Assembly (NCBI RefSeq): GCF_017304615.1
Contig: NZ_JAFKLZ010000001.1
Location: forward strand, 248,001-312,000
DNA: 64,000 nt
DNA from: Sphingomonas sp.
Lineage (GTDB): Bacteria > Pseudomonadota > Alphaproteobacteria > Sphingomonadales > Sphingomonadaceae
Direction: 5' to 3'
In this document: positions 1 through 64,000 of the stretch, in pieces
How the letters are laid out: the number at the start of each line of letters is the position of its first letter
Position numbering within the stretch: position 1 is the first letter of the stretch
Notes under the pieces: generated by a model
Databases searched by the model: none
Told to the model about the DNA's origin: nothing
The model's input: the letters and a program-made list of their open reading frames with translations, nothing else
Made by a program: the position numbers and the translations under genes

Positions 1-71
1 GCAGGTTCGCTGCCCTGTTCGGAGCCACATCCTCCCAATATGGCGATGAGAAAGAGCGGCCAGACGTGCAT
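1..71 (-). CDS. Putative lipoprotein, N-terminal fragment cut by window edge
   Basis: An ATG at position 71 opens a minus-strand reading frame that stays open to the window edge (23 codons). It begins MHVWPLFLIAILGGC, a short hydrophobic segment ending in the lipobox-like LGGC, which is the pattern of a bacterial lipoprotein signal peptide. The Cys would be lipidated after signal peptidase II cleavage. No strong Shine-Dalgarno site is visible. The rest of the protein lies outside the window, so no function can be given. It points the same way as katG but is separated from it by a hairpin. Confidence 0.5.
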   Translation of the reverse strand, partial: MHVWPLFLIAILGGCGSEQGSEP

Positions 72-190
72 CAGTGCACGGCTGCCAGTTTCTCTATTTT
101 TCTGCAATCGCCAGTAGAAGCCTGTCCGTTATGCCTGTCCATCTTCCTCGCAACAGAGGCTAGGATCGGGTCGTGAGCCGCTATCTGGAA

Positions 191-214
191 ACTCCTCCCC
201 CTAAGGGGAGGAGT
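191..214 (-). terminator. Hairpin downstream of katG
   Basis: A perfect 10-bp stem (actcctcccc / ggggaggagt) with a 4-base loop starts 8 bases past the katG stop codon. No clear T-run follows on the minus strand, so it may be a weak intrinsic terminator or an mRNA-stabilising 3' hairpin. Confidence 0.55.
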
Positions 215-222
215 GCTGACCC

Positions 223-2463
<2,241 letters not shown>

Positions 2464-2544
2464 TTACGCCATGACTTAATCCAATCTCGGCGAGCGAGAA
2501 AATCGATCAGTGCGGCGTAGCGTTGATACTTAGCCGAATATTCC

Positions 2545-2624
2545 CGTCACCCCCGCCTCGAGCCGGGGTTCCGCTATTTCCTACCGCTCGAAGTAGCGGG
2601 ACCCCGGCTCAAGGCCGGGGTGAC
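2545..2624. repeat. REP-like palindromic element, family A
   Basis: An imperfect inverted repeat of about 80 bases in the gap between the corC-like gene end and katG start. The outer arms are cgtcacccc and ggggtgacg. The inner arms gccggggttccgct and agcgggaccccggc also pair. Such elements are common intergenic repeats in sphingomonads; it could also act as a 3' hairpin for the corC operon. Confidence 0.75.
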
Positions 2625-2632
2625 GATTGGGG

Positions 2633-3523
2633 CTAAGCCTCGACCCCCTCCGGCACCGGCTTTGGCGGGTGGAGGCGCAGGCGTTCGACGCGGCGCGAGT
2701 CGGACTGGAGGATTTCGAGCGTCCAGCCCGACGGCGTCGCGAGGCATTCGCCCTTGGCCGGCACGCGACCCGCGATCACCGCTGCGAGTCCGCCCAGCGT
2801 GTCGACGTCCTCGTCATGGTCGCCAAGCCGTGGATCTACCGTCTCGGCGACGTCCTCGAGTTCGACGCGCGCATCGGCGTCCCACGCGCCGCCGTCGAGC
2901 GGCACCAGCAACGCCTCGGGCGCGTCGTCATGCTCGTCCTCGATGTCGCCGGTGATTTCCTCGATCAGATCCTCGATCGTGACGAGACCCTCGGTGCCCG
3001 AATATTCGTCGAGCACGATCGCGAGGTGGACGCGTTTCGACCGCATCTCCGCGAGCAGATCGAGCGCGCCCATCGACATCGGCACGTAAAGCGGTTCGCG
3101 CACCAGGATGCCAATCGTTTCCGGCGGCGGCGTGTCGCTGGCCAGGATGGCGAACACGTCCTTGACGTGGATCATGCCGATCACTTCGTCCAGGCTCTCG
3201 CGATAGACGGGCAGGCGGCTGTGCCCGGCCTCGGCGAATTGCTTCACGAGGTCGGTGAAGCTGATATTTTCCTCGACCGCGATCACGTCGGCGCGCGGCA
3301 CCCCGATCTCGCCCGCGTCGCGTTCGCCAAAGTGAAGCAGGTTCTTCACCATTTGCCGTTCGAGCGGGGTCAAGTCGCCCGCGGCATCGGGGGCGGGGTC
3401 GTCCTCGTGACGCTCGATCACGTCCTCGAGCTGGTCGCGCAGGCTCGCTTCTTCGCCGAAGATGGTGGATTTCAGCTTTCGCCAGATACTGTCGCCAGCG
3501 TCGCTACTGGGGCCCTCGGACAT
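2633..3523 (-). CDS. corC: CorC/YbeX-type CBS domain protein
   Basis: Soluble 296-residue protein with a CBS domain pair (about residues 70-190, including IGMIHVKDVF) and a C-terminal CorC_HlyC domain (about 210-290). The family is linked to magnesium/cobalt homeostasis and, through its constant neighbour ybeY, to ribosome function. No transmembrane segment is seen, which separates it from the longer membrane-anchored TlyC/HlyC relatives. It follows ybeY by 9 bases in the phoH-ybeY-corC order typical of Proteobacteria. The apolipoprotein N-acyltransferase gene lnt, often next in this cluster, is absent here. The name is solid at family level; the exact role is not known from sequence. Confidence 0.9.
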   Translation of the reverse strand: MSEGPSSDAGDSIWRKLKSTIFGEEASLRDQLEDVIERHEDDPAPDAAGDLTPLERQMVKNLLHFGERDAGEIGVPRADVIAVEENISFTDLVKQFAEAGHSRLPVYRESLDEVIGMIHVKDVFAILASDTPPPETIGILVREPLYVPMSMGALDLLAEMRSKRVHLAIVLDEYSGTEGLVTIEDLIEEITGDIEDEHDDAPEALLVPLDGGAWDADARVELEDVAETVDPRLGDHDEDVDTLGGLAAVIAGRVPAKGECLATPSGWTLEILQSDSRRVERLRLHPPKPVPEGVEA

Positions 3524-3532
3524 GGTGAGTGG

Positions 3533-4042
3533 TCAGTCCTCGTCGATCAAATAGGGGTCGGCGATGCCGAGCGACGCCAACGCATCGACTTCGATCGCCT
3601 CCATCTTGTCGGCATCGCCGTCGTCGATATGGTCATATCCTAGCAGATGCAGCGTGCCGTGCACGATCAAATGCGTGGCATGGGTTTCGAGCGCAATCCC
3701 GCGCGCCGCCGCTTCGCGCGCGCAGACGCCGTGCGCGAGGACGATGTCGCCGAGCAGAACCTCGCCGTCGTCGCTGTTCAGCGTGACGGTTTCGAGCAGA
3801 TCGGACTGAACCATCGGGAAACTGAGGACGTTGGTCGGCTTGTCCTTGTGACGGTACTGTTTGTTGAGTTGGTGAACTTCATCGTCCGCGGTCAGCCGCA
3901 CCGAAATCTCGACCGCCGCATCACTCGTCAACAGCTCGCCATGCGGCGTCAGCCCGATCGCGGCGCGCGCGGCGCGAGTCGCGACCGCGTCCCAGTCCTG
4001 GTCGGGCCATGGTTCTTCAGCCGAAAGGGCGACGTCCAGCAC
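3533..4042 (-). CDS. ybeY: Endoribonuclease YbeY (rRNA maturation factor)
   Basis: Zinc-dependent single-strand endoribonuclease involved in 16S rRNA 3' maturation and 70S quality control. The metal site HGTLHLLGYDH, with three His, is present near residues 130-145. The length of 169 is normal for an alphaproteobacterial YbeY. The start is a GTG that shares one base with the phoH stop codon (TAGTG), so the two genes are translationally coupled. corC follows 9 bases downstream. Confidence 0.95.
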   Translation of the reverse strand: MLDVALSAEEPWPDQDWDAVATRAARAAIGLTPHGELLTSDAAVEISVRLTADDEVHQLNKQYRHKDKPTNVLSFPMVQSDLLETVTLNSDDGEVLLGDIVLAHGVCAREAAARGIALETHATHLIVHGTLHLLGYDHIDDGDADKMEAIEVDALASLGIADPYLIDED

Positions 4043-5040
4043 TAGCCAGCATTCCCCTCATACGCCTCGACGATCCGCCCGACGATCGGGTGGCGGACGA
4101 CGTCGCCGGGGCCGAAGCGGCAGAGCGAGATGCCTTCGACGCCCTCCAGCCGCGTCGTCGCATCGGCGAGGCCGGACGCACCGACGCCGCCGGGCAAGTC
4201 GGTCTGGTTGGGGTCGCCGCAGATCACCATCCGGCTGTTCTCGCCGAAGCGGGTCAGGAACATCTTCATCTGCGCGGGCGTGGTATTCTGCGCCTCGTCG
4301 AGGATGATGAAAGCGTCGGCGAGCGTGCGCCCGCGCATGAAGGCGATCGGCGCGATTTCGATTTCCCCGCTCGCGATCCGGCGCTCGACCTGCTCGGCGG
4401 GCAAGCAGTCGTTGAGTGCGTCGTACAAGGGGCGGAGGTAGGGATCGACCTTCTCCTTCATGTCGCCAGGGAGGAAGCCGAGCTTCTCGCCCGCCTCGAC
4501 CGCGGGGCGCGACAGGATCAGCCGCTGGATGCTGCCGGCGATGAGTTGCGACACCGCCTGTGCGACCGCGATATAGGTCTTGCCCGTGCCCGCCGGGCCG
4601 AGCGCGAAGATCATTTCGTGCGTCGTCAGTTCGCGCATGTAGTGCGCCTGCGCGGGGGTGCGCGGGACTATTGTCTTCTTGCGCGTGCGGATCATGATCG
4701 GCGGGGTGGAGTGCCGCTCGGTCGAAATGATCCCGTCGAGTACTGGTTCGGACGCCATGGCGATCGACGCGTCGACCAGCCCGGTATCGATCTCCTCGCC
4801 GCGTTGCAGCCGCTTGTAGAGATCGTTGAGCACGTCGCGGCCCAGCGCGACCTGTTCGGCGGACCCTTCCAGCCCGATCTTGTTGCCGCGCGCGGTGATG
4901 TAGATGCCCAGCCGGTGTTCGAGCGCGACGAGGTTCTGGTCGTATTGCCCGAAAAGTTGCGCGAGCAGTTGCGGCTTGTCGAAGGTCAGCTCGACCCGGC
5001 TGCGTTCACCGGATTGGGCGGGGACAGGCTTGCGGCTCAT
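4042..5040 (-). CDS. phoH: PhoH family ATPase (PhoH-like/YbeZ)
   Basis: Predicted cytoplasmic ATPase of 332 residues with the PhoH P-loop fold. The Walker A motif is GPAGTGKT and the Walker B region is IILDEAQNTTPAQMK. A KH-like RNA-binding region probably lies upstream, as in other YbeZ-type PhoH proteins. First gene of the phoH-ybeY-corC operon. Family members are associated with RNA metabolism together with YbeY. A strong intrinsic terminator at 5098-5136 separates it from the PEP-CTERM genes upstream. Confidence 0.93.
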   Translation of the reverse strand: MSRKPVPAQSGERSRVELTFDKPQLLAQLFGQYDQNLVALEHRLGIYITARGNKIGLEGSAEQVALGRDVLNDLYKRLQRGEEIDTGLVDASIAMASEPVLDGIISTERHSTPPIMIRTRKKTIVPRTPAQAHYMRELTTHEMIFALGPAGTGKTYIAVAQAVSQLIAGSIQRLILSRPAVEAGEKLGFLPGDMKEKVDPYLRPLYDALNDCLPAEQVERRIASGEIEIAPIAFMRGRTLADAFIILDEAQNTTPAQMKMFLTRFGENSRMVICGDPNQTDLPGGVGASGLADATTRLEGVEGISLCRFGPGDVVRHPIVGRIVEAYEGNAG

Positions 5041-5097
5041 GCGGTCCTTTCAGCGTGGGTTGCCGGCATTGTGGCAGAGCGACCGAGTCCATGACAG

Positions 5098-5136
5098 ACA
5101 AAAACATCGCCCGAACGCGAAGGTTCGGGCGATGTT
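5098..5136 (-). terminator. Rho-independent terminator before phoH
   Basis: A perfect 14-bp stem (aacatcgcccgaac / gttcgggcgatgtt) with the 6-base loop gcgaag. On the minus strand it runs into a five-T tract (gatgtttttgt). It ends transcription arriving from the PEP-CTERM genes and insulates phoH. Confidence 0.85.
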
Positions 5137-5164
5137 GCAGGAAAGTCGCGGAGGGAAACGAGGA

Positions 5165-5191
5165 AGCACCGCCCGCGACTCGGGCGGTGCT
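5165..5191 (-). terminator. Hairpin just after the first PEP-CTERM gene
   Basis: An 11-bp perfect stem (agcaccgcccg / cgggcggtgct) with a 5-base loop, 9 bases after the stop of the gene at 5201-5989. On the minus strand it is followed by a pyrimidine-rich stretch (tcctcgtttccc). With the next hairpin it forms a tandem terminator. Confidence 0.65.
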
Positions 5192-5200
5192 CCTTAAGGG

Positions 5201-5989
5201 TCAAGCGAAGCGGACCCGCTGCGCCACGCGGCCGCGACGGCGAACCGCCCCCGCCATCGCGCCGAAGCCGAGGATGATCATTCCCCAGGTTGCCGGTTCG
5301 GGCACCGCACCGGTGACGCCCGTCGTGGAGGTCAGCGAGAAATTGTCGATCGCCAAGCCATGGTCGTTGCCGCCCGAATTGAGGTCGGTCCAGCGGAAGC
5401 CGAAATTGGCCCCCGATGTGATCGACAGGCCGCCGATCGTCGCCGCCAGACTGCGCTGGTTGGCGGTCAGGTTGCCGTTGAGCGCGCCCTGCGTGCCCGA
5501 CGTCAGCACCGGCAGGAAATCGAGCGCGCTGACGCGGACCCAGGTGCCGGTGGTCAGGCTGGTCGCGTTGGTCGAATATTCGAACGTGAGGCCGTCGTCG
5601 GTCGAGTTACCAAGACGCCATTGCTCGCCGATATAGGCGATGTCGAACGCGGTGATCGCGCTGCCCAGCTGGTTGGTGAACAGCACGCCATAGGTCGCCT
5701 CGAGCGAGCCGCTACCCAGGCTGCCCAGCGCGCGCTCGGTGCTGCCGGTCGTGCCGAAGCTGTAGGTGTTACCCGAATTCGAACTGCCGTCGCCGATGCC
5801 GTAGCTCGCATTGGCGTTGGTGCCGGTCTCGTTGATCGCCCAGCCCGCCGGCAGCGCGGTCCCGGTCGAGCCGGACGAGGCCAGCGTGTCGAAGTTCTGG
5901 ATGTAGCTGGTCGTGGTCAGCGCGGTCTGCGCGGACGCCGCGGCCGGCGCGAGCGCGGCGGCCACGACGATGGGCATAAGATAACGCAT
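5201..5989 (-). CDS. PEPxxWA-CTERM sorting domain protein
   Basis: Exported 262-residue protein. It has an N-terminal signal peptide (MRYLMPIVVAAALAPAAASA). The long middle is Gly/Ser/Thr-rich, beta-type sequence. The C-terminal sorting signal AVPEPATWGMIILGFGAM is followed by an Arg-rich tail. In the known system the PEP-CTERM tail is recognised by an exosortase, which anchors or releases the protein at the cell surface, often with exopolysaccharide. No exosortase lies in the window. It is 24 bases downstream of a second PEP-CTERM gene, so the two are probably co-transcribed. The function of the mature part is unknown. Confidence 0.88.
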   Translation of the reverse strand: MRYLMPIVVAAALAPAAASAQTALTTTSYIQNFDTLASSGSTGTALPAGWAINETGTNANASYGIGDGSSNSGNTYSFGTTGSTERALGSLGSGSLEATYGVLFTNQLGSAITAFDIAYIGEQWRLGNSTDDGLTFEYSTNATSLTTGTWVRVSALDFLPVLTSGTQGALNGNLTANQRSLAATIGGLSITSGANFGFRWTDLNSGGNDHGLAIDNFSLTSTTGVTGAVPEPATWGMIILGFGAMAGAVRRRGRVAQRVRFA

Positions 5990-6013
5990 TGCGATACTCC
6001 CTTTGGAGATGGT

Positions 6014-6703
6014 TCAGGCGGTGAGCAGATTCGTGGCGCGCGAACGACGGCGCAGCGCTCCGCCCATCATGCCGAAGCCAGCGATCATCATCGCCCAGGT
6101 GGCAGGCTCGGGAACCGCGCCGGCAACCTCACGCGTACCCGTCACGCGGAAGTTGAGATCGCAGGCGCTGGCCGGCGTGTTGGGGCAGTTCGGATAGGAT
6201 TGAACGCCGAATGCCTGGCCGCCGGTATAGGCGTCGCCGCCCAGCACCTGGCCGGTAAAGATGTTTATGTCCGGCCCGAGCACGACGCCGTAGCGCAGGC
6301 TGCTGTTCGACAGCACGAAGGTGTAGACGCTGCCGATGTTCACCGCGAGGCTGGGCAGGCTGACGTCGAACCAGTTGAGGCCGCTGGTCGGGATCGTCGT
6401 CGGCAGCGTGAACTGCGTCGTGTAGACCTGCGTGCCGCCGAGGCCCGAGCCGTTCAGCAGGCTGAGCGTGAACGGCGTGTTGGCGTTGCTGGTATTGAAC
6501 AGCTGGAACTGGAAGCCGACCGAGGTCAGCGCCGTGTCGAGCGACGTGAAGCTCTGGCCGATCGGGCCATTGTAGAGCGTCGTGGCGCGCATTCCGCTGC
6601 CCGAGACGACCTCGATCGTGTCGGTCGTGGGGTTGGCGAACGCCGGCGCGGCGATGGCGACGAAAGAAAGGCTGGCGGCAGCCGCCAGGGTCTTGAAACG
6701 CAT
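6014..6703 (-). CDS. PEPxxWA-CTERM sorting domain protein
   Basis: Exported 229-residue protein with a signal peptide (MRFKTLAAAASLSFVAIAAPAFA) and the C-terminal signal AVPEPATWAMMIAGFGMM followed by RRRSR. The middle is rich in small and hydroxyl residues, compatible with a beta-sandwich, but no enzyme motif can be seen. It is upstream of the other PEP-CTERM gene on the same strand. The two do not look like a recent tandem duplication: their mature parts share no obvious stretch outside the signal peptide and sorting tail. Confidence 0.87.
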   Translation of the reverse strand: MRFKTLAAAASLSFVAIAAPAFANPTTDTIEVVSGSGMRATTLYNGPIGQSFTSLDTALTSVGFQFQLFNTSNANTPFTLSLLNGSGLGGTQVYTTQFTLPTTIPTSGLNWFDVSLPSLAVNIGSVYTFVLSNSSLRYGVVLGPDINIFTGQVLGGDAYTGGQAFGVQSYPNCPNTPASACDLNFRVTGTREVAGAVPEPATWAMMIAGFGMMGGALRRRSRATNLLTA

Positions 6704-6790
6704 TACGTAGCTCCCTTGTTGGATAGGGAGCCAATGAGGAATGGTTATTACAGTGTTAAGACATTTTACGTCTTATTCCGGTAACTTGCG

Positions 6791-8116
6791 TCAAGCCGCG
6801 GCGCGGGTCGTGCCAATTCCGGACAAAGAATTCGGGTCGGCGCGGGCAATTTCCACCTCGACAATTTCGCCGATCTGCGCAGCGGTCATCAGATGCACCG
6901 ACTGTAGCCAGGGCGACTTGCCGAGCATCTGGCCGGGTAGCTTGCCGCGGCGTTCGATCAGCACGTCGCAGGTGCGGCCGACGGTCGCGGCGTTGAACGC
7001 CGCCTGATCGCGATTGAGCGCGGCCTGGAGGCGTTGCAGGCGGTCGTCCATCACCTCGGCGGCGATTTGGCCGTCCATATCGGCGGCAGGGGTGCCGGGG
7101 CGCGGCGAGTATTTGAAGCTGAACGCCTGCGCGTAGCCGACCGCGTCGATCAGGCTCAGCGTGTCGGCGAACTCCGCCTCCGTTTCGCCGGGGAAGCCGA
7201 CGATGAAGTCGCCTGACAGCGCGATGTCTGGACGTGCCGCGCGGACGCGGTCGAGGATGCGGAGATAGCTGTCGCGGCTGTGGCTGCGGTTCATCGCCTT
7301 GAGCACGCGGTCGTTGCCTGACTGCACCGGCAGATGAAGGAACGGCATCAGCTTCTCGACGTCGCGATGCGCGTCGATCAGCCCCTGCGTCATGTCGTTG
7401 GGATGGCTAGTGGTGTAGCGGATCCGGGCGAGGCCGGGGATGCGGTCGAGCTCGCGGATCAGCGCGCCGAGGTCTTGCTCCCCGTCCGACCACGCATTCA
7501 CGTTCTGGCCCAGCAGGGTGATTTCCTTGGCACCGGCATCGACCAGCGCCTTCGCCTCGTCGACCAGGGCGTCCCACGGCCGGCTGATCTCGGCGCCGCG
7601 CGTATAGGGAACGACGCAATAAGTGCAGAATTTGTCGCACCCCTCCTGCACCGTCAGGAACGCGGTCGGCCCGACCCTGCGGCGGGCAGGAAGTGCGCCG
7701 AACTTCGACAGGACGGGCATATCGGTGTCGATCCCGAGCTGGCCCCGCGTCGCTAGCTCCACGAGATCGGGCAGGTTGTGATAGGCCTGCGGGCCGACGA
7801 CGATGTCGACCTTCGCGCGGTGGGCGATTTCCTCACCCTCGGCCTGCGCGACGCAGCCCGCCACCGCGATCATCGGGTCGCGCCCTTCCGCGCGCTGCAC
7901 TTTGCGGATCCGGCCAATGTCCGAATAGACCTTTTCGGTCGCCTTTTCGCGGATGTGGCACGTGTTGAGCACGACGAGGTCGGCGGCGTTGGCGTCGTCC
8001 GTCGCGGTCAGGCCCTGCGCGGCCATCAACTCGCCCATGCGCTCGCCGTCATAGACGTTCATCTGGCAGCCGAACGACTTGACGTGATAGGTCTTTGGGG
8101 ACGTCTTCGCGGTCAT
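6791..8116 (-). CDS. miaB: tRNA-2-methylthio-N6-dimethylallyladenosine synthase MiaB
   Basis: Radical SAM methylthiotransferase that modifies A37 of tRNAs reading UNN codons. Three domains are visible in 441 residues. The N-terminal MTTase domain starts with [13 protein letters not shown]. The radical SAM core has the CDKFCTYC cluster motif (CxxxCxxC). The C-terminal TRAM region contains [19 protein letters not shown]. Its ATG overlaps the stop of the acyltransferase gene by 4 bases (ATGA), so it is the distal gene of a fur-plsC-miaB transcript. Confidence 0.97.
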
Positions 8117-8982
8117 GGGGCGGGCGCTATAGCGCCGGGATCGGGCGCGGCATAGGCTACCGGCGCAACGTCGTAGGCGAAGGGCCGCAGCGGCTTGCCG
8201 AGCACCGCGACCAGCGCTTCCTCGATGCGACGGCGACTCTCCGCGGCGATCGCCTTGCGGCCGGGGAAATCGCGCGGATGAAAGGGTTCGAGGAAGTGGA
8301 CCTTGACCGGAAAGCTGCCGCGTCGCGACAACAGGCGCTTGGCGTTATTCAGGCCGGTCTCGACGCCGATCCAACCGATTTCCTCGGCGACCGCGCCGTA
8401 GTCGAGCATAACCGGCTGGACCAGGACGCCAGGCGGCGGCGGTTCGAGAACGCGCAGCATCGGCGTCTTGAACGGGAGCAGTGACTGGCCGTCGGTCGTG
8501 GTGCCCTCGGGAAACACCGTCACCGACCAGTTTTCCGCCAGCGCGTCGCGCAGCGCGTTGATCTGCTCGGCGACGCCCATGCGGTTTTCCCGCTTCACAT
8601 AGACGGTGCGGTTGAGAGTCGCGAGCCAGCCGACCACCGGCGCGTCGCGCAGTTCCTCCTTCGACACGAACGCAGTGCCGCTCTGGCCAGCAATGGCCAG
8701 GATGTCGATCCAGCTGAGGTGGTTGGAAATGTAGAAGACGTCGCGCTTCAGCGGGACGCCGACGCGTTTGACGCGCGCGCCCGCCAGTCGGGCAGCCCAG
8801 CCGAGGAAGATCTTCGGCCATGGCGAACTCAACCGGAACAGCCGCCACAGATAATGTAGCGGCACCGTCAGCAGCAACGCGAAGATCAGGCCCAGCGCGC
8901 GGAGGATGATGCGGACCCAGCCGAGCGGGTCGATCGGCGGCGGATCGCCGGCGGCCGCGGCGGCGCGTTGTTCCGGGGTCAG
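8113..8982 (-). CDS. 1-acyl-sn-glycerol-3-phosphate acyltransferase (PlsC-like)
   Basis: Membrane-associated acyltransferase of phospholipid synthesis, converting lysophosphatidate to phosphatidate. An N-terminal hydrophobic segment ([17 protein letters not shown]) is followed by the catalytic NHLSWIDI (HX4D) and the FPEGTT motif. No ATG or GTG lies in frame before the membrane segment. The best-placed start is a CTG at 8982 that overlaps the fur stop as CTGA, giving 289 residues. Extension further upstream would run through the fur gene in another frame and gives an Arg/Pro-rich shadow sequence. The start is therefore uncertain; the family call is firm. Confidence 0.88.
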
Positions 8983-9401
8983 GGCTTCCGGTCCAGCGTG
9001 ACGCCGTACAGCTCCATCCGGTGGTCGACCAGGCGGAAGCCGAGCTTTTCGGCGATCTGTTTCTGGAGCTGTTCGAGTTCGGGATCGACGAATTCGATCA
9101 CCTTGCCGGTCTCGATGTCGATGAGATGGTCGTGGTGCGATTCGGGCGACGGTTCGTACCGCGCCCGGCCGTCGCCGAAATCGTGGCGGTCGAGGATGCC
9201 GGCTTCTTCGAACAGCCGCACGGTACGATACACCGTCGCGATCGAAATGCCCGGGTCGATCGCCGACGCGCGTTCGTAAACCTTTTCGACGTCGGGATGA
9301 TCTTCGGCTTCGCTCAGCACGCGGGCGATGACGCGCCGCTGCTCGGTGATGCGGAGGCCCTTTTCGTTGCAAAGGGCTTCGAGATCGATCTTGCGCGCCA
9401 T
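8979..9401 (-). CDS. fur: Ferric uptake regulator Fur
   Basis: Metal-responsive winged-helix repressor of iron genes, 140 residues, normal family length. The N-terminal DNA-binding domain contains ISIATVYRTVRLFEEAGIL. The hinge and dimerisation domain contains the His-rich metal site ESHHDHLIDIETGKVIEF. It lacks the C-terminal Cys pairs of E. coli Fur, as alphaproteobacterial Fur/Mur proteins commonly do; whether it senses iron or manganese cannot be told. First gene of the fur-plsC-miaB unit. Confidence 0.93.
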   Translation of the reverse strand: MARKIDLEALCNEKGLRITEQRRVIARVLSEAEDHPDVEKVYERASAIDPGISIATVYRTVRLFEEAGILDRHDFGDGRARYEPSPESHHDHLIDIETGKVIEFVDPELEQLQKQIAEKLGFRLVDHRMELYGVTLDRKP

Positions 9402-9455
9402 GTTCGAGATATAGGCGGGTAGCGCTTATTGCGAAAGGGTAGATTCATTCGCAAC

Positions 9456-9487
9456 AAGCCCCGCGGCGCTGGCGCGTCGCGGGGCTT
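9456..9487 (-). terminator. Hairpin after mucR
   Basis: A 10-bp perfect stem (aagccccgcg / cgcggggctt) with a GC-rich loop, 28 bases past the mucR stop and in front of fur. The trailing bases on the minus strand (gttgcg) are not a real T-run, so termination strength is uncertain. Confidence 0.55.
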
Positions 9488-9514
9488 TCGATAGCTTACC
9501 CTGGAGAAGATAAG

Positions 9515-9931
9515 TTACTTGGTCTTGCGTCGCTTGGTGCCGAGACCGATCTTCTTTGCGAGACTGCGGCGTTGTTCGGCATAGTTCGGCGCGACCATCG
9601 GATAGTCGGCGGGAAGGTTCCACTTGGCGCGGTACTGTTCCGGCGTCATCTGATAGTGCGTCATCAAGTGGCGCTTGAGCATCTTGAGCTTCTTGCCGTC
9701 TTCCAGGCAAATCACATAATCTGGCTTGATCGATGCGCGGATCGAGACGGCTGGCTCCTGCTTCGGCTCGGGAGCCGGCGCGGCAGGGCTGAGCTTCGAC
9801 AAGCCGCGATAGATATTCTGGATGACCAACTCGATGTCGGACACCGCGACATTATTATTACCCAGATACTCCGCAGCGATATCCGCGGTCAGCGTGACCA
9901 GCGTTTCCTGCATGTCGGTATCATTGTCCAT
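9515..9931 (-). CDS. mucR: MucR/Ros family transcriptional regulator
   Basis: Alphaproteobacterial zinc-finger DNA-binding protein of 138 residues. The prokaryotic finger is visible as CLEDGKKLKMLKRHLMTH, with Cys, Asp and two His as in Ros. It is followed by the conserved MTPEQYRAKWNLPADYPMVAPNY region. MucR proteins act as global silencers of exopolysaccharide, motility and cell-cycle genes by binding AT-rich DNA. It is a single gene with a 109-base upstream region, where autoregulation would be expected for this family. Confidence 0.95.
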   Translation of the reverse strand: MDNDTDMQETLVTLTADIAAEYLGNNNVAVSDIELVIQNIYRGLSKLSPAAPAPEPKQEPAVSIRASIKPDYVICLEDGKKLKMLKRHLMTHYQMTPEQYRAKWNLPADYPMVAPNYAEQRRSLAKKIGLGTKRRKTK

Positions 9932-10040
9932 TCTATTTCCTTCACGACCCGTTTTTAGATTTTGACGGTTCCCCCCGGAACGGGGCTTTGATCCCTGTTT
10001 TCGTGGTGTGCAAGCGGCAATTGTCCATAACGCGATGATC

Positions 10041-10511
10041 TTATCGAGTCGCGCGACGAAGGGTCAGAGCAGAATAGCTCTTTCCGTCGGAACCGCGATA
10101 GTAATCGCGCCGTTCGCCAACCTTGGTAAACCCCGATTTTCTATACAATTTAATCGCGTCGTTACCTTCGCGGACTTCGAGATGGAGCGAAGAGATGTTG
10201 CGCAAGGCGCTGTCGCCGATCACCGACCGCAGCAGCGCCGCGCCGACACCCGCGCGCCGCGCTTCGGGCGCAACCGCGAGCAACAGCAACTCCGCTTCGT
10301 CGAGCACGCCGCGCGTCAACGCGAATCCGACCGCGCGTCCGCCGAGTTCGGCGATCGTCAGCCACACGCCGGGAACCGCCAGGATGCCGATCACCTGGTT
10401 GCGCGTCCACGCCTCGCCCCAGCGCGGGTCGAACGCATCGGCCATGATCCGCTCGACGCGGTCGAGGTCGCGGACGTCGCCTTCGCGCAGGTCGATCGCG
10501 GCGGTGCTCAA
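10041..10511 (-). CDS. rimI: Ribosomal-protein-alanine N-acetyltransferase RimI
   Basis: GNAT-fold acetyltransferase of 156 residues that in the model case acetylates the N-terminus of ribosomal protein S18. The acetyl-CoA motif A is visible as LAVAPEARRAGVGAALL. The position directly after tsaB, the usual partner in bacteria, supports RimI over other GNAT enzymes. Translation probably begins at a TTG (10511) that overlaps the tsaB stop as TTGA. Confidence 0.9.
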   Translation of the reverse strand: MSTAAIDLREGDVRDLDRVERIMADAFDPRWGEAWTRNQVIGILAVPGVWLTIAELGGRAVGFALTRGVLDEAELLLLAVAPEARRAGVGAALLRSVIGDSALRNISSLHLEVREGNDAIKLYRKSGFTKVGERRDYYRGSDGKSYSALTLRRATR

Positions 10512-11128
10512 GCGGTGGGGTCCTTGGCCGCCATCGGCTTGGCGTCGGGCGCGCGGCCATAGATCGGGCGTGGCGGGAGCGCGGTAAGGGCAGGGGGCAG
10601 CAGGACGGCGTGCGTCGCGTGGGGCAGCATGTCGCCGCCCTCTAGTCCCAGAAAGCGCACACCGTTGCCGACCGGCCGTGCACCGTCGAGCCGCGCAACC
10701 GCGCCGGCAGGGGGCAGCGACACCAAATTGGCGGTCGCGGCGAAGGGGTCGGCGGTGAAGGGCTGCATGAACACCTCACCATGCCCACCCTCCAGCACGA
10801 CGGCAAGCCGATCGCGCGACGGGTCGGCGGCGAAGGCAGCGGCGGCGATCAACGGCAGCGAGGAATAGCCTTGGACCGGCACGCCCCAGCCCAGCCCCAG
10901 CCCCCGCGCAGCGGCGATCCCGACGCGGATGCCGGTGAAGCTGCCCGGCCCGACATCGACCAGCACCGCGCCGGCGCGGCCGCCATCAGGGAGTTCGGCG
11001 ATCATCGGGATCAACCGCTCGGCATGGCCACGCCCGACGACCTCATGCCGCGCGGCGACCACGCGCCCCCCCTCGATCAGCGCGACCGAGCAAGCGGCGG
11101 TGGCGGTTTCGATGACTAGAGTTCGCAA
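10508..11128 (-). CDS. tsaB: tRNA threonylcarbamoyladenosine biosynthesis protein TsaB
   Basis: Partner of TsaD in making N6-threonylcarbamoyladenosine at A37 of ANN-decoding tRNAs. The N-terminal ASKHA-type strand LRTLVIETATAACSVALI and the conserved VDVGPGSFTGIRVG motif are present. The reading frame stays open into an upstream REP element and gives an extra MGSRFRGNDEDG. That is the translation of the repeat, so the TTG at 11128 just before the conserved strand is chosen, giving 206 residues. It is coupled to rimI by a 4-base overlap. Confidence 0.9.
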   Translation of the reverse strand: MRTLVIETATAACSVALIEGGRVVAARHEVVGRGHAERLIPMIAELPDGGRAGAVLVDVGPGSFTGIRVGIAAARGLGLGWGVPVQGYSSLPLIAAAAFAADPSRDRLAVVLEGGHGEVFMQPFTADPFAATANLVSLPPAGAVARLDGARPVGNGVRFLGLEGGDMLPHATHAVLLPPALTALPPRPIYGRAPDAKPMAAKDPTA

Positions 11129-11136
11129 TCCATCCT

Positions 11137-11243
11137 CGTCATTCCCGCGAAAGCGGGAACCCATCTCGCGCGCTCACTTAAAGAACTACGCGATCGGTTT
11201 GGGCAACCCCCGGAGGTAGGTCCCCGCTTTCGCGGGGATGACG
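11137..11243. repeat. REP-like palindromic element, family B, in the tsaB leader
   Basis: Inverted arms cgtcattcccgcgaaagcggg and ccgctttcgcggggatgacg enclose about 60 bases. The whole fills the gap between the nitroreductase stop and the tsaB start, so it lies in the 5' leader of tsaB or its upstream transcript. Confidence 0.8.
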
Positions 11244-11251
11244 GTCGACAG

Positions 11252-11842
11252 TCAAACGATCGTGTTGAACTTCGCGAACTCCGGGCGCGGCAAGCGGCCG
11301 AAGATGCTCGACGGGTCGCCATGGCCGAAGGTCGAGATCATGAACGAGCGGTAGTGCGGCTGGTCGGCGAAGAAGCCGGCATCGACCGCGGCGTTGTCGA
11401 ACCCGGTCATCGGACCGGTGTCGAACCCGACCGATCGCGCCGCGATGATGAAATAGGCGGCCTGGAGAGTCGCGTTGAGGAAAGCGTGCCGCTCGCGCAT
11501 GACCGGCTCCGCGAACCAGGGACGGGCATCGACGTGCGGGAAGAATTCCGGGAGATGCTCGTGGAATTCCTTGTCATAGGCGATGATGACCGCCGCCGGC
11601 GCTGCCTTGATCTTCGCCGAATTGTTGGCGCTGGCGAACCCGGCGAGCTTGTCCTTCGCGTCCTGGCTCAGCAGCCAGACGAACCGCGCGGGCTGCTGGT
11701 TGGCGGAGGTCGGCCCCATCTTCACCAGTTCGTAGATTTCGTGGATGTCGGCTTCGGTGACGGGTTCGTCGACATAGCCGTTGTAGCTGCGTGCGGCGCG
11801 AAACAGCGTGTCGAGTGCGTCGTCGGTGAGCTTGGCGCCCAT
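11252..11842 (-). CDS. Nitroreductase family protein, malonic semialdehyde reductase-like (RutE/HadB type)
   Basis: Predicted FMN-dependent NAD(P)H oxidoreductase of 196 residues, the normal length of the RutE/HadB subgroup. Typical segments are MGPTSANQQPARFVWLLS and the late GFFADQPHYRSFMISTFGHG. RutE reduces malonic semialdehyde in pyrimidine nitrogen use, but no other rut gene is here, so the substrate is inferred. The frame extends upstream to 11986, but that part is non-conserved; the ATG at 11842 after a purine-rich gggaaagt is chosen. Confidence 0.85.
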   Translation of the reverse strand: MGAKLTDDALDTLFRAARSYNGYVDEPVTEADIHEIYELVKMGPTSANQQPARFVWLLSQDAKDKLAGFASANNSAKIKAAPAAVIIAYDKEFHEHLPEFFPHVDARPWFAEPVMRERHAFLNATLQAAYFIIAARSVGFDTGPMTGFDNAAVDAGFFADQPHYRSFMISTFGHGDPSSIFGRLPRPEFAKFNTIV

Positions 11843-11886
11843 GACTTTCCCTTTCGATTTGAAAACTGAACTGTGTGGACTGGCGG

Positions 11887-12462
11887 TCAGACCGCGCGGA
11901 CCTCGGTGACTTCGGGGACGTAATATTTGAGCAGTTGCTCGATGCCGTTCTTCAGCGTGGCGGTCGACGACGGGCAGCCCGAACACGCGCCCTGCATGCG
12001 CAGGAACACCTTGCCCTTGTCGAACCCGCGATAGACGATGTCGCCGCCGTCATTGGCGACCGCGGGGCGGACGCGCGTGTCGATCAACTCGCGGATCTGC
12101 GCGACGATGTCGGCGTCGGCGGGATCGTCGGCCAGGCCCTCGTCGTCGGCGGGAACGCTAATCCCCGCAGCGCTGGCCGGCTTGAACAGCGGCATGTTGG
12201 CGCTGAAATGGTCGAGCAGGATCGCGAGCACGTCGGGCTTGAGGCCCGGCCATTCGACGCCAGGCGCTGCCGTGACCGACACGAAATCGCGGCCGAAGAA
12301 CACGCCGGTTACGTCGCCCAGGTTGAAGATCGCTTCCGCCAGCGGACTTGCTTCGGCCTCTTCGGGCGTCGCGAAATCGCGCGTGCCGCCGTCCATAACC
12401 GTGCGGCCGGGCAGGAACTTCAGCGTCGCCGGGTTGGGCGTGGTCTCGGTCTCGATCAGCAT
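11887..12462 (-). CDS. NifU family Fe-S scaffold/carrier protein (Nfu type)
   Basis: Iron-sulfur cluster carrier of 191 residues. It has an N-terminal Nfu_N domain (starts MLIETETTPNPATLKFLPG) and a C-terminal NifU-like domain with the cluster-binding CSGC motif at Cys160 and Cys163 (GACSGCPSSTATLKNGI). It likely carries 4Fe-4S clusters to target enzymes downstream of the SUF system found later in this window. It lies 44 bases upstream of the nitroreductase on the same strand. Confidence 0.95.
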   Translation of the reverse strand: MLIETETTPNPATLKFLPGRTVMDGGTRDFATPEEAEASPLAEAIFNLGDVTGVFFGRDFVSVTAAPGVEWPGLKPDVLAILLDHFSANMPLFKPASAAGISVPADDEGLADDPADADIVAQIRELIDTRVRPAVANDGGDIVYRGFDKGKVFLRMQGACSGCPSSTATLKNGIEQLLKYYVPEVTEVRAV

Positions 12463-12605
12463 GCGCGTGATGTGGGCCGGAAGTCGCGGCGTATCAAGCC
12501 GCCGACCGGAAATGAATGGTTTCCCGTTGTGAAGGATTGAGTCTACGATCGCGACCCAAGGGTGGACGAGGAGTGATACGGCCCGCCCAATAAAGGCGTA
12601 ACGCT

Positions 12606-14267
12606 ATGAGTGATCGTCAGGCCCCCGAAACTCCGCGCATTGCCAATTTCGTGTCGCGCCGACGTGCTGTGTTGATGCTGTCATCGTCTGCCCTGCTGGC
12701 CGCTTGCGGCGGTGGAGGCGGCGGAGGCAGCGGTGGTGGCGGCACGCCGACACCGACGCCCTCGACGCCGACACCCTCACCATCGACCCCCACGCCAACG
12801 CCCGGCCCGGTGATCGGCGCCGCGTGGTTCAGCTACGGCCACGACGCCCAGCACACCGCGGTCAGCGCGAACACGTCGCAGGACCTCGGGCGGATCGCGT
12901 GGCAGACGCCGGTCGATCTCGCTCCGCAATATACGACCTACGGCGCGCTGCTGACGCACTATGGATCGCCGGTCGTGACGACGCGCAATACTGTCGTGAT
13001 CCCGGTCAAGACGGGCGCGAACGGGGGGTATCGAGTCGAAGGGCGCAACGGCGCGACGGGCGCGCTGATCTGGTCGGCGACGAATAGCTACACCCCGCCG
13101 CCGCACAATTGGCTGCCGCCCTACAACGTGCTGCTGACGGCGGACGGCAAGCTCTACATGCCCGATGTCGGCGGCAAGCTGGCCGTGCGCGGCGACGCGG
13201 ACGCGGCGACCGGTACGATCCAGACGATCGCCTTCTACGGCGACGCCGCCTATGCCGCAAATCCGAGCGGGTTCGACAACAACGTCTTCATCTGCACGCC
13301 GCTGACGGCCGATGCGAACGGCAACATCTTCTTCGGGTTCCAGGTCGCGAGCGGGACGAGTCCTAGCGGGCTGGTCAGCGGCATCGCGCGCGTTTCGGCG
13401 AGCGGCGTCGGCAGCTGGGTCGGCGCGTCGACGGCGGCGGGGGATGCGGGGATCAGGAAGCCCGCAATGAACTGCGCGCCCGCGATCTCGAACGACGGCA
13501 CGACGGTCTATATCGCGGTCAATACCGAAGTGATCACCGGCGTCACCCAGCGCGGCTACCTGCTCGCGCTCGACAGCACGACGCTGGCGACCAAGGCGAA
13601 GGTCGCATTGAACGACCCGAGCACGGGTACATCGGCGCGGATCAGCGACGACGGCACGGCGGCACCGGTGGTGGGGACTGACGGGCGTGTATTCTACGGC
13701 GTGCTCGAGCCGACCTTCGGCACGCATAACGGGCGCGGCTGGCTGTTGCAGTTCGATGCGTCGCTCAACCCGATCGGTGTGCCGGGCAGCTTTGGATGGG
13801 ACGTGTCGCCCAGCGTCATCCCGGCGTCGATGGTGCCGTCCTATGCCGGTTCGTCGACCTATCTGCTCGCGGTCAAATACAACAATTACGCCGGCGCGGG
13901 GACGGGCGACGGGCTGAACCGGCTTGCGATCCTCGATCCCAGGGCAAGCCAGGCCGATCCGATCATCCCGAGCGTGTCGGTGATGAAGGAGGTCTTCACG
14001 ATTCTGGGTCCGACGCCTGATGGAACCTCCGGCATCGGGCGGCGCGAATGGTGCATCAACACCATGGCCGCCGACCCTGCGCGCAAATCGATCCTGGCGA
14101 ACAACGAGGACGGCATCGTCTATCGCTGGGACCTGACCAACAACACGTTGTCGCAGAGTATCCGCATCACCGCCGGGCTGGGTCAGGCGTACACGCCGAC
14201 ACTGATCGGCGCCGACGGTGCGGTCTATGCGATCAGCAACGCGATCCTGTTCTCGATCAGGGCTTGA
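12606..14267 (+). CDS. PQQ-like beta-propeller lipoprotein
   Basis: Exported 553-residue protein. Near residues 18-35 it has a twin-Arg-like stretch SRRRAVLMLSSSALLAACG with lipobox LAAC, so it is probably a lipoprotein. A poly-Gly run and a Thr/Pro linker (TPTPTPSTPTPSP) follow, then repeated beta-strand blocks. These resemble PQQ/quinoprotein propeller blades, such as WFSYGHDAQHTAVSAN and NGATGALIWSATNSYTP. Without visible catalytic residues it may be a structural or binding propeller rather than a dehydrogenase. It is monocistronic, with a REP-like element just after it. Confidence 0.78.
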   Translation: MSDRQAPETPRIANFVSRRRAVLMLSSSALLAACGGGGGGGSGGGGTPTPTPSTPTPSPSTPTPTPGPVIGAAWFSYGHDAQHTAVSANTSQDLGRIAWQTPVDLAPQYTTYGALLTHYGSPVVTTRNTVVIPVKTGANGGYRVEGRNGATGALIWSATNSYTPPPHNWLPPYNVLLTADGKLYMPDVGGKLAVRGDADAATGTIQTIAFYGDAAYAANPSGFDNNVFICTPLTADANGNIFFGFQVASGTSPSGLVSGIARVSASGVGSWVGASTAAGDAGIRKPAMNCAPAISNDGTTVYIAVNTEVITGVTQRGYLLALDSTTLATKAKVALNDPSTGTSARISDDGTAAPVVGTDGRVFYGVLEPTFGTHNGRGWLLQFDASLNPIGVPGSFGWDVSPSVIPASMVPSYAGSSTYLLAVKYNNYAGAGTGDGLNRLAILDPRASQADPIIPSVSVMKEVFTILGPTPDGTSGIGRREWCINTMAADPARKSILANNEDGIVYRWDLTNNTLSQSIRITAGLGQAYTPTLIGADGAVYAISNAILFSIRA

Positions 14268-14292
14268 CGCAAACCGGCCATTTGAAACGTTT

Positions 14293-14365
14293 GTGCTCCG
14301 GCGAAGGCCGGAGCCTTGGCAATCGTAGTTTTTTACCGCCAACGCTCCGGCCTTCGCCGGAGCAC
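14293..14365. repeat. REP-like palindromic element, family C (copy 1)
   Basis: Arms gtgctccggcgaaggccggagc and gctccggccttcgccggagcac flank a short centre containing tttttt. It sits between two convergent genes, where it may also work as a bidirectional terminator. A second copy of the same family is at 25196-25273. Confidence 0.85.
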
Positions 14366-14395
14366 GAGAGCCAATAATGATCCGGCTGTCAGCGC

Positions 14396-15235
14396 TCAAA
14401 CATCCAGCTGCTTCACCGCGGCGTTCCACGCCATCACGTTATCGCGTGCTTCCTGGACGAAGGCGGAGCGACGGATCACGTTGAGGAACGTGTCCGAAAT
14501 CCACTTGCCCGGATTACGCAAGGGACGGCGGACCTGGATCAGCAGGACGACGCGGGTATGTTCCGCGTCGTTCCAGACTTCGTGGTCATAAGTGTCGTCG
14601 AACACCAACGTCTCGCCCTCCGCCCAGCGTACGATGCGGTCATCGACGCGCATGCGGACGTCGCCGTCCCTGGGCACGATCAGCCCGAGGTGGCACGTGA
14701 TCAGTCCCTTTGTCACGCCGCGATGCGCGGGAATGTGCGTGCCCGGTGCGAGGATCGAGAAGAACGCGCTGTTCAGGTTGGGAATGTGCGCGACGGCTGC
14801 GGCGGTGACCGGGCAGCGTTCGAGGTTTTCCTCCACGCGATAGCCATAGCCCCACAGGAAGAAGCTGCGCCATTTGCCGACCGGGGCGATCGCGCGATGG
14901 TCGGGTGAGATACTGGCGAGCGAAGGCGATTCCCGCTCCAGCGCCGCGCCGATCGCCTCGTCGCGGATCGCTTGCCAGTTTTCGCGGAGCACTTGGGTCC
15001 AGGGGAAGTCGCGGACGTCGAGCACCGGGTCGTTCGGCACCAGCGACGACGACGCGATCAACCGGTCGAAGAAACCGCGCAAATGCTTTCCATAACGGAT
15101 GAGGATGGGGCGCTTGGTCTTGGCCCGTTGCCCCGCCGCCGGCATTATCCTCGCATGGGCCGCGCGGCCGAGGGGAAGATTGGAGATATCGGGGTCAGCC
15201 GCCATTACCGGCGCTATCTTCTCGTAAATGCTCAC
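14396..15235 (-). CDS. Aspartyl/asparaginyl beta-hydroxylase family protein
   Basis: Fe(II)/2-oxoglutarate-dependent oxygenase of 279 residues. The double-stranded beta-helix core carries the first iron His and following residues in HIPAHRGVTKGLITCHLGL. The second His appears in FDDTYDHEVWND, followed by a 2-oxoglutarate-binding Arg (HTRVVLLIQVRRP). Bacterial relatives include LpxO, which hydroxylates lipid A acyl chains, so a lipid or peptide substrate is possible. The frame is open to 15658, but that part is antisense to the M16 gene; a GTG at 15235 (VSIYEKIAPVM) is the likely start. Confidence 0.85.
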   Translation of the reverse strand: MSIYEKIAPVMAADPDISNLPLGRAAHARIMPAAGQRAKTKRPILIRYGKHLRGFFDRLIASSSLVPNDPVLDVRDFPWTQVLRENWQAIRDEAIGAALERESPSLASISPDHRAIAPVGKWRSFFLWGYGYRVEENLERCPVTAAAVAHIPNLNSAFFSILAPGTHIPAHRGVTKGLITCHLGLIVPRDGDVRMRVDDRIVRWAEGETLVFDDTYDHEVWNDAEHTRVVLLIQVRRPLRNPGKWISDTFLNVIRRSAFVQEARDNVMAWNAAVKQLDV

Positions 15236-15428
15236 GAACAGCCTCTTCGTCTGCCGTGTCCTCCCAAACACGTCGCCTGAATATCCGCGCTGCCCCGCGC
15301 GCCCCACCACATGGGGATAGAAACGGCGTTTGACCAAAACATGGCGAATTCGCGCGGGGATCGTGATCTTTCCGCCACACAGTTCCAGCCATTGCCCGTT
15401 CAGGGTCCGGCTCCTAGAGAGGGCGCCT

Positions 15429-18371
15429 ATGCCGATCCTGCCCCGCGCGCGCCGCCTGTCGCTTCTCGTCGCCGTCACCCTGAGCCTGTCGCTTCCCGCG
15501 ATCGCGCAGACCGTGGCGAAAAAGAAACCCGCCGCAGCGCCGACGCCGGTCGCGACCGCTGCGTCCGGAATCCGGCCCGAAGTCGATCGCTCGCCCTGGC
15601 TGTTCAAGGGCAGCGACATCACGCCCGACCTCAACTGGCATTTCGGGACGCTGCCCAACGGATTGCGTTACGCAGTGCGCAAGAACGGCGTACCGCCCGG
15701 ACAAGTCTCGATCCGTGTCCGCATCGACGCCGGGTCTCTCTATGAGAATGACAGCGAACAGGGCTTCGCGCACTTCATGGAGCATCTCGTGTTCCGTGGC
15801 AGCGCCTATGTCGTCGATAACGAAGCCAAGCGCACGTGGCAGCGGCTCGGCGCGACCTTCGGCAGCGACACCAATGCGTCGACGACGTTCACGCAGACGG
15901 TGTTCAAGCTCGATTTGCCATCGGCGACGCCGGACACGGTCGACGAAAGCCTGAAGATCCTGTCGGGAATGATGGAAGCACCGAGTTTCGACGACAAGGT
16001 CGTCAATTCGGAGCGCCCCGTCGTGCTCGCCGAACAGCGCGAAGCGCCGGGGCCGCAGGTCCGCTATGGCGACGCGATGCGCGCGACGATCTTCGCCGGC
16101 CAGCCGTTCGCGGTGCGCTCGCCGATCGGCACGACCAAGACGCTCAACGCGGCGACGGCGGCGACGCTCCGCGCGTTCCACGACAAATGGTATCGCCCGG
16201 AACGTGCGGTGGTGATCATCTCCGGCGACATCGACCCGGAGACTTTCGAAAAGCTGGTCGACAAGAATTTCTCGAGCTGGAAGGGAAAGGGGCCGAACCC
16301 CGCCGATCCCGATTTCGGCACGCCCGCGACCGAACAGCCAGTGACCGGATCGCTGGTCGAGCCCGGTATCCCGAGCGTGGTGTCGATGGCCGTGCTGCGC
16401 CCGTGGAAGTTCAACCAGGACCTGGTGCTCTTCAACCAGAAGCGGCTGGTCGATCTGCTCGCGGTGCAGATCATCAACCGCCGCCTGGAATCGCGCGCGC
16501 GGAGCGGCGGCAGCTTCATCGCCGCCGGGGTCAATCTGGATGACGTTGCGCGATCGGCGAACGCGACGATGGTGACGATCCAGCCGGTCGGCAACAATTG
16601 GGAACAGGCGTTGAAGGATGTGCGCGCGGTGATCGCCGACGCCACGACCAACCCGCCCAGCCAGGCCGAACTCGACCGCGAATATTCCGAATATGATTCG
16701 GCGATGAAGAACGGCGTCGATACCTCGCGAGTAGAGGCCGGGTCGGCGCAGGCGGACAATATGGTCTCCGCGCTCGACATTCGCGAAACGGTCGCCGCGC
16801 CCGACGTGTCCTATGCGATCCTGACCGACGCGAAGAAGAAGGGGATGTTCACCCCCGAAGCGATCCTCGCATCGACCAAGCGCATCTTCCAGGGCGACGC
16901 CACGCGTGCGTTCGTCTCGACGCCGACCACCGACACCGGGGCGAGCGCCAAGCTCGCCGCCGCGCTGACCGCCGACGTGTCGAAGCTGGTCACCAAGCGC
17001 ACCGCCTATACGGCGGTCGATTTCTCGAAACTGCCGCCGCTCGGTACGCCGGGTACCGTCGTCAGCCGCGAGATGTTCCCCGAACTCGAAATGGAAAAGG
17101 TCGTCTTTTCCAACGGCGTGCGGCTGATGCTTTACCCCAATTCGGGCGAGACCAACCGCGTCTATGTCCGGGTGCGCTGGGGCGGCGGGTATAACGCCTT
17201 GCCATCGAACAAGCGGACCCCCGTCTGGGCGGGCGACCTTGCGCTCGTCGCCAGCGGCATCGGCAAGCTGGGCCAGGAACAGATCGATCAATTGACCACC
17301 GGCCGCCGGCTCGGGATGGATTTCGGGATCGACGACGACGCGTTCGTGCTGGGCGCGGTGACGTCGCCGCCCGATTACCAGGACCAGCTCCGCCTGCTCG
17401 CCGACAAGCTCGCCAATCCCGGCTGGGATCCGGCGCCGATCGCCCGCGCCAAGGCTTTGCTGACGAACAATTATGCCGGGCTTGATTCGTCGCCCGACGG
17501 CGTGCTGAGCCGCGACCTCGAATATTTCCTGCACGACCGCGATCCGCGCTGGGGCATGCCGCCCAAACCGGTGGTCGACGCGCTGACGCCGGCGAGCTTC
17601 AAGTCGTTCTGGCAGCCGGTGCTGGCGAGCGGCCCGATCGAGGTGCAGGTGTTTGGCGACGTCAAGGCGGACGAGGCGATCGCCGCGGTCGCCAAGACGC
17701 TCGGCGCGCTCAAGCCGCGATCGGCCGCCAAGGGCGCCGCGCCGGCCATCCGTTTCCCCGACCATAACGCCACGCCCGTCGTCCGCACGCATTCGGGCCA
17801 GGAGAATCAGGCGGTCGCGCTGATCGCCTGGCCGACCGGCGGCGGGGTCGATGGCATTGCGGAGAGCCGCAAGCTGGAAGTTCTGGCGCAAGTGTTCAGC
17901 GACCGGCTGTTCGACCGCCTTCGCACCGAATCCGGGGCGAGCTATAGCCCCAGCGTGCAGTCGAGCTGGCCGACCGGCCTCAGCGGCGGCGGGCGCGTGA
18001 TGGCGATCGGGCAGGTGCCCCCCGACAAGACGGAATTGTTCTTCCGCCTGTCGCGCGAAATCGCCGCCGACCTCGCCAAGAACCCGATCAGCGAGGACGA
18101 ACTGCGGCGCGTGAAGGAACCGATGATCCAGTACGTGCTGCGCTCGTCGACCGGCAACGGCTTCTGGCTCAACCTGCTGGGCGGCGCGACCTACGATCCG
18201 CGCCTGATCGACGCCGCGCGGTCGATCATCGTCGACTATAACGGCATCACCGCGACCGAGTTGCAGGCGGTGGCGGCGAAGTATCTGCGCCCCGACAAGG
18301 ACTGGACGATGGAGGTGTTGCCCAAGTCGGTCGCGGCGAAGGCCGGGCTGACGGTGGCGGCGGGGCAGTAG
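15429..18371 (+). CDS. M16 family zinc metallopeptidase (insulinase/pitrilysin type)
   Basis: Periplasmic or envelope protease of 980 residues with two M16 halves. A signal peptide (MPILPRARRLSLLVAVTLSLSLPAIA) follows the chosen ATG, which has gagaggg upstream. The inverted zinc motif HFMEH is at residues 115-119, inside GFAHFMEHLVFRG. The second half lacks an HxxEH motif, as is usual for the inactive half. The frame extends upstream to 15330 without conservation. It is monocistronic and divergent from the hydroxylase gene across 193 bases. It resembles PqqL-type peptidases; the substrate is unknown. Confidence 0.92.
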   Translation: MPILPRARRLSLLVAVTLSLSLPAIAQTVAKKKPAAAPTPVATAASGIRPEVDRSPWLFKGSDITPDLNWHFGTLPNGLRYAVRKNGVPPGQVSIRVRIDAGSLYENDSEQGFAHFMEHLVFRGSAYVVDNEAKRTWQRLGATFGSDTNASTTFTQTVFKLDLPSATPDTVDESLKILSGMMEAPSFDDKVVNSERPVVLAEQREAPGPQVRYGDAMRATIFAGQPFAVRSPIGTTKTLNAATAATLRAFHDKWYRPERAVVIISGDIDPETFEKLVDKNFSSWKGKGPNPADPDFGTPATEQPVTGSLVEPGIPSVVSMAVLRPWKFNQDLVLFNQKRLVDLLAVQIINRRLESRARSGGSFIAAGVNLDDVARSANATMVTIQPVGNNWEQALKDVRAVIADATTNPPSQAELDREYSEYDSAMKNGVDTSRVEAGSAQADNMVSALDIRETVAAPDVSYAILTDAKKKGMFTPEAILASTKRIFQGDATRAFVSTPTTDTGASAKLAAALTADVSKLVTKRTAYTAVDFSKLPPLGTPGTVVSREMFPELEMEKVVFSNGVRLMLYPNSGETNRVYVRVRWGGGYNALPSNKRTPVWAGDLALVASGIGKLGQEQIDQLTTGRRLGMDFGIDDDAFVLGAVTSPPDYQDQLRLLADKLANPGWDPAPIARAKALLTNNYAGLDSSPDGVLSRDLEYFLHDRDPRWGMPPKPVVDALTPASFKSFWQPVLASGPIEVQVFGDVKADEAIAAVAKTLGALKPRSAAKGAAPAIRFPDHNATPVVRTHSGQENQAVALIAWPTGGGVDGIAESRKLEVLAQVFSDRLFDRLRTESGASYSPSVQSSWPTGLSGGGRVMAIGQVPPDKTELFFRLSREIAADLAKNPISEDELRRVKEPMIQYVLRSSTGNGFWLNLLGGATYDPRLIDAARSIIVDYNGITATELQAVAAKYLRPDKDWTMEVLPKSVAAKAGLTVAAGQ

Positions 18372-18449
18372 AGCTGGCCGGGCGAGACTTTCTGGCGGTG
18401 TCTGTGTTTGGGTGGTGAGCTGCCGTTGGCGACGAGCGCATCGCCGCGT

Positions 18450-18950
18450 ATGAGTTTTTCCATGAATCCGCTTTCTATCCTCATCGAAGCCGGATTGCCG
18501 AAGATCGATGTCGGCGTGATGAGCCACGGCTTCGCAGATCACGGGCGCGATTATGAGTTTGTGATCGAGGACTGCATCGGCGCAAATCCAGGAACCTACC
18601 GCTTAACGTTCACGCACGTTGTAGCGATGGAATATTCTACCGCCCTTTCTGCTCCGCTCTGGAACGAAGCATGGTCTGACGACTTCATCGACCATGAATG
18701 TTGGGAAGCAGCGGGAGAGCCACCGGGCTACGTGTTCGGCACGAATTGGTCGAACGCCTATCCCGGTTTTGCCGTCATCAGTGGTAGCGCGGGCGCTGCT
18801 GAATGGTCGCTCAAGCTGGGACGCCCGATGCACGCTGCTTCATTGCACACTGATCGCTTCAAAATCACTCTGGTGTATCATCACGCTGTGTTGACGAAGC
18901 TAAGCGATGATGCACCAACCGTCAGCAAAGTGACCTTTCCTCTGACTTGA
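18450..18950 (+). CDS. Hypothetical protein
   Basis: A 166-residue soluble protein from the ATG at 18450 (MSFSMNPLSILIEAGLPKID); an upstream in-frame start at 18408 is also possible. The sequence has the look of a compact beta-rich fold (DYEFVIEDCIGANPGTYRLTF, HVVAMEYSTALS). No catalytic motif, signal peptide or membrane segment is seen. Codon use and base composition are visibly less GC-rich than in the flanking genes, which suggests later acquisition. It resembles small standalone proteins of the immunity/YxiG-like type, but this is only an impression. Confidence 0.65.
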   Translation: MSFSMNPLSILIEAGLPKIDVGVMSHGFADHGRDYEFVIEDCIGANPGTYRLTFTHVVAMEYSTALSAPLWNEAWSDDFIDHECWEAAGEPPGYVFGTNWSNAYPGFAVISGSAGAAEWSLKLGRPMHAASLHTDRFKITLVYHHAVLTKLSDDAPTVSKVTFPLT

Positions 18951-19021
18951 CGCGACGTCCGCCATTGGGTCGCTAGCCGTCGCCGACATCGGAGCAATTC
19001 CTCTATTGGGCGCGACCAGTT

Positions 19022-20806
19022 CTATCCCTTGTACAGCGCGTCCAATCGTGCGCCGTACACTTCCTTCAGCACGTGACGCCGGATCTTCAGGCTCGGCGTC
19101 ATTTGCTGGTTCTCGATCGTGAACGGCTCGTCGGCGAGGATGAAGCGGCGGACGCGTTCGATCACCGACAGGTCCTTGTTGACCCGTTCGACCGCCGCCA
19201 TCAGCGCGGCGCGATAATCGAGATCGTCGAGCAGCGCCTTCGAGTCGCAGATGGCGCCGGTCTTCGCGCACCATTCCTGCGTCCATTCCTGATCGGGGAC
19301 GAGGCACGCGACCATATAGGGGCGCCGGTCGCCGACGATCATCGCTTGGCCGATTTCGGGCTGCAGCGTCAGCATGCCCTCGACCTTTTGCGGCGAGACG
19401 TTGTCGCCCTTGTCGTTGATGATGAGGTCTTTCTTGCGGTCGGTGATCTTGATCCGTCCGCGCTCGTCGATCTCGCCGATGTCGCCGGTGTGGAGCCAGC
19501 CGTCCTTCAGGACGCGGGCGGTCTCCTCCGGGTTGCGCCAGTATCCGTGCATGACGAGTTCGCCGCGGACCAGAATCTCGCCGTCCTCCGCGATCACCAC
19601 TTCGGTGTTGGGGAGGGGCGGCCCGACCGTGTCCATCTTGAGGCCCGCGCTCGGGCGATTACAGGAAATGACCGGTGCGGCTTCGGTCTGGCCGTAGCCT
19701 TGCAGGAAGGTCAGTCCGAGCGACTGGAAGAAGATGCCGATTTCCGGGTTGAGCGGCGCACCGCCCGACACCATCGCCTTGATCCGTCCGCCGAAGCGCT
19801 TCGCGATCTTGGGCATCAGCAGACGCTTGACGATCAAGTTCATCGGCTGGTCGTACAGCGGCACGCCGCCCGCGGCGCGCTTTCCGCCGATCGAGACGGC
19901 GCGGTCGAGCAGGTAGTTTGAGACCTTGCCCTGCTTTTCGATCGCCTTGACGATGCGCGTGCGCAGCACCTCGAACAGGCGCGGCACGACGACCATGATC
20001 GTCGGGCGGACTTCCTCGATATTGCTCGCGAGCTTCTCCAGCCCCTCCGCATAATAGATCTGCGCGCCGAGCCCGATCGGGAAATGCTGGCCGCCGGTAT
20101 GTTCGTACGCGTGGGAAAGCGGGAGGAACGAGAGGAACACTTCCTCCTCCCAGCCGAAATCCTCGGAGATCACCGCGCAGCAACCGGCGACATTGTGCAG
20201 GATGGCACCGTGATGCTGCTGCACCCCGCGCGGCGCGCCGCCGGTGCCCGACGTATAGATGATACACGCCAGATCTTCGCGCTTGGCGTCCGACACGATG
20301 CTCGCGGGATCGGTGGGATGGTCTTCGATCAGTTTGGACCACTGAAAATATTCGAGCGTTCCGGCCTGCATCATCCGTAAATCGTCGATGCCGATCACCA
20401 CCTTCGCCTCGGTTGCGCGAATCGCAGCGGGGAGGAGCGGGCGGGCGAGCTTCGCGGTCGAAACGATCACCGCGCGCGCGCCCGAATTTTCCAGGATGTG
20501 CGTGTGGTCGCGCTCGGTATTGGTGATGTAAGTCGGTACCGTCACGCAGCCCGCGGCCATGATGGCGAGGTCGCTGATGCACCATTCCGGGCGATTCTCG
20601 CTGACCAGCATCACGCGGTCGCCGGGTTGCAGCCCGATCGCTTTCAGGCCGGCGGCGAGGCTGGCGACCTGCTGCGCGGCGTGGGCCCAGCTGAGCGACA
20701 CCCACGCATCGCCCTCCTTGTGCCACAGGAACGGCTTGTCGCCGCCCTCCGCCGCGCGGGCGAAGAACATCGCGACCAGATTGGGGAAATGCTCAAGCTG
20801 CCGCAT
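19022..20806 (-). CDS. Long-chain fatty acid-CoA ligase (AMP-forming)
   Basis: Adenylate-forming enzyme of 594 residues that activates long-chain fatty acids to acyl-CoA. The ATP-binding P-loop is IIYTSGTGGAPRGVQ. The adenylate region is GYGQTEAAPVISCN. The C-terminal hinge and motif GWLHTGDIGEIDERGRIKI is followed by TDRKKDLI. Length and motifs match the FACL subgroup that includes FadD15-like enzymes. It is convergent with the hypothetical gene at 18450 and 45 bases downstream of ggt. Confidence 0.93.
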   Translation of the reverse strand: MRQLEHFPNLVAMFFARAAEGGDKPFLWHKEGDAWVSLSWAHAAQQVASLAAGLKAIGLQPGDRVMLVSENRPEWCISDLAIMAAGCVTVPTYITNTERDHTHILENSGARAVIVSTAKLARPLLPAAIRATEAKVVIGIDDLRMMQAGTLEYFQWSKLIEDHPTDPASIVSDAKREDLACIIYTSGTGGAPRGVQQHHGAILHNVAGCCAVISEDFGWEEEVFLSFLPLSHAYEHTGGQHFPIGLGAQIYYAEGLEKLASNIEEVRPTIMVVVPRLFEVLRTRIVKAIEKQGKVSNYLLDRAVSIGGKRAAGGVPLYDQPMNLIVKRLLMPKIAKRFGGRIKAMVSGGAPLNPEIGIFFQSLGLTFLQGYGQTEAAPVISCNRPSAGLKMDTVGPPLPNTEVVIAEDGEILVRGELVMHGYWRNPEETARVLKDGWLHTGDIGEIDERGRIKITDRKKDLIINDKGDNVSPQKVEGMLTLQPEIGQAMIVGDRRPYMVACLVPDQEWTQEWCAKTGAICDSKALLDDLDYRAALMAAVERVNKDLSVIERVRRFILADEPFTIENQQMTPSLKIRRHVLKEVYGARLDALYKG

Positions 20807-20851
20807 GCGGCTCTCTCTCCTGCGTGACGCGCCGTTTTCGGCTGCGCCTGT

Positions 20852-22522
20852 TTATTGTTCGAGTGCGACGCCCGGGCTGCGCGGATCGGCGGCGCCGACC
20901 CATTTGCCGTTTTCCCACGCGGCGGCGTTGGCCTTCAGTCCCAGCTTGGCGATCGTGACCTTAGCGCCCAGCTTTTCGAGCGGGGCCTTGAACTTTTCGA
21001 GCTCGGTGCCCTGTTCCAGGATGAGGCCGTCCTGGTTGAAATAGATGAGGCCGAGGCCGAGCGCGTCGCGCGGTTCCATGCCCCAGTCGAGCCGGGCGAT
21101 GATCGCCTTCGTCACTTGCATGATGATCGTCTTGCCGCCCGCTGCGCCGACCACGAACACCGGCTTGCCGGACTTGGCGTCGTAAACGATCGTCGGCGAC
21201 ATCGAACTGAGCGGCCGCTTGCCCGGCTCGACGCGGTTGGCGACGGGCTTGCCGTCCCTTTCGGGCGCGAGCGTGAAGTCGGTGAGCTCGTTGTTGAGGA
21301 CGAAGCCATTGGCGAGCAACTGGCTGCCGAACGGCCCCTCGACGGTCGAGGTCATGCTGACGATGTTGCCGTCGCTGTCGATCGCAACGAAATGGGTGGT
21401 GCCGGGCACCTCATTCTGGACGGCTGCGGTGCGCTGCGGCGCGCCGGGAGGCGTGCCGGCTTCGTATTTGGCGAGCGTGCGCGTTGGCGAGATCAGCTTC
21501 GAGCGCGATTTCAGATAGGCCCGGTCGATCAGCCCGGCGACCGGCACGTCGATGAAATCGCCGTCGCCGAGATATTTCTCGCGATCGGCATAGGCCAGTT
21601 CCATCGCCTCGCCGATCAGGTGCCAGGCGACGGGCGAATCCTTCCCCAGCTTCTTCATGTCGAAGCGTTCAAGCATGCCGAGAATGCCGAGCACGGTCGT
21701 CGCGCCCGACGAGGGCGGGCCCATCCCGCAGATCTTGTAGGTGCGATAGGTGCCGCAAACCGGCGGGCGCTCCTTGGCGCGATAGGCGGCGAGGTCGGCG
21801 AGCGTCATGTCGCTCGGCGCAACCGAGCTGCCGGTTGCGGCATCGACGATCGCTTGCGCGTTGGCACCCGAATAGAAAGCTTCCGGTCCCTGGTCGGCGA
21901 GCTTCTTGAGTAGTGCCGCGAGCTCGGGGTTCTTGAACGTCGTGCCAACGGGCAACGGCTTGCCACCGGGCAGGTATAGCGCGGCGGCGGCCGGGAAATC
22001 CTTCCACAGCGGAGATACCATCGCGATCGATCCGTTCAGCCGGTCGTTGACGACGAACCCTTCCTCCGCGAGCCGGATCGCGGGGGCGAACAGGTCCTTC
22101 CACGGCAATTTGCCCCAGCGCGCATGCGCCATCGCCATCAGCCGGATGTTGCCAGGCACGCCGACCGACTTGCCACCCGGAAAAGCCTTGATGAACGGCA
22201 GCGCCTTGCCGTCCGGACCGACGAAACGTTGCGGCGTCGCCGCCATCGGCGCGGTCTCCCGTCCATCGACGGTCGAGACCATGCCGGTCTTGCCGTCATT
22301 ATAGACGAAGAGCCCGCCACCGCCGATGCCGGAGCTTTGCGGCTCGACCACGGTCAGCGCGAGCATCATCGCCATCGCCGCATCGGCCGCACTGCCGCCC
22401 TTGCGCAGGATTTCCTGACCGGCAGCCGACGCGCGCGGATCGGCAGACGACACCACGCCCTGCGCCGATGCGGCGACGGGCGAAAAGAACAACAGAGCGA
22501 CGGCGAGGAGGAGCTTCTTCAT
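20852..22522 (-). CDS. ggt: Gamma-glutamyltransferase precursor
   Basis: Periplasmic N-terminal nucleophile hydrolase of 556 residues that cleaves glutathione and transfers the gamma-glutamyl group. A signal peptide (MKKLLLAVALLFFSPVAASA) precedes the large subunit. The self-cleavage site and catalytic Thr375 lie in VPGTTHFVAIDSDGN, and the small subunit follows. The glycine-rich substrate loop LSSMSPTIV is also present. The frame opens at 22558, but the ATG at 22522 is at the signal peptide. Confidence 0.95.
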   Translation of the reverse strand: MKKLLLAVALLFFSPVAASAQGVVSSADPRASAAGQEILRKGGSAADAAMAMMLALTVVEPQSSGIGGGGLFVYNDGKTGMVSTVDGRETAPMAATPQRFVGPDGKALPFIKAFPGGKSVGVPGNIRLMAMAHARWGKLPWKDLFAPAIRLAEEGFVVNDRLNGSIAMVSPLWKDFPAAAALYLPGGKPLPVGTTFKNPELAALLKKLADQGPEAFYSGANAQAIVDAATGSSVAPSDMTLADLAAYRAKERPPVCGTYRTYKICGMGPPSSGATTVLGILGMLERFDMKKLGKDSPVAWHLIGEAMELAYADREKYLGDGDFIDVPVAGLIDRAYLKSRSKLISPTRTLAKYEAGTPPGAPQRTAAVQNEVPGTTHFVAIDSDGNIVSMTSTVEGPFGSQLLANGFVLNNELTDFTLAPERDGKPVANRVEPGKRPLSSMSPTIVYDAKSGKPVFVVGAAGGKTIIMQVTKAIIARLDWGMEPRDALGLGLIYFNQDGLILEQGTELEKFKAPLEKLGAKVTIAKLGLKANAAAWENGKWVGAADPRSPGVALEQ

Positions 22523-22567
22523 GGTCCGCGACCCTAAAGATGTGGGCCGGAGTGGCAAGACGCTACG

Positions 22568-23593
22568 TCACCCGGCGCCAATGGCATCCGCTACGCTTGC
22601 GAACCCGTCGCGCGCGAGAAAATAAGCGAGGTCGCGAAGGATGCAGCGGGGCAGGCCTGGGCCGCCATAGACGAGCGCCGTGTAAAGCTGGACCAGGCTC
22701 GCCCCCGCGCGAATGCGGGCATAGGCCTCCGCGCCACTGTCGATCCCGCCCGCTGCGATCAGCGGGAGCTTGCCGCCGGTCGCGGTACGAAAATCCTTCA
22801 AGCGTTGCGCGGCGAGGCCGGCGAGCGGGGCGCCCGACAGGCCGCCTTGTTCGCCGGCGTTCGAGGAGCGGAGCGGGGGGCGGCTGACGGTGGTGTTGCC
22901 CACGATCAGTGCATCGATTCCCGCGTCGATCGAGGCCTTGGCAATCTCGTCGATCTGCGAAGGTTCCTGATCGGGCGCGACCTTGAGGAACAGCGGCGTG
23001 GTACCGCGCGCCGCCGCCGCCCGCGCGAGCAAGTCGGTGAGCGCCGGCCCGTGCTGAAGGTCGCGCAACCCCGGCGTGTTGGGAGAACTGATGTTGATCG
23101 TCACATAGTCCGCGACGGGCGCGGCGGCGGTGACTCCGGTTTCGTAGTCGGCGATGCGGTCGGCCGCATCCTTGTTCGCGCCGACATTGATGCCGAGCAC
23201 GCCCTTTCGCCTGGCCGTTTTCGCTCGCGGCAAAGCGGCGGCGAGGCCGCCATTGTTGAACCCCATGCGGTTAATCACCGCGCGATCCTGAGCGAGCCGG
23301 AACAGGCGCGGTTTGGGGTTACCCGGCTGGGGCAGGGGGGTGAGCGTGCCGATCTCGACGCTCCCCAAACCGAGCGCCAGGAAGCCGTCGATCGCCTTTC
23401 CGTCCTTGTCCGCGCCGGCGGCCAGTCCCAGCGGATTGGCGAAGGTCAGCCCGGCGACGGTGATCGGCAGCGATGGCGGCCGAACCGCCAGCGGCGTCCC
23501 CGCCGCCCCCCAACCTGCGAGCAGATCGATGGTCAATCCGTGCGCCCTTTCGGCGTCGATCGCGAACAGGAAAGGTTTAAGCAAGAAGGCCAT
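22568..23593 (-). CDS. pyrD: Dihydroorotate dehydrogenase (quinone), class 2
   Basis: Membrane-associated FMN enzyme of the fourth step of pyrimidine synthesis, passing electrons to the quinone pool. The N-terminal helix MAFLLKPFLFAIDAERAHGL is the membrane/quinone tunnel typical of class 2. The core contains FNNGG and YVTINISSPNTPGLRDLQ, with the catalytic Ser region of class 2 enzymes. About 341 residues from the ATG at 23593; an in-frame ATG at 23608 is an alternative. It lies 45 bases upstream of ggt on the same strand. Confidence 0.96.
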   Translation of the reverse strand: MAFLLKPFLFAIDAERAHGLTIDLLAGWGAAGTPLAVRPPSLPITVAGLTFANPLGLAAGADKDGKAIDGFLALGLGSVEIGTLTPLPQPGNPKPRLFRLAQDRAVINRMGFNNGGLAAALPRAKTARRKGVLGINVGANKDAADRIADYETGVTAAAPVADYVTINISSPNTPGLRDLQHGPALTDLLARAAAARGTTPLFLKVAPDQEPSQIDEIAKASIDAGIDALIVGNTTVSRPPLRSSNAGEQGGLSGAPLAGLAAQRLKDFRTATGGKLPLIAAGGIDSGAEAYARIRAGASLVQLYTALVYGGPGLPRCILRDLAYFLARDGFASVADAIGAG

Positions 23594-23652
23594 GTCCCGC
23601 CATGGCACCGGTGCGAGAAATTCGCAAAACGGCGAATCCGTCCAATACGACT

Positions 23653-23753
23653 CGGCAAGTGCTGCCTAGACGAAACCTGCGACCCGAAGGGCCCTGGGAG
23701 GGGTTCTTTCCCTCGACGGCCCGGCCCTCCTCGGAAGGCCGGGCCGATTTTTT
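23653..23753 (+). ncRNA. Candidate small RNA between pyrD and the AraC gene
   Basis: A strong intrinsic terminator (23717-23753) on the plus strand has no protein gene in front of it, because pyrD points the other way. Upstream are a possible small stem (gaggg / ccctc) and a weak promoter-like pair: ttcgca, 17 bases, aatacg. The terminator loop reads ctcctc, which could pair with Shine-Dalgarno sequences, as in several alphaproteobacterial trans-acting sRNAs. The 5' end is an estimate. It could instead be a long untranslated leader or a readthrough guard. Confidence 0.45.
23717..23753 (+). terminator. Rho-independent terminator
   Basis: A perfect 10-bp GC stem (cggcccggcc / ggccgggccg) with a 10-base loop, followed by a six-T run. 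It is the strongest plus-strand terminator in this part of the window. Confidence 0.88.
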
Positions 23754-23819
23754 ATGGTCTGCCCAAGAAAAATCGTATAAAAGCGACATCACGAAAGCAG
23801 AACAAGGGGCGCATCTTTC

Positions 23820-24674
23820 GTGAGTGATATTGGGCTCGACTACCGGGTTCCCGGACCCGATGTTGCCGACTACGCAACCCTATTCTATTACTTCTACACC
23901 GATTTGGCGGTGTTCGAGGATATGGAGCGCGCCGATCACGCGCAGATGCGGTTCCGTCTCGACGACGGCCCCGCCGAATATCATTTCCCCGACGGCACGG
24001 TACAGCAAGCGCCGTTCGTCCATATCATCGGCCCGACCAGCACGGCGTTCAAGGTGCGTGCGCAAGGGCCGATCCGGCTGTTCGGCTGGGGTATCACCGC
24101 AGGCGGCTGGGGCGCGATGATGGGCGGCGACGCGTCGAACGCGCTCAACCGCATGCTCGACGGCGCCGCGGTGCTCGGTTTGCGGGTTTTGGAGGCGCGC
24201 GCGCGACTACAGGCGGCGCGCGATTTCGACGAAATGGCGGCGATCGGGGCTGCGCTGCTTCGCGAATTCGTCGGCGGCGCGTGCCCCGACATGGTGCGGT
24301 TCGCGCGGCAAGTCGATGCTTGGCTGGAGAACAGCCGATCGCCCGAGATCGATGATCTGATCAGCGCGACCGGGCTGTCGCGGCGTCAGATCGAGCGCAA
24401 GTGCAACGCGATCTATGGTGCGCCCCCCAAGCTGCTGGCGCGCAAGTTCCGCGCGTTGCGCGCGGCGGTCGCGATGCGGGGGTACGATCTGAGCTTCGAC
24501 GATGCGATCGGGCATGGTTTCTACGACCAGTCGCATTTGATTCGCGAGGTCAAACAGTTCACCGGTCTGACCCCCAAGCAAATTCGCGACGAGCCGACCG
24601 CGCTTGCGGCGATCACCGTCGCCCAGCGCACTGCACTCGGCGGGCAGGTGAAGTCGCTGATTTCCGAGACCTAG
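23820..24674 (+). CDS. AraC family transcriptional regulator
   Basis: DNA-binding regulator of 284 residues starting at a GTG. The C-terminal AraC/XylS double helix-turn-helix spans about residues 175-265. It includes DLISATGLSRRQIERKCNAI, KFRALRAAVAM and FYDQSHLIREVKQFTGLTP. The N-terminal half (about 1-120) contains beta-rich sequence with no recognised ligand-binding motif, resembling the DUF6597-type N-domains of such regulators. The target is unknown; the SUF operon begins 117 bases downstream. Confidence 0.88.
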   Translation: MSDIGLDYRVPGPDVADYATLFYYFYTDLAVFEDMERADHAQMRFRLDDGPAEYHFPDGTVQQAPFVHIIGPTSTAFKVRAQGPIRLFGWGITAGGWGAMMGGDASNALNRMLDGAAVLGLRVLEARARLQAARDFDEMAAIGAALLREFVGGACPDMVRFARQVDAWLENSRSPEIDDLISATGLSRRQIERKCNAIYGAPPKLLARKFRALRAAVAMRGYDLSFDDAIGHGFYDQSHLIREVKQFTGLTPKQIRDEPTALAAITVAQRTALGGQVKSLISET

Positions 24675-24718
24675 GCCCGGAATCGGGTTGACGGCGCCGT
24701 CTAGCGCGCCCATCTGCC

Positions 24719-24741
24719 AATCAGATCGATTTGATCTGATT
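24719..24741. promoter_or_regulatory. Inverted repeat, candidate operator of the suf operon
   Basis: A perfect 9-bp inverted repeat (aatcagatc / gatctgatt) around a 5-base spacer, AT-rich and not followed by T-runs. It lies 50 bases upstream of the Rrf2-family regulator start, where autoregulatory sites are expected. Confidence 0.5.
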
Positions 24742-24752
24742 TGAGAACCGTT

Positions 24753-24774
24753 CGCAACAGTCTGCTTTGTTGCG
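24753..24774. promoter_or_regulatory. Second inverted repeat in the suf promoter region
   Basis: The 7-bp arms cgcaaca and tgttgcg are separated by 8 bases, 17 bases before the regulator ATG. It could be a second regulator site next to the one at 24719-24741, or part of the leader RNA. Confidence 0.4.
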
Positions 24775-24791
24775 CCTAGGGCTAACTACAA

Positions 24792-25291
24792 ATGCGCCTT
24801 TCGAGCCTTGCCGACTATGCGGTCGTGATGATGTCCGCCGCCGCGCGGCATTGCGGGGGGATCGGTCGCCTCAACGCGACGAGCCTGGCCGACGAGACCG
24901 GGCTGCCGTTGCCGACTGTGCAGAAACTGGTGAGCAAGCTGAGCGCCGCGGGGCTGATCGAGAGCCAGCGCGGCACCGGTGGCGGCTTTCGTTTGTCGCG
25001 GCCACCCGCGACGATCACGCTGGCTGACATCGTAGAGGCGATCGAGGGGCCGATCGCGATGACCGCGTGCGTCGATCACGGCGCGCACGATTGTTGCGTC
25101 GAGCATAGCTGCAAGGTGAAGCCCCACTGGAACGCGGTGAACGGCGCGGTGCGCGGGGCGCTGGCGGGGGTTTCGTTGGCGTCCTTAGCTAACCCGTGCT
25201 CCGGGGAAGGCCGGAGCGCTGGCGAACATAGCGACGTTCTTTCTTCCCAACGCTCCGGCCTTCGCCGGAGCACAGCGGGAGCGGTTGCATA

Positions 25292-25292
<1 letters not shown>
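24792..25292 (+). CDS. Rrf2 family regulator of the SUF system
   Basis: Fe-S sensing winged-helix regulator that heads the suf operon. The N-terminal Rrf2 helix-turn-helix ([20 protein letters not shown]) and wing ([11 protein letters not shown]) are clear. The presumed cluster ligands lie in [17 protein letters not shown] (Cys, Cys-Cys, Cys). After about residue 135 the frame runs into a REP-like element, so the last 30 or so residues ([12 protein letters not shown] and onward) are translated repeat. The TAA stop shares its last A with the sufB ATG. The family is certain; the exact name (IscR-like or SufR-like) is not. Confidence 0.92.
25196..25273. repeat. REP-like palindromic element, family C (copy 2), inside the Rrf2 gene 3' end
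   Basis: Arms gtgctccggggaaggccggagc and gctccggccttcgccggagcac, the same family as 14293-14365. It overlaps the 3' coding end of the suf regulator and ends 18 bases before the sufB start, so a stable hairpin lies between the two coding regions. Confidence 0.85.
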
Positions 25293-26751
<1,459 letters not shown>

Positions 26752-26755
<4 letters not shown>

Positions 26756-26946
26756 TGGACGGTCATGGTTGCGACGGGGGTGGTCATTGCGGCGGGCACG
26801 CTGCTGCGGACAGCTGGGGCGATGCTGGCTGTGCGACGGGTGCCGATGGCAGCATGCCCATCCCGAAGCCAAAGCGCCTTGAAGTTAACGGCGCGCCGGT
26901 GAGCGAGACGAAGAATGAGTTCGTGATGAAGAAGCCGAGGGTCTGA
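26752..26946 (+). CDS. Small His/Cys/Gly-rich protein in the suf operon
   Basis: A 64-residue gene whose ATG overlaps the sufB stop (ATGA). The N-terminal half [16 protein letters not shown] is rich in His, Cys and Gly, a metal-binding composition. The C-terminal half has [19 protein letters not shown] and ends KKPRV. The coupled start and operon position argue that it is translated. It may bind iron or be a cluster-related accessory, but no family is recognised and this is inference. Confidence 0.7.
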
Positions 26947-26955
26947 AGTCATATT

Positions 26956-27348
26956 ATGATCGCCTTCGCCCTTACCGCCGCGACGACGGCCGACCCGACC
27001 GATTTCGACGCGCTCAGCAAGGCGGTCGCGAAGTGCGATCGCGCGGTCGTGACCAAGACGGTCACCGACACGATCGCGCGGCACTCGACCTTCCTGATCG
27101 ACGCCTATGCCGAACAGCGCGCGATCGCGGCGGCGCGGGGCGATTTCGCCGAGCGGCGGCGCAAGCTGCATTCGGGCGAGAAGACCGGCGACACCGAAGC
27201 CGCGCTGACGCTGGCGCGCGAGGCGCTGGACGACCGTCAGCGCGCGCTGGACGACCTCCGCACGCTCGACCGGCTCGAACAGGACATGATGTATTACTTC
27301 CGCCAGCAATATCTGACGCAGTGCGCTGGCCGCGGGACCGAGAAATAA
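26956..27348 (+). CDS. Hypothetical helical protein in the suf operon
   Basis: A 130-residue protein between sufB and sufC. It starts with a short hydrophobic stretch (MIAFALTAATTA) that could be a weak signal or just the first helix. The rest is highly charged and helical (EALDDRQRALDDLRTLDRLEQDM), probably coiled-coil, with Cys near each end (KCDRAV, QCAGRG). It ends 1 base before sufC. No known SUF component matches; it may be a sphingomonad-specific passenger or accessory. Confidence 0.75.
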   Translation: MIAFALTAATTADPTDFDALSKAVAKCDRAVVTKTVTDTIARHSTFLIDAYAEQRAIAAARGDFAERRRKLHSGEKTGDTEAALTLAREALDDRQRALDDLRTLDRLEQDMMYYFRQQYLTQCAGRGTEK

Positions 27349-27349
27349 G

Positions 27350-28093
27350 ATGCTGAAGATAGAGAACCTCCACGCCGAAATCGACGGCAAGGAAATCCTG
27401 AAGGGCTTGAGCCTGACCGTGAATGCGGGCGAGGTGCACGCGATCATGGGGCCGAACGGCGCGGGCAAATCGACGCTGGGCTATGTGCTCGGCGGGCGGC
27501 CGGGCTATGAGGTGACCGCGGGATCGGTGACGTTCGATGGCGCCGATCTGCTGGAAATGGAACCGCACGAGCGCGCCGCGGCGGGGTTGTTCCTGGGGTT
27601 CCAATATCCGGTCGAAATCCCCGGCGTGTCGAACGTCCAGTTTTTGCGCGAGGCGCTCAACAGCCAGCGCCGGGCGCGCGGCGAGACGGCACTGTCGGGC
27701 GGCGATTTCCTTAAAGTTGCGCGCGAGCAGGCGGCGGCGCTGTCGATGGATGCGGAAATGCTCAAGCGGCCGGTCAATGTCGGTTTCTCGGGCGGCGAGA
27801 AGAAGCGCAACGAAATGGTGCAGATGGGGATCGTCGCGCCGAAGCTGGCGGTGCTCGACGAGACCGACTCCGGGCTCGACATCGACGCGCTGCGCGTGGT
27901 CGGCGACGGCATCAACCGGATCATGCGTAGCGCGGACAAGGCGGTGGTGCTGATCACGCATTACCAGCGGCTGCTCGATTACGTGCGGCCCGATTTCGTC
28001 CACGTGCTAGAGGCCGGGCGGATCACGCGGTCGGGCGGGCCGGAACTGGCGCTCGAACTCGAACGCGAAGGCTATGGAGCGGTGGCGGCGTGA
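27350..28093 (+). CDS. sufC: Fe-S cluster assembly ATPase SufC
   Basis: Soluble ABC-type ATPase of the SufBCD scaffold, 247 residues. Walker A is GPNGAGKST, the signature is FSGGEKKRNE and Walker B is LAVLDETDSGLDID, followed by the H-loop ITHYQR. It overlaps sufD by 4 bases (GTGA). Confidence 0.98.
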   Translation: MLKIENLHAEIDGKEILKGLSLTVNAGEVHAIMGPNGAGKSTLGYVLGGRPGYEVTAGSVTFDGADLLEMEPHERAAAGLFLGFQYPVEIPGVSNVQFLREALNSQRRARGETALSGGDFLKVAREQAAALSMDAEMLKRPVNVGFSGGEKKRNEMVQMGIVAPKLAVLDETDSGLDIDALRVVGDGINRIMRSADKAVVLITHYQRLLDYVRPDFVHVLEAGRITRSGGPELALELEREGYGAVAA

Positions 28094-28842
28094 CCTTGCT
28101 CGCGCTCCCTACGCGCCGCGACGAGGCGTGGCGGTACAGCGACCTCGACGCGCTTGCCGGGGCGTGGCCGGTCGCCGGGCCGGAAGTCATCCGTGTCGCG
28201 GCGGGCGAGGAGATCGCGCGGCTGATCGTGCAGGATGCGGCCGCCGATGCGGTCGCGGTGAACGATTTCGTCGTCATCCTCGAACGCGACGCGCGGGCAA
28301 TCTTCAGCGTGCTCAACATCGGCGGGAAGTTCGGGCGCGTGGCGATCGACGTGACGTGCCACGAGGGCTCGCATTTCGAACTCGCCGGGGCGATCATCGG
28401 CGGGGGCGACCAGACGCTGGAGATCGTAACCACGCTCAACCATGTCGAGCCCAACGCGACCAGCAACCAGGTCGTCCGCACGGTGTTGGGCGGCAAGGCG
28501 ACCGGATCCTATCTCGGCAAGGTCGCGGTGGCGCGCGATGCGCAGAAGGTCGATGCCGGCCAGTCGGTCAAGGCGATGCTGCTGACCCGCACCGCGACCG
28601 CCAACGCCAAGCCGGAACTCGAAATCTTCGCTGACGACGTAAAGTGTGCGCACGGCGCGACGGTCGGCGAGCTGGACGCGAATGCGCTGTTCTACCTCCA
28701 AAGCCGCGGCATCGCGCCCGCCGACGCCAAGGCGATGCTGCTCCGCGCATTCATCGGCAGCGTGTTCGACGGGATCAAGAACGACGTGCAGCGCGATGGC
28801 GTCGAGGCGGTCGCGCAGGCGGCGCTGGAGCGGATATTGTGA
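28090..28842 (+). CDS. sufD: Fe-S cluster assembly protein SufD (short form)
   Basis: SufB paralogue that pairs with SufC in the scaffold complex. At 250 residues it is far shorter than E. coli SufD (about 420). The beta-helix and C-terminal region are kept (VKCAHGATVGELDANALFYL and RAFIGSVFDGIKND), while the long N-terminal helical domain is missing. The N-terminus RRDEAWRYSDLDAL matches the conserved W-RYT region. It starts at a GTG and overlaps sufS by 4 bases. Confidence 0.92.
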   Translation: MTLLALPTRRDEAWRYSDLDALAGAWPVAGPEVIRVAAGEEIARLIVQDAAADAVAVNDFVVILERDARAIFSVLNIGGKFGRVAIDVTCHEGSHFELAGAIIGGGDQTLEIVTTLNHVEPNATSNQVVRTVLGGKATGSYLGKVAVARDAQKVDAGQSVKAMLLTRTATANAKPELEIFADDVKCAHGATVGELDANALFYLQSRGIAPADAKAMLLRAFIGSVFDGIKNDVQRDGVEAVAQAALERIL

Positions 28843-30050
28843 GCGTGCTCGCTGATACCCGTCCCCTCGACGTGCTCGCCGATTTTCCGGCGATCCCGGC
28901 GGGTTGGGCATATCTCGATACGGCGGCGACGTCCCAGAAGCCGCGGCCGGTGCTCGACGCGATCAACCGCGCCTATGGCGAGACCTACGCGACGGTGCAT
29001 CGCGGCGTGTATCAGCGATCGGCAGACATGACGCTGGCTTATGAGGCGGCTCGGCGGCGGGTGGCCCAATTCATCGGCGGCGAGGAACGCGAGATCGTGT
29101 TCGTGCGCGGCGCGACCGAGGCGATCAACCTGGTCGCGCAATGTTGGGCTGGCGAGCAACTCAAGGCGGGCGACCGCATCCTGCTCTCGGCGCTGGAGCA
29201 TCATTCGAACATCGTCCCGTGGCAAATGGCGGCCGAACGCGTCGGCGCCACGATCGACGTCGTGCCGCTGACCGAGGACGGACGGATCGATCTCGACGCG
29301 ATGGCGGCGATGATCACGCCGCAGCACAAACTGGTTGCGCTGGCGCATGTGTCGAACGTGCTCGGCTCGGTGCTCGACGCGACGCGTGCGACCGCGATCG
29401 CGCACAGCGTCGGCGCGAAGATCCTGCTCGACGGGTGCCAGGCGGTGCCGCGGATGGCGGTCGACGTCGCCGCGATCGGCTGCGATTTCTACATATTCTC
29501 GGGGCACAAGCTTTACGGTCCGACCGGGATCGGCGTGCTGTGGGGACGCTACGACTTGCTCGACGCGATGCCGCCGTATCAGGGCGGCGGGTCGATGATT
29601 GATCGCGTGACATTCGCCAAGACGACCTATGCCCCGCCGCCAGGCCGGTTCGAGGCGGGAACGCCGCATATCGTCGGGGTGGTCGGGCTGCACGCCGCGA
29701 TCGACTATGTCGATGGCATCGGCCTCGATCGCATCCACGCGCACGAGACCGCGCTCGTCGCCGCCACCCGCGAGCGGCTGGGCCAGATCAATTCGGTGCG
29801 GCTGTTCGGTCCCGCCGATGCCGCCGGGATCGTCAGTTTCGCGGTCGAGGGGGTGCATCCGCACGACGTCGCCACCATCTTGGACGAAGGATCGGTGGCG
29901 ATCCGCGCCGGGCACCATTGCGCGCAGCCGCTGATGGAGATGCTCGGCGTGCCCGCGACCGCGCGGGCGAGTTTCGGGGTCTATAATTCGCTGGCCGATG
30001 TCGAGGCATTGGCGGCGGGCGTGGAACGAGTGACGAGGATCTTCGGATGA
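28839..30050 (+). CDS. sufS: Cysteine desulfurase SufS
   Basis: PLP-dependent class V aminotransferase-fold enzyme that takes sulfur from cysteine for cluster assembly. The PLP Lys224 lies in FSGHKLYGPTGIG. The persulfide Cys361 lies in RAGHHCAQPLM, the group II (SufS) pattern. A GTG start at 28839 overlaps the sufD stop; a second in-frame GTG is 6 bases later. It gives 403 residues, normal for SufS. No SufE gene is visible. Confidence 0.96.
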   Translation: MSVLADTRPLDVLADFPAIPAGWAYLDTAATSQKPRPVLDAINRAYGETYATVHRGVYQRSADMTLAYEAARRRVAQFIGGEEREIVFVRGATEAINLVAQCWAGEQLKAGDRILLSALEHHSNIVPWQMAAERVGATIDVVPLTEDGRIDLDAMAAMITPQHKLVALAHVSNVLGSVLDATRATAIAHSVGAKILLDGCQAVPRMAVDVAAIGCDFYIFSGHKLYGPTGIGVLWGRYDLLDAMPPYQGGGSMIDRVTFAKTTYAPPPGRFEAGTPHIVGVVGLHAAIDYVDGIGLDRIHAHETALVAATRERLGQINSVRLFGPADAAGIVSFAVEGVHPHDVATILDEGSVAIRAGHHCAQPLMEMLGVPATARASFGVYNSLADVEALAAGVERVTRIFG

Positions 30051-30523
30051 GCATCGAAGAGTTTGGGGAACGCAAGATTGCCGTGGAAGAAGTGGACGCC
30101 GTGGAGGCGCCGCCCAAGGCGCGCGTCGAGGGTGCGAGTGAGACGTTCGAGCGCAAGCGCGACTATCTCGCCGGGTTCCTGGCGCAGAAGCCCGAACCGC
30201 TGGCTGGCGGCGAGCCGGGGGGTGAACTCTACGAAGCGATCATCGCGTCGCTCAAGGAAATCTACGATCCCGAAATCCCGGTGAACATCTACGACCTCGG
30301 GCTGATTTACGGCGTCGAGGTGACCGACGACGGCCATGCAGCGGTGACGATGACTTTGACCACGCCGCATTGCCCGGTCGCGGAATCGATGCCGGCCGAG
30401 GTCGAACTGCGCGTCGCCAGCGTGCCGGGGGTTGCCTTCGCCGACGTCAATCTAGTGTGGGACCCGCCCTGGGACCCGGCGAAGATGTCCGACGAAGCCA
30501 AGCTCGAACTGGGGATGCTGTGA
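30047..30523 (+). CDS. sufT: SUF system protein SufT (MIP18/DUF59 domain)
   Basis: 158-residue protein with a C-terminal DUF59 domain: EIYDPEIPVNIYDLGLIYGV, the TTPHCP segment and VWDPPWDP. An N-terminal extension of about 50 charged residues precedes it, as in other alphaproteobacterial SufT. SufT helps maturation of Fe-S proteins under high demand. It overlaps sufS by 4 bases and the SufA-like gene by 1. Confidence 0.93.
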   Translation: MSIEEFGERKIAVEEVDAVEAPPKARVEGASETFERKRDYLAGFLAQKPEPLAGGEPGGELYEAIIASLKEIYDPEIPVNIYDLGLIYGVEVTDDGHAAVTMTLTTPHCPVAESMPAEVELRVASVPGVAFADVNLVWDPPWDPAKMSDEAKLELGML

Positions 30524-30876
30524 TGGCGACGACCTTGCGCCCGCGCCCCGCCGCGCTGATCCTGACCCCGAACGCGGAGGCGCGCATCGCCGCGTTGATG
30601 GCGAAGGCGCCGGAAGGGGCGATCGGCGTCAAGCTGTCGACCCCGCGCCGCGGTTGTTCGGGGCTGGCCTATTCGGTCGATTACGTCACCGACGCCAAGC
30701 CGTTCGACGAGAAGATCGAGACGCCCGGCGGCACGCTCTACGTCGACGGCGGGTCGATCCTGTATCTGGTCGGATCGACGATGGACTGGGTCGAGGACGA
30801 CTTCGCCGCGGGCTTCGTGTTCCAGAACCCCAACGCCAAGGGCGAATGCGGGTGCGGGGAGAGTTTTACGGTCTGA
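30523..30876 (+). CDS. sufA: A-type Fe-S carrier (HesB/IscA/SufA family)
   Basis: 117-residue A-type carrier with the three conserved cysteines in RRGCSGLAY and GECGCGESF. Likely delivers clusters from SufBCD to targets. The ATG shares an A with the sufT stop (TGATG). Last gene of the suf operon; the next gene is convergent and overlaps this one by 11 bases. Confidence 0.94.
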   Translation: MATTLRPRPAALILTPNAEARIAALMAKAPEGAIGVKLSTPRRGCSGLAYSVDYVTDAKPFDEKIETPGGTLYVDGGSILYLVGSTMDWVEDDFAAGFVFQNPNAKGECGCGESFTV

Positions 30877-31177
30877 CTGACGCGCCCGTTGCCCAACGTT
30901 TGAATTGGTAAATTAACGACTCAAGATGGAGCGGTCCGCCTACGCCGACGAACTTGTTGTTTTCGGTTCGACACATCCACCAATCGGAGTCGTGTTCATA
31001 ATTGTGAGTTACTTCCGCTAAGGTTCGACCGTCGAGTTCTGTATCGGCCAAGTCTACCTTCAAGCTCCAGCCCGGATTATCTATCGTGTCGATCGTCACT
31101 CCGTAGCTGTGCTCCCAGTCGTCGTCGCAATGCGATCTATACCAGTTCATCAGCCAGCCGACGGCGTCGTTTGCCAT
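30866..31177 (-). CDS. Imm53-like immunity protein
   Basis: A 103-residue protein starting at the ATG at 31177. The pattern WLMNWYRSHCDDDWEHSYGV, then IDTIDNPGWSLKVDLADT and the late FVGVGGPLHLESLIYQFK, is that of the immunity protein 53 family. These proteins are found next to toxins of polymorphic or contact-dependent systems and block their toxin. Here no toxin is adjacent. Instead the gene is coupled by one base to the MaoC gene of a catabolic operon and runs convergent into sufA. Composition is more AT-rich than its neighbours, which suggests acquisition. Confidence 0.75.
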   Translation of the reverse strand: MANDAVGWLMNWYRSHCDDDWEHSYGVTIDTIDNPGWSLKVDLADTELDGRTLAEVTHNYEHDSDWWMCRTENNKFVGVGGPLHLESLIYQFKRWATGASVRP

Positions 31178-31629
31178 CACGCCGCTCTCCGCAACAACAA
31201 CGCCGTCCGCAGACACTCGCACACCACTTCGTCGCGCTGGTTGTGCATTTGGTGCTTCCACGTCACCAGCCCCGCGTTCGGCCGCGACTTGCTTTCGCGA
31301 AGCTCGGTCACTTCGCTCGTCGCGTGGAGCGTGTCGCCGATGAACACCGGCTTGGGCATCACCAGTTTGTCGTAGCCCAGGTTCGCGACCAAAGTGCCCA
31401 TCGTCGTCTCCGCGACGGTGATCCCGACCATCAGGCTGAACGTGAAGGTGCCATTGACCAGGATGCGGCCGAACTCGCTGGCCTTCGCGGCCTCGGCGTC
31501 GAGGTGGAGCGGCTGCGGGTTGTGCGTCATAGTCGACCAAAGGAGGTTGTCGGTCTCGGTCACCGTGCGGCGCAGGGGGTGTTCGATCGTCTCGCCGACC
31601 CTCCATTCGTCGAAGAATTTGCCCGGCAT
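31177..31629 (-). CDS. MaoC family dehydratase
   Basis: Hot-dog fold protein of 150 residues, probably a (R)-enoyl-CoA or related acyl-CoA hydratase. The MaoC core is visible: DNLLWSTMTHNPQPLHLD contains the catalytic Asp/His pair, followed by GRILVNGTFTFSLMVGIT. Part of the minus-strand catabolic operon, with one-base overlaps on both sides. The substrate is not determinable; degradation of a branched acyl-CoA is implied by context. Confidence 0.87.
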   Translation of the reverse strand: MPGKFFDEWRVGETIEHPLRRTVTETDNLLWSTMTHNPQPLHLDAEAAKASEFGRILVNGTFTFSLMVGITVAETTMGTLVANLGYDKLVMPKPVFIGDTLHATSEVTELRESKSRPNAGLVTWKHQMHNQRDEVVCECLRTALLLRRAA

Positions 31630-32093
31630 CAGTGGGTCTCCGTCAGGTAGAGCTTGAACCCGGCATGGCTCTTTTGCCAGCCGAGCCGTTCGTAGAAGCG
31701 ATGCGCCGCGATGCGATCGTTGTTCGACGTGAGCTGCGCCATGTAGCAGCCGCGCTCGCGGAAGCGCTCGATGGCCCAGGTGATCAGTTGCTCGCCCAGT
31801 CCCTGGTCGCGGCGGTCGGCGGCGATGCGGACCGCCTCGATCTGCCCCCGCCACGCGCCACGATTGAGCAGGCCGGGAAGGAAGCTGAGCTGCATCGTGC
31901 CGATCATCGCGCCGTCGATCTCGGCGACGATCAGGCGCTGGTTGGGATCGGCCTGGATCGCAGCAAAGGCTGCAGCATAAACCGAGTCGAGCGGTGGGCC
32001 GGGGTCGTCCCTGCGCCCACCGATCTGATCCTCTGCGAGCAACCGCACGATCGTCGACAGGTCGTTCTCGGTCGCATCGCGATACGTCACCAC
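31629..32093 (-). CDS. GNAT family N-acetyltransferase
   Basis: 154-residue acetyltransferase with the acetyl-CoA binding motif IAADRRDQGLGEQLI and the C-terminal SNNDRIAAHRFYERLGW motif typical of GNAT enzymes. It probably starts at GTG 32093 or GTG 32090, the latter overlapping the crotonase stop as GTGA. The acceptor is unknown. Confidence 0.88.
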   Translation of the reverse strand: MVTYRDATENDLSTIVRLLAEDQIGGRRDDPGPPLDSVYAAAFAAIQADPNQRLIVAEIDGAMIGTMQLSFLPGLLNRGAWRGQIEAVRIAADRRDQGLGEQLITWAIERFRERGCYMAQLTSNNDRIAAHRFYERLGWQKSHAGFKLYLTETH

Positions 32094-32995
32094 TCGAGTT
32101 CATCCAGCCACGGCGAAAAGTACGGCAAGTCGCTGGAAACCTTGTCGGGATAGTCCGCATCGCGCTTTTCGAGGAACGACGCGACGCCCTCTTTCGCATC
32201 GGCGCTCGATCCGCGCGACCACACCAGGCGGCTGTCGAGCCGGTGCGCGTCCATCGGCGACGCCGCGCCCATCATCCGCCACATCATTGCTCGCGTCAGT
32301 GCGACCGACACCGGTGCGGATTGCGTGGTCAATTGCTGCGCAAAGTCGCGTGCAGCACTTATCAGGTCGCCCCGCGCGTGAACTGATCGCACCAGTCCCG
32401 CTTGCTGCGCCTCGACCGCTGACACCAGCCGCCCCGAATAGCACCAGTCGAGCGAGGTTGAGATGCCGACGAGGCGCGGCAGGAACCAGCTCGACGCCGC
32501 TTCCGGCACGATCCCGCGCCGCGCGAACACAAAGCCGAACCGCGCAGTGTCGGCGGCGAGGCGGAAATCCATCGGCAACGTCATCGTCGCGCCGATCCCG
32601 ACGGCCGCGCCGTTGATCGCGCCGATCACCGGCTTCTTCGACTGGAAGATGCGCAAGCTCAGCATCCCGCCGCCGTCGCGCACCCCGGGATGGTCGTAAT
32701 CGACCGATCCGTCGGGGCGCAGCGGCGAGCTGGCCTGGCCGAAATCGTTGCCGCGCTTGGCATAGTCGAACGTCGCTGCGCCGCTCGACAGGTCCGCACC
32801 GGCGCAGAAGGCGCGATCGCCGCTGCCCGTGACGATCACCGCACGGACCTCGTCATCGGCATCGGCGCGGTCGAACGCGGCGACCATTTCCCGCATCATC
32901 TGCGCGGTGAACGCGTTCATCACCGCCGGGCGGTCGAGCGTGATCGTCAGGATGCGATCGGTGAGATCGATCGCAACCTGCTCGGTTTCAGCCAT
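32087..32995 (-). CDS. Enoyl-CoA hydratase/isomerase family protein
   Basis: Crotonase-fold enzyme of 302 residues. The oxyanion-hole segments AFCAGADLSSG and AINGAAVGIGATMTLPMDFR are present, and a Glu follows in the active site region RGIVPEAASSWFLPRL. Position beside the methylcrotonyl-CoA carboxylase genes suggests a step such as methylglutaconyl-CoA hydration. The sequence resembles general enoyl-CoA hydratases, so the substrate is inferred. It overlaps the biotin carboxylase gene by 8 bases. Confidence 0.88.
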   Translation of the reverse strand: MAETEQVAIDLTDRILTITLDRPAVMNAFTAQMMREMVAAFDRADADDEVRAVIVTGSGDRAFCAGADLSSGAATFDYAKRGNDFGQASSPLRPDGSVDYDHPGVRDGGGMLSLRIFQSKKPVIGAINGAAVGIGATMTLPMDFRLAADTARFGFVFARRGIVPEAASSWFLPRLVGISTSLDWCYSGRLVSAVEAQQAGLVRSVHARGDLISAARDFAQQLTTQSAPVSVALTRAMMWRMMGAASPMDAHRLDSRLVWSRGSSADAKEGVASFLEKRDADYPDKVSSDLPYFSPWLDELEW

Positions 32996-34847
32996 CGGCT
33001 TTCCCGATCCGAACGAGCAGCGCGTCGACTGGGACCTGCGCGCCGGCCGCCGCGTTGAGTTCCGCGACGATGCCGTCGAACGGCGCGACCAGGCCGTGCT
33101 CCATCTTCATCGCTTCGAGCGTCAGCAGCTTCTGGCCCTTGGTCACGACGTCGCCCGCCGCGACGTCGACCGCAATGATGCGGCCCGGCATCGGTGCCAG
33201 GATCGCGCCGTCGCCAGACGCGCCGCTTGACCCACTGGATGCTCGAAAAATCATGAACTGCCGAGGGAATGCGTTGGCAAAGACATTAGCGAAGTCGCCG
33301 GGTTCGTCATCAGGCACATCTGTCAACGGAACTGAATATCGCTGGCCGCCATCGTCAACCAATTCTGCAACGGCTCGATCAGGCGAGTTCAACCTGAGTC
33401 CAGTCAGCCGTGCCCACGGACCCCGCCCGGGCGTTGCAGACAGCATCGCCGCAATTTGCTTCAAATGCTCGGGGTCGGCGGGGAGCGGCTGCGTAACTTG
33501 ATCGCCTAATCGTGCAATCAGTCCGGTATCGAAATCGGCGTCATGGACGGAGTCCTCTGACAGCAATTGCCACAGAAACCCGGCATTCGTGCGTACGGGC
33601 CAAACGGCAATGAGTTTCAAGCCATTGATCAACCTGTCTAAAGCGGCTGCTCGCGTCGCGCCCTTTGCAATCAGCTTCGCGATCATGGGATCGTAGAAAG
33701 GGGAAACCTCGCCGCCCTCTTCGACTCCTGTTTCGATACGTAAGGTATCGGGTAAGAAAAACTCCTCGAGCCGGCCGATCGAGGGTAGGAACCCCTTGGC
33801 CGGATCCTCGGCATAGAGCCGCGCCTCTACCGCCCAACCGTCGATGCTCAGCTCATCCTGCGTTTTCGGCAACGGCTCGCCCGACGCGACGCGCAACTGC
33901 CATTCGACCAGGTCCTGGCCGGTGATTTCCTCGGTCGCCGGATGCTCGACCTGCAGCCGGGTATTCATTTCCATGAACCAGATGCGGTCGGCGCGCAGGT
34001 CCTCGCTCGCGTCGGCGATGAATTCGATCGTGCCCGCGCCGACATAGTCGACTGCTTTTGCTGCGCGGACTGCCGCAGCACAAATTGCTTCGCGCGTCTC
34101 GGCATCCATGCCGGGGGCGGGGGCTTCCTCGATCACCTTCTGGTGGCGGCGTTGCAGCGAACAGTCGCGTTCGAACAGGTGGACGACGTTGCCGTGGCTG
34201 TCGCCGAACACCTGCACCTCGATGTGGCGCGGCGAGAGGATGTATTTCTCGATCAGCACGCGGTCGTCGCCGAAACTCGACGCGGCCTCGCGCTGGCAGG
34301 ACAGGAGCGCGTCGGCGAAGTCATCCGCGGCATCGACTCGCCGCATACCCTTGCCGCCGCCGCCCGCGACGGCCTTGATCAGCACGGGATAGCCGATCTT
34401 ATCGGCTTCGGCCTTGAGGTGATCGGGTCGCTGATCCTCGCCCAGATAGCCCGGCGTTACCGGCACGCCCGCCGCGATCATCCACTCCTTCGCGGCGTCC
34501 TTCAGGCCCATCGCGCGGATGCTGGCCGGGTTGGGGCCGACCCAGATGAGGCCGGCATCCTGCACTGCCTGCGCGAAGTCGGCATTCTCCGACAAGAAGC
34601 CATAACCGGGATGGATCGCCTCCGCCCCGGTGGCCTTGGCCGCAGCGATGATCTTGTCGCCCACCAGATAGCTCTCGCGCGCCGGCGACGGCCCGATATG
34701 CACCGCTTCGTCAGCCTGGCGGACGTGCAGCGCGTTGGCGTCGGCATCCGAATAGACCGCGACGGTGCGGATGCCCATGGCGCGCGCGGTACGGATGATG
34801 CGGCAAGCGATCTCGCCGCGATTGGCGATGAGGAGCGAGGAAATCAC
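32988..34847 (-). CDS. liuD: Methylcrotonyl-CoA carboxylase, biotin-containing alpha subunit
   Basis: Biotin-dependent carboxylase subunit of 619 residues. It contains a biotin carboxylase domain (SLLIANRGEIACRII, the ATP-grasp loop KAVAGGGGKGMRRV, SPRHIEVQVFGD, ERDCSLQRRHQKVIEEAP) and a C-terminal biotinyl domain with Lys581 in LEAMKMEHG. Together with the carboxyltransferase at 35768 and isovaleryl-CoA dehydrogenase at 41303 it fits leucine degradation rather than propionyl-CoA carboxylation, but this is by context. A GTG start at 34847 overlaps the upstream stop; an ATG at 34859 is possible. The segment 33240-33620 is more AT-rich than the rest. Confidence 0.92.
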   Translation of the reverse strand: MISSLLIANRGEIACRIIRTARAMGIRTVAVYSDADANALHVRQADEAVHIGPSPARESYLVGDKIIAAAKATGAEAIHPGYGFLSENADFAQAVQDAGLIWVGPNPASIRAMGLKDAAKEWMIAAGVPVTPGYLGEDQRPDHLKAEADKIGYPVLIKAVAGGGGKGMRRVDAADDFADALLSCQREAASSFGDDRVLIEKYILSPRHIEVQVFGDSHGNVVHLFERDCSLQRRHQKVIEEAPAPGMDAETREAICAAAVRAAKAVDYVGAGTIEFIADASEDLRADRIWFMEMNTRLQVEHPATEEITGQDLVEWQLRVASGEPLPKTQDELSIDGWAVEARLYAEDPAKGFLPSIGRLEEFFLPDTLRIETGVEEGGEVSPFYDPMIAKLIAKGATRAAALDRLINGLKLIAVWPVRTNAGFLWQLLSEDSVHDADFDTGLIARLGDQVTQPLPADPEHLKQIAAMLSATPGRGPWARLTGLRLNSPDRAVAELVDDGGQRYSVPLTDVPDDEPGDFANVFANAFPRQFMIFRASSGSSGASGDGAILAPMPGRIIAVDVAAGDVVTKGQKLLTLEAMKMEHGLVAPFDGIVAELNAAAGAQVPVDALLVRIGKADG

Positions 34848-35311
34848 TGCGCGGGGCATCCCGTCGTGCGCGACGAGAAGGAGATGTTCATGATCTTCCA
34901 CACGCCGCTTTCGCGAATCAGATCGAAATGGTCGATGCCGCAGCTGGTGATCTTGCCCCCGACGCGCACGGTGAACGGAGCCCAGACCATCGCGATGTCG
35001 CCGTCGATGTCGATTGCCGGGTCGGTGATGCGTTCCTGGAAAGTGGCGTCGGGCTTCACCCGAGCCGCGAATTCGCTGAAGCTCATGCGCCGAACGCCCC
35101 TGTCGCTGGCCGCCGTCACGCGCCCGTCGGGATAAACGTAGCGGAGCATCGCCACGGCATCGCCGCTTTCGAACGCGGCGAAGACCGCTTCGATCGGGGC
35201 CAGCACCTGTCCTTCTTCCGACGTGGGCGGGGGCAGGGGATTGGCGGGCGGCAGCTTGTCGCTCGATTGCGCGGCGGCTGCGAGCGCGAGGGCGATCAGA
35301 ATCGGCATCAT
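34844..35311 (-). CDS. NTF2/SnoaL-like exported protein
   Basis: 155-residue protein with a short signal peptide (MMPILIALALAAAAQSSD). A cone-shaped NTF2-like fold is suggested by LAPIEAVFAAFESGDAVAML and by DIDGDIAMVWAPFTVRVGG with HFDLIRESGVWKIMNISF. Such DUF4440/SnoaL-like domains bind small ligands; no catalytic role is evident. It lies inside the liu operon, overlapping liuD by 4 bases. Confidence 0.8.
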   Translation of the reverse strand: MMPILIALALAAAAQSSDKLPPANPLPPPTSEEGQVLAPIEAVFAAFESGDAVAMLRYVYPDGRVTAASDRGVRRMSFSEFAARVKPDATFQERITDPAIDIDGDIAMVWAPFTVRVGGKITSCGIDHFDLIRESGVWKIMNISFSSRTTGCPAQ

Positions 35312-35318
35312 ACTCTCC

Positions 35319-35765
35319 TCAACACGCGGTACCCCAGCTAACCTTGACTTGGCGGCTGTGGGTGCCGTCGCTCATCGTCAGTATCCCGCTGCCTTCGACG
35401 CTGTCGGCTTCCTCGTGGCTCTTCGTCTTGCCGACCGGTCGCATGCTGAGCCGGCGCGCACCGCAATTCACCGTTACACCGCCACTCTCGAAGTCCTGAA
35501 CGTCGGCCGGGCGGCAGACCTGTAGACCCTTCGCGCCGGATGCGGTGCGCAGAATGAAAGTCTGGTTGATGATGTAGATGAAGGTGTCGTTGCCCTGGCT
35601 GATCGACGTTTCGCATCCGCTCTCGCCGGTCGTCATGTCCTTCTCGCTGAGGGGTAGCAGTGGCGGGGGCAGTACCGTGCGTTTCGTCGCAGACACGCCT
35701 GGCGTAACGATACTGGCGAGCAAAATGGTCGCAGCGGCGATGTGAAATTTGCGCGTCGTCTTCAT
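35319..35765 (-). CDS. Hypothetical exported protein
   Basis: 148-residue protein with a signal peptide (MKTTRKFHIAAATILLASIVTPGVSA). The mature part has four or more Cys (GCETSISQGND, LQVCRPADV, NCGARRL, WGTAC), which may form disulfides in the periplasm. No family is recognised. The larger frame up to 35906 is a shadow of the carboxyltransferase. It sits 2 bases after liuB and is likely co-transcribed. Confidence 0.7.
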   Translation of the reverse strand: MKTTRKFHIAAATILLASIVTPGVSATKRTVLPPPLLPLSEKDMTTGESGCETSISQGNDTFIYIINQTFILRTASGAKGLQVCRPADVQDFESGGVTVNCGARRLSMRPVGKTKSHEEADSVEGSGILTMSDGTHSRQVKVSWGTAC

Positions 35766-35767
35766 CC

Positions 35768-37369
35768 TCACATCCGGAACACGCCGAAACTCTGGCGCTC
35801 GGGGATTGGGGCGTTGAGCGTCGCGGCGAAGGCGAGGCCGAGGACGTCGCGAGTCTGCGCAGGATCGATGATGCCGTCGTCCCACAGCCGGGCGGTGGCA
35901 TGCCACGGATTGCCTTGCGCTTCATAATCGTCGCGGATCGGTTGCTTGAAGGCTTCGGTCTGTTCGGGCGTCCAGGTCGCGGCGTCGCGGTGGACGGTCG
36001 CCAGCACCGATGCCGCCTGCTCGCCACCCATCACGCTGATCCGGCTGTTCGGCCAAGTGAACAGGAAGCGCGGAGAATAGGCGCGGCCCGCCATGCCGTA
36101 ATTGCCCGCGCCGAAGCTGCCGCCGATCAGCACGGTGATCTTGGGCACGGTCGCGGTCGCGACGGCGGTGACGAGCTTCGCGCCATGTTTCGCAATGCCT
36201 TCCGCCTCATACTTGCCGCCGACCATAAAGCCGGAGATGTTCTGGAGGAACAGCAACGGGATGCGGCGTTGCTGCGCGAGTTCGATGAAGTGTGCGCCCT
36301 TGACCGCGCTTTCGCTGAACAGGACGCCGTTGTTCGCCAGGATCGCGACCGGCATGCCCCAGATATGCGCAAAGCCGCACACGAGGCTCGACCCGTAGAG
36401 CGCCTTGAACTCCTGAAACTCGCTGCCGTCGACCAATCGCGCGATGATCTCGTGCACGTCGTACGGCGCGCGGACGTCCTGCGGAATGATGCCGTACAAA
36501 TCCTCGGCGGCGAACTTTGGCGGCCGCGGCTCGCGCAGGTTCACGTCGGCGCCGGTCTGCGGCTGCAAGGTCGAGACGATGTCGCGCACGATCGTCAATG
36601 CGTGTTCGTCATTCTCGGCGAGGTGATCGACCACGCCCGACTTGCGCGCGTGGAGATCGCCGCCGCCCAGATCCTCGGCGCTGATCACTTCGCCTGTCGC
36701 GGCCTGCACCAGCGGCGGCCCGGCGAGGAAGATCGTGCCCTGGTTGCGGACGATCACGCTCTCGTCGCTCATCGCCGGAACGTACGCGCCGCCCGCGGTG
36801 CAGCTGCCCATCACGCACGCGATTTGCGGGATGCCTTTGGCCGACATGTTGGCCTGGTTGAAGAAGATGCGCCCGAAATGGTCGCGGTCAGGGAACACCT
36901 CGGCCTGATGCGGCAAGTTCGCGCCCCCGCTGTCCACCAGGTAGATGCATGGCAGGCGGTTCTGTTCGGCGATCTCCTGCGCGCGGAGATGTTTCTTGAC
37001 CGTCATCGGGTAATAGGTGCCGCCCTTTACCGTGGCGTCGTTGCACACGATCATCACTTGCCGCCCCGACACGCGACCGACGCCCGCGATCATGCCCGCG
37101 CCCGGCACGTCGCCGTCGTAGAGGTCGCATGCGGCGAGCTGGCCGATCTCGAGGAACGGCGAGCCCGGATCGAGCAGCCGCTCGACACGATCGCGCGGGA
37201 GCAATTTGCCACGCGCCTTGTGCCGCTCGCGGCTCTTCTCGTTGCCCCCCAGCGCGGCTTGCGCGACATCGCCGCGAAGCCGTTCGGCCAGCGCGCGATT
37301 GTGCGCCGCGTTGCTGCGGAATTGTTCGTTGTCTGGGGACAGCTTGGTGTCGAGGACGGGGGCGCTCAT
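35768..37369 (-). CDS. liuB: Methylcrotonyl-CoA carboxylase, carboxyltransferase beta subunit
   Basis: 533-residue carboxyltransferase that moves CO2 from biotin to 3-methylcrotonyl-CoA. N- and C-terminal crotonase-like halves are visible, with oxyanion-forming [16 protein letters not shown] and [19 protein letters not shown], and the substrate region [17 protein letters not shown]. The length and the start of the protein ([19 protein letters not shown]) match MCC beta rather than propionyl-CoA carboxylase beta. Starts the minus-strand operon that ends with the Imm53-like gene. Confidence 0.95.
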
Positions 37370-37473
37370 GACCTTCTGCCTAGCCGCGCATCACTGCATT
37401 GGGAAGCGCTGGAACCGCTCGGCATGTTAGTGTAGCGACTCGGTCATACACCCGTTCAGGAGAGGGTTTCCCG

Positions 37474-39549
37474 ATGAAGCGTTCCGTTCTCGCCGCCATG
37501 TTGCTCGCCCCCACCGCCGGCGGTGTCGCCGTCTGGCAATCGCCCGCGATTGCGCAAGCTGTCGCTGGAACCAAATCGGGCGTCGAGCGGTCGCTGATCG
37601 ACACCAATGTCAAGCCGGGCGACGACTTCAACGCCTATGCCAATGGCGTGTGGCTGAAGACCGCCGAAATCCCGGCCGACCGCTCTTCGATCGGGGTCGG
37701 GCTCGACGTGTCGAAGGTGGCGGAAGCGCGGACCGCTGACATCATCCAGAACGCCGGGTCGGCCAAGGCCAAGGCCGGCACCGACCTGCAGCGGATCGCC
37801 GATTATTATGCGGCGTACAACGACACCGCGGGGATCGAAGCGCGCGGGACCGCGCCGATCCAGCCGATGCTGGCCAAGATCGCGGCGCTCAAGACCAAGG
37901 CGCAGCTGTCGGCGATGCTCGGTGCCAACCTGCGGTCCGATACCGACCCGTTCAACAACAACAATTATGCCTCGACCAGCAACCTGTTCGGCTTGTTCGT
38001 CGGCGGCGACTTGAACCGCGGGACGGTCAACGTGCCGTACCTGATGCAGGGCGGGCTCGGGCTGCCCGACCGCGATTATTACTTGTCGTCGACCAAGGAC
38101 ATGGCCGAGGTGCGCGAAGGCTATAAGGCCTATGTCGCGAAGCTGTTCTCGCTGGCCGGCATGAGCGACGCGCAGGCCCGCGCCGACCGCGTCTTCGCGC
38201 TCGAGATGAAGATCGCCGAAGCCCAGACCGACATCGTCACCGCGCAGGACGCGCACATGGGCAACAATCCGTGGAAGCGCGCCGACTTCGCCGTCAAGGC
38301 GCCGGGGATCGAGTGGAACGCGTTCTGGACCGCGGCGGGGCTGCCCAGGCAGCAGGACTTCATCAACTGGAACCCGGCCACGACGACGAAGCTCGCCGCG
38401 CTCGTCGCCAGCGAGCCGATGGCGTCGTGGCAGGACTGGCTCGCCTTCCACCAGATCACCCAATATACCTCGGTGCTGCCCAAGGCGTTCGACGCCGCGT
38501 CGTTCGACTTCTACGGCAAGCAGTTGAACGGGACCGCGGCACCACGTCCGCGCGACAAACGGTCGATCAGCGCGGTCAACGGCGCGCTGGGCGTCGAGGT
38601 CGGCAAGATCTACGCCGCGAAATATTTCCCGGCGTCGTCGAAGGCGGCGATCAACACGATGGTCAAGAACATCGTTGCCGCGTTCGACCGCCGTATCGTC
38701 GCGCTCGACTGGATGGCGCCGGCGACCAAGGCGGAGGCGCGCAAGAAGCTCCAGGTGCTGAAGGTCGGGATCGGTTACCCCGACGTCTGGCCGACGCGAC
38801 CCTATTACGCGGTCAGCGCGACCGACCCGCTGGGCAACGCGCAGCGCGCGCGGCTGTCCGAATATCGCTACCAGATCGGCAAGATCGGCAAGACGCCCGA
38901 CCGCGGCGAGTGGTGGATGACGCCGCAGACGGTCAACGCGGTCAATCTGCCGCTGCAGAATGCGCTGAACTTCCCGGCCGCGATCCTGTACACGCCCTAT
39001 TACGACGCGGGGTTCGAGGACGCCGCCAATTACGGCGCGATCGGCGCCGTCATCGGGCACGAGATCAGCCACAGCTTCGACAATCTCGGATCTGATTTCG
39101 ATTCGACCGGCCGCCTGCGCAACTGGTGGACGCCGACCGATCTCGCGCGGTTCGAGGCGTCGGGCAAGGCGCTTGCCGATCAGTATGATAAGTACGAAGT
39201 GCTGCCCGGCCTGTTCGCGAAGGGAGAGCAGGAGCTTGGCGAGAACATCGCCGACACCGCCGGCCTCACCGCCGCGTACGAGGCGTATCACGCGTCGCTC
39301 GGCGGCAAGCCGTCGCCGGTGATCGACGGGCTGACCGGCGACCAGCGCTTTTTCCTCGCCTTCGCGCAGAGCTGGCGGACCAAGATGCGCGAACGCTCGA
39401 TCCGTGCGCGCGTTGCGACCGATGTCCATGCGCTGGCGTTCCTGCGGACGGAAACGGTGCGCAACCTCGACGCCTGGTACGGCGCGTTCGACGTCAAGCC
39501 GGGCGATAAGCGCTATCTGGACCCCAAAGACCGCGTCCATGTCTGGTAA
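37474..39549 (+). CDS. M13 family zinc metallopeptidase (PepO/neprilysin type)
   Basis: Exported peptidase of 691 residues with a signal peptide (MKRSVLAAMLLAPTAGGVAVWQ). The N-terminal M13 domain opens with VKPGDDFNAYANGVWLK. The zinc site HEISH is at residues 529-533 (VIGHEISHSFDNLGSDFD), and the third ligand Glu about residue 590 lies in ENIADTAGLTAAYEAY. A good Shine-Dalgarno site (aggagagg) precedes the ATG at 37474; the frame opens at 37399. It cuts peptides in the periplasm. It interrupts the liu genes on the opposite strand. Confidence 0.95.
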   Translation: MKRSVLAAMLLAPTAGGVAVWQSPAIAQAVAGTKSGVERSLIDTNVKPGDDFNAYANGVWLKTAEIPADRSSIGVGLDVSKVAEARTADIIQNAGSAKAKAGTDLQRIADYYAAYNDTAGIEARGTAPIQPMLAKIAALKTKAQLSAMLGANLRSDTDPFNNNNYASTSNLFGLFVGGDLNRGTVNVPYLMQGGLGLPDRDYYLSSTKDMAEVREGYKAYVAKLFSLAGMSDAQARADRVFALEMKIAEAQTDIVTAQDAHMGNNPWKRADFAVKAPGIEWNAFWTAAGLPRQQDFINWNPATTTKLAALVASEPMASWQDWLAFHQITQYTSVLPKAFDAASFDFYGKQLNGTAAPRPRDKRSISAVNGALGVEVGKIYAAKYFPASSKAAINTMVKNIVAAFDRRIVALDWMAPATKAEARKKLQVLKVGIGYPDVWPTRPYYAVSATDPLGNAQRARLSEYRYQIGKIGKTPDRGEWWMTPQTVNAVNLPLQNALNFPAAILYTPYYDAGFEDAANYGAIGAVIGHEISHSFDNLGSDFDSTGRLRNWWTPTDLARFEASGKALADQYDKYEVLPGLFAKGEQELGENIADTAGLTAAYEAYHASLGGKPSPVIDGLTGDQRFFLAFAQSWRTKMRERSIRARVATDVHALAFLRTETVRNLDAWYGAFDVKPGDKRYLDPKDRVHVW

Positions 39550-39570
39550 GCGGGCAACCCCGCGCGTGGT

Positions 39571-40110
39571 CTAGCTGCGCGCGGGGAACAGCCGCGGATT
39601 GCGCAACAGAGCCGCCGAGACGAGGGCGACGAGCAGGCCGACCGGCCCGACTTCCATGAAGGTCATCGGTATGCGGATCAGCGGGTTGGCGTACATTGTG
39701 CGCATGCCGTCGAACTCGGCGGTCATTTTGGCGATCTGTTCGGCGCTCTTGCCGCTCGCGTGTGCGTCGCGCAGCATCTTGGCGATATAATCGTCCATGA
39801 AGCGATAATGCGTGATTGCGAGATATGCTTCCCAGACCAGCACGTAACCGATGCAACCGATCAAGGCGATCAACAGCCCCAGGCCGAGCGCGTGCGAGAA
39901 TTTGATCACGCCGCCACCTTCGACGTCGCGATAACGCTTCACCCCGACGAACACGAAGCTCATCGCGACCAGCATGACCGAATAGCCGAACGTCAATGTC
40001 GCGACGAACGCGACGCGTTCGTGCAGCGTACCGATGACGGCGATGAAGGCGGCGAGGACGGCGGCGGACAGGCCACCGTAGATCAACGAATACCGGAGCG
40101 TCTGGTTCAT
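39571..40110 (-). CDS. DUF4199-type membrane protein
   Basis: 179-residue inner-membrane protein with about four hydrophobic helices (near residues 5-27, 33-53, 68-92 and the C-terminus) and a soluble loop rich in Lys/Met/Asp (AKMLRDAHASGKSAEQIAKM). This layout matches the DUF4199 family. It lies downstream of a membrane-anchored LuxR-type regulator; such pairs recur in Alphaproteobacteria. The role is unknown. A frame extends upstream to 40164, but the ATG at 40110 is the natural start. Confidence 0.78.
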   Translation of the reverse strand: MNQTLRYSLIYGGLSAAVLAAFIAVIGTLHERVAFVATLTFGYSVMLVAMSFVFVGVKRYRDVEGGGVIKFSHALGLGLLIALIGCIGYVLVWEAYLAITHYRFMDDYIAKMLRDAHASGKSAEQIAKMTAEFDGMRTMYANPLIRIPMTFMEVGPVGLLVALVSAALLRNPRLFPARS

Positions 40111-40203
40111 GGCATTCCCCTGCGACTGGACGGCGCAATCATCGCCGCCCGCCAGCCAACGCACTATCGCCCGAACGGGTGATTTACGCGAATCGCGCGC
40201 TCG

Positions 40204-40617
40204 TCATTCGATCAGCGACAGGAAGCGCGCCTTCTCGATCGCCTTGACCCGGCGGTCGACCTCCAGCTTGGCGAACAGGCTGGCGAGGTGGGACTTGATC
40301 GTGTTGGGCGACACGCCGAGCGCCTTCGCCAGTTCCTCGTTGGTCCGGCCCGAAGCGAGCAGGCCGAGCACCTGACACTCGCGGCGGGTCAGGCCGAGCG
40401 ACGCGACCGCCGCTTCGTTGCGCGCGAACGGCGCGGCGGGCTTTCTGGCGGTCAGGCGATGACCTACCCATAGGCCCAGCGCAGTGAACCCGAGCGCGAT
40501 AAGTCCGACATAGAGATCGGTCGAAATCTCGGAAGCGGCGTAACGGAACTTGAGTTGCTCAAGAGCGACCGCGGCGGACGCCAGGCCCAAGCCGTAAAGC
40601 AGGACAGTGCGCCACAT
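40204..40617 (-). CDS. Membrane-anchored LuxR-type HTH regulator
   Basis: 137-residue protein with two N-terminal hydrophobic helices (VLLYGLGLASAAVALEQL and LYVGLIALGFTALGLWVG) and a C-terminal LuxR/GerE helix-turn-helix (LTRRECQVLGLLASGRTNEE, then IKSHLASLFAKLEV). No receiver domain is present, so the signal would reach the DNA-binding domain through the membrane part. It is 93 bases upstream of the DUF4199 gene and probably works with it. Confidence 0.85.
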   Translation of the reverse strand: MWRTVLLYGLGLASAAVALEQLKFRYAASEISTDLYVGLIALGFTALGLWVGHRLTARKPAAPFARNEAAVASLGLTRRECQVLGLLASGRTNEELAKALGVSPNTIKSHLASLFAKLEVDRRVKAIEKARFLSLIE

Positions 40618-40634
40618 TGCGGTCGCCGCCTCGC

Positions 40635-41306
40635 CTATCGGTCTTTTGGCGCTAACATCGTGGGCAGCGGTTTAGCCCGCACGCCCCGTTTGTCCCGCAG
40701 CCGATATTTGCTCTGATATTCGCGCCGCTGTTTGGCGACTTCATATAGAACGATGCCAGACGACGTGCCGAGGTTGAGGCTCTCGATCATGCCGAACATC
40801 GGGATGCAAACGCACATCTCGCTTCGCGCGACCGCACGATCACTTATCCCGACGGCTTCGCTGCCGAACCAGACTGCCAGCTTCGTGAACTCGGTATAAT
40901 CGCCCTCATGAAGGAAGATGCTCCTCTTTCCTTTCACGTGAGGCGAAGTGACGATGGATTTGAAGTTCTTAAATTCCAGATGATCGAAACACGCATCGGT
41001 GCTGTCGAAACGCTTCACGAAACTCCATTTGACAGCTGAAACCGAAGTTTTGCTCAGGGATTTACGCTCGCGCATGTCTTGCCAGTCGTCGGGCAGCGAG
41101 TGTCTTTCATCGACCACGTACACTTTCTCGATCCCCAACGCGTTGACGTTGCGGATCACGGTGCCGATGTTTCGGATGTCGGAAGGGTTCTCGATGACCG
41201 CGATCAAGTTTTTGCACCGGAACTGCTTGATCGCATCGGCCCGGCGTCGCGCCGAACTTTTCTCAACCGGGAGACTTGCTCCGTCAATCGAGTCAATCTC
41301 GCTCAT
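40635..41306 (-). CDS. TrmH/SpoU family RNA methyltransferase
   Basis: 223-residue SPOUT-class 2'-O-methyltransferase. The family motifs are visible: [20 protein letters not shown] (motif 1), [14 protein letters not shown] (motif 2) and [20 protein letters not shown] (motif 3, SAM knot). The target is probably tRNA, as for TrmH, but is not certain. Its ATG overlaps the isovaleryl-CoA dehydrogenase stop by 4 bases. Codon use is visibly more AT-rich than that of both neighbours, which suggests it was inserted into this operon. Confidence 0.9.
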
Positions 41307-42457
41307 TGCCCCGCCCCGATCAATTCGCGCCCGATCAGCATGCGGCGGATCTCGTTTGTCCCCGCGCCGATGTCGAGCAGCTTGGCGTCGCGCCAATAGC
41401 GTTCGACCGGCCAGTCCTTGGTATAGCCGGCGCCGCCCAGCGCCTGGATCGCTTCGCCCGCGACCTTCACCGCGCTCTCGCTCGCGAGCAGGATCGCGCC
41501 AGCCGCGTCGAATCGTGTCGTCAGCCCGGCGTCGCAATTCTTCGCCACGGCATAGACATACGCCCGCGCCGAATTGAGCGCGACGTACATGTCGGCGACC
41601 TTGGCCTGCATCAGCTGGAACTGGCCGATCGCCTTGCCGAACTGCTTGCGTTCGCGGACGTACGGCACGACCACGTCGAGGCAGGCCTGCATAATGCCGA
41701 GCTGGATGCCGGCGAGCACGGTGCGCTCGTAGTCGAGCCCCGACATCAGCACGCCGACCCCGCCGTTGAGCGGGCCCATCACATTTTCCTCGGGCACTTC
41801 GCAATCGTCGAACACCAGTTCGGCGGTCGGAGAGCCGCGCATCCCGACCTTGTCGATCTTCTGCCCGATCGAGAAACCGGGCATGTCCTTTTCGATCAGG
41901 AACGTCGTGATGCCGCGCGATCCCTCGCCGGTCTTGGCGTAGACCACGAGCGTGTCGGCATAGGCCGCGTTGGTGATCCAGAACTTGGTGCCGTTGAGGA
42001 CGTAGCCCCCCTGAACCGGCTCGGCCTTGAGCTTCATCGATACGACGTCGGACCCGGCGCCGGCTTCCGACATGGCCAGGCTGCCGACATGCTCGCCGGA
42101 GATCAGCTTGGGGAGATACTTCGCCTTCTGCTCAGGCGACGCCCAGCGGCGGATCTGGTTGACGCACAGGTTCGAATGCGCGCCGTAGCTGAGTCCGATC
42201 GAGGCGCTGGCGCGCGACACTTCCTCGCACGCGACGACATGCTCGAGATAGCCGAGGCCGAGCCCGCCATCCTCCTCCGGCACAGTGATGCCGTGCAGGC
42301 CGAGTTCGCCCATCTCCGGCCACAGGTCGCGCGGGAACCAGTCCTCGTGATCGATCTTCGCGGCGAGCGGCGCGATGCGGTCGGCGGCGAAACGCCGCGT
42401 CGTGTCGCGGATCATATCGGCATTCTCGCCGAGGCCGAAATCGAGGGTCGCGTCCAT
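41303..42457 (-). CDS. liuA: Isovaleryl-CoA dehydrogenase
   Basis: FAD-dependent acyl-CoA dehydrogenase of 384 residues that oxidises isovaleryl-CoA to 3-methylcrotonyl-CoA, the substrate of the MCC enzyme encoded nearby. The pattern [17 protein letters not shown], characteristic of this member, and the substrate/FAD motifs [17 protein letters not shown] and [20 protein letters not shown] are present. The start at 42457 ([15 protein letters not shown]) is preferred over 42472. It is separated from liuB by the M13, DUF4199, LuxR and TrmH genes. Confidence 0.93.
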
Positions 42458-42474
42458 TATCGGTAGCTCCAAAC

Positions 42475-42560
42475 CGTTCGCCCTGAGCTTGTCGAAGGGC
42501 TGTGTTTTCTATCTAACCCTGTGCAGAAAGTGCAGGCCTTCGACAAGCTCAGGCCGAACG
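42475..42560. repeat. Inverted repeat of the CCTTCGACAAGCTCAG type in a divergent promoter region
   Basis: Arms cgttcgccctgagcttgtcg and cgacaagctcaggccgaacg are separated by about 45 bases. It fills most of the 114 bases between the liuA start and the permease start. This element type is widespread in sphingomonad genomes. Confidence 0.85.
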
Positions 42561-42571
42561 GGAGGGTTTGC

Positions 42572-44020
42572 ATGTCGGGTCTTTTTCGCCGCAAGTTGAT
42601 CACCGAGCAGCCGCCCGAGCATCAACTCGCGCGGACGCTGAGCTGGCCGCACCTCGTCGCCTTGGGCGTCGGCGCGATCGTGGGCACCGGCATCCTGACG
42701 CTGATCGGGGTCGGCGCGGATCGGGCGGGGCCGGCAGTGCTGGTCAGTTTCGTCGTGGCGGGCGCGATCTGTGCGTGCGCGGCGCTGTGCTATGCCGAAA
42801 TGGCGACGATGATCCCGGCGTCGGGCAGTGCCTATACCTACAGCTATGCGACGTTGGGCGAGGTGATCGCCTGGGTGGTCGGTTGGTCGCTGATCCTCGA
42901 ATATTCGCTGGTGGTGTCCGCAGTCGCGGTTGGCTGGTCCGGCTACGCGGTCGGCTTCCTCCATGGAATAGGCATCGATCTGCCAGCGTATCTGGCGCAC
43001 GGCCCTGCGCTTGCCGGGGCGAAATGCACCGGCACGACGAGCGCCGCCAGCTTCGGGATCAATTTGCCCGCGGTGTTGATCATTGCCGTGGTGGCGGGAC
43101 TGCTAAGCTTGGGAACGCGTGAAAGCGCGCGCGTCAATACGCTGCTCGTCGTCATCAAGATCGTCACGCTGGCGCTGTTTGTCGCGGTGGCACTGCCGCA
43201 TTTCGACGCGGCCAACCTGAACCCCTTCGCGCCTTACGGTTATGCCAGTGGCGCCACAAAGTGCGATCCTATCGGCGGCAGTTGGGTAAAACTCGGCGTG
43301 ATGCCGGCGGCGGCGATCATCTTCTTCGCGTTTTATGGCTTCGATGCGATCTCGACCGCGGCGGAGGAAGCGAAAAACCCCGATCGGGATTTGGCGATCG
43401 GGATCGTCGGATCGATGATACTCTGTACCGCCATCTACATCGTCGTTGCCGCCGCCGCATTGGGCGCCCTGCATTTCACCAAATTCGCCAGTAGTACCGA
43501 GCCCTTGGCGCTGATTCTGCGCGAGGTCGGACAGGGGAAGGTCGCGACCATCGTCGCGGCTGCGGCGGTGATTGCTCTCCCGACGGTGATCCTTGGCTTC
43601 CTATATGGGCAGAGCCGAATCTTTCTGGTGATGGCCCGCGATGGCTTCCTGCCGGCGGGTCTTGCGAAGATATCGCGCCGCGGTACGCCAGTGCGGATCA
43701 CGGCGGTGACGGCGGTTTTGGTGTCCATTCTTGCCGCGCTCGTCCCGCTCGACGTCATCGCCAGCCTGGCCAATGCCGGGACGATCTGTGCCTTCATCGC
43801 CGTGGCCGTGTGCGTATTGGTACTGCGGTGGCGGGAGCCCGAGGGACGGCGGCCGTTCCGGACGCCGCTCGCATGGCTGGTGGCGCCGGGCGCGATTTTG
43901 GGCTGCCTCTATCTTTTTACCAGCCTGCAGAGCATCACGCAGATCTCGTTCTTCGTGTGGAACGCGATCGGGCTGGCGATCTACATACTCTACGCGCGCC
44001 GCCGGTCGCTAGTCGCGTAA
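42572..44020 (+). CDS. APC family amino acid permease
   Basis: Inner-membrane transporter of 482 residues with about 12 hydrophobic helices. The first has the APC unwound segment GVGAIVGTGILTLIG, and a later one has FYGFDAISTAAEEAKNPDRD, typical of the cationic amino acid transporter subgroup (YhdG/CAT-like). Position next to the leucine catabolic genes makes amino acid uptake for that pathway plausible. The ATG at 42572 follows gggaggg, which is partly made by the end of the repeat. It overlaps the convergent DUF2236 gene by 12 bases. Confidence 0.92.
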   Translation: MSGLFRRKLITEQPPEHQLARTLSWPHLVALGVGAIVGTGILTLIGVGADRAGPAVLVSFVVAGAICACAALCYAEMATMIPASGSAYTYSYATLGEVIAWVVGWSLILEYSLVVSAVAVGWSGYAVGFLHGIGIDLPAYLAHGPALAGAKCTGTTSAASFGINLPAVLIIAVVAGLLSLGTRESARVNTLLVVIKIVTLALFVAVALPHFDAANLNPFAPYGYASGATKCDPIGGSWVKLGVMPAAAIIFFAFYGFDAISTAAEEAKNPDRDLAIGIVGSMILCTAIYIVVAAAALGALHFTKFASSTEPLALILREVGQGKVATIVAAAAVIALPTVILGFLYGQSRIFLVMARDGFLPAGLAKISRRGTPVRITAVTAVLVSILAALVPLDVIASLANAGTICAFIAVAVCVLVLRWREPEGRRPFRTPLAWLVAPGAILGCLYLFTSLQSITQISFFVWNAIGLAIYILYARRRSLVA

Positions 44021-44836
44021 CGCCCAACGCACCGTCTCGGCGATCCCGCGCGTGCCGAGACGGATCGCGGGCTTGCTCAGCGTCGGCGTCGGAAGGCCAT
44101 GCATCCGCCGCGCCCAGTCGGGCAGCAACTCGATCGCGGCGTTCATCGTCAGCGCCTGGAACGGCACCAGCGCGAGACTCGGCGCGCGCTGGTGGAGCAA
44201 CAGGTTGAGCACCTCGCGGCTCCGCTCGTCCGACTTCAATTCGGGCAGGAAATCGGCGATCAGCGCCTCGGCCTCGGCGCGGCTCCTGGGCACGGGAGCC
44301 GCGCCTAGCAACTCGCCGATCACCGCGATCTCGGCGAAATATCGGTCCTGGTCGGCCAAGCTCATCCCGGGCTCGCCGTAGCGTATCCAGCCGGCGAGAA
44401 AGCTCGTCGCCTCCGCCACGTGCACCCAGGCGAGCAGCCGTGGATCGTTCGCCGAATAGGGCGTCCCGTCGGGCAATGTCCCCGACACCTTGTCATGGAT
44501 GTGCCGCACGCGCTCGATCTGCGCCTCGGCCGAGCTTCGCGTTTCGAACGTCGTTTGCGCGATGAAGCGCGCGGTGCCGCGCAGCCGGGCGTTCATGTCC
44601 TCGCGGAACCCCGAATGGTCCCACACCCCGGCCAGCACCTTGGGATGCAGCATTTGGAGCATCAACGCGGCGATCCCGCCGACCATCATCCCCGTCACAT
44701 CGATATGCACGCGCCAACTCACCGAATCGGGCGCGAACAGACCGCTGCCGTCGCGCGCCAGCTCGATCCGCGGGCTGGCCGGATCGGACAGCAGCCCGCG
44801 AATCCGTCGGGCGATGGCGGAACGAATGCCTAGCAT
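44009..44836 (-). CDS. Oxygenase MpaB-like family protein (DUF2236)
   Basis: 275-residue protein with the DUF2236 pattern: RVHIDVTGMMVGGIAALMLQ, HPKVLAGVWDHSGFREDMN, RLRGTARFIAQTTF and LAWVHVAEATSFLAGWIRYG. The conserved His and Arg residues are those of latex-clearing protein/MpaB relatives, which bind haem b. The substrate is unknown. It is single and convergent with the permease gene. Confidence 0.87.
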   Translation of the reverse strand: MLGIRSAIARRIRGLLSDPASPRIELARDGSGLFAPDSVSWRVHIDVTGMMVGGIAALMLQMLHPKVLAGVWDHSGFREDMNARLRGTARFIAQTTFETRSSAEAQIERVRHIHDKVSGTLPDGTPYSANDPRLLAWVHVAEATSFLAGWIRYGEPGMSLADQDRYFAEIAVIGELLGAAPVPRSRAEAEALIADFLPELKSDERSREVLNLLLHQRAPSLALVPFQALTMNAAIELLPDWARRMHGLPTPTLSKPAIRLGTRGIAETVRWALRD

Positions 44837-44875
44837 CGCCCGACGATAGGGAGATGCGCTCCCAAGGGCGAGGGG

Positions 44876-45292
44876 TCAGACGGCGGTGGCGAGCAGAGGA
44901 TAGACGTCGCGCCGCTCCATCGCGAGCAGAGCCTTAACCTGAGCCGCCATCGCGCGCGTCGCATCGCGATAGCCGTCCCAATCGGCGGCGATGTCGGCGC
45001 TGCTCCAATCCCCGATGTGGCGATTGGAGGCCGCGAATATGTCGCCGATCCGTTGGCGGAGCTGGCGTGCCGCCGCGCCGTGGGCGGGGGTCGGACCAGC
45101 GGCTAAGAGCGGGCACAGCTTGCCGTCGATAAAGTTGAGCCGCACGCGCGCGTGTCGCGCCAACGCCGTCCGGCGCTTGCCGAGGTCAACCAAATCGGGT
45201 TCGTCGGAACGCAGCGCCGCTTCGAGCGCGTGGAGTGCGGCGGAGAATTGCTGATTGATCTCGTCGAGTTCGGTGGCGAGCGCCAAAGTCAT
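44876..45292 (-). CDS. Hypothetical helical protein
   Basis: 138-residue, almost wholly alpha-helical protein (DEINQQFSAALHALEAALRS, ARQLRQRIGDIFAASNRHIG, TRAMAAQVKALLAMERRDVY). The spacing of helices and the His residues (HALE, HGAAAR, NRHIG) recall a four-helix bundle such as a hemerythrin-like domain, but the diiron HxxxE motifs are not clear. It is probably a single gene; the accessory segment begins upstream of its start. Confidence 0.65.
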   Translation of the reverse strand: MTLALATELDEINQQFSAALHALEAALRSDEPDLVDLGKRRTALARHARVRLNFIDGKLCPLLAAGPTPAHGAAARQLRQRIGDIFAASNRHIGDWSSADIAADWDGYRDATRAMAAQVKALLAMERRDVYPLLATAV

Positions 45293-45595
45293 CGAATCAC
45301 CTTCGCATTCCGGCGACAGCTGGAATGGCTCACAATTGAATTGTCCGAATCCCGCTCCTGCGGAAGCACCGTCGCTATCGCTCTCCGGCGAATGGTGACC
45401 CCTACGGGAGGGGGTGGCGGGTTGACGCTACGAGGGAGAATAGCCTGGGAGGGTCCGACGCGCAAACGCGTTTTGGACCACCCGTTTGTATCACTTTGAA
45501 GAGAAATTCGAGGGCGCCTTTCGGCTGAACCGGAAGGTGAAATGAACTGCGCTTCGCGCCTCAGCCAGCGACGACGCGCTGACCCTGGAATCTCA
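45293..45595. other. Gene-poor boundary with a tRNA 3'-end fragment
   Basis: About 300 bases without a convincing gene. At 45393-45409 the plus strand reads tggtgacccctacggga. On the minus strand this is the last 17 bases of a tRNA: T-arm end, acceptor strand, discriminator A and CCA. No other tRNA parts surround it, so it looks like an attachment-site remnant left by site-specific integration. A small hairpin cgcg-caaa-cgcg followed by tttt lies at about 45459-45474. Confidence 0.5.
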
Positions 45596-46126
45596 ATGAC
45601 TGACCACAATGACATGATTAACGTGCCTGCTACCGAAGTGGGTGCGGCAACACTCGCCTTCGCTAGGAAGGCGGGCTGGACGATAGACCGCAGCGTCACG
45701 TTCGCGCTCCCGCCCGAGCACTGGGCTTTCCACTATGTCCCGGCGGCCGAATTGCTGTTGCTACCCGTGGCTGGCTCGCACGCCAAGGCTTTCGAGCCGA
45801 CTGCCAGCGCCGTTCGCCAAGCGCGCAGCGATGCCATTATCGTCAGCCTCGGCCATGCGGCATCCGGCGAGCGACAGGTCTTCGCCTCGATATGCATTTG
45901 GTCGAGCATCGGTGTCGTCCGTTACGGGCCGCATCTGCCGTGGCTAAGTACGAGCGGAGATTTGTGGCTCGTGCCCGATCCTCGCGCGCGCGTCGACGAG
46001 GAGCCGTCGTTCCTGCTCACCACCGACCGGCTCGTGCCGAAAACGCTCCCTGCCACCAATGATCTCGATCGGCGGCGCGGCCTTGTCGCGGCGCGACAGT
46101 TCTTCAACGCCGAGATGGAGGGCTGA
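45596..46126 (+). CDS. Hypothetical protein
   Basis: 176-residue soluble protein. The start is uncertain: the ATG at 45542 has a better ribosome site (ggaagg) but adds an Arg-rich stretch unlike the rest, while the ATG at 45596 begins MTDHNDMINVPATEVGAATL. Beta-strand-like segments (HYVPAAELLLLPV, DAIIVSLGHA) are seen, but no known family. It is 2 bases before the next gene, so the pair is an operon ended by the terminator at 46775. Confidence 0.65.
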   Translation: MTDHNDMINVPATEVGAATLAFARKAGWTIDRSVTFALPPEHWAFHYVPAAELLLLPVAGSHAKAFEPTASAVRQARSDAIIVSLGHAASGERQVFASICIWSSIGVVRYGPHLPWLSTSGDLWLVPDPRARVDEEPSFLLTTDRLVPKTLPATNDLDRRRGLVAARQFFNAEMEG

Positions 46127-46128
46127 CC

Positions 46129-46752
46129 ATGTCGAAGTGGATCAGTCCGGGCGAAGCCGCCGACATGGTATATGACGACCCTGCCAAGCTGGGCGGTGAT
46201 ACCGATTTCAAATTCGCCATTTATTGGGCGCGCGGCAGGGATGGCGCGACCAACAGAGTCTCGGACCTGGCGCGAGCCAAGCTCCAGCCGCGACGGCCAA
46301 CCGATGAGGAGGTTGCAGCAGCAGGTTCGGAATGGGCGATCACCGCTCACGACCACCGTATCGTCCTAGCGCCACGCACGGCAGATGTGCCTAGTCCCCG
46401 CCGGCTGTTTGAGGATTACGACGCCGATATGGCGCCGGGTCAGAACATCACCGCAATCGTGCAGACGCTCGTGTTTCCAAAGGATCGCACGATCCATGAC
46501 CAGATGGACATGACCCTGGCTTATGCCCTGACGTTTCTTCGACCGAAGCAACTGTCGTCGATGATCGTTCAGCATCGGGCTGGCGGTAGCCGCTCCGCAC
46601 GCCTTCCTCATACCCATATCGTGACGCTGACGGCCACGGCGGATGCAGCGGGGTATTCGGAGGAACATGCGATGTTCGCGGATGCACCCGCTGAGATGCA
46701 CCGCCAGTTCGAGGCAGACTGGCGGCGCTTCGTTAAGGCCTATCCGGCCTAA
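46129..46752 (+). CDS. Hypothetical protein
   Basis: 207-residue soluble protein without signal peptide or membrane segment. Its C-terminal half contains LPHTHIVTLTATADA, and the end is acidic and aromatic (EMHRQFEADWRRFVKAYP). The family is unknown. It is coupled to the gene at 45596 by a 2-base gap and followed by a strong terminator. The lack of homology cues and its setting mark it as accessory. Confidence 0.65.
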   Translation: MSKWISPGEAADMVYDDPAKLGGDTDFKFAIYWARGRDGATNRVSDLARAKLQPRRPTDEEVAAAGSEWAITAHDHRIVLAPRTADVPSPRRLFEDYDADMAPGQNITAIVQTLVFPKDRTIHDQMDMTLAYALTFLRPKQLSSMIVQHRAGGSRSARLPHTHIVTLTATADAAGYSEEHAMFADAPAEMHRQFEADWRRFVKAYPA

Positions 46753-46774
46753 GCACTAAAAATGCAGATGTGCG

Positions 46775-46810
46775 ATTGAGCCGGTTGCGGTAGCAATCGG
46801 CTCAATTTTC
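46775..46810 (+). terminator. Rho-independent terminator
   Basis: A 14-bp stem with one G-T pair: attgagccg pairs with cggctcaat, extended inward by gttgc with gcaat, around a ggta loop. It is followed by tttctc. It ends the two-gene unit 45596-46752 and isolates the GHKL gene. Confidence 0.85.
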
Positions 46811-46859
46811 TCGCTTGTTGCCGACGGCGCAGGCCAAGTTTGCTTTCCAGGGAACGACA

Positions 46860-48875
46860 ATGACCTCGATGCAAGGCGATATCGTCAATCGCGTGAAGCG
46901 GCTTCCCAAGCCGTCGCAGGCTGCGGAGGCGCTGCAACCGGTCTTTGAAGCTGTGAGCAACTCACTCCACGCAATCGAGGACGCTTACGGCGAAAGCCTG
47001 TTCCAGACCAAAGGCTCGATTGCGGTTACGATCAACAACCCGCGATCGCCGGACGAGATCGAGATCATCGTCGATGACAATGGGATTGGACTCGAGGCGC
47101 CTCGCTTCAAGGCGTTTTGCACAACTGACACCGACTATAAAATGTCGCGCGGAGGTAAGGGCGTCGGCCGCCTTCTGTGGCTCGATGCGTTCGAGAAAAT
47201 TAAGGTTGTCAGCGCCTTTAGAGAGAATGGGGCGGTCTGGCGGAGGTCGTTCACCTTTCGGCTAGAATCTCAGGATCAGATTACTGAGGAGTCCATGGTC
47301 GAGGTCGGTGGTCCTGAGAATCCAACTGGCACGTCGGTAACATTCTCGGGTTTACGCGGAAGCGCCTATCGCAGTAAATTTCCCAGCCAGGGCGCGACGA
47401 TCGTCAAGCACTTCGGCTCTCACTTTTTCGCCGATTTTATCCTCGGTCGCTCGCCAAAGATTGTTGTCGATATCGAAGGGAACTCGACAACCTTCCCAGA
47501 GGAAATTCAGAACCTCAAGATCGAGGACCGGGGCATCGCCACTCTATCGACGGGGGAGTTTGGCGACCTCTCGCTGGCGAGTTTTGTCTGCCACAAGAAC
47601 GCCAGCGCCAACTTCGACGGTCTCCACCAAATTCACTTGGTCGCCAACGGTCGCACCGTTACCACGCGCAAAATTGATGGGTTAATCGGGATTGGCCGCT
47701 TCGGTGCCGAAGCCGATCAGGTTTATCACGGTTGCGTGTCCGGTGATTATCTGGACGAGCGTGTCAACCAAGAGCGGACCCAGTTCAATTTCGACGAATC
47801 CATCGTCGAAGAAATCGTGCGCGAATGCGCCGGATATGTGCGCTCGACGGCTATCGGAGACGAGGTTCGCGAGTTCGATGATCATCGCCTCGGAACGCTG
47901 CGCAGCTTCGTCAATGAATATCCATCGTTCGGGTTTGAAGCCGCCGAGCAATTGCTGGAACGAACCCCAAAGAACGCGATCAAACCCGAGGAGTTTGCCC
48001 GCGCCCTCATCCCGTTCCGAATTCGCCGGGATAAGGAGCGAAATGACACGATCGAGCAGATCGTGGCTCAGCTCGATGGCAATCAAACGATACCAGCCGA
48101 TTTCGCGGCCTCCGTGCGGCAAGCCGCCGACGAGATTCGTGCGGAGGAACAGCGGCAGCTCACCGAGTATGTCCTCCGCCGGAAGACCGTCCTCGATGTG
48201 ATGGAAGTGCTGCTTCGGCGCATTCGCGAGCGCGAGGACGGCTCGCAAAACTTTCAGCTTGAGGAAACGTTACACCAGTTCATCTGCCCCATGAAGCTGC
48301 GGGGCGATGATCCGTCGAAGGTGGAGCAATCCGACCACGATCTGTGGATAATCGACGAACGACTGACCTTTCAGAAATACTTCGCGTCCGACGTGCCCTT
48401 CACGCAGATCCTGGTCGGAGAGGACAGCACGAAGCGTCCGGATTTGCTGATATATGATCGGCTGTATGGTCTAGGCGCGGAGGGTGAGGACCCGCTGACA
48501 AAGGTCATGCTAGTGGAGTTCAAGCATCCCGGCCGCAGGGATTACGAGGAGCGATATTCGCCGATGAACCAGATCAGCGAATACATCACCAAGCTCAAGG
48601 CGGGCCAGATCGAGGATTTCAATAATGCGCGAGTGCGCATTGCCGACGATTGCGTTTTCTACTGTTACGTTGTCGCCGATATCGTCGGAAAGCTGGAAAT
48701 TCACACAAATGGCTGGCGCACTACCGCAAACGGACGCGGGCGTATTCAGGAGCTAGGCGGAAAATTCCGGGGTATCGTTGAGGTTATCGAGTGGAAGGAT
48801 TTGCTCGCTGACGCGCGGCTACGCAATCATGCGTTTCTACACGCGGCTGGCCTGCGCTTCGATCGCCACCCGTAG
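46860..48875 (+). CDS. GHKL ATPase with C-terminal PD-(D/E)xK-like nuclease domain
   Basis: 671-residue protein. The N-terminal HSP90/MutL/MORC-type ATPase shows the N-box VFEAVSNSLHAIED (about 28-41), the G1 box DDNGIGLE (about 72-79) and the G2 box SRGGKGVGRLLW (about 96-107). A long middle includes charged helices. Near the C-terminus RPDLLIYD (about 526) and VMLVEFKHPGR (about 549) give the D...ExK signature of a restriction-endonuclease-like fold. ATP-driven clamp plus nuclease suggests anti-phage defence or DNA repair. The start at 46860 has ccaggga upstream; 46815 is an alternative. No system name can be assigned. Confidence 0.82.
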   Translation: MTSMQGDIVNRVKRLPKPSQAAEALQPVFEAVSNSLHAIEDAYGESLFQTKGSIAVTINNPRSPDEIEIIVDDNGIGLEAPRFKAFCTTDTDYKMSRGGKGVGRLLWLDAFEKIKVVSAFRENGAVWRRSFTFRLESQDQITEESMVEVGGPENPTGTSVTFSGLRGSAYRSKFPSQGATIVKHFGSHFFADFILGRSPKIVVDIEGNSTTFPEEIQNLKIEDRGIATLSTGEFGDLSLASFVCHKNASANFDGLHQIHLVANGRTVTTRKIDGLIGIGRFGAEADQVYHGCVSGDYLDERVNQERTQFNFDESIVEEIVRECAGYVRSTAIGDEVREFDDHRLGTLRSFVNEYPSFGFEAAEQLLERTPKNAIKPEEFARALIPFRIRRDKERNDTIEQIVAQLDGNQTIPADFAASVRQAADEIRAEEQRQLTEYVLRRKTVLDVMEVLLRRIREREDGSQNFQLEETLHQFICPMKLRGDDPSKVEQSDHDLWIIDERLTFQKYFASDVPFTQILVGEDSTKRPDLLIYDRLYGLGAEGEDPLTKVMLVEFKHPGRRDYEERYSPMNQISEYITKLKAGQIEDFNNARVRIADDCVFYCYVVADIVGKLEIHTNGWRTTANGRGRIQELGGKFRGIVEVIEWKDLLADARLRNHAFLHAAGLRFDRHP

Positions 48876-48912
48876 GAAATTAATATCTATGTTAGCTACG
48901 CTAGGTCGGGCG

Positions 48913-50289
48913 CTACGAATCGCTTGTAACGAAACACGTTCGCGCCAGGTGTGAAAGATCGAACATATGGGCGGCCCTGAACTCGGTTCGCGATAGGAGA
49001 TCGCGGTCGAGCGTGCCGTTTGGACGGAGCGCGATCGAGCCAATGTCGGCGAGGAAAGTCCGAGCCGTCGCTTGGGCCTGGATAGCCCATTGGGTGGGGT
49101 GTCGATCAGCAGCAGTATCGTTGTTGAGATCTACATCCTGCAACATCGCGCGTCGCGCAGCGTCGCCGAGGTTGATGGCACGCGTCCATAGCTTGCGGTC
49201 AATTGAGGCCGGGAATGGTCGCCGGGCAGCTGACCACAGATCATCGCTCATCGTGCCTCGGGCAATGATGCGGGCCATCGCCGCTTCCTCTTCGGCAAAG
49301 CGGTAGCAGGTTACGAACAGCGCAGCGACCGGGCTCAGGTTGGCGAACTGCCATTGGTGGATGGTAGCCTTGTGCGATTGGTCGGCAGTATCGGCTTGGA
49401 GCGCGCCTATGATGGTCGCTGCCTGTTCGGCAATCGCAACGGTGCGCTCCTTCACGATCGTTTTGGCGCCGTCCGTCATCCGCTGCTCGAGAGGAGCCGC
49501 GACGTCTTCGACTGTCGCGATCAGCGGCCCTTTGGGACCATGGATCTGCACCTTTTCCTTGCCGGCTTCACTGGCGAGGTCGGCGCTTCGATAGAGCCGA
49601 TCGATGGAAAATTCTGCACGCTTCATCAGATTGACCACGTCGGCGACAGTGTTCATCGCGCCGAAAATCTTCATGAACCACGGAATAAGCAGTCGCTGGA
49701 CATCGTCGCGACCGTGAACGGCAACCCGCTGGACATCGGCTGCCGCCCAAATCGCCCGCAATCCAGCCAATGCCGCAACGAGCGATGGCGTGCTCTCAAT
49801 TGAAGATTGCTCGAACAGAAATGCCGCAGCCGGAAAGTCACCAAGCATCGCGGCGGCGTAGAGAGCGGGTGATTGTGATCGGATCGTCCACATCGTCTCG
49901 GCGATGCGGTCAATCGGGCCGATCGTTCGGGTTACTTCCGCGATGGTCGCGGCTACAAACCCCGTTTCGTCACGAGTTCCGCGTGGATTGCGCGCGATCA
50001 ACGCCCGCAGATAGGGGGCGACGTATTCAATCCGGTCCGGAACATCCGATACGTTGAGTCGCGCATAAGCCGGAGCATACAGTCCTGGTGCCAGGGGACT
50101 GCGGTCGACGTTACGGATCGCCATCCCGTGGCGCTCATCCTCCGCCACGCTACCGTGCAAATGCGCATCGACCCAACGTTCCTGGAAGTCGGGTAACCCG
50201 TCCAGCTTGTCAGCCAGATCGTCATTGAACATGACTCTTGCCGCCCGAGCGGCCTCGGTCATGGGGTTCGGATCGTCTGAACCGGCCAT
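48913..50289 (-). CDS. Hypothetical protein in a three-gene unit
   Basis: 458-residue, mostly helical soluble protein. The N-terminal part has ERWVDAHLHGSVAEDERHGM. The middle is helical with IRSQSPALYAAAMLGDFPAA and AGLRAIWAAADVQRV. The C-terminal part contains RTFLADIGSIALRPNGTLDR. No known motif is seen. It is the last gene of the unit 51216-48913 and convergent with the GHKL gene, 37 bases away. It may be a transfer or maintenance gene of the element, or part of a defence unit; neither is supported by homology. Confidence 0.7.
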   Translation of the reverse strand: MAGSDDPNPMTEAARAARVMFNDDLADKLDGLPDFQERWVDAHLHGSVAEDERHGMAIRNVDRSPLAPGLYAPAYARLNVSDVPDRIEYVAPYLRALIARNPRGTRDETGFVAATIAEVTRTIGPIDRIAETMWTIRSQSPALYAAAMLGDFPAAAFLFEQSSIESTPSLVAALAGLRAIWAAADVQRVAVHGRDDVQRLLIPWFMKIFGAMNTVADVVNLMKRAEFSIDRLYRSADLASEAGKEKVQIHGPKGPLIATVEDVAAPLEQRMTDGAKTIVKERTVAIAEQAATIIGALQADTADQSHKATIHQWQFANLSPVAALFVTCYRFAEEEAAMARIIARGTMSDDLWSAARRPFPASIDRKLWTRAINLGDAARRAMLQDVDLNNDTAADRHPTQWAIQAQATARTFLADIGSIALRPNGTLDRDLLSRTEFRAAHMFDLSHLARTCFVTSDS

Positions 50290-50297
50290 TGTAGATA

Positions 50298-50540
50298 CTA
50301 CTCTGTCACTGCCATGCTGTCGTCATTGCTCGTCAAACGACCTAGCTCTTCGAGCAGCTCTGCGAGGTCCACGCCAAGCGCGGTATATGCATTTTCAATA
50401 TATCTATATTCCGTAGCATCCCAGTTACCCTCGTCGATCGCACGCGCCATCGTGGCGGCCCGCGCATCGATGCGGGTCTGACGGTCGTAGAGTTCCTTGC
50501 TGCGACGCAGAACCGCGTCCAACTCATTTGCAGCGATCAT
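50298..50540 (-). CDS. Small hypothetical protein
   Basis: 80-residue helical protein (MIAANELDAVLRRSKELYDR). It includes a heptad-like C-terminal half (YTALGVDLAELLEELGRLTS) that could form a coiled coil. It is 1 base after the 224-residue gene and 8 bases before the 458-residue gene, so it belongs to that operon. Function unknown. Confidence 0.65.
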   Translation of the reverse strand: MIAANELDAVLRRSKELYDRQTRIDARAATMARAIDEGNWDATEYRYIENAYTALGVDLAELLEELGRLTSNDDSMAVTE

Positions 50541-50541
50541 A

Positions 50542-51216
50542 TCATGCGCCTTTTTCGATCCACGCCGCCGGCACGGCCGGCAGGCACCAAAACATGGGAT
50601 TGCCGCCATGCTCGTGAAGCCAATCGTGGACGGCGCCACGATTTGCGGCGGCATTCGGTGGGTCGACCCACCGATCTGCCGCCGCAAGACAATCAACAAT
50701 GAGAAAAAGCAGATACCGTTGCGGTGCTCTGGGCCTACGGCGGCGCCATGGCGCATCGGGATTCTGCGCAGCGGGCGACGTCTGCCAATCGTGAACTTCG
50801 CTCTGGTATACCGAGCGCTTCCACTGAAAACGGTGGTAGGCGCCCAGCTCCACACACCAGTGATACCGCTCCCGGTTCCGGAAAACGGCGGTGGCGTGAT
50901 CGATATAGGTGCCGGTCGGATCTTCGGCGGAGGCTGCAATCAACCAGGGATATGCGATTGCACCGGCCGCCTTCAGTCCGAGGAGCGCGATGGGGTTGAG
51001 CAGCAGCCCGCCCAGGCATTGCTCATTCGAACCGTTCTCATAGATACGATTATCGACTGATCCCTCGTCCGATGCTCGGCGCAGATGCCACGTTGCGGCC
51101 AGGCGGTGCTCGCGCTCGGCTTCGCCGACATAGGCGACATGATGCGCGTAACGCGCCGCCGCACGCTTCGCGGTCGCCTTGGCGGTAGCAAGCAGAGCTG
51201 CAGCATCGGTAGGCAT
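50542..51216 (-). CDS. Hypothetical protein
   Basis: 224-residue protein, first gene of a three-gene minus-strand unit. An N-terminal helix (MPTDAAALLATAKATAKRAA) is followed by a moderately hydrophobic segment (GLLLNPIALLGLKAAGAIAY) and a Trp/His/Arg-rich C-terminal half (YHWCVELGAYHRFQWKRSVY, RADRWVD-like segments). No family is recognised. It is divergent from the relaxase gene across about 380 bases, a position where genes of a mobilisation module often sit. Confidence 0.62.
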   Translation of the reverse strand: MPTDAAALLATAKATAKRAAARYAHHVAYVGEAEREHRLAATWHLRRASDEGSVDNRIYENGSNEQCLGGLLLNPIALLGLKAAGAIAYPWLIAASAEDPTGTYIDHATAVFRNRERYHWCVELGAYHRFQWKRSVYQSEVHDWQTSPAAQNPDAPWRRRRPRAPQRYLLFLIVDCLAAADRWVDPPNAAANRGAVHDWLHEHGGNPMFWCLPAVPAAWIEKGA

Positions 51217-51497
51217 ATGCGCTCACGACATCCTCGTAGGCATCTATGATGCCGGTGATCGTGAGCAGCGTGTCGCCGACGCCGCTTTCGCAAGGGCTGC
51301 GGGAAGCGGCGTGGGTGCCGCCACTGCTCACCCCGTCGATTTAGTCTTCGCCAACCGCGGCGTCAGCGGCGGATAGGACACGCGATACGCGGAGTTACCT
51401 CACCCGTGTCTATTGGACTCGGCTTGATCACGACCAACGCCAATGATCCCGTGTCCTGACTGAGCTGCGACGGAGGGGCAGATCAGGTCAGTCAAAT
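51217..51497. other. Intergenic region before the candidate oriT
   Basis: The region between the divergent unknown gene and the palindromic region. A minus-strand frame starting at GTG 51331 (SGVGDTLLTITGIIDAYEDV) looks coding-like for about 40 codons but then overlaps the 224-residue gene in another frame. It may be a remnant or a start of a disrupted gene. Nothing else is seen. Confidence 0.35.
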
Positions 51498-51577
51498 GGA
51501 GGGGGTGGTGCGCAGTAACCGCGAAATCCGCCCCACCGCTGACGGATGGGGGGATTTCATCGTGCTCCACCCCCTCC
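51498..51577. promoter_or_regulatory. Nested inverted repeats, candidate oriT or relaxase operator
   Basis: The outer arms ggagggggtgg (51498-51508) and ccaccccctcc (51567-51577) are perfect. Inside, aaatccgcccc pairs imperfectly with ggggggattt. The element ends 17 bases before the relaxase ATG. Inverted repeats directly upstream of a relaxase gene are typical of transfer origins; transcription control of the relaxase is the alternative. Confidence 0.45.
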
Positions 51578-51594
51578 TCGGGACAGGGCGAGAA

Positions 51595-54042
51595 ATGGCG
51601 ACCTTTTATGTTGGTGCACGGCGGGCAAGGGACGGCGAGATCGCCGCCGAATGCCATACGTCGTCGCTAATGCTCAACCATGCGAGCCGGTCGCTGCGGC
51701 AGACCGAAGCGCAGCCTCGCCATGGCAAGCATGCTCGGCTCAGTCCGGAAGAACGAAGCCGCCGCAACGCCGATCGCGCGGCTCGGCGGCGGCAGTTGCA
51801 GCGCAAGAAGGAAACGTTTGCGGAACTTGCCGAGCAGCGTGCGGCGCGCCAGCGCGTGCGCGAAGAGGAAGCGTGGCTCAAACGCAAGACCATCCGTGTG
51901 AAGGTGGCGAAAGCCGACCGCTCGAAGGTCACCAGGTATGGTGGGCGTCGTCACTATCGTCAGCGTGAACGATTCGAACGCGTGGTCCTGCCAAGCTGGA
52001 GCAACACCAGATTTTCGCCGCAGACCGGATTGGTCTGGCGAATCAAAGGCCGGAGCATGGGCGGACAGGGACGGAGTAGATACCGTCGTCGAGAATGCTC
52101 GCGTTTCGCGCGCTATTGCATCAACCAGGCCGCGTTGGAACTAGCGCCTGAGGCGGCGATCTTCACCTCGATCGTTCCGCCGCATGTTAGCCGTGACAGC
52201 GATGAATTCGCGCGCGAACTGGTTACGTTCCTCGACGCGGCCGAGGATCTGGAGCGCGAGATCGACCCTACCGGCCAACTCTACAAGTCAATCATCGTGC
52301 CGCTGCCGCACGACATCAGCCCAGAGCGTCGGCGTGACATCGCGGCAGCCTATGCGCGTCAGTTCGACCGGCACAAGCTACCCTACCTGCTTGTGTTGCA
52401 TGCCCCGGATCCCGGCGGCGACCAACGGAATTATCATATGCACGCGCTAGTGCTGACTCGCGCTTTTGAACGCGTGGGCGATTATGAATGGACGTTCGCG
52501 AAGACGAAAACGCGTGATCTCTTTCATCCGGCAATGCTCAAGGTGTGGCGACGCTACACCGTGAATCTGTTCAACCATCATCTGACCGAGGCGGGCATCG
52601 CCAGGCGCTATACGATCCGCGCCGTCGCACCCGTCGATAAGCATCAGGGCCGTGTCCGCACGATCGAACGGCGTAAGGCGGTATTGGCCGCCGAGGAGAA
52701 GCTGGTCGAGGCCAAGAAGAACCGCAGCCTGAGCGAGATTGTCGGCTCCTGCGCCAACGATTTGGTCGCAATCGCACATCGCCATGTCGAGATCGGCCGG
52801 ACGATCGGTCGGGTTCGAACGACGATGCTGAGCGAGATAAAGATCGAATGCTTGGCAGCGCAGAAAGCCATTGGGGAGCAGCGTGGCGCGCTCCAGCTCA
52901 CGGTGATGCTGGCCGATCTGCGTCGGCGCACGCTGGCGTTGCACGAACGCCGCGATCGGCTCGTCGCTCGCGCCCGGATCTCAACGTTACGCAAGGATAT
53001 TCGCGCCCGCTTGGTCGAGAGCGCAAAAGCCGTCGATCACCTCGGCGATATGTCGCGTCGGGCCATTCTATTGAGGGCGACTAGAGAACTTGCTGAATTG
53101 TCGCATCGAGTTCGAGCAGATCGTGCAGATCTGGTTTTGGCGGCGCGAATGGCGACGCAGGCTAGACGTATCGCAAACCTGCGTGACGCAATTCATTCTA
53201 CAGCTGAGATAAATAGGCAGGGCCGGCGACGCCTCGGCAAACTTCTTCGAAAGGGAGGGAGCGACGCTGGTGCGCGCGTGCGTAGCATGACCGAGAGCGC
53301 CGCGCGTCGTCAGGCCGAGTTGAGGAAGGTGCACCAGGCAGCACTGCGGCAACGAGCGCTGTCGCTACGCGATGCGTTGGCTACGATGCGAATGGATGTT
53401 GAGCTAGGTCGTCTTAATTTGCCTCGACCGCCGATGACCGGAATCATTGCGCAAGCCGCAAGGATCGGTGGGGTGGACCAGGTGCCGGTGTCGGGCGTCC
53501 AGCGGCGTTCAACTGCAATCGGACCCCGGCCTATTGCTGCGCCCAACAGGCTCGAGCTTAGCGCGCCGTTGGGCAGCATGCCCATCGATCTAACCATGTT
53601 CGATTCCGCGATACGAGATCTTCCTGCTTCGCGTGTATCGGAAATTGCGAGCGAGCTTGGCGACCTGCGGGCGGCGATCCGTTCCAATCAGGCGCATCTC
53701 TATCGAACCGGCCCTAATTTGCGCGTGGTGACTGACGATCCTATTGTGCGTGCGGTAGTAGGCCGGATCCTCAACAATCCCGCTGGCAAATCGATCTTAT
53801 TGTCGATTGGCCGTCCGACGGCAGATAAAGCGACCGCACCGGTATCGCGCCAGCTGAGTCTGGCTGAGCGGGAGCGCTTGCGATCTTCTACGCCGACCGC
53901 AGTGCCCTCGCTCCATAAGAGTCCCTTGCAACAGGCACCTTCGAGCGAGATCGAGCCAGCGCCGACGGAGCAAGCGCCCGATATCGATCGCGACCGTGAT
54001 GATGATCAGGCCGGAATTTCGCGGGGCGGTGCCGAGCGATGA
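51595..54042 (+). CDS. MobA/MobL-type relaxase, divergent, with long Arg-rich N-terminus
   Basis: 815-residue protein. The relaxase core lies at about residues 160-330. It has IVPLPHDISPERRRDIAAAY and a HUH-type metal motif with His281 and His283 (RNYHMHALVLTRAFERVG), as in MobA/MobL and TraA DNA nickases. A possible catalytic Tyr is in RFARYCINQA. It is preceded by about 150 residues very rich in Arg/Glu and followed by a long coiled-coil tail. The frame opens at 51496, but that part is the palindromic region, so the ATG at 51595 is chosen. No type IV secretion genes are near. Confidence 0.78.
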   Translation: MATFYVGARRARDGEIAAECHTSSLMLNHASRSLRQTEAQPRHGKHARLSPEERSRRNADRAARRRQLQRKKETFAELAEQRAARQRVREEEAWLKRKTIRVKVAKADRSKVTRYGGRRHYRQRERFERVVLPSWSNTRFSPQTGLVWRIKGRSMGGQGRSRYRRRECSRFARYCINQAALELAPEAAIFTSIVPPHVSRDSDEFARELVTFLDAAEDLEREIDPTGQLYKSIIVPLPHDISPERRRDIAAAYARQFDRHKLPYLLVLHAPDPGGDQRNYHMHALVLTRAFERVGDYEWTFAKTKTRDLFHPAMLKVWRRYTVNLFNHHLTEAGIARRYTIRAVAPVDKHQGRVRTIERRKAVLAAEEKLVEAKKNRSLSEIVGSCANDLVAIAHRHVEIGRTIGRVRTTMLSEIKIECLAAQKAIGEQRGALQLTVMLADLRRRTLALHERRDRLVARARISTLRKDIRARLVESAKAVDHLGDMSRRAILLRATRELAELSHRVRADRADLVLAARMATQARRIANLRDAIHSTAEINRQGRRRLGKLLRKGGSDAGARVRSMTESAARRQAELRKVHQAALRQRALSLRDALATMRMDVELGRLNLPRPPMTGIIAQAARIGGVDQVPVSGVQRRSTAIGPRPIAAPNRLELSAPLGSMPIDLTMFDSAIRDLPASRVSEIASELGDLRAAIRSNQAHLYRTGPNLRVVTDDPIVRAVVGRILNNPAGKSILLSIGRPTADKATAPVSRQLSLAERERLRSSTPTAVPSLHKSPLQQAPSSEIEPAPTEQAPDIDRDRDDDQAGISRGGAER

Positions 54043-54094
54043 CCGGAACCACCAGAATGCAAATTAGTGGTGTGGACAGGAGGCAGTGATCCCC

Positions 54095-54604
54095 ATGGCG
54101 GGGATGAAAAAGGAACTGCATATGTCCAACGAAGTCGAGATCGCGACGCGCTACGTTCACGCTGTAACTCATATGCTGTTGCGGCGGCGGACGATGCAGC
54201 CGGGCGTCGCCATCGTCGCGGGTGAGCCGCTGGATGCCGCCAAGCGGGTAGGTTTGGGGCAAATGGCGCGACAGGCCGATACCGATATCGTCCATTTGGC
54301 GTTCGATCACACCGATCGCGGCTATGAGATGGTCGGCCTAACCGTCGCCGCGCCCCGCAACATCGCCGTCTACTCCTATCCCAACTGTCGCTTAAGCCTG
54401 ATCGGCAGGCGCACCGTCATCATGCCGCCCGAGCATGTCCGGGGCCACTTTGTTCTTGAACCCCATGAGCTGATCCACAAGCCGGCAAAACCCGATGGCT
54501 GGGACGAGGGCATCCGGCGCGCGGAACGGCAACTCGTAAATCTTATCGCTCACGGCATCGTCGCCCATGGCCAGATTGCCCTGCACACCTTGGCCAATGG
54601 CTAG
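54095..54604 (+). CDS. Hypothetical protein downstream of the relaxase
   Basis: 169-residue soluble protein starting at the ATG at 54095, behind AGGAGG at 54078-54083. A GTG at 54086 and an ATG at 54122 are alternatives. The sequence is rich in His (YVHAVTHMLLRRR, AFDHTDRGYEM, EPHELIHKPAKPDG, LIAHGIVAHGQIALH). No family is recognised. It is same-strand with the relaxase, 52 bases on, and convergent with the metal regulator gene. Confidence 0.65.
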   Translation: MAGMKKELHMSNEVEIATRYVHAVTHMLLRRRTMQPGVAIVAGEPLDAAKRVGLGQMARQADTDIVHLAFDHTDRGYEMVGLTVAAPRNIAVYSYPNCRLSLIGRRTVIMPPEHVRGHFVLEPHELIHKPAKPDGWDEGIRRAERQLVNLIAHGIVAHGQIALHTLANG

Positions 54605-54663
54605 GCTTCGAGGCTGACAGAGGCGATCACCCGTCGCGCCCAAAGGCAGGCGATAAATGCCGG

Positions 54664-54924
54664 TCACCAATATTTCGAGATCGCCCGGAACTCCTCGATC
54701 GCGTGCTGCGGACCCTCGCCGTCCTCGGCATGCACCAGGCAATGGTCGATATGGTCGTTGATCAACGCCCGTTTCGCGCTGGCGATCGCATTCTCGACGG
54801 CCTGAAGTTGCTGGGCGATGTCGACGCAGGGCCGTTCCTCGTCGATCATGCCGACGATGCTGCGCAGGTGACCGGCGGCGCGGTTGAGCCGCTTGATAAT
54901 GGCGGGGTGGGTGACGTGTGCCAT
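54664..54924 (-). CDS. Metal-sensing repressor of the CsoR/RcnR (DUF156) family
   Basis: 86-residue all-helical repressor. Metal ligands are visible as Cys33, His58 and Cys62, with an extra His61 (NDHIDHCLV) and His3 near the N-terminus. That mixes the CsoR Cys-His-Cys pattern with the N-terminal His of RcnR. Such proteins leave DNA when they bind copper, or nickel/cobalt. The frame extends to 55041, but the part upstream of the ATG at 54924 is the operator DNA. It is divergent from the MFS exporter and surely controls it. Confidence 0.9.
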   Translation of the reverse strand: MAHVTHPAIIKRLNRAAGHLRSIVGMIDEERPCVDIAQQLQAVENAIASAKRALINDHIDHCLVHAEDGEGPQHAIEEFRAISKYW

Positions 54925-54964
54925 ACCGCTCTCTCCCACACCGTCATCCCGCTGTCGAGAAAAT

Positions 54965-54980
54965 ATCCCCCCGGGGGGAT
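54965..54980. promoter_or_regulatory. CsoR/RcnR-type operator 1
   Basis: A perfect 16-bp palindrome, ATCCCCCC/GGGGGGAT. G/C-tracts flanked by AT are the classic target of this repressor family. It lies between the repressor gene and the MFS gene. Confidence 0.82.
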
Positions 54981-54987
54981 GGACATA

Positions 54988-55005
54988 TATCCCCCTGGGG
55001 GGATA
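54988..55005. promoter_or_regulatory. CsoR/RcnR-type operator 2
   Basis: 18 bases with perfect 8-bp arms (TATCCCCC / GGGGGATA) around a 2-base centre. It is 24 bp centre to centre from operator 1 and ends 10 bases before the MFS start, just ahead of the ribosome site AAGGGG. Confidence 0.82.
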
Positions 55006-55015
55006 AGGGGCCAGT

Positions 55016-56332
55016 ATGTTCTCCGTGCTCGCCAACCGCACCTATCGCCATCTGTTCCTGGCGCAGATCATCGCGCTGATCGGGACGGGGTTGGCCACGG
55101 TCGCGCTTGGACTGCTCGCCTACGACATCGCCGGTGGCGATGCCGGAGCCGTGCTCGGGACCGCGCTCGCGATCAAGATGGTCGCCTACATCGGCGTTGC
55201 CCCGATCGCCGGGGCGTTCGCGAACAAGGTGCCGCGTCGGGCATTGCTCGTCGCGATGGACGTGCTGCGCGCCGGCGTCGCCGTCTGCCTGCCGTTCGTC
55301 ACACAGGTGTGGCAGGTCTATGTCCTGATCTTCGTGCTTCAGTCGGCTTCGGCCGCCTTTACCCCGACCTTCCAGGCGACGATTCCAGACGTCCTGGCGG
55401 AAGAGCGCGATTATACCCGCGCGCTGTCACTGTCGCGGCTGGCCTATGACATGGAGAGCCTGACCAGCCCGATCCTGGCGGCGGGGCTGCTGACGCTGAT
55501 CAGTTACCACTGGCTGTTTTCGGGCACCGCGATCGGGTTCGTCGCCTCGGCGCTGCTCGTCGTCTCGACGACGCTGCCGCGTCCGAAGCCGATCGAGGAT
55601 GAAGGTGGCATCTACGACAAGACGACGCGCGGCACGCGCATCTACCTGAAGACGCCGCGCCTGCGTGGGTTGCTGGCGCTGACACTGGCGGCGGCGGCGG
55701 CCAGCGCGATGGTGATCGTCAACACCGTGGTCATCGTGCGGGGAATGGGCCTGAGCCAGCGCGACGTCGCGCTGACCTTGGCGGCGTTCGGCGGCGGATC
55801 GATCACGGCGGCGCTGACCCTGCCGCGCATCCTTGATCGCATCTCCGATCGCACGGTGATGCTGGTTGCCGCCGCGCTGATGACGATGGTGCTCGCGGCG
55901 ATGGCGGTGGTCACTCTCGTGATGGGAAAGAGCGGGGGCTATTGGTTCGTGCTACTTGCCGGCTGGCTGGTGATGGGTGTGGCCTATTCGGCGAGCGTCA
56001 CGCCATCGGGCCGGCTGCTGCGCCGCTCCGCTCATGCCGAGGATCGACCCGCACTGTTCGCGGCGCAATTCGCGCTCAGCCATGTCTGCTGGCTGATCTG
56101 CTATCCGCTGGTCGGCCAGCTCGGTGCGCGGGTCGGCATGGCCGCAGCATTCGGGGGCATGGCGGTGATCGCCGCGATCGGCACGCTGCTGGCGCTGTGG
56201 CTGTGGCCCGCCAACGACCCCGACGTGGTCGCTCACGCTCATGGCGACCTGGCGGCCGACGACCCGCACCATGCGGAGGGCGAGCACGACTTCGTGATCG
56301 ACAAGCGTCATCCTGATTGGCCCAAATCATGA
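55016..56332 (+). CDS. MFS metal exporter, NreB-like
   Basis: Inner-membrane MFS transporter of 438 residues with about 12 helices (FLAQIIALIGTGLATVALGL first). The C-terminal cytoplasmic tail is His-rich (VVAHAHGDLAADDPHHAEG, then EHDFVIDKRH). That tail, and the adjacent CsoR/RcnR repressor, resemble the nreB/nreA nickel resistance pair. Two operators lie directly upstream. It overlaps the next gene by 4 bases (ATGA), so it heads the resistance operon. Nickel is the best guess for substrate; cobalt is possible. Confidence 0.87.
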   Translation: MFSVLANRTYRHLFLAQIIALIGTGLATVALGLLAYDIAGGDAGAVLGTALAIKMVAYIGVAPIAGAFANKVPRRALLVAMDVLRAGVAVCLPFVTQVWQVYVLIFVLQSASAAFTPTFQATIPDVLAEERDYTRALSLSRLAYDMESLTSPILAAGLLTLISYHWLFSGTAIGFVASALLVVSTTLPRPKPIEDEGGIYDKTTRGTRIYLKTPRLRGLLALTLAAAAASAMVIVNTVVIVRGMGLSQRDVALTLAAFGGGSITAALTLPRILDRISDRTVMLVAAALMTMVLAAMAVVTLVMGKSGGYWFVLLAGWLVMGVAYSASVTPSGRLLRRSAHAEDRPALFAAQFALSHVCWLICYPLVGQLGARVGMAAAFGGMAVIAAIGTLLALWLWPANDPDVVAHAHGDLAADDPHHAEGEHDFVIDKRHPDWPKS

Positions 56333-56721
56333 CCGCCATCGTCTTGCCGCCACTGGGGCGTTCGCATAGGCTGCGGACCGTGCCCATCCGGCGTCCTCGA
56401 CCCGCGCTCTTGAGCGTCATCCTCGCCATCCTCGCGGTGATGACGATGAGCGCCGTGTCGACGTGGCACAGCGCGAGCTTCCATGACGACGACCCGATCC
56501 ACGCTGCGTCGGTGACGCATGTCCACAGCGATAGCGGATCGGTCGATCCCGATGCGCCTATCCATGTCGCCGCGCATATGGTCGGCCAAGGCATCGATCT
56601 CCCGTCGGTGACGACCGCGCCGCTCTATGCGGCTAGGGAAGTCGTGCGGTGGCAGATGACCCCCAGCGGCTTCACGCCAGGCGAGGATCCGGCGTCACCG
56701 CTTAGACCGCCCCGAGCCTGA
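56329..56721 (+). CDS. Small His-rich exported protein of the metal cluster
   Basis: 130-residue protein with one hydrophobic helix (ALLSVILAILAVMTMSAVST, about 24-43) and a periplasmic part rich in His and Asp (WHSASFHDDDPIHAASVTHV then HSDSG and PIHVAAHMVG). The composition points to metal binding in the periplasm, as in CzcI/CnrX-like accessory proteins, without clear homology. It overlaps the MFS gene by 4 bases and precedes czcC by 54. Confidence 0.75.
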   Translation: MTAIVLPPLGRSHRLRTVPIRRPRPALLSVILAILAVMTMSAVSTWHSASFHDDDPIHAASVTHVHSDSGSVDPDAPIHVAAHMVGQGIDLPSVTTAPLYAAREVVRWQMTPSGFTPGEDPASPLRPPRA

Positions 56722-56775
56722 TCTCTCTAGCGCGCGTCGCCGCGCCACGAGGATCAATCAGGCAAGGACATCGAT

Positions 56776-58035
56776 ATGAACGGCACTTTACGCCGGCGAC
56801 GCCTCGTGGCGTTGCTCGGCGGACTCGCGAGCATGGCGCTCGCCGGGTCGGCGTGGGCAGACCCTGCGCCTCCCTTCGCGCAATTGTTGAAGCAGGCGGA
56901 AAGCTCTCCGCGCATGAAGGCGATCGAGGCCGACGTCGATCGCGCCAAGGGGCTATCGGACCAGGCCAGGGCACGGCCCAACCCCACGGTTAGCGTATAT
57001 GGCGAGAACATCGCGGGATCATCGCCCTATTCGGGGTTCGATCGCAGCGAGACGACACTGCAGTTCAACCAGCCGTTCGAGATAGGCGGCAAGCGCTCGG
57101 CGCGGATCGCGGCGGGTGAGGCCGGGGTTGTTGCCGCCAGAGCACGCGGACGGCAGGGTCGGATCGCCTTCGCCTATGAACTGGCGCTGGCTTATGTCGC
57201 GGTTGAACTGGCTGATCGCCGCATCGCCTTGGCCGAGGACGAGATCGAGGAAGCCGAGGCCGATCTGAAGCTGGCCCGCGCGCTGGTCGAGGCTGGCAAG
57301 GAAACGCGGCTACGCGCGCTGCAGGCTGAGACCGAACTCAACGCCGCACAGGCGGTGCTCGAAGGAGCCAAGGCGACACGCACCGCCGCGCTCGCCAGAC
57401 TATCGGCGATGGCCGGGGTCGAAACGCCATTCACCGGCGTGTCCGAATCGCTGCTCGATCGCATGACACCGCGCACGACCTATGGCCCGGTCGACCCGAT
57501 GCAGAGTGCTGGCTATATCAGCGCGCTGGCCGATCGCGACGCCGCCGTCCGTCGTGCTGCATCGGAGCGCAAGCGGGCGATCCCGGACGTGACCGGTCAG
57601 CTCGGAATTCGGCGCCTGCAAGGGGACCGCGCGACCGCATTGGTCGCGGGCATCTCGCTGCCGCTCAACCTGTTCGATCGCAACAAGGGCAATATCGCGG
57701 CGGCCGATGCCGATGTGCGCGGCGCCGATGCGCGTGCCGAGGCAACCCGACTGGAAGCGGCGGCTAACGTCGCCGCAGCACTGGCGTTGGTCGAAGCCGC
57801 CGATGCGCGCGTCGCCGCCGCCGAGCGGACGATGGGGAACGCAACTGAAACCTATCGCCTCGCTCGGATCGCTTATGAGGCCGGCAAATCGCCGCTTAGC
57901 GAACTGCTCGTCGCCCGTCACGGCCTTGGCGTGGCACGCGGGGTCGTCGTCGACGCCGCCGCCGCCCGTCTCGATGCTCGCGCCCAACTCGCCAGCCTGC
58001 AAGGCCTGGCCGTCACCGGAGAACCGGTTCAATGA
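56776..58035 (+). CDS. czcC: Outer membrane efflux protein CzcC (TolC family)
   Basis: Outer membrane channel of the tripartite heavy-metal pump, 419 residues. A signal peptide (LLGGLASMALAGSAWA) is followed by two outer-membrane-efflux repeats with long helices (EDEIEEAEADLKLARALVEA and ERTMGNATETYRLARIAYEA). The stretch YSGFDRSETTLQFNQPFEIG is typical of CzcC-type TolC proteins. It overlaps czcB by 4 bases. Confidence 0.94.
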   Translation: MNGTLRRRRLVALLGGLASMALAGSAWADPAPPFAQLLKQAESSPRMKAIEADVDRAKGLSDQARARPNPTVSVYGENIAGSSPYSGFDRSETTLQFNQPFEIGGKRSARIAAGEAGVVAARARGRQGRIAFAYELALAYVAVELADRRIALAEDEIEEAEADLKLARALVEAGKETRLRALQAETELNAAQAVLEGAKATRTAALARLSAMAGVETPFTGVSESLLDRMTPRTTYGPVDPMQSAGYISALADRDAAVRRAASERKRAIPDVTGQLGIRRLQGDRATALVAGISLPLNLFDRNKGNIAAADADVRGADARAEATRLEAAANVAAALALVEAADARVAAAERTMGNATETYRLARIAYEAGKSPLSELLVARHGLGVARGVVVDAAAARLDARAQLASLQGLAVTGEPVQ

Positions 58036-59195
58036 CCAATAATCGCCTGTATGCCGGGGCCGCACTCGGTCTCGTGCTCGTCGCCGCCTTGGGATTCGGA
58101 GCCGGCCGGATGACGCAGTCTCCACCTGCTGCTGCCCCGACGACTGCCACCGCCGCTGCTTCTGCCGCCGCGCCGAACGACACCGTGGAACTCGACGCCG
58201 CCGGCATCAAGACCGCCGGCATCACGATAGCGCCAGCCGCTGCCGGTGAACTCGACACCGCCATCGCCGCGTCGGCGACCGTCGAGGCGACACCCGACGC
58301 CGAAGCGGTGCTGACCGCCCGCGCGCCCGGCACGGTCACGCGCATCTTCAAGCGCATCGGCGACCCAATCCGCGCCGGCGAGACGATGGCACTGGTCGAA
58401 AGTCGCGACGCCTCGGCGATCGCCGCCGATCGTGCCGCCGCCGCCGCCCGCGTGACCCTGGCCTCGAAGCAGGTGGCGCGCGAGCGCTCGCTGCTCGCGC
58501 AAGGGGTCAGCCCGCGTGCCGATTACGAGACGGCGCAGGCTAACCTTGCCGTGGCCGAAGCCGATGCCCGGCGTGCGAGTGCCGCCGCCGGCGCGGTGCG
58601 CCTGTCGGGTGACGGCCGATCGGTCGCGGTCGTGAGTCCCGTCACCGGCCGCGTTACCGCTGCCTCGGCCAAGCTGGGCCAGTTCGTTGCCGCCGAGGCC
58701 GAGCTGTTCCGTGTCGCCGATCCGACGCGGCTTCAGATCACCGCCAGCCTCCCGCCAGCGGATGCGTCGCGCGTGCGCGCCGGTGACCGCGTGGAGCTGA
58801 CCACCAGCGACGGGCGCACGATCGAAGGCCGCGTCCGCTCGGAGACCGGCGTGGTCGACCCCGACACACGGTCTGCGACGATCATCATCGAGCCGAGCGC
58901 AGGTGGTAGCCTGCTGGTGCCCGGTCAGCTCGCGCAGGCGCGCATTTTCGCCAGCGGCGGCGCCGCCAAATCGGGCGTGATGGTGCCGCAGGATGCGGTG
59001 CAGACGATCGGCGACCGAACGGTCGTGTTCGTCCGCACGGGCAAGGGCTTCAGGGCTCAGACCGTGCAGGTCGGTAGTCGCAGCGGCGGGCTGGTCGCAA
59101 TCACTTCTGGCCTGTCGGCGGGCACGCCGATCGCGACGGTCAACGCCTTCCTGCTCAAGGCTGAGATCGAGAAGAACGAAGGGGGCGACGAATGA
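58032..59195 (+). CDS. czcB: Periplasmic adaptor CzcB (RND membrane fusion protein)
   Basis: 387-residue adaptor linking CzcA to CzcC. An N-terminal anchor (LYAGAALGLVLVAALGFGAG) is followed by lipoyl-like halves around a helical hairpin (VTRIFKRIGDPIRAGETMAL ... VSPVTGRVTAASAKLGQFV), then beta-barrel and membrane-proximal domains (MVPQDAVQTIGDRTVVFVRT). It lacks the N-terminal His-rich metal-binding domain found in some CzcB proteins. It overlaps both neighbours by 4 bases. Confidence 0.95.
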   Translation: MTNNRLYAGAALGLVLVAALGFGAGRMTQSPPAAAPTTATAAASAAAPNDTVELDAAGIKTAGITIAPAAAGELDTAIAASATVEATPDAEAVLTARAPGTVTRIFKRIGDPIRAGETMALVESRDASAIAADRAAAAARVTLASKQVARERSLLAQGVSPRADYETAQANLAVAEADARRASAAAGAVRLSGDGRSVAVVSPVTGRVTAASAKLGQFVAAEAELFRVADPTRLQITASLPPADASRVRAGDRVELTTSDGRTIEGRVRSETGVVDPDTRSATIIIEPSAGGSLLVPGQLAQARIFASGGAAKSGVMVPQDAVQTIGDRTVVFVRTGKGFRAQTVQVGSRSGGLVAITSGLSAGTPIATVNAFLLKAEIEKNEGGDE

Positions 59196-62100
59196 TCGCG
59201 CGCATCCTTTCGATTTCGGTCCGCATGCGGTGGCTGGTCGCCGCGCTGACGCTGATCGTCATCGGCTTCGGCCTGTGGCAGATCACCAAGCTGCCGATCG
59301 ACGCGGTGCCCGACGTCACCAATCGTCAGGTGCAGATCAGCACCTTCGCGCCAACGCTGGGCCCGGTTGATATCGAGAAGCAGGTGACCTTCCCGGTCGA
59401 AACCGCGCTGGCGGGCATTCCGGGGCTGGAGATCACCCGGTCCTTTTCGCGCAACGGCTTCAGCCAAGTGACGGCGGTATTCACCGATTCGACCGACATC
59501 TATTTCGCGCGTCAGCAGGTGACCGAGCGGCTCGCTCAGGCCAAGGACAGTCTGCCCGTCGGGGTGCAGCCCAATCTCGCACCGCTCAGCACCGGGCTGG
59601 GCGAGATATTCTTCTATTCGGTCGCGTTCCGCCATCCCGATGGCAAGGGCATCAAGGCGGTCGACGGCAAGCCTGGCTGGCAATCGGACGGCAGTTACCT
59701 GACTCCCGAGGGCGAGCGGTTGACCACCGAGCTCGCCAAGGCGGCCTATCTGCGCACGGTGCAGGATTGGATCATCCGGCCGCAGATGCGCAACGTGAAG
59801 GGCGTCGCCGGCGTCGATTCCAACGGCGGCTATGTGAAGCAATATCTGGTCGAGCCGAACCTGAACGCGCTCGCCACCTATGGCCTGTCGATCACCGAAC
59901 TGGCGGACGCGCTGGAGCGGGCCAATCTGTCGGCGGGGTCGAACTATGTCCGCCGTGCGGGCGAGAGCTTCCTGGTCCGCGCCGATGCCCGCCTGAAGTC
60001 GATCGCCGACATCGAGGAAGCGGTGGTCGCCACCCGCGCCGGCACGCCGGTGCGTGTGAAGGACGTAGGACAGGTCGTCATCGGTGGCGCGGTCCGCACC
60101 GGATCGGGCAGCCGCATGGGATCGGAGGCGGTCATCTCGACCGTGCTGATGCTGGTCGGCAGCAACAGCCGCATCGTCGCGACGAGCGCGGCGGAGAAGC
60201 TGACTCTCGTCAACAAATCGCTGCCGCCCGATATCTTCGCTGAGCCGGTCTATAACCGGTCGAAGTTGGTCAACGCCACGATCGCCACGGTCGAGAAGAA
60301 CCTGACCGAGGGCGCTTTGCTCGTCATCGTCGTTCTGTTCCTGCTGCTCGGCAACATCCGCGCGGCGCTCATCACGGCGGCAGTGATCCCCGTTACCATG
60401 CTGATGACGGCGGCGGGCATGAACGGGCTTGGCGTGTCGGGCAATCTGATGAGCCTGGGTGCGCTCGACTTCGGCCTGATCGTCGACGGCGCAGTCATCA
60501 TCGTAGAGAATGCGCTCAGGCGGCTCGCCGAGCGGCAAGAGCATGAAGGGCGGCTGCTCACCCGCGAGGAACGAATGGAAGAGACGACGCTTGCCGCGCA
60601 GGAGATGGTGCGGCCGACCGTCTATGGTCAGCTCATCATCTTCCTCGTCTTCGTGCCGCTGCTCACCTTTCAGGGGGTAGAGGGCAAGACCTTCTCGCCG
60701 ATGGCGATCACGCTGATGGTCGCGCTGGCGAGCGCGTTCGTCCTGTCGTTGACCTTTGTGCCGGCGATGATCGCGCTGCTCATCAAGGGCAAGGTTAGAG
60801 AGACCGAGGTCAAGCCGATCCGTTGGTTCAAGGAGAAATACGCGCCCCTCTTGCAGCGTGCGGTCACTCGTCCGTTACCGTTCATTCTGGGCGGGGCCGG
60901 CGTGTTCGTGGCGGCGATCCTGTGCTTCGGGTTACTCGGCGAGGAGTTCATGCCGCAGCTCGACGAGAAGGACATCACCGTCACCAACTTCCGCGTGCCC
61001 TCGGCTTCGATCGACCAGTCGACGCAGATGCAGCTCAAGATCGAGGACGCGCTGAAGTCCTTGCCCGAGGCAGCGTTGGTATTTTCCAAGAACGGCAATG
61101 CCGATCTTGGCACAGACCCGATGCCGCCCAACGCCTCGGACACCTATTTCATCCCCAAGCCCGAGAGCGAATGGCCGGCCGACGTGCACAGCAAGGAGGA
61201 CATCCTCAAGCGAATCGAGGCCAAGATGAAGCCACTGATAGGCAACCGGACCGAAATTCAGCAGCCGATCCAGATGCGCTTCAACGAGCTGATCGCGGGT
61301 GTTCGGGCGGATGTTGCGGTCAAACTCTATGGCGACGATCTTGACGCGATGAGCCAGCAGGCCAAGCGCATCGCCGGGGTGCTGCGCACCATCCCCGGCG
61401 CGGGCGACGTCAGCGCCGAGCAGACCGATGGCGCCCCGACCTTCGACGTGAAGATCGATCGCCAGGCGGTGGCGCGTTACGGCCTGTCGGTCGAGGAGGT
61501 GGCGAATACCGTCGCCGCCGCACTCGGTGGGCGTGAAGCTGGACTGCTGTTCGAGGGCGACCGGCGCTTCTCGGTGGTTGTCCGCCTGCCCGATGCGCAA
61601 CGTGACGATCTGGAAACGCTGGGGGCGATCCCGGTGATGTTGCCAGCGGCCGAGGGCCAGGTCGCCCGCTCGATCCCGCTGCGCGAGGTGGCGCGGTTCA
61701 GCTACACCAATGGCTTGAACCAGGTCAGCCGCGAGAACGGCAAGCGCATGGTGACCGTGCAGGTCAACGTGCGTGGCCGTGACCTGGGCGGGTTCGTCGA
61801 CGAGGCGCAGGCAAAGATCAATTCGCTGCAACTGCCCGCCGGGATGTATACGGCATGGGGCGGAACGTTCGAGAGCCTGCAATCGGCGCGGCTCAGGCTG
61901 ATGATCGTGGTGCCGATCGTGTTCGTGGCGATCTTCGGCCTGCTCTATATGGCGCTGGGCGGCGTTGGCCGTGCGGCGATAGTGTTCAGCGCGGTGCCAA
62001 TGGCGCTGGCGGGCGGCGTATTCGCGCTCCTGCTGCGGGGCATCCCGTTCTCGATCACGGCGGCGGTTGGCTTTATCGCACTGTCGGGCGTCGCGGTGCT

Positions 62101-62416
62101 CAACGGACTCGTGATGATGAGCGCGATCCGCAAATATCAGGATGACGGCGCCGACGAGGACGATGCGATCGTAAATGGCGCGATGGAGCGCGTCCGCCCG
62201 GTGCTGATGACCGCGTTGGTCGCCAGCCTCGGCTTCGTGCCGATGGCACTGGCGACCGGCACCGGTGCGGAGGTGCAGCGACCGCTGGCAACCGTGGTGA
62301 TCGGCGGGTTGATCACATCCACCGCGCTCACCCTGCTGGTGCTGCCAGCCATCGCCGCCTGGGCGGGGCGGCTGCGCAAACGCCCGGTGCAAGAAGGCGC
62401 GATTGCAGCACTCTGA
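59192..62416 (+). CDS. czcA: Heavy-metal RND efflux pump CzcA
   Basis: Inner-membrane proton-driven exporter of the HME-RND family, 1074 residues, with 12 helices in two halves and two large periplasmic loops. The proton/metal relay in helix 4, DFGLIVDGAVIIVEN (about 427-441), contains the two Asp and the Glu known to be essential in CzcA. It separates this pump from Cu/Ag (CusA) types. The likely substrates are Co/Zn/Cd or Ni/Co; the repressor and the NreB-like gene in the same operon favour Ni/Co. Confidence 0.96.
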   Translation: MIARILSISVRMRWLVAALTLIVIGFGLWQITKLPIDAVPDVTNRQVQISTFAPTLGPVDIEKQVTFPVETALAGIPGLEITRSFSRNGFSQVTAVFTDSTDIYFARQQVTERLAQAKDSLPVGVQPNLAPLSTGLGEIFFYSVAFRHPDGKGIKAVDGKPGWQSDGSYLTPEGERLTTELAKAAYLRTVQDWIIRPQMRNVKGVAGVDSNGGYVKQYLVEPNLNALATYGLSITELADALERANLSAGSNYVRRAGESFLVRADARLKSIADIEEAVVATRAGTPVRVKDVGQVVIGGAVRTGSGSRMGSEAVISTVLMLVGSNSRIVATSAAEKLTLVNKSLPPDIFAEPVYNRSKLVNATIATVEKNLTEGALLVIVVLFLLLGNIRAALITAAVIPVTMLMTAAGMNGLGVSGNLMSLGALDFGLIVDGAVIIVENALRRLAERQEHEGRLLTREERMEETTLAAQEMVRPTVYGQLIIFLVFVPLLTFQGVEGKTFSPMAITLMVALASAFVLSLTFVPAMIALLIKGKVRETEVKPIRWFKEKYAPLLQRAVTRPLPFILGGAGVFVAAILCFGLLGEEFMPQLDEKDITVTNFRVPSASIDQSTQMQLKIEDALKSLPEAALVFSKNGNADLGTDPMPPNASDTYFIPKPESEWPADVHSKEDILKRIEAKMKPLIGNRTEIQQPIQMRFNELIAGVRADVAVKLYGDDLDAMSQQAKRIAGVLRTIPGAGDVSAEQTDGAPTFDVKIDRQAVARYGLSVEEVANTVAAALGGREAGLLFEGDRRFSVVVRLPDAQRDDLETLGAIPVMLPAAEGQVARSIPLREVARFSYTNGLNQVSRENGKRMVTVQVNVRGRDLGGFVDEAQAKINSLQLPAGMYTAWGGTFESLQSARLRLMIVVPIVFVAIFGLLYMALGGVGRAAIVFSAVPMALAGGVFALLLRGIPFSITAAVGFIALSGVAVLNGLVMMSAIRKYQDDGADEDDAIVNGAMERVRPVLMTALVASLGFVPMALATGTGAEVQRPLATVVIGGLITSTALTLLVLPAIAAWAGRLRKRPVQEGAIAAL

Positions 62417-62455
62417 TTTGTCCTGCCGGGCGAGACGATCGTCCGGCAGGATTGC

Positions 62456-63442
62456 TCAATCGGTCGGCTGATAGATCCTGATCTCGGCCGCCTGGCCGCC
62501 CCCCGCGCGCACGGCGACAAACAGGCGGTCGAGTTCAGGCACGAACAACGCGGTGCGTGCGCCCGAGCGGGTCGACGCAATTCCGAGTGATCGATAGGCG
62601 CCAGACACCATGCCGAACACTTCAACGGCGCCCGACCCGCAACTGACCAAAAGCCGATGCCGAGCGGCGTCGAAGAATACGTCGTCCGAATCCCCGCAGG
62701 TCGAAAGGTCGGTCGCGATGGCGCCCGTTGCCAGATCCATCGTCAGCAGTCTTGCGGGCCAGCGAAACACCAGCGCGGCGACACCCTGATCAACCGCCAT
62801 CGGGAAGTTGAGCCGATAGCGTGCGTGCCAATCGGATTGGATCTTGCCGCTCACCAGATCAGCCACGATCACGCGCCGCGCATCGGGCACGTTGACGATG
62901 GCGTTGTCGCCGAACAGCCGGAAGCCCTCGGGATGTCCGGGCAAGGTCACACGCTGGACCACCGAGCGTGTCGCAGGGTCGATCACGGCCAGCGCGCCCG
63001 ATCCATAACCGACAATCAGTCGGCCGTTCCTAGGATCGACCCGCAGATTGTCCGCGTCGTCACCAAACGACATTACCCCGTCGGCGCTGAGATCGTGGCG
63101 ATAGAATCGCACGGTGCCGTCGCCGCCGCTTGCGACCGCGAGTTCGTCTCGCGCGGGCAGCCATGCGACGCCCTGCGGTTCCTTGAGGCCAGAGATGCGC
63201 CCGACGACTGCGCCGCGTGTGAGGTCGATCACGTCCACGCTGCCATCGCCGACTTCGGCCACGAACAGGCGATGACGTTTGAGATCGACGGCGAGATGAT
63301 CGATCCGCCCTCCGACGTCGGGCAGTGCGATGGTTTGCGCGAGTTTCAAGGGTGCCGTCGCGGGCGGCGCGGCGCTGCACGACGCGCTGCCGGCAAGCAT
63401 GGCGAGCAGAACAGGAATGCGTCGTAGCAGCGCGCCACCCAT
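62456..63442 (-). CDS. YncE/YVTN-type beta-propeller lipoprotein
   Basis: 328-residue exported protein. A signal peptide (RRIPVLLAMLAGSASC) ends in a lipobox-like AGSASC. The mature part has repeated propeller blades such as RHRLFVAEVGDGSVDVIDL, RNGRLIVGYGSGALAVIDPA and RRVIVADLVSGKIQSD. Ligand unknown. It is convergent with czcA and 3 bases downstream of the superoxide dismutase gene, so the two are probably co-transcribed. Confidence 0.82.
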   Translation of the reverse strand: MGGALLRRIPVLLAMLAGSASCSAAPPATAPLKLAQTIALPDVGGRIDHLAVDLKRHRLFVAEVGDGSVDVIDLTRGAVVGRISGLKEPQGVAWLPARDELAVASGGDGTVRFYRHDLSADGVMSFGDDADNLRVDPRNGRLIVGYGSGALAVIDPATRSVVQRVTLPGHPEGFRLFGDNAIVNVPDARRVIVADLVSGKIQSDWHARYRLNFPMAVDQGVAALVFRWPARLLTMDLATGAIATDLSTCGDSDDVFFDAARHRLLVSCGSGAVEVFGMVSGAYRSLGIASTRSGARTALFVPELDRLFVAVRAGGGQAAEIRIYQPTD

Positions 63443-63445
63443 CGG

Positions 63446-64000
63446 TCAGGCCCGGTCGGCGGCGGCGGCCTGGGCTAGCCTCTTGTCGGCCGACGTCCAG
63501 TCGATCGCGTTCATGAACGCATCGACATAGGCGGGGGCCTTCGCACCATAGTCGATCGCGTATGCGTGCTCATACATGTCGAGCGCGAGGATCGGCGTGC
63601 CGCCCGCCAACGTCATCGTGTGATCGGCGGCCCATTGATTGACCAGGCAATGGTCGCGGTGGCTCCAAGTCAGCAGCACCCAGCCCGAACCGCCGCCGAG
63701 GGCCTTACCCATGTTGCTGAACTCGGCCCGCCAGCGGTCATGACTGCCGAAATCGCGCTCGAGCGCTGCCGCCAGCACCTTGCCCGGCTGGGTCGGGGTG
63801 CCGAGCCCGGCGAAATACAGTTCGTGCAGGATCATCGAGTTCCAGGCGATCAATTCCTCGCGCTTCAGGCCGTTGAGCGTGAAGCCGGGCGCGGTCGCTG
63901 GGTCAAGGCTGGCGAATTGCGTCGCGATCGCGCCGAGCCGCTTCACCGCGCCGACATAATTGTTGTCATGGTGGCTCACGAGCATCTTCTCGGACAGGCC
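63446..64000 (-). CDS. Fe/Mn superoxide dismutase, 5' end beyond the window
   Basis: 185 codons are visible and the frame stays open at the window edge, so the N-terminus is missing. The ligand His region reads GLSEKMLVSHHDNNYVGAV. The C-terminal ligands lie in ALDMYEHAYAIDYGAKAPAY (Asp-x-x-x-His pattern), and GSGWVLLTW is the conserved core. The sequence is a diverged relative of SodB, with Met-Tyr in place of the usual Val-Trp before Glu-His. An internal ATG at 63985 is not the true start. It defends against superoxide, fitting with the metal-stress genes nearby. Confidence 0.9.
   Translation of the reverse strand, partial: GLSEKMLVSHHDNNYVGAVKRLGAIATQFASLDPATAPGFTLNGLKREELIAWNSMILHELYFAGLGTPTQPGKVLAAALERDFGSHDRWRAEFSNMGKALGGGSGWVLLTWSHRDHCLVNQWAADHTMTLAGGTPILALDMYEHAYAIDYGAKAPAYVDAFMNAIDWTSADKRLAQAAAADRA

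Follow-up and report, generated by a model that had tools for sequence, protein, structure and literature searches.

P0001, a 671-residue protein encoded in the window (the whole 64,000-nt stretch of Sphingomonas DNA analyzed here), is very probably an anti-phage protein of the paraMORC3 or GHKL-type Shedu kind, built to the VcSduA design and acting as a single gene. The protein consists of two modules, an ATPase and a nuclease, and its catalytic residues are invariant across a family whose members are homologous over their full length. The predicted model has a GHKL+S5 fold, and the distribution of the family is patchy and indicates horizontal spread. A sequence-only reading of this DNA had put the gene forward as a defense candidate, and that proposal is well supported, given that VcSduA, a protein of the same design, loses protection when either its ATPase or its nuclease is mutated. 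The gene, its parts, and the hairpin that precedes it are located as follows.

46775..46810, + strand: terminator-like hairpin, after the 207-aa ORF and before the gene (sequence, folding energy)
46860..48875, + strand: GHKL ATPase-nuclease protein (paraMORC3 / VcSduA-like; window protein P0001), 671 aa (ORF and alignments)
46860..47984, + strand: residues 1-375, GHKL ATPase and S5/transducer module (E30, N34, D73, G75, G77, G98, G101, G103, R306)
47985..48224, + strand: residues 376-455, helical connector (secondary structure of the predicted model)
48225..48872, + strand: residues 456-671, PD-(D/E)xK-type nuclease domain (E468-D528-E553-x-K555, Q571; invariance in alignment A3, profile matches)

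The open reading frame at 46860-48875 runs from ATG to TAG with no internal stop and is present as one copy in its own 3.34-Mb genome. Its first methionine lines up with the starts of all 12 other rows of alignment A1. We examined the catalytic motifs in two wider alignments. Alignment A3 consists of P0001 and 43 others that are 23-87% identical to it (8 of 13 species-genome loci and 35 of 39 IMG/VR loci, with near-duplicates and fragments excluded), and alignment A2 consists of 20 sequences that are 21-87% identical to P0001, with rows from 6 of the 13 species-genome loci, 12 of 58 plasmid records, and 1 phage. The ATPase boxes of P0001 are all intact (N box E30xxxN34, G1 D73xG75xG77, G2 G98xxG101xG103), and E30, N34, D73, G75, G77, G98, G101, G103, and R306 are invariant in 44 of 44 A3 sequences, P0001 included. 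The same is true of the nuclease signature, E468-D528-E553xK555 plus Q571. In A2, the set from E30 through K555, together with R306, is likewise invariant, and Q571 is nearly so. Both the intact boxes of a MORC/HSP90-like ATPase and the C-terminal D...ExK nuclease signature, as read earlier from the letters, are therefore confirmed. Because relatives at only 21-23% identity still align with P0001 end to end, the conservation of these motifs goes beyond chance. R306 is a candidate contact for the gamma-phosphate.

Compared to the closest relative, L002, the nuclease is the best-conserved part of the protein, at 94% identity versus 82% for the ATPase part. Between copies of the P0001 family, dN ranged from 0.09 to 0.26, and dS was either undefined or 2.5-3.6; we give no dN/dS value because dS was undefined, which we read as saturated, in most comparisons. 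Given that the catalytic residues are kept and that the protein has diverged little where synonymous sites seem saturated, the gene appears to be under selection.

A structure model built from 44 diverse alignment rows reached a pLDDT of 87; a model built from 13 close relatives only reached 60, and its C-terminus was unusable. In a fold search, residues 4-375 of the predicted model matched Hsp90, MORC, TopoVI-B, and MutL, which suggests that the GHKL+S5 ATPase module of P0001 shares the fold of MORC, MutL, and TopoVI-B. The C-terminal parts of those three proteins differ from that of P0001. Because GHKL proteins fill the match lists obtained with the whole model, the lack of Shedu or other nuclease structures in those lists says nothing about the C-terminal domain. 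Among sequence models, the Pfam HATPase_c match to P0001 fell under its cut-off, as did the NCBIfam TopoVI-B match (E 0.0065, 15 bits versus a cut-off of 274). We discarded the matches to Pfam HTH_1, an NCBIfam histidine-kinase model, and PHROG 6203, which were weak and under or without cut-offs. Matches of solved-structure sequences to ubiquitin, around residues 378-486 and thus chiefly in the helical connector, were likewise dropped; they gave 6-9 bits per stretch in the three alignments shown and were absent when the family profile was used.

The earlier reading also held that this two-domain protein matches none that can be named, which is not supported. The design has been known as paraMORC3 since 2008 and as anti-phage since 2025, in the form of the GHKL-type (type I-D) Shedu protein VcSduA. 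Iyer, Abhiman and Aravind (2008, PMC2292703) defined paraMORC3 computationally as GHKL plus S5 plus a C-terminal RE-fold domain bearing E-D-ExK. Judged by that published definition, P0001 is alike in its GHKL domain with conserved ATP-binding motifs, its S5 region after the GHKL domain, and its C-terminal E-D-ExK. The same paper describes paraMORC3 as prevalent in proteobacteria and Bacteroidetes, with a subset standing alone, to which a possible role outside restriction-modification (RM) was allowed, and with other members adjoining RM and SFII helicase genes; its main text names no GIY-YIG partner (PMC2292703).

VcSduA, from VSP-II of Vibrio cholerae, carries a GHKL ATPase at its N-terminus and a PD-(D/E)xK DUF4263 domain at its C-terminus and, expressed alone in E. 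coli, protects against T1-like Drexlerviridae; the mutations E27A and K557A abolish phage protection (PMC12137116). Its phage results are repeated in PMC12409362. According to its authors, proteins organized in this way had been annotated as paraMORC3; they place VcSduA in Shedu type I-D and hypothesize that its nuclease is kept under the control of the GHKL domain, acting within a dimer that has a clamp-like middle domain (PMC12137116). P0001 similarly has an N-terminal GHKL ATPase, a middle module, and a C-terminal PD-(D/E)xK domain in one gene, and its catalytic Glu and Lys (E30 and K555) stand at nearly the same places as E27 and K557 of VcSduA. The tie between P0001 and VcSduA is drawn from published text and from a stand-in, the Vibrio fluvialis protein L015, by which the two proteins would be much diverged: L015 is 27% identical to P0001 and has its N-box Glu at position 27 (counted by eye) and its ExK Lys at position 556. 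SduA of Shedu (DUF4263, PF14082), represented by EcSduA, which a 2026 review describes as a DNA-end-sensing nuclease, would share with P0001 a PD-(D/E)xK nuclease under N-terminal sensor/clamp control (PMC12904381).

The P0001 domain differs from SduA in that it escapes the Pfam and PADLOC models for that family and in that HsdR-N is nearly as close to it by profile. EcSduA is also not known to have a GHKL domain. PADLOC, which had been suggested as a check for a known defense system, gave no match for P0001; for the 20 A2 members, it gave no SduA match and one weak TmtA match. The PADLOC models used date from 2023 and are older than the published GHKL class of Shedu, and they do detect the SduA next door to the GHKL gene of L015 (E 3.6e-170). 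When sequences were read singly, Pfam SduA_C matched none of the 44 A3 members, and a PF14082 search of the own genome did not reach the ORF at 46860-48875.

Comparing profiles, we found that the C-terminal profile of A2 (from residue 455) matched an SduA_C profile at 93.7% (E 2e-7, 108 columns, extending to the SduA_C end). That SduA_C profile was built from 10 of the 11 SduA_C regions matched in other genomes; the remaining one, L042, was excluded and used as a bridge. The same kind of comparison gave 0.1-0.2% for the middle and N-terminal parts of A2, and among the controls, 20 column shuffles gave at most 1.4%, Mrr gave 0.4%, and RecB-type gave 0.3%. A Pfam HSDR_N match in 1 of the 44 A3 members (E 0.0032) prompted an additional HsdR-N control, and this profile matched the A2 C-terminal profile at 90.0% (E 1.7e-6, 73 columns). 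With the deeper A3 profile, the values were 93.6% for SduA_C and 89.0% for HsdR-N. Taken by themselves, the Mrr and RecB controls would make the match to SduA_C look specific, but the HsdR-N control showed that SduA_C is only slightly preferred. As far as profiles can place it, the C-terminal domain of P0001 is a PD-(D/E)xK domain of the SduA/HsdR neighborhood, with a small preference for SduA. Because PADLOC is empty, Pfam SduA_C matches 0 of 44 members, and HsdR-N is nearly tied, the sequence by itself does not prove the name Shedu.

A second route ties GHKL fusions to Shedu. L042 encodes a separate GHKL protein in a genome of the same class, and its C-terminus barely exceeds the Pfam SduA_C cut-off (27.5 bits versus 27, positions 3-60 of 159); the A2 profile aligns with L042 over the full span, from the N box to beyond the ExK (96.4%, E 1.1e-9). 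The locus itself (L042:1-1941, G265:C4) looks like a separate GHKL-Shedu fusion.

A search for close relatives in 84,980 species genomes gave 13 loci, one of them a fragment. Relatives were also present in 58 of 72,556 plasmid records (in 49 of them, over 80% or more of the query), in 1 of 50,697 phage records (phage PJN03, 23% identical, adjoining its integrase), and at 39 loci in IMG/VR viral contigs. Thirty of the 58 plasmid records are typed conjugative, and Agrobacterium accounts for 17 of the 58. Within the taxonomic family of the window, 12 of 249 genomes, in 12 of 96 genera, had a match at E <= 1e-20 (one partial, one with an internal stop), and none of the five other genus members sampled had one. 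Of 299 genomes sampled from the phylum, the profile found a match in 87 at E <= 1e-5, and the match went beyond the ATPase part in only seven (G000, G122, G035, G259, G248, G048, and G043). We used blastn to compare the window with eight relatives (L002, L003, L004, L005, L008, L010, L012, and L101); in all eight, only the gene was shared with the window and no other stretch. Short pieces with summed E-values in tblastx of the flanks (those printed, <60 aa) were not counted as shared genes. In a tree of 45 rows, drawn with a midpoint root, the window copy pairs with L002 (Sphingopyxis) with support of 100/100, and the clade around it includes Sphingomonas, Sphingopyxis, Roseiarcaceae, Maricaulis, Bartonella, and one viral contig. 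Overall, the P0001 family is patchy and horizontally spread, and it occurs on plasmids, viral contigs, and chromosomes. One relative (L018:7055-9082, 41% identical) lies beside repC on an Agrobacterium Ti plasmid, with TIR-domain and DUF3732 genes nearby.

In the window, the strong terminator proposed upstream of the gene is real as a hairpin, although the consensus terminator scan did not list it. It spans 46775-46806, has a 14-bp stem with one G-U pair and a 4-nt loop followed by TTTCTC, and folds at -27 kcal/mol (z -4.15). The gene starts 107 nt past the 207-aa ORF, and about 50 nt remain for a promoter after the hairpin; a consensus scan of those nucleotides found none.

The suggestion that the gene lies in a probable mobile element held up in part. 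Three observations favor it: a MobA/MobQ-like relaxase of 848 aa at 51496-54042, 2.6 kb downstream, which falls under the Pfam and NCBIfam curated cut-offs; a G+C contrast; and the eight relatives without shared flanks. Over the gene itself, G+C is 0.55-0.57; it is 0.62-0.68 between 42 and 46 kb, 0.58-0.64 across the 6 kb that follow the gene on its right side, and 0.64-0.72 beyond 54.5 kb. Against it, no element ends were found, and the flanks of three relatives gave no empty site. The left flank gene is present in 20 of 41 genomes, the own genome included, and the right-side MFS gene in 6 of 41, which are the own genome, one other strong match, and four weak ones. The ORFs at 45542-46126 (194 aa), 46129-46752 (207 aa), and 48913-50289 (458 aa) matched no Pfam, PADLOC, or PHROG family at the limits used. 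Further to the right, positions 55016-62416 encode an MFS transporter and, after it, the three parts of an RND efflux system (OEP, HlyD, AcrB), a region that looks accessory because its MFS gene matches only weakly in four sampled genus relatives.

Given that relatives sit on Ti and other conjugative plasmids and in viral contigs, and that the window has its own relaxase downstream, P0001 might serve to protect the mobile element that carries it from rival plasmids or phages, and not the host as such. We regard this as unlikely; it is nonetheless compatible with the anti-phage reading, and the published targets of VcSduA are phages (PMC12137116).

In four relatives that are 69-79% identical to P0001 (L003, L004, L008, and L010), the genes directly upstream of the GHKL gene encode, in order, a DEAD helicase and a GIY-YIG/T5orf172 protein (for example, at L003:6674-12010). 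The helicases are about 690-700 aa and the GIY-YIG proteins about 404-417 aa; the Pfam names were taken from L003 only. In all four, the GIY-YIG gene overlaps the GHKL gene by 4 nt, and the GHKL gene is last. Both partners were matched at just these four among the relatives' loci searched, many of which have little flank. The closest relative, L002 (87% identical), has 12 nt between its GHKL gene and the end of an upstream gene for a ResIII-type helicase of 978 aa. Neither partner was matched at the Bartonella loci L005, L006, L007, and L012 (only 4.5 kb of sequence precedes the gene in L007). Viral contig L101 has neither partner; downstream, on the opposite strand, it encodes a protein distantly related to the L002 helicase (26% over 623 columns, E 1.5e-28). 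In the own genome, neither partner was matched at E <= 0.001, an empty answer that, without a positive control, shows nothing.

These neighborhoods raise the tentative possibility that, in some alphaproteobacteria, the GHKL-nuclease ends an undescribed three-gene defense system (DEAD/SFII helicase - GIY-YIG - GHKL-nuclease), in which the helicase and GIY-YIG proteins may supply recognition, and that the window copy has gone solo. A literature search found no description of such an operon, which is not proof that it is undescribed. If the proposal is true, the ATPase-nuclease is separable from its partners yet kept by selection, and the operon may reveal how a GHKL ATPase learns what to cut. 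Among L003, L004, and L010, identities are 94% for the GHKL protein, 84-86% for the helicase, and 67-83% for the GIY-YIG protein; compared to L008, they are 69-70%, 78-80%, and 62-71%, respectively. Faster divergence of the partners is a weak sign of a role in specificity, since it holds among L003, L004, and L010 but not versus L008, where the helicase is better conserved than the GHKL protein. The pattern would also follow if L003, L004, and L010 had exchanged the GHKL gene.

Because four close relatives have operon partners and P0001 is without them, P0001 could instead be a disabled orphan: a subunit that has lost its partners from a restriction-like system of SFII helicase, GIY-YIG nuclease, and GHKL-nuclease and that is inactive alone or uses unrecognized partners elsewhere. 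The helicase 12 nt upstream in L002, the nesting of the window copy and L002 among operon copies in the midpoint-rooted tree, and the position of Vibrio relatives at the ends of type I RM operons are consistent with such an origin. We nevertheless find it quite improbable, considering the retained catalytic residues, the low dN beside dS values that are high or undefined, the four Bartonella loci where no partner was matched, and, for what an uncontrolled search is worth, the empty result in the own genome. VcSduA, moreover, protects alone in E. coli (PMC12137116), and because it does so and the catalytic residues are intact here, we favor solo activity for P0001. That P0001 is a MutL/TopoVI-like protein of DNA repair or chromosome housekeeping, as its fold, the weak TopoVI-B match, and the non-RM role allowed for standalone paraMORC3 (PMC2292703) might suggest, is very improbable given how patchily the gene occurs (in 12 of 249 genomes of its taxonomic family and in none of the five further members of the genus that were sampled), its relatives on plasmids and phages, the eight of eight relatives without shared flanks, and the result of the search for a known repair family raised earlier as a refutation, in which no curated repair-family model matched above its cut-off.

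In the most likely mechanism, P0001, as a single-gene anti-phage protein, would dimerize via its GHKL+S5 module. ATP binding would then shut an N-terminal gate, in the manner of MutL, TopoVI-B, and MORC proteins, around a sign of phage replication, which may be DNA, such as a replication intermediate, or DNA bound by protein. Closure of this clamp would lift inhibition of the C-terminal PD-(D/E)xK domains, and the freed domains would cut phage DNA, with the P0001 copy presumably doing so alone. P0001 extends the validated, little-studied GHKL-type Shedu class to a well-defined, mainly alphaproteobacterial branch, and its analysis yields a list of residues for direct mutant tests.

In the flanks of the relatives, we listed 63 neighboring ORFs, of which 24 were scanned with PADLOC (A4) and 9 with Pfam. 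Annotated RM genes occur in the flanks of 5 of the 12 plasmid regions opened (L015, L021, L022, L024, and L025). The GHKL genes of L015 and L024 close type I RM operons, and in G048 an HsdR-N match lies just downstream of the relative. On the Vibrio fluvialis plasmid (L015:6625-10016), a true SduA gene overlaps the GHKL-nuclease gene by 4 nt at the end of the type I RM operon, so that this operon holds two Shedu-like nucleases. In L003, a HamB-like (Hachiman) helicase gene (L003:12885-16202, PADLOC E 1.8e-29) comes directly after the GHKL operon, and the gene ahead of the helicase encodes a protein of 287 aa with no family assigned.
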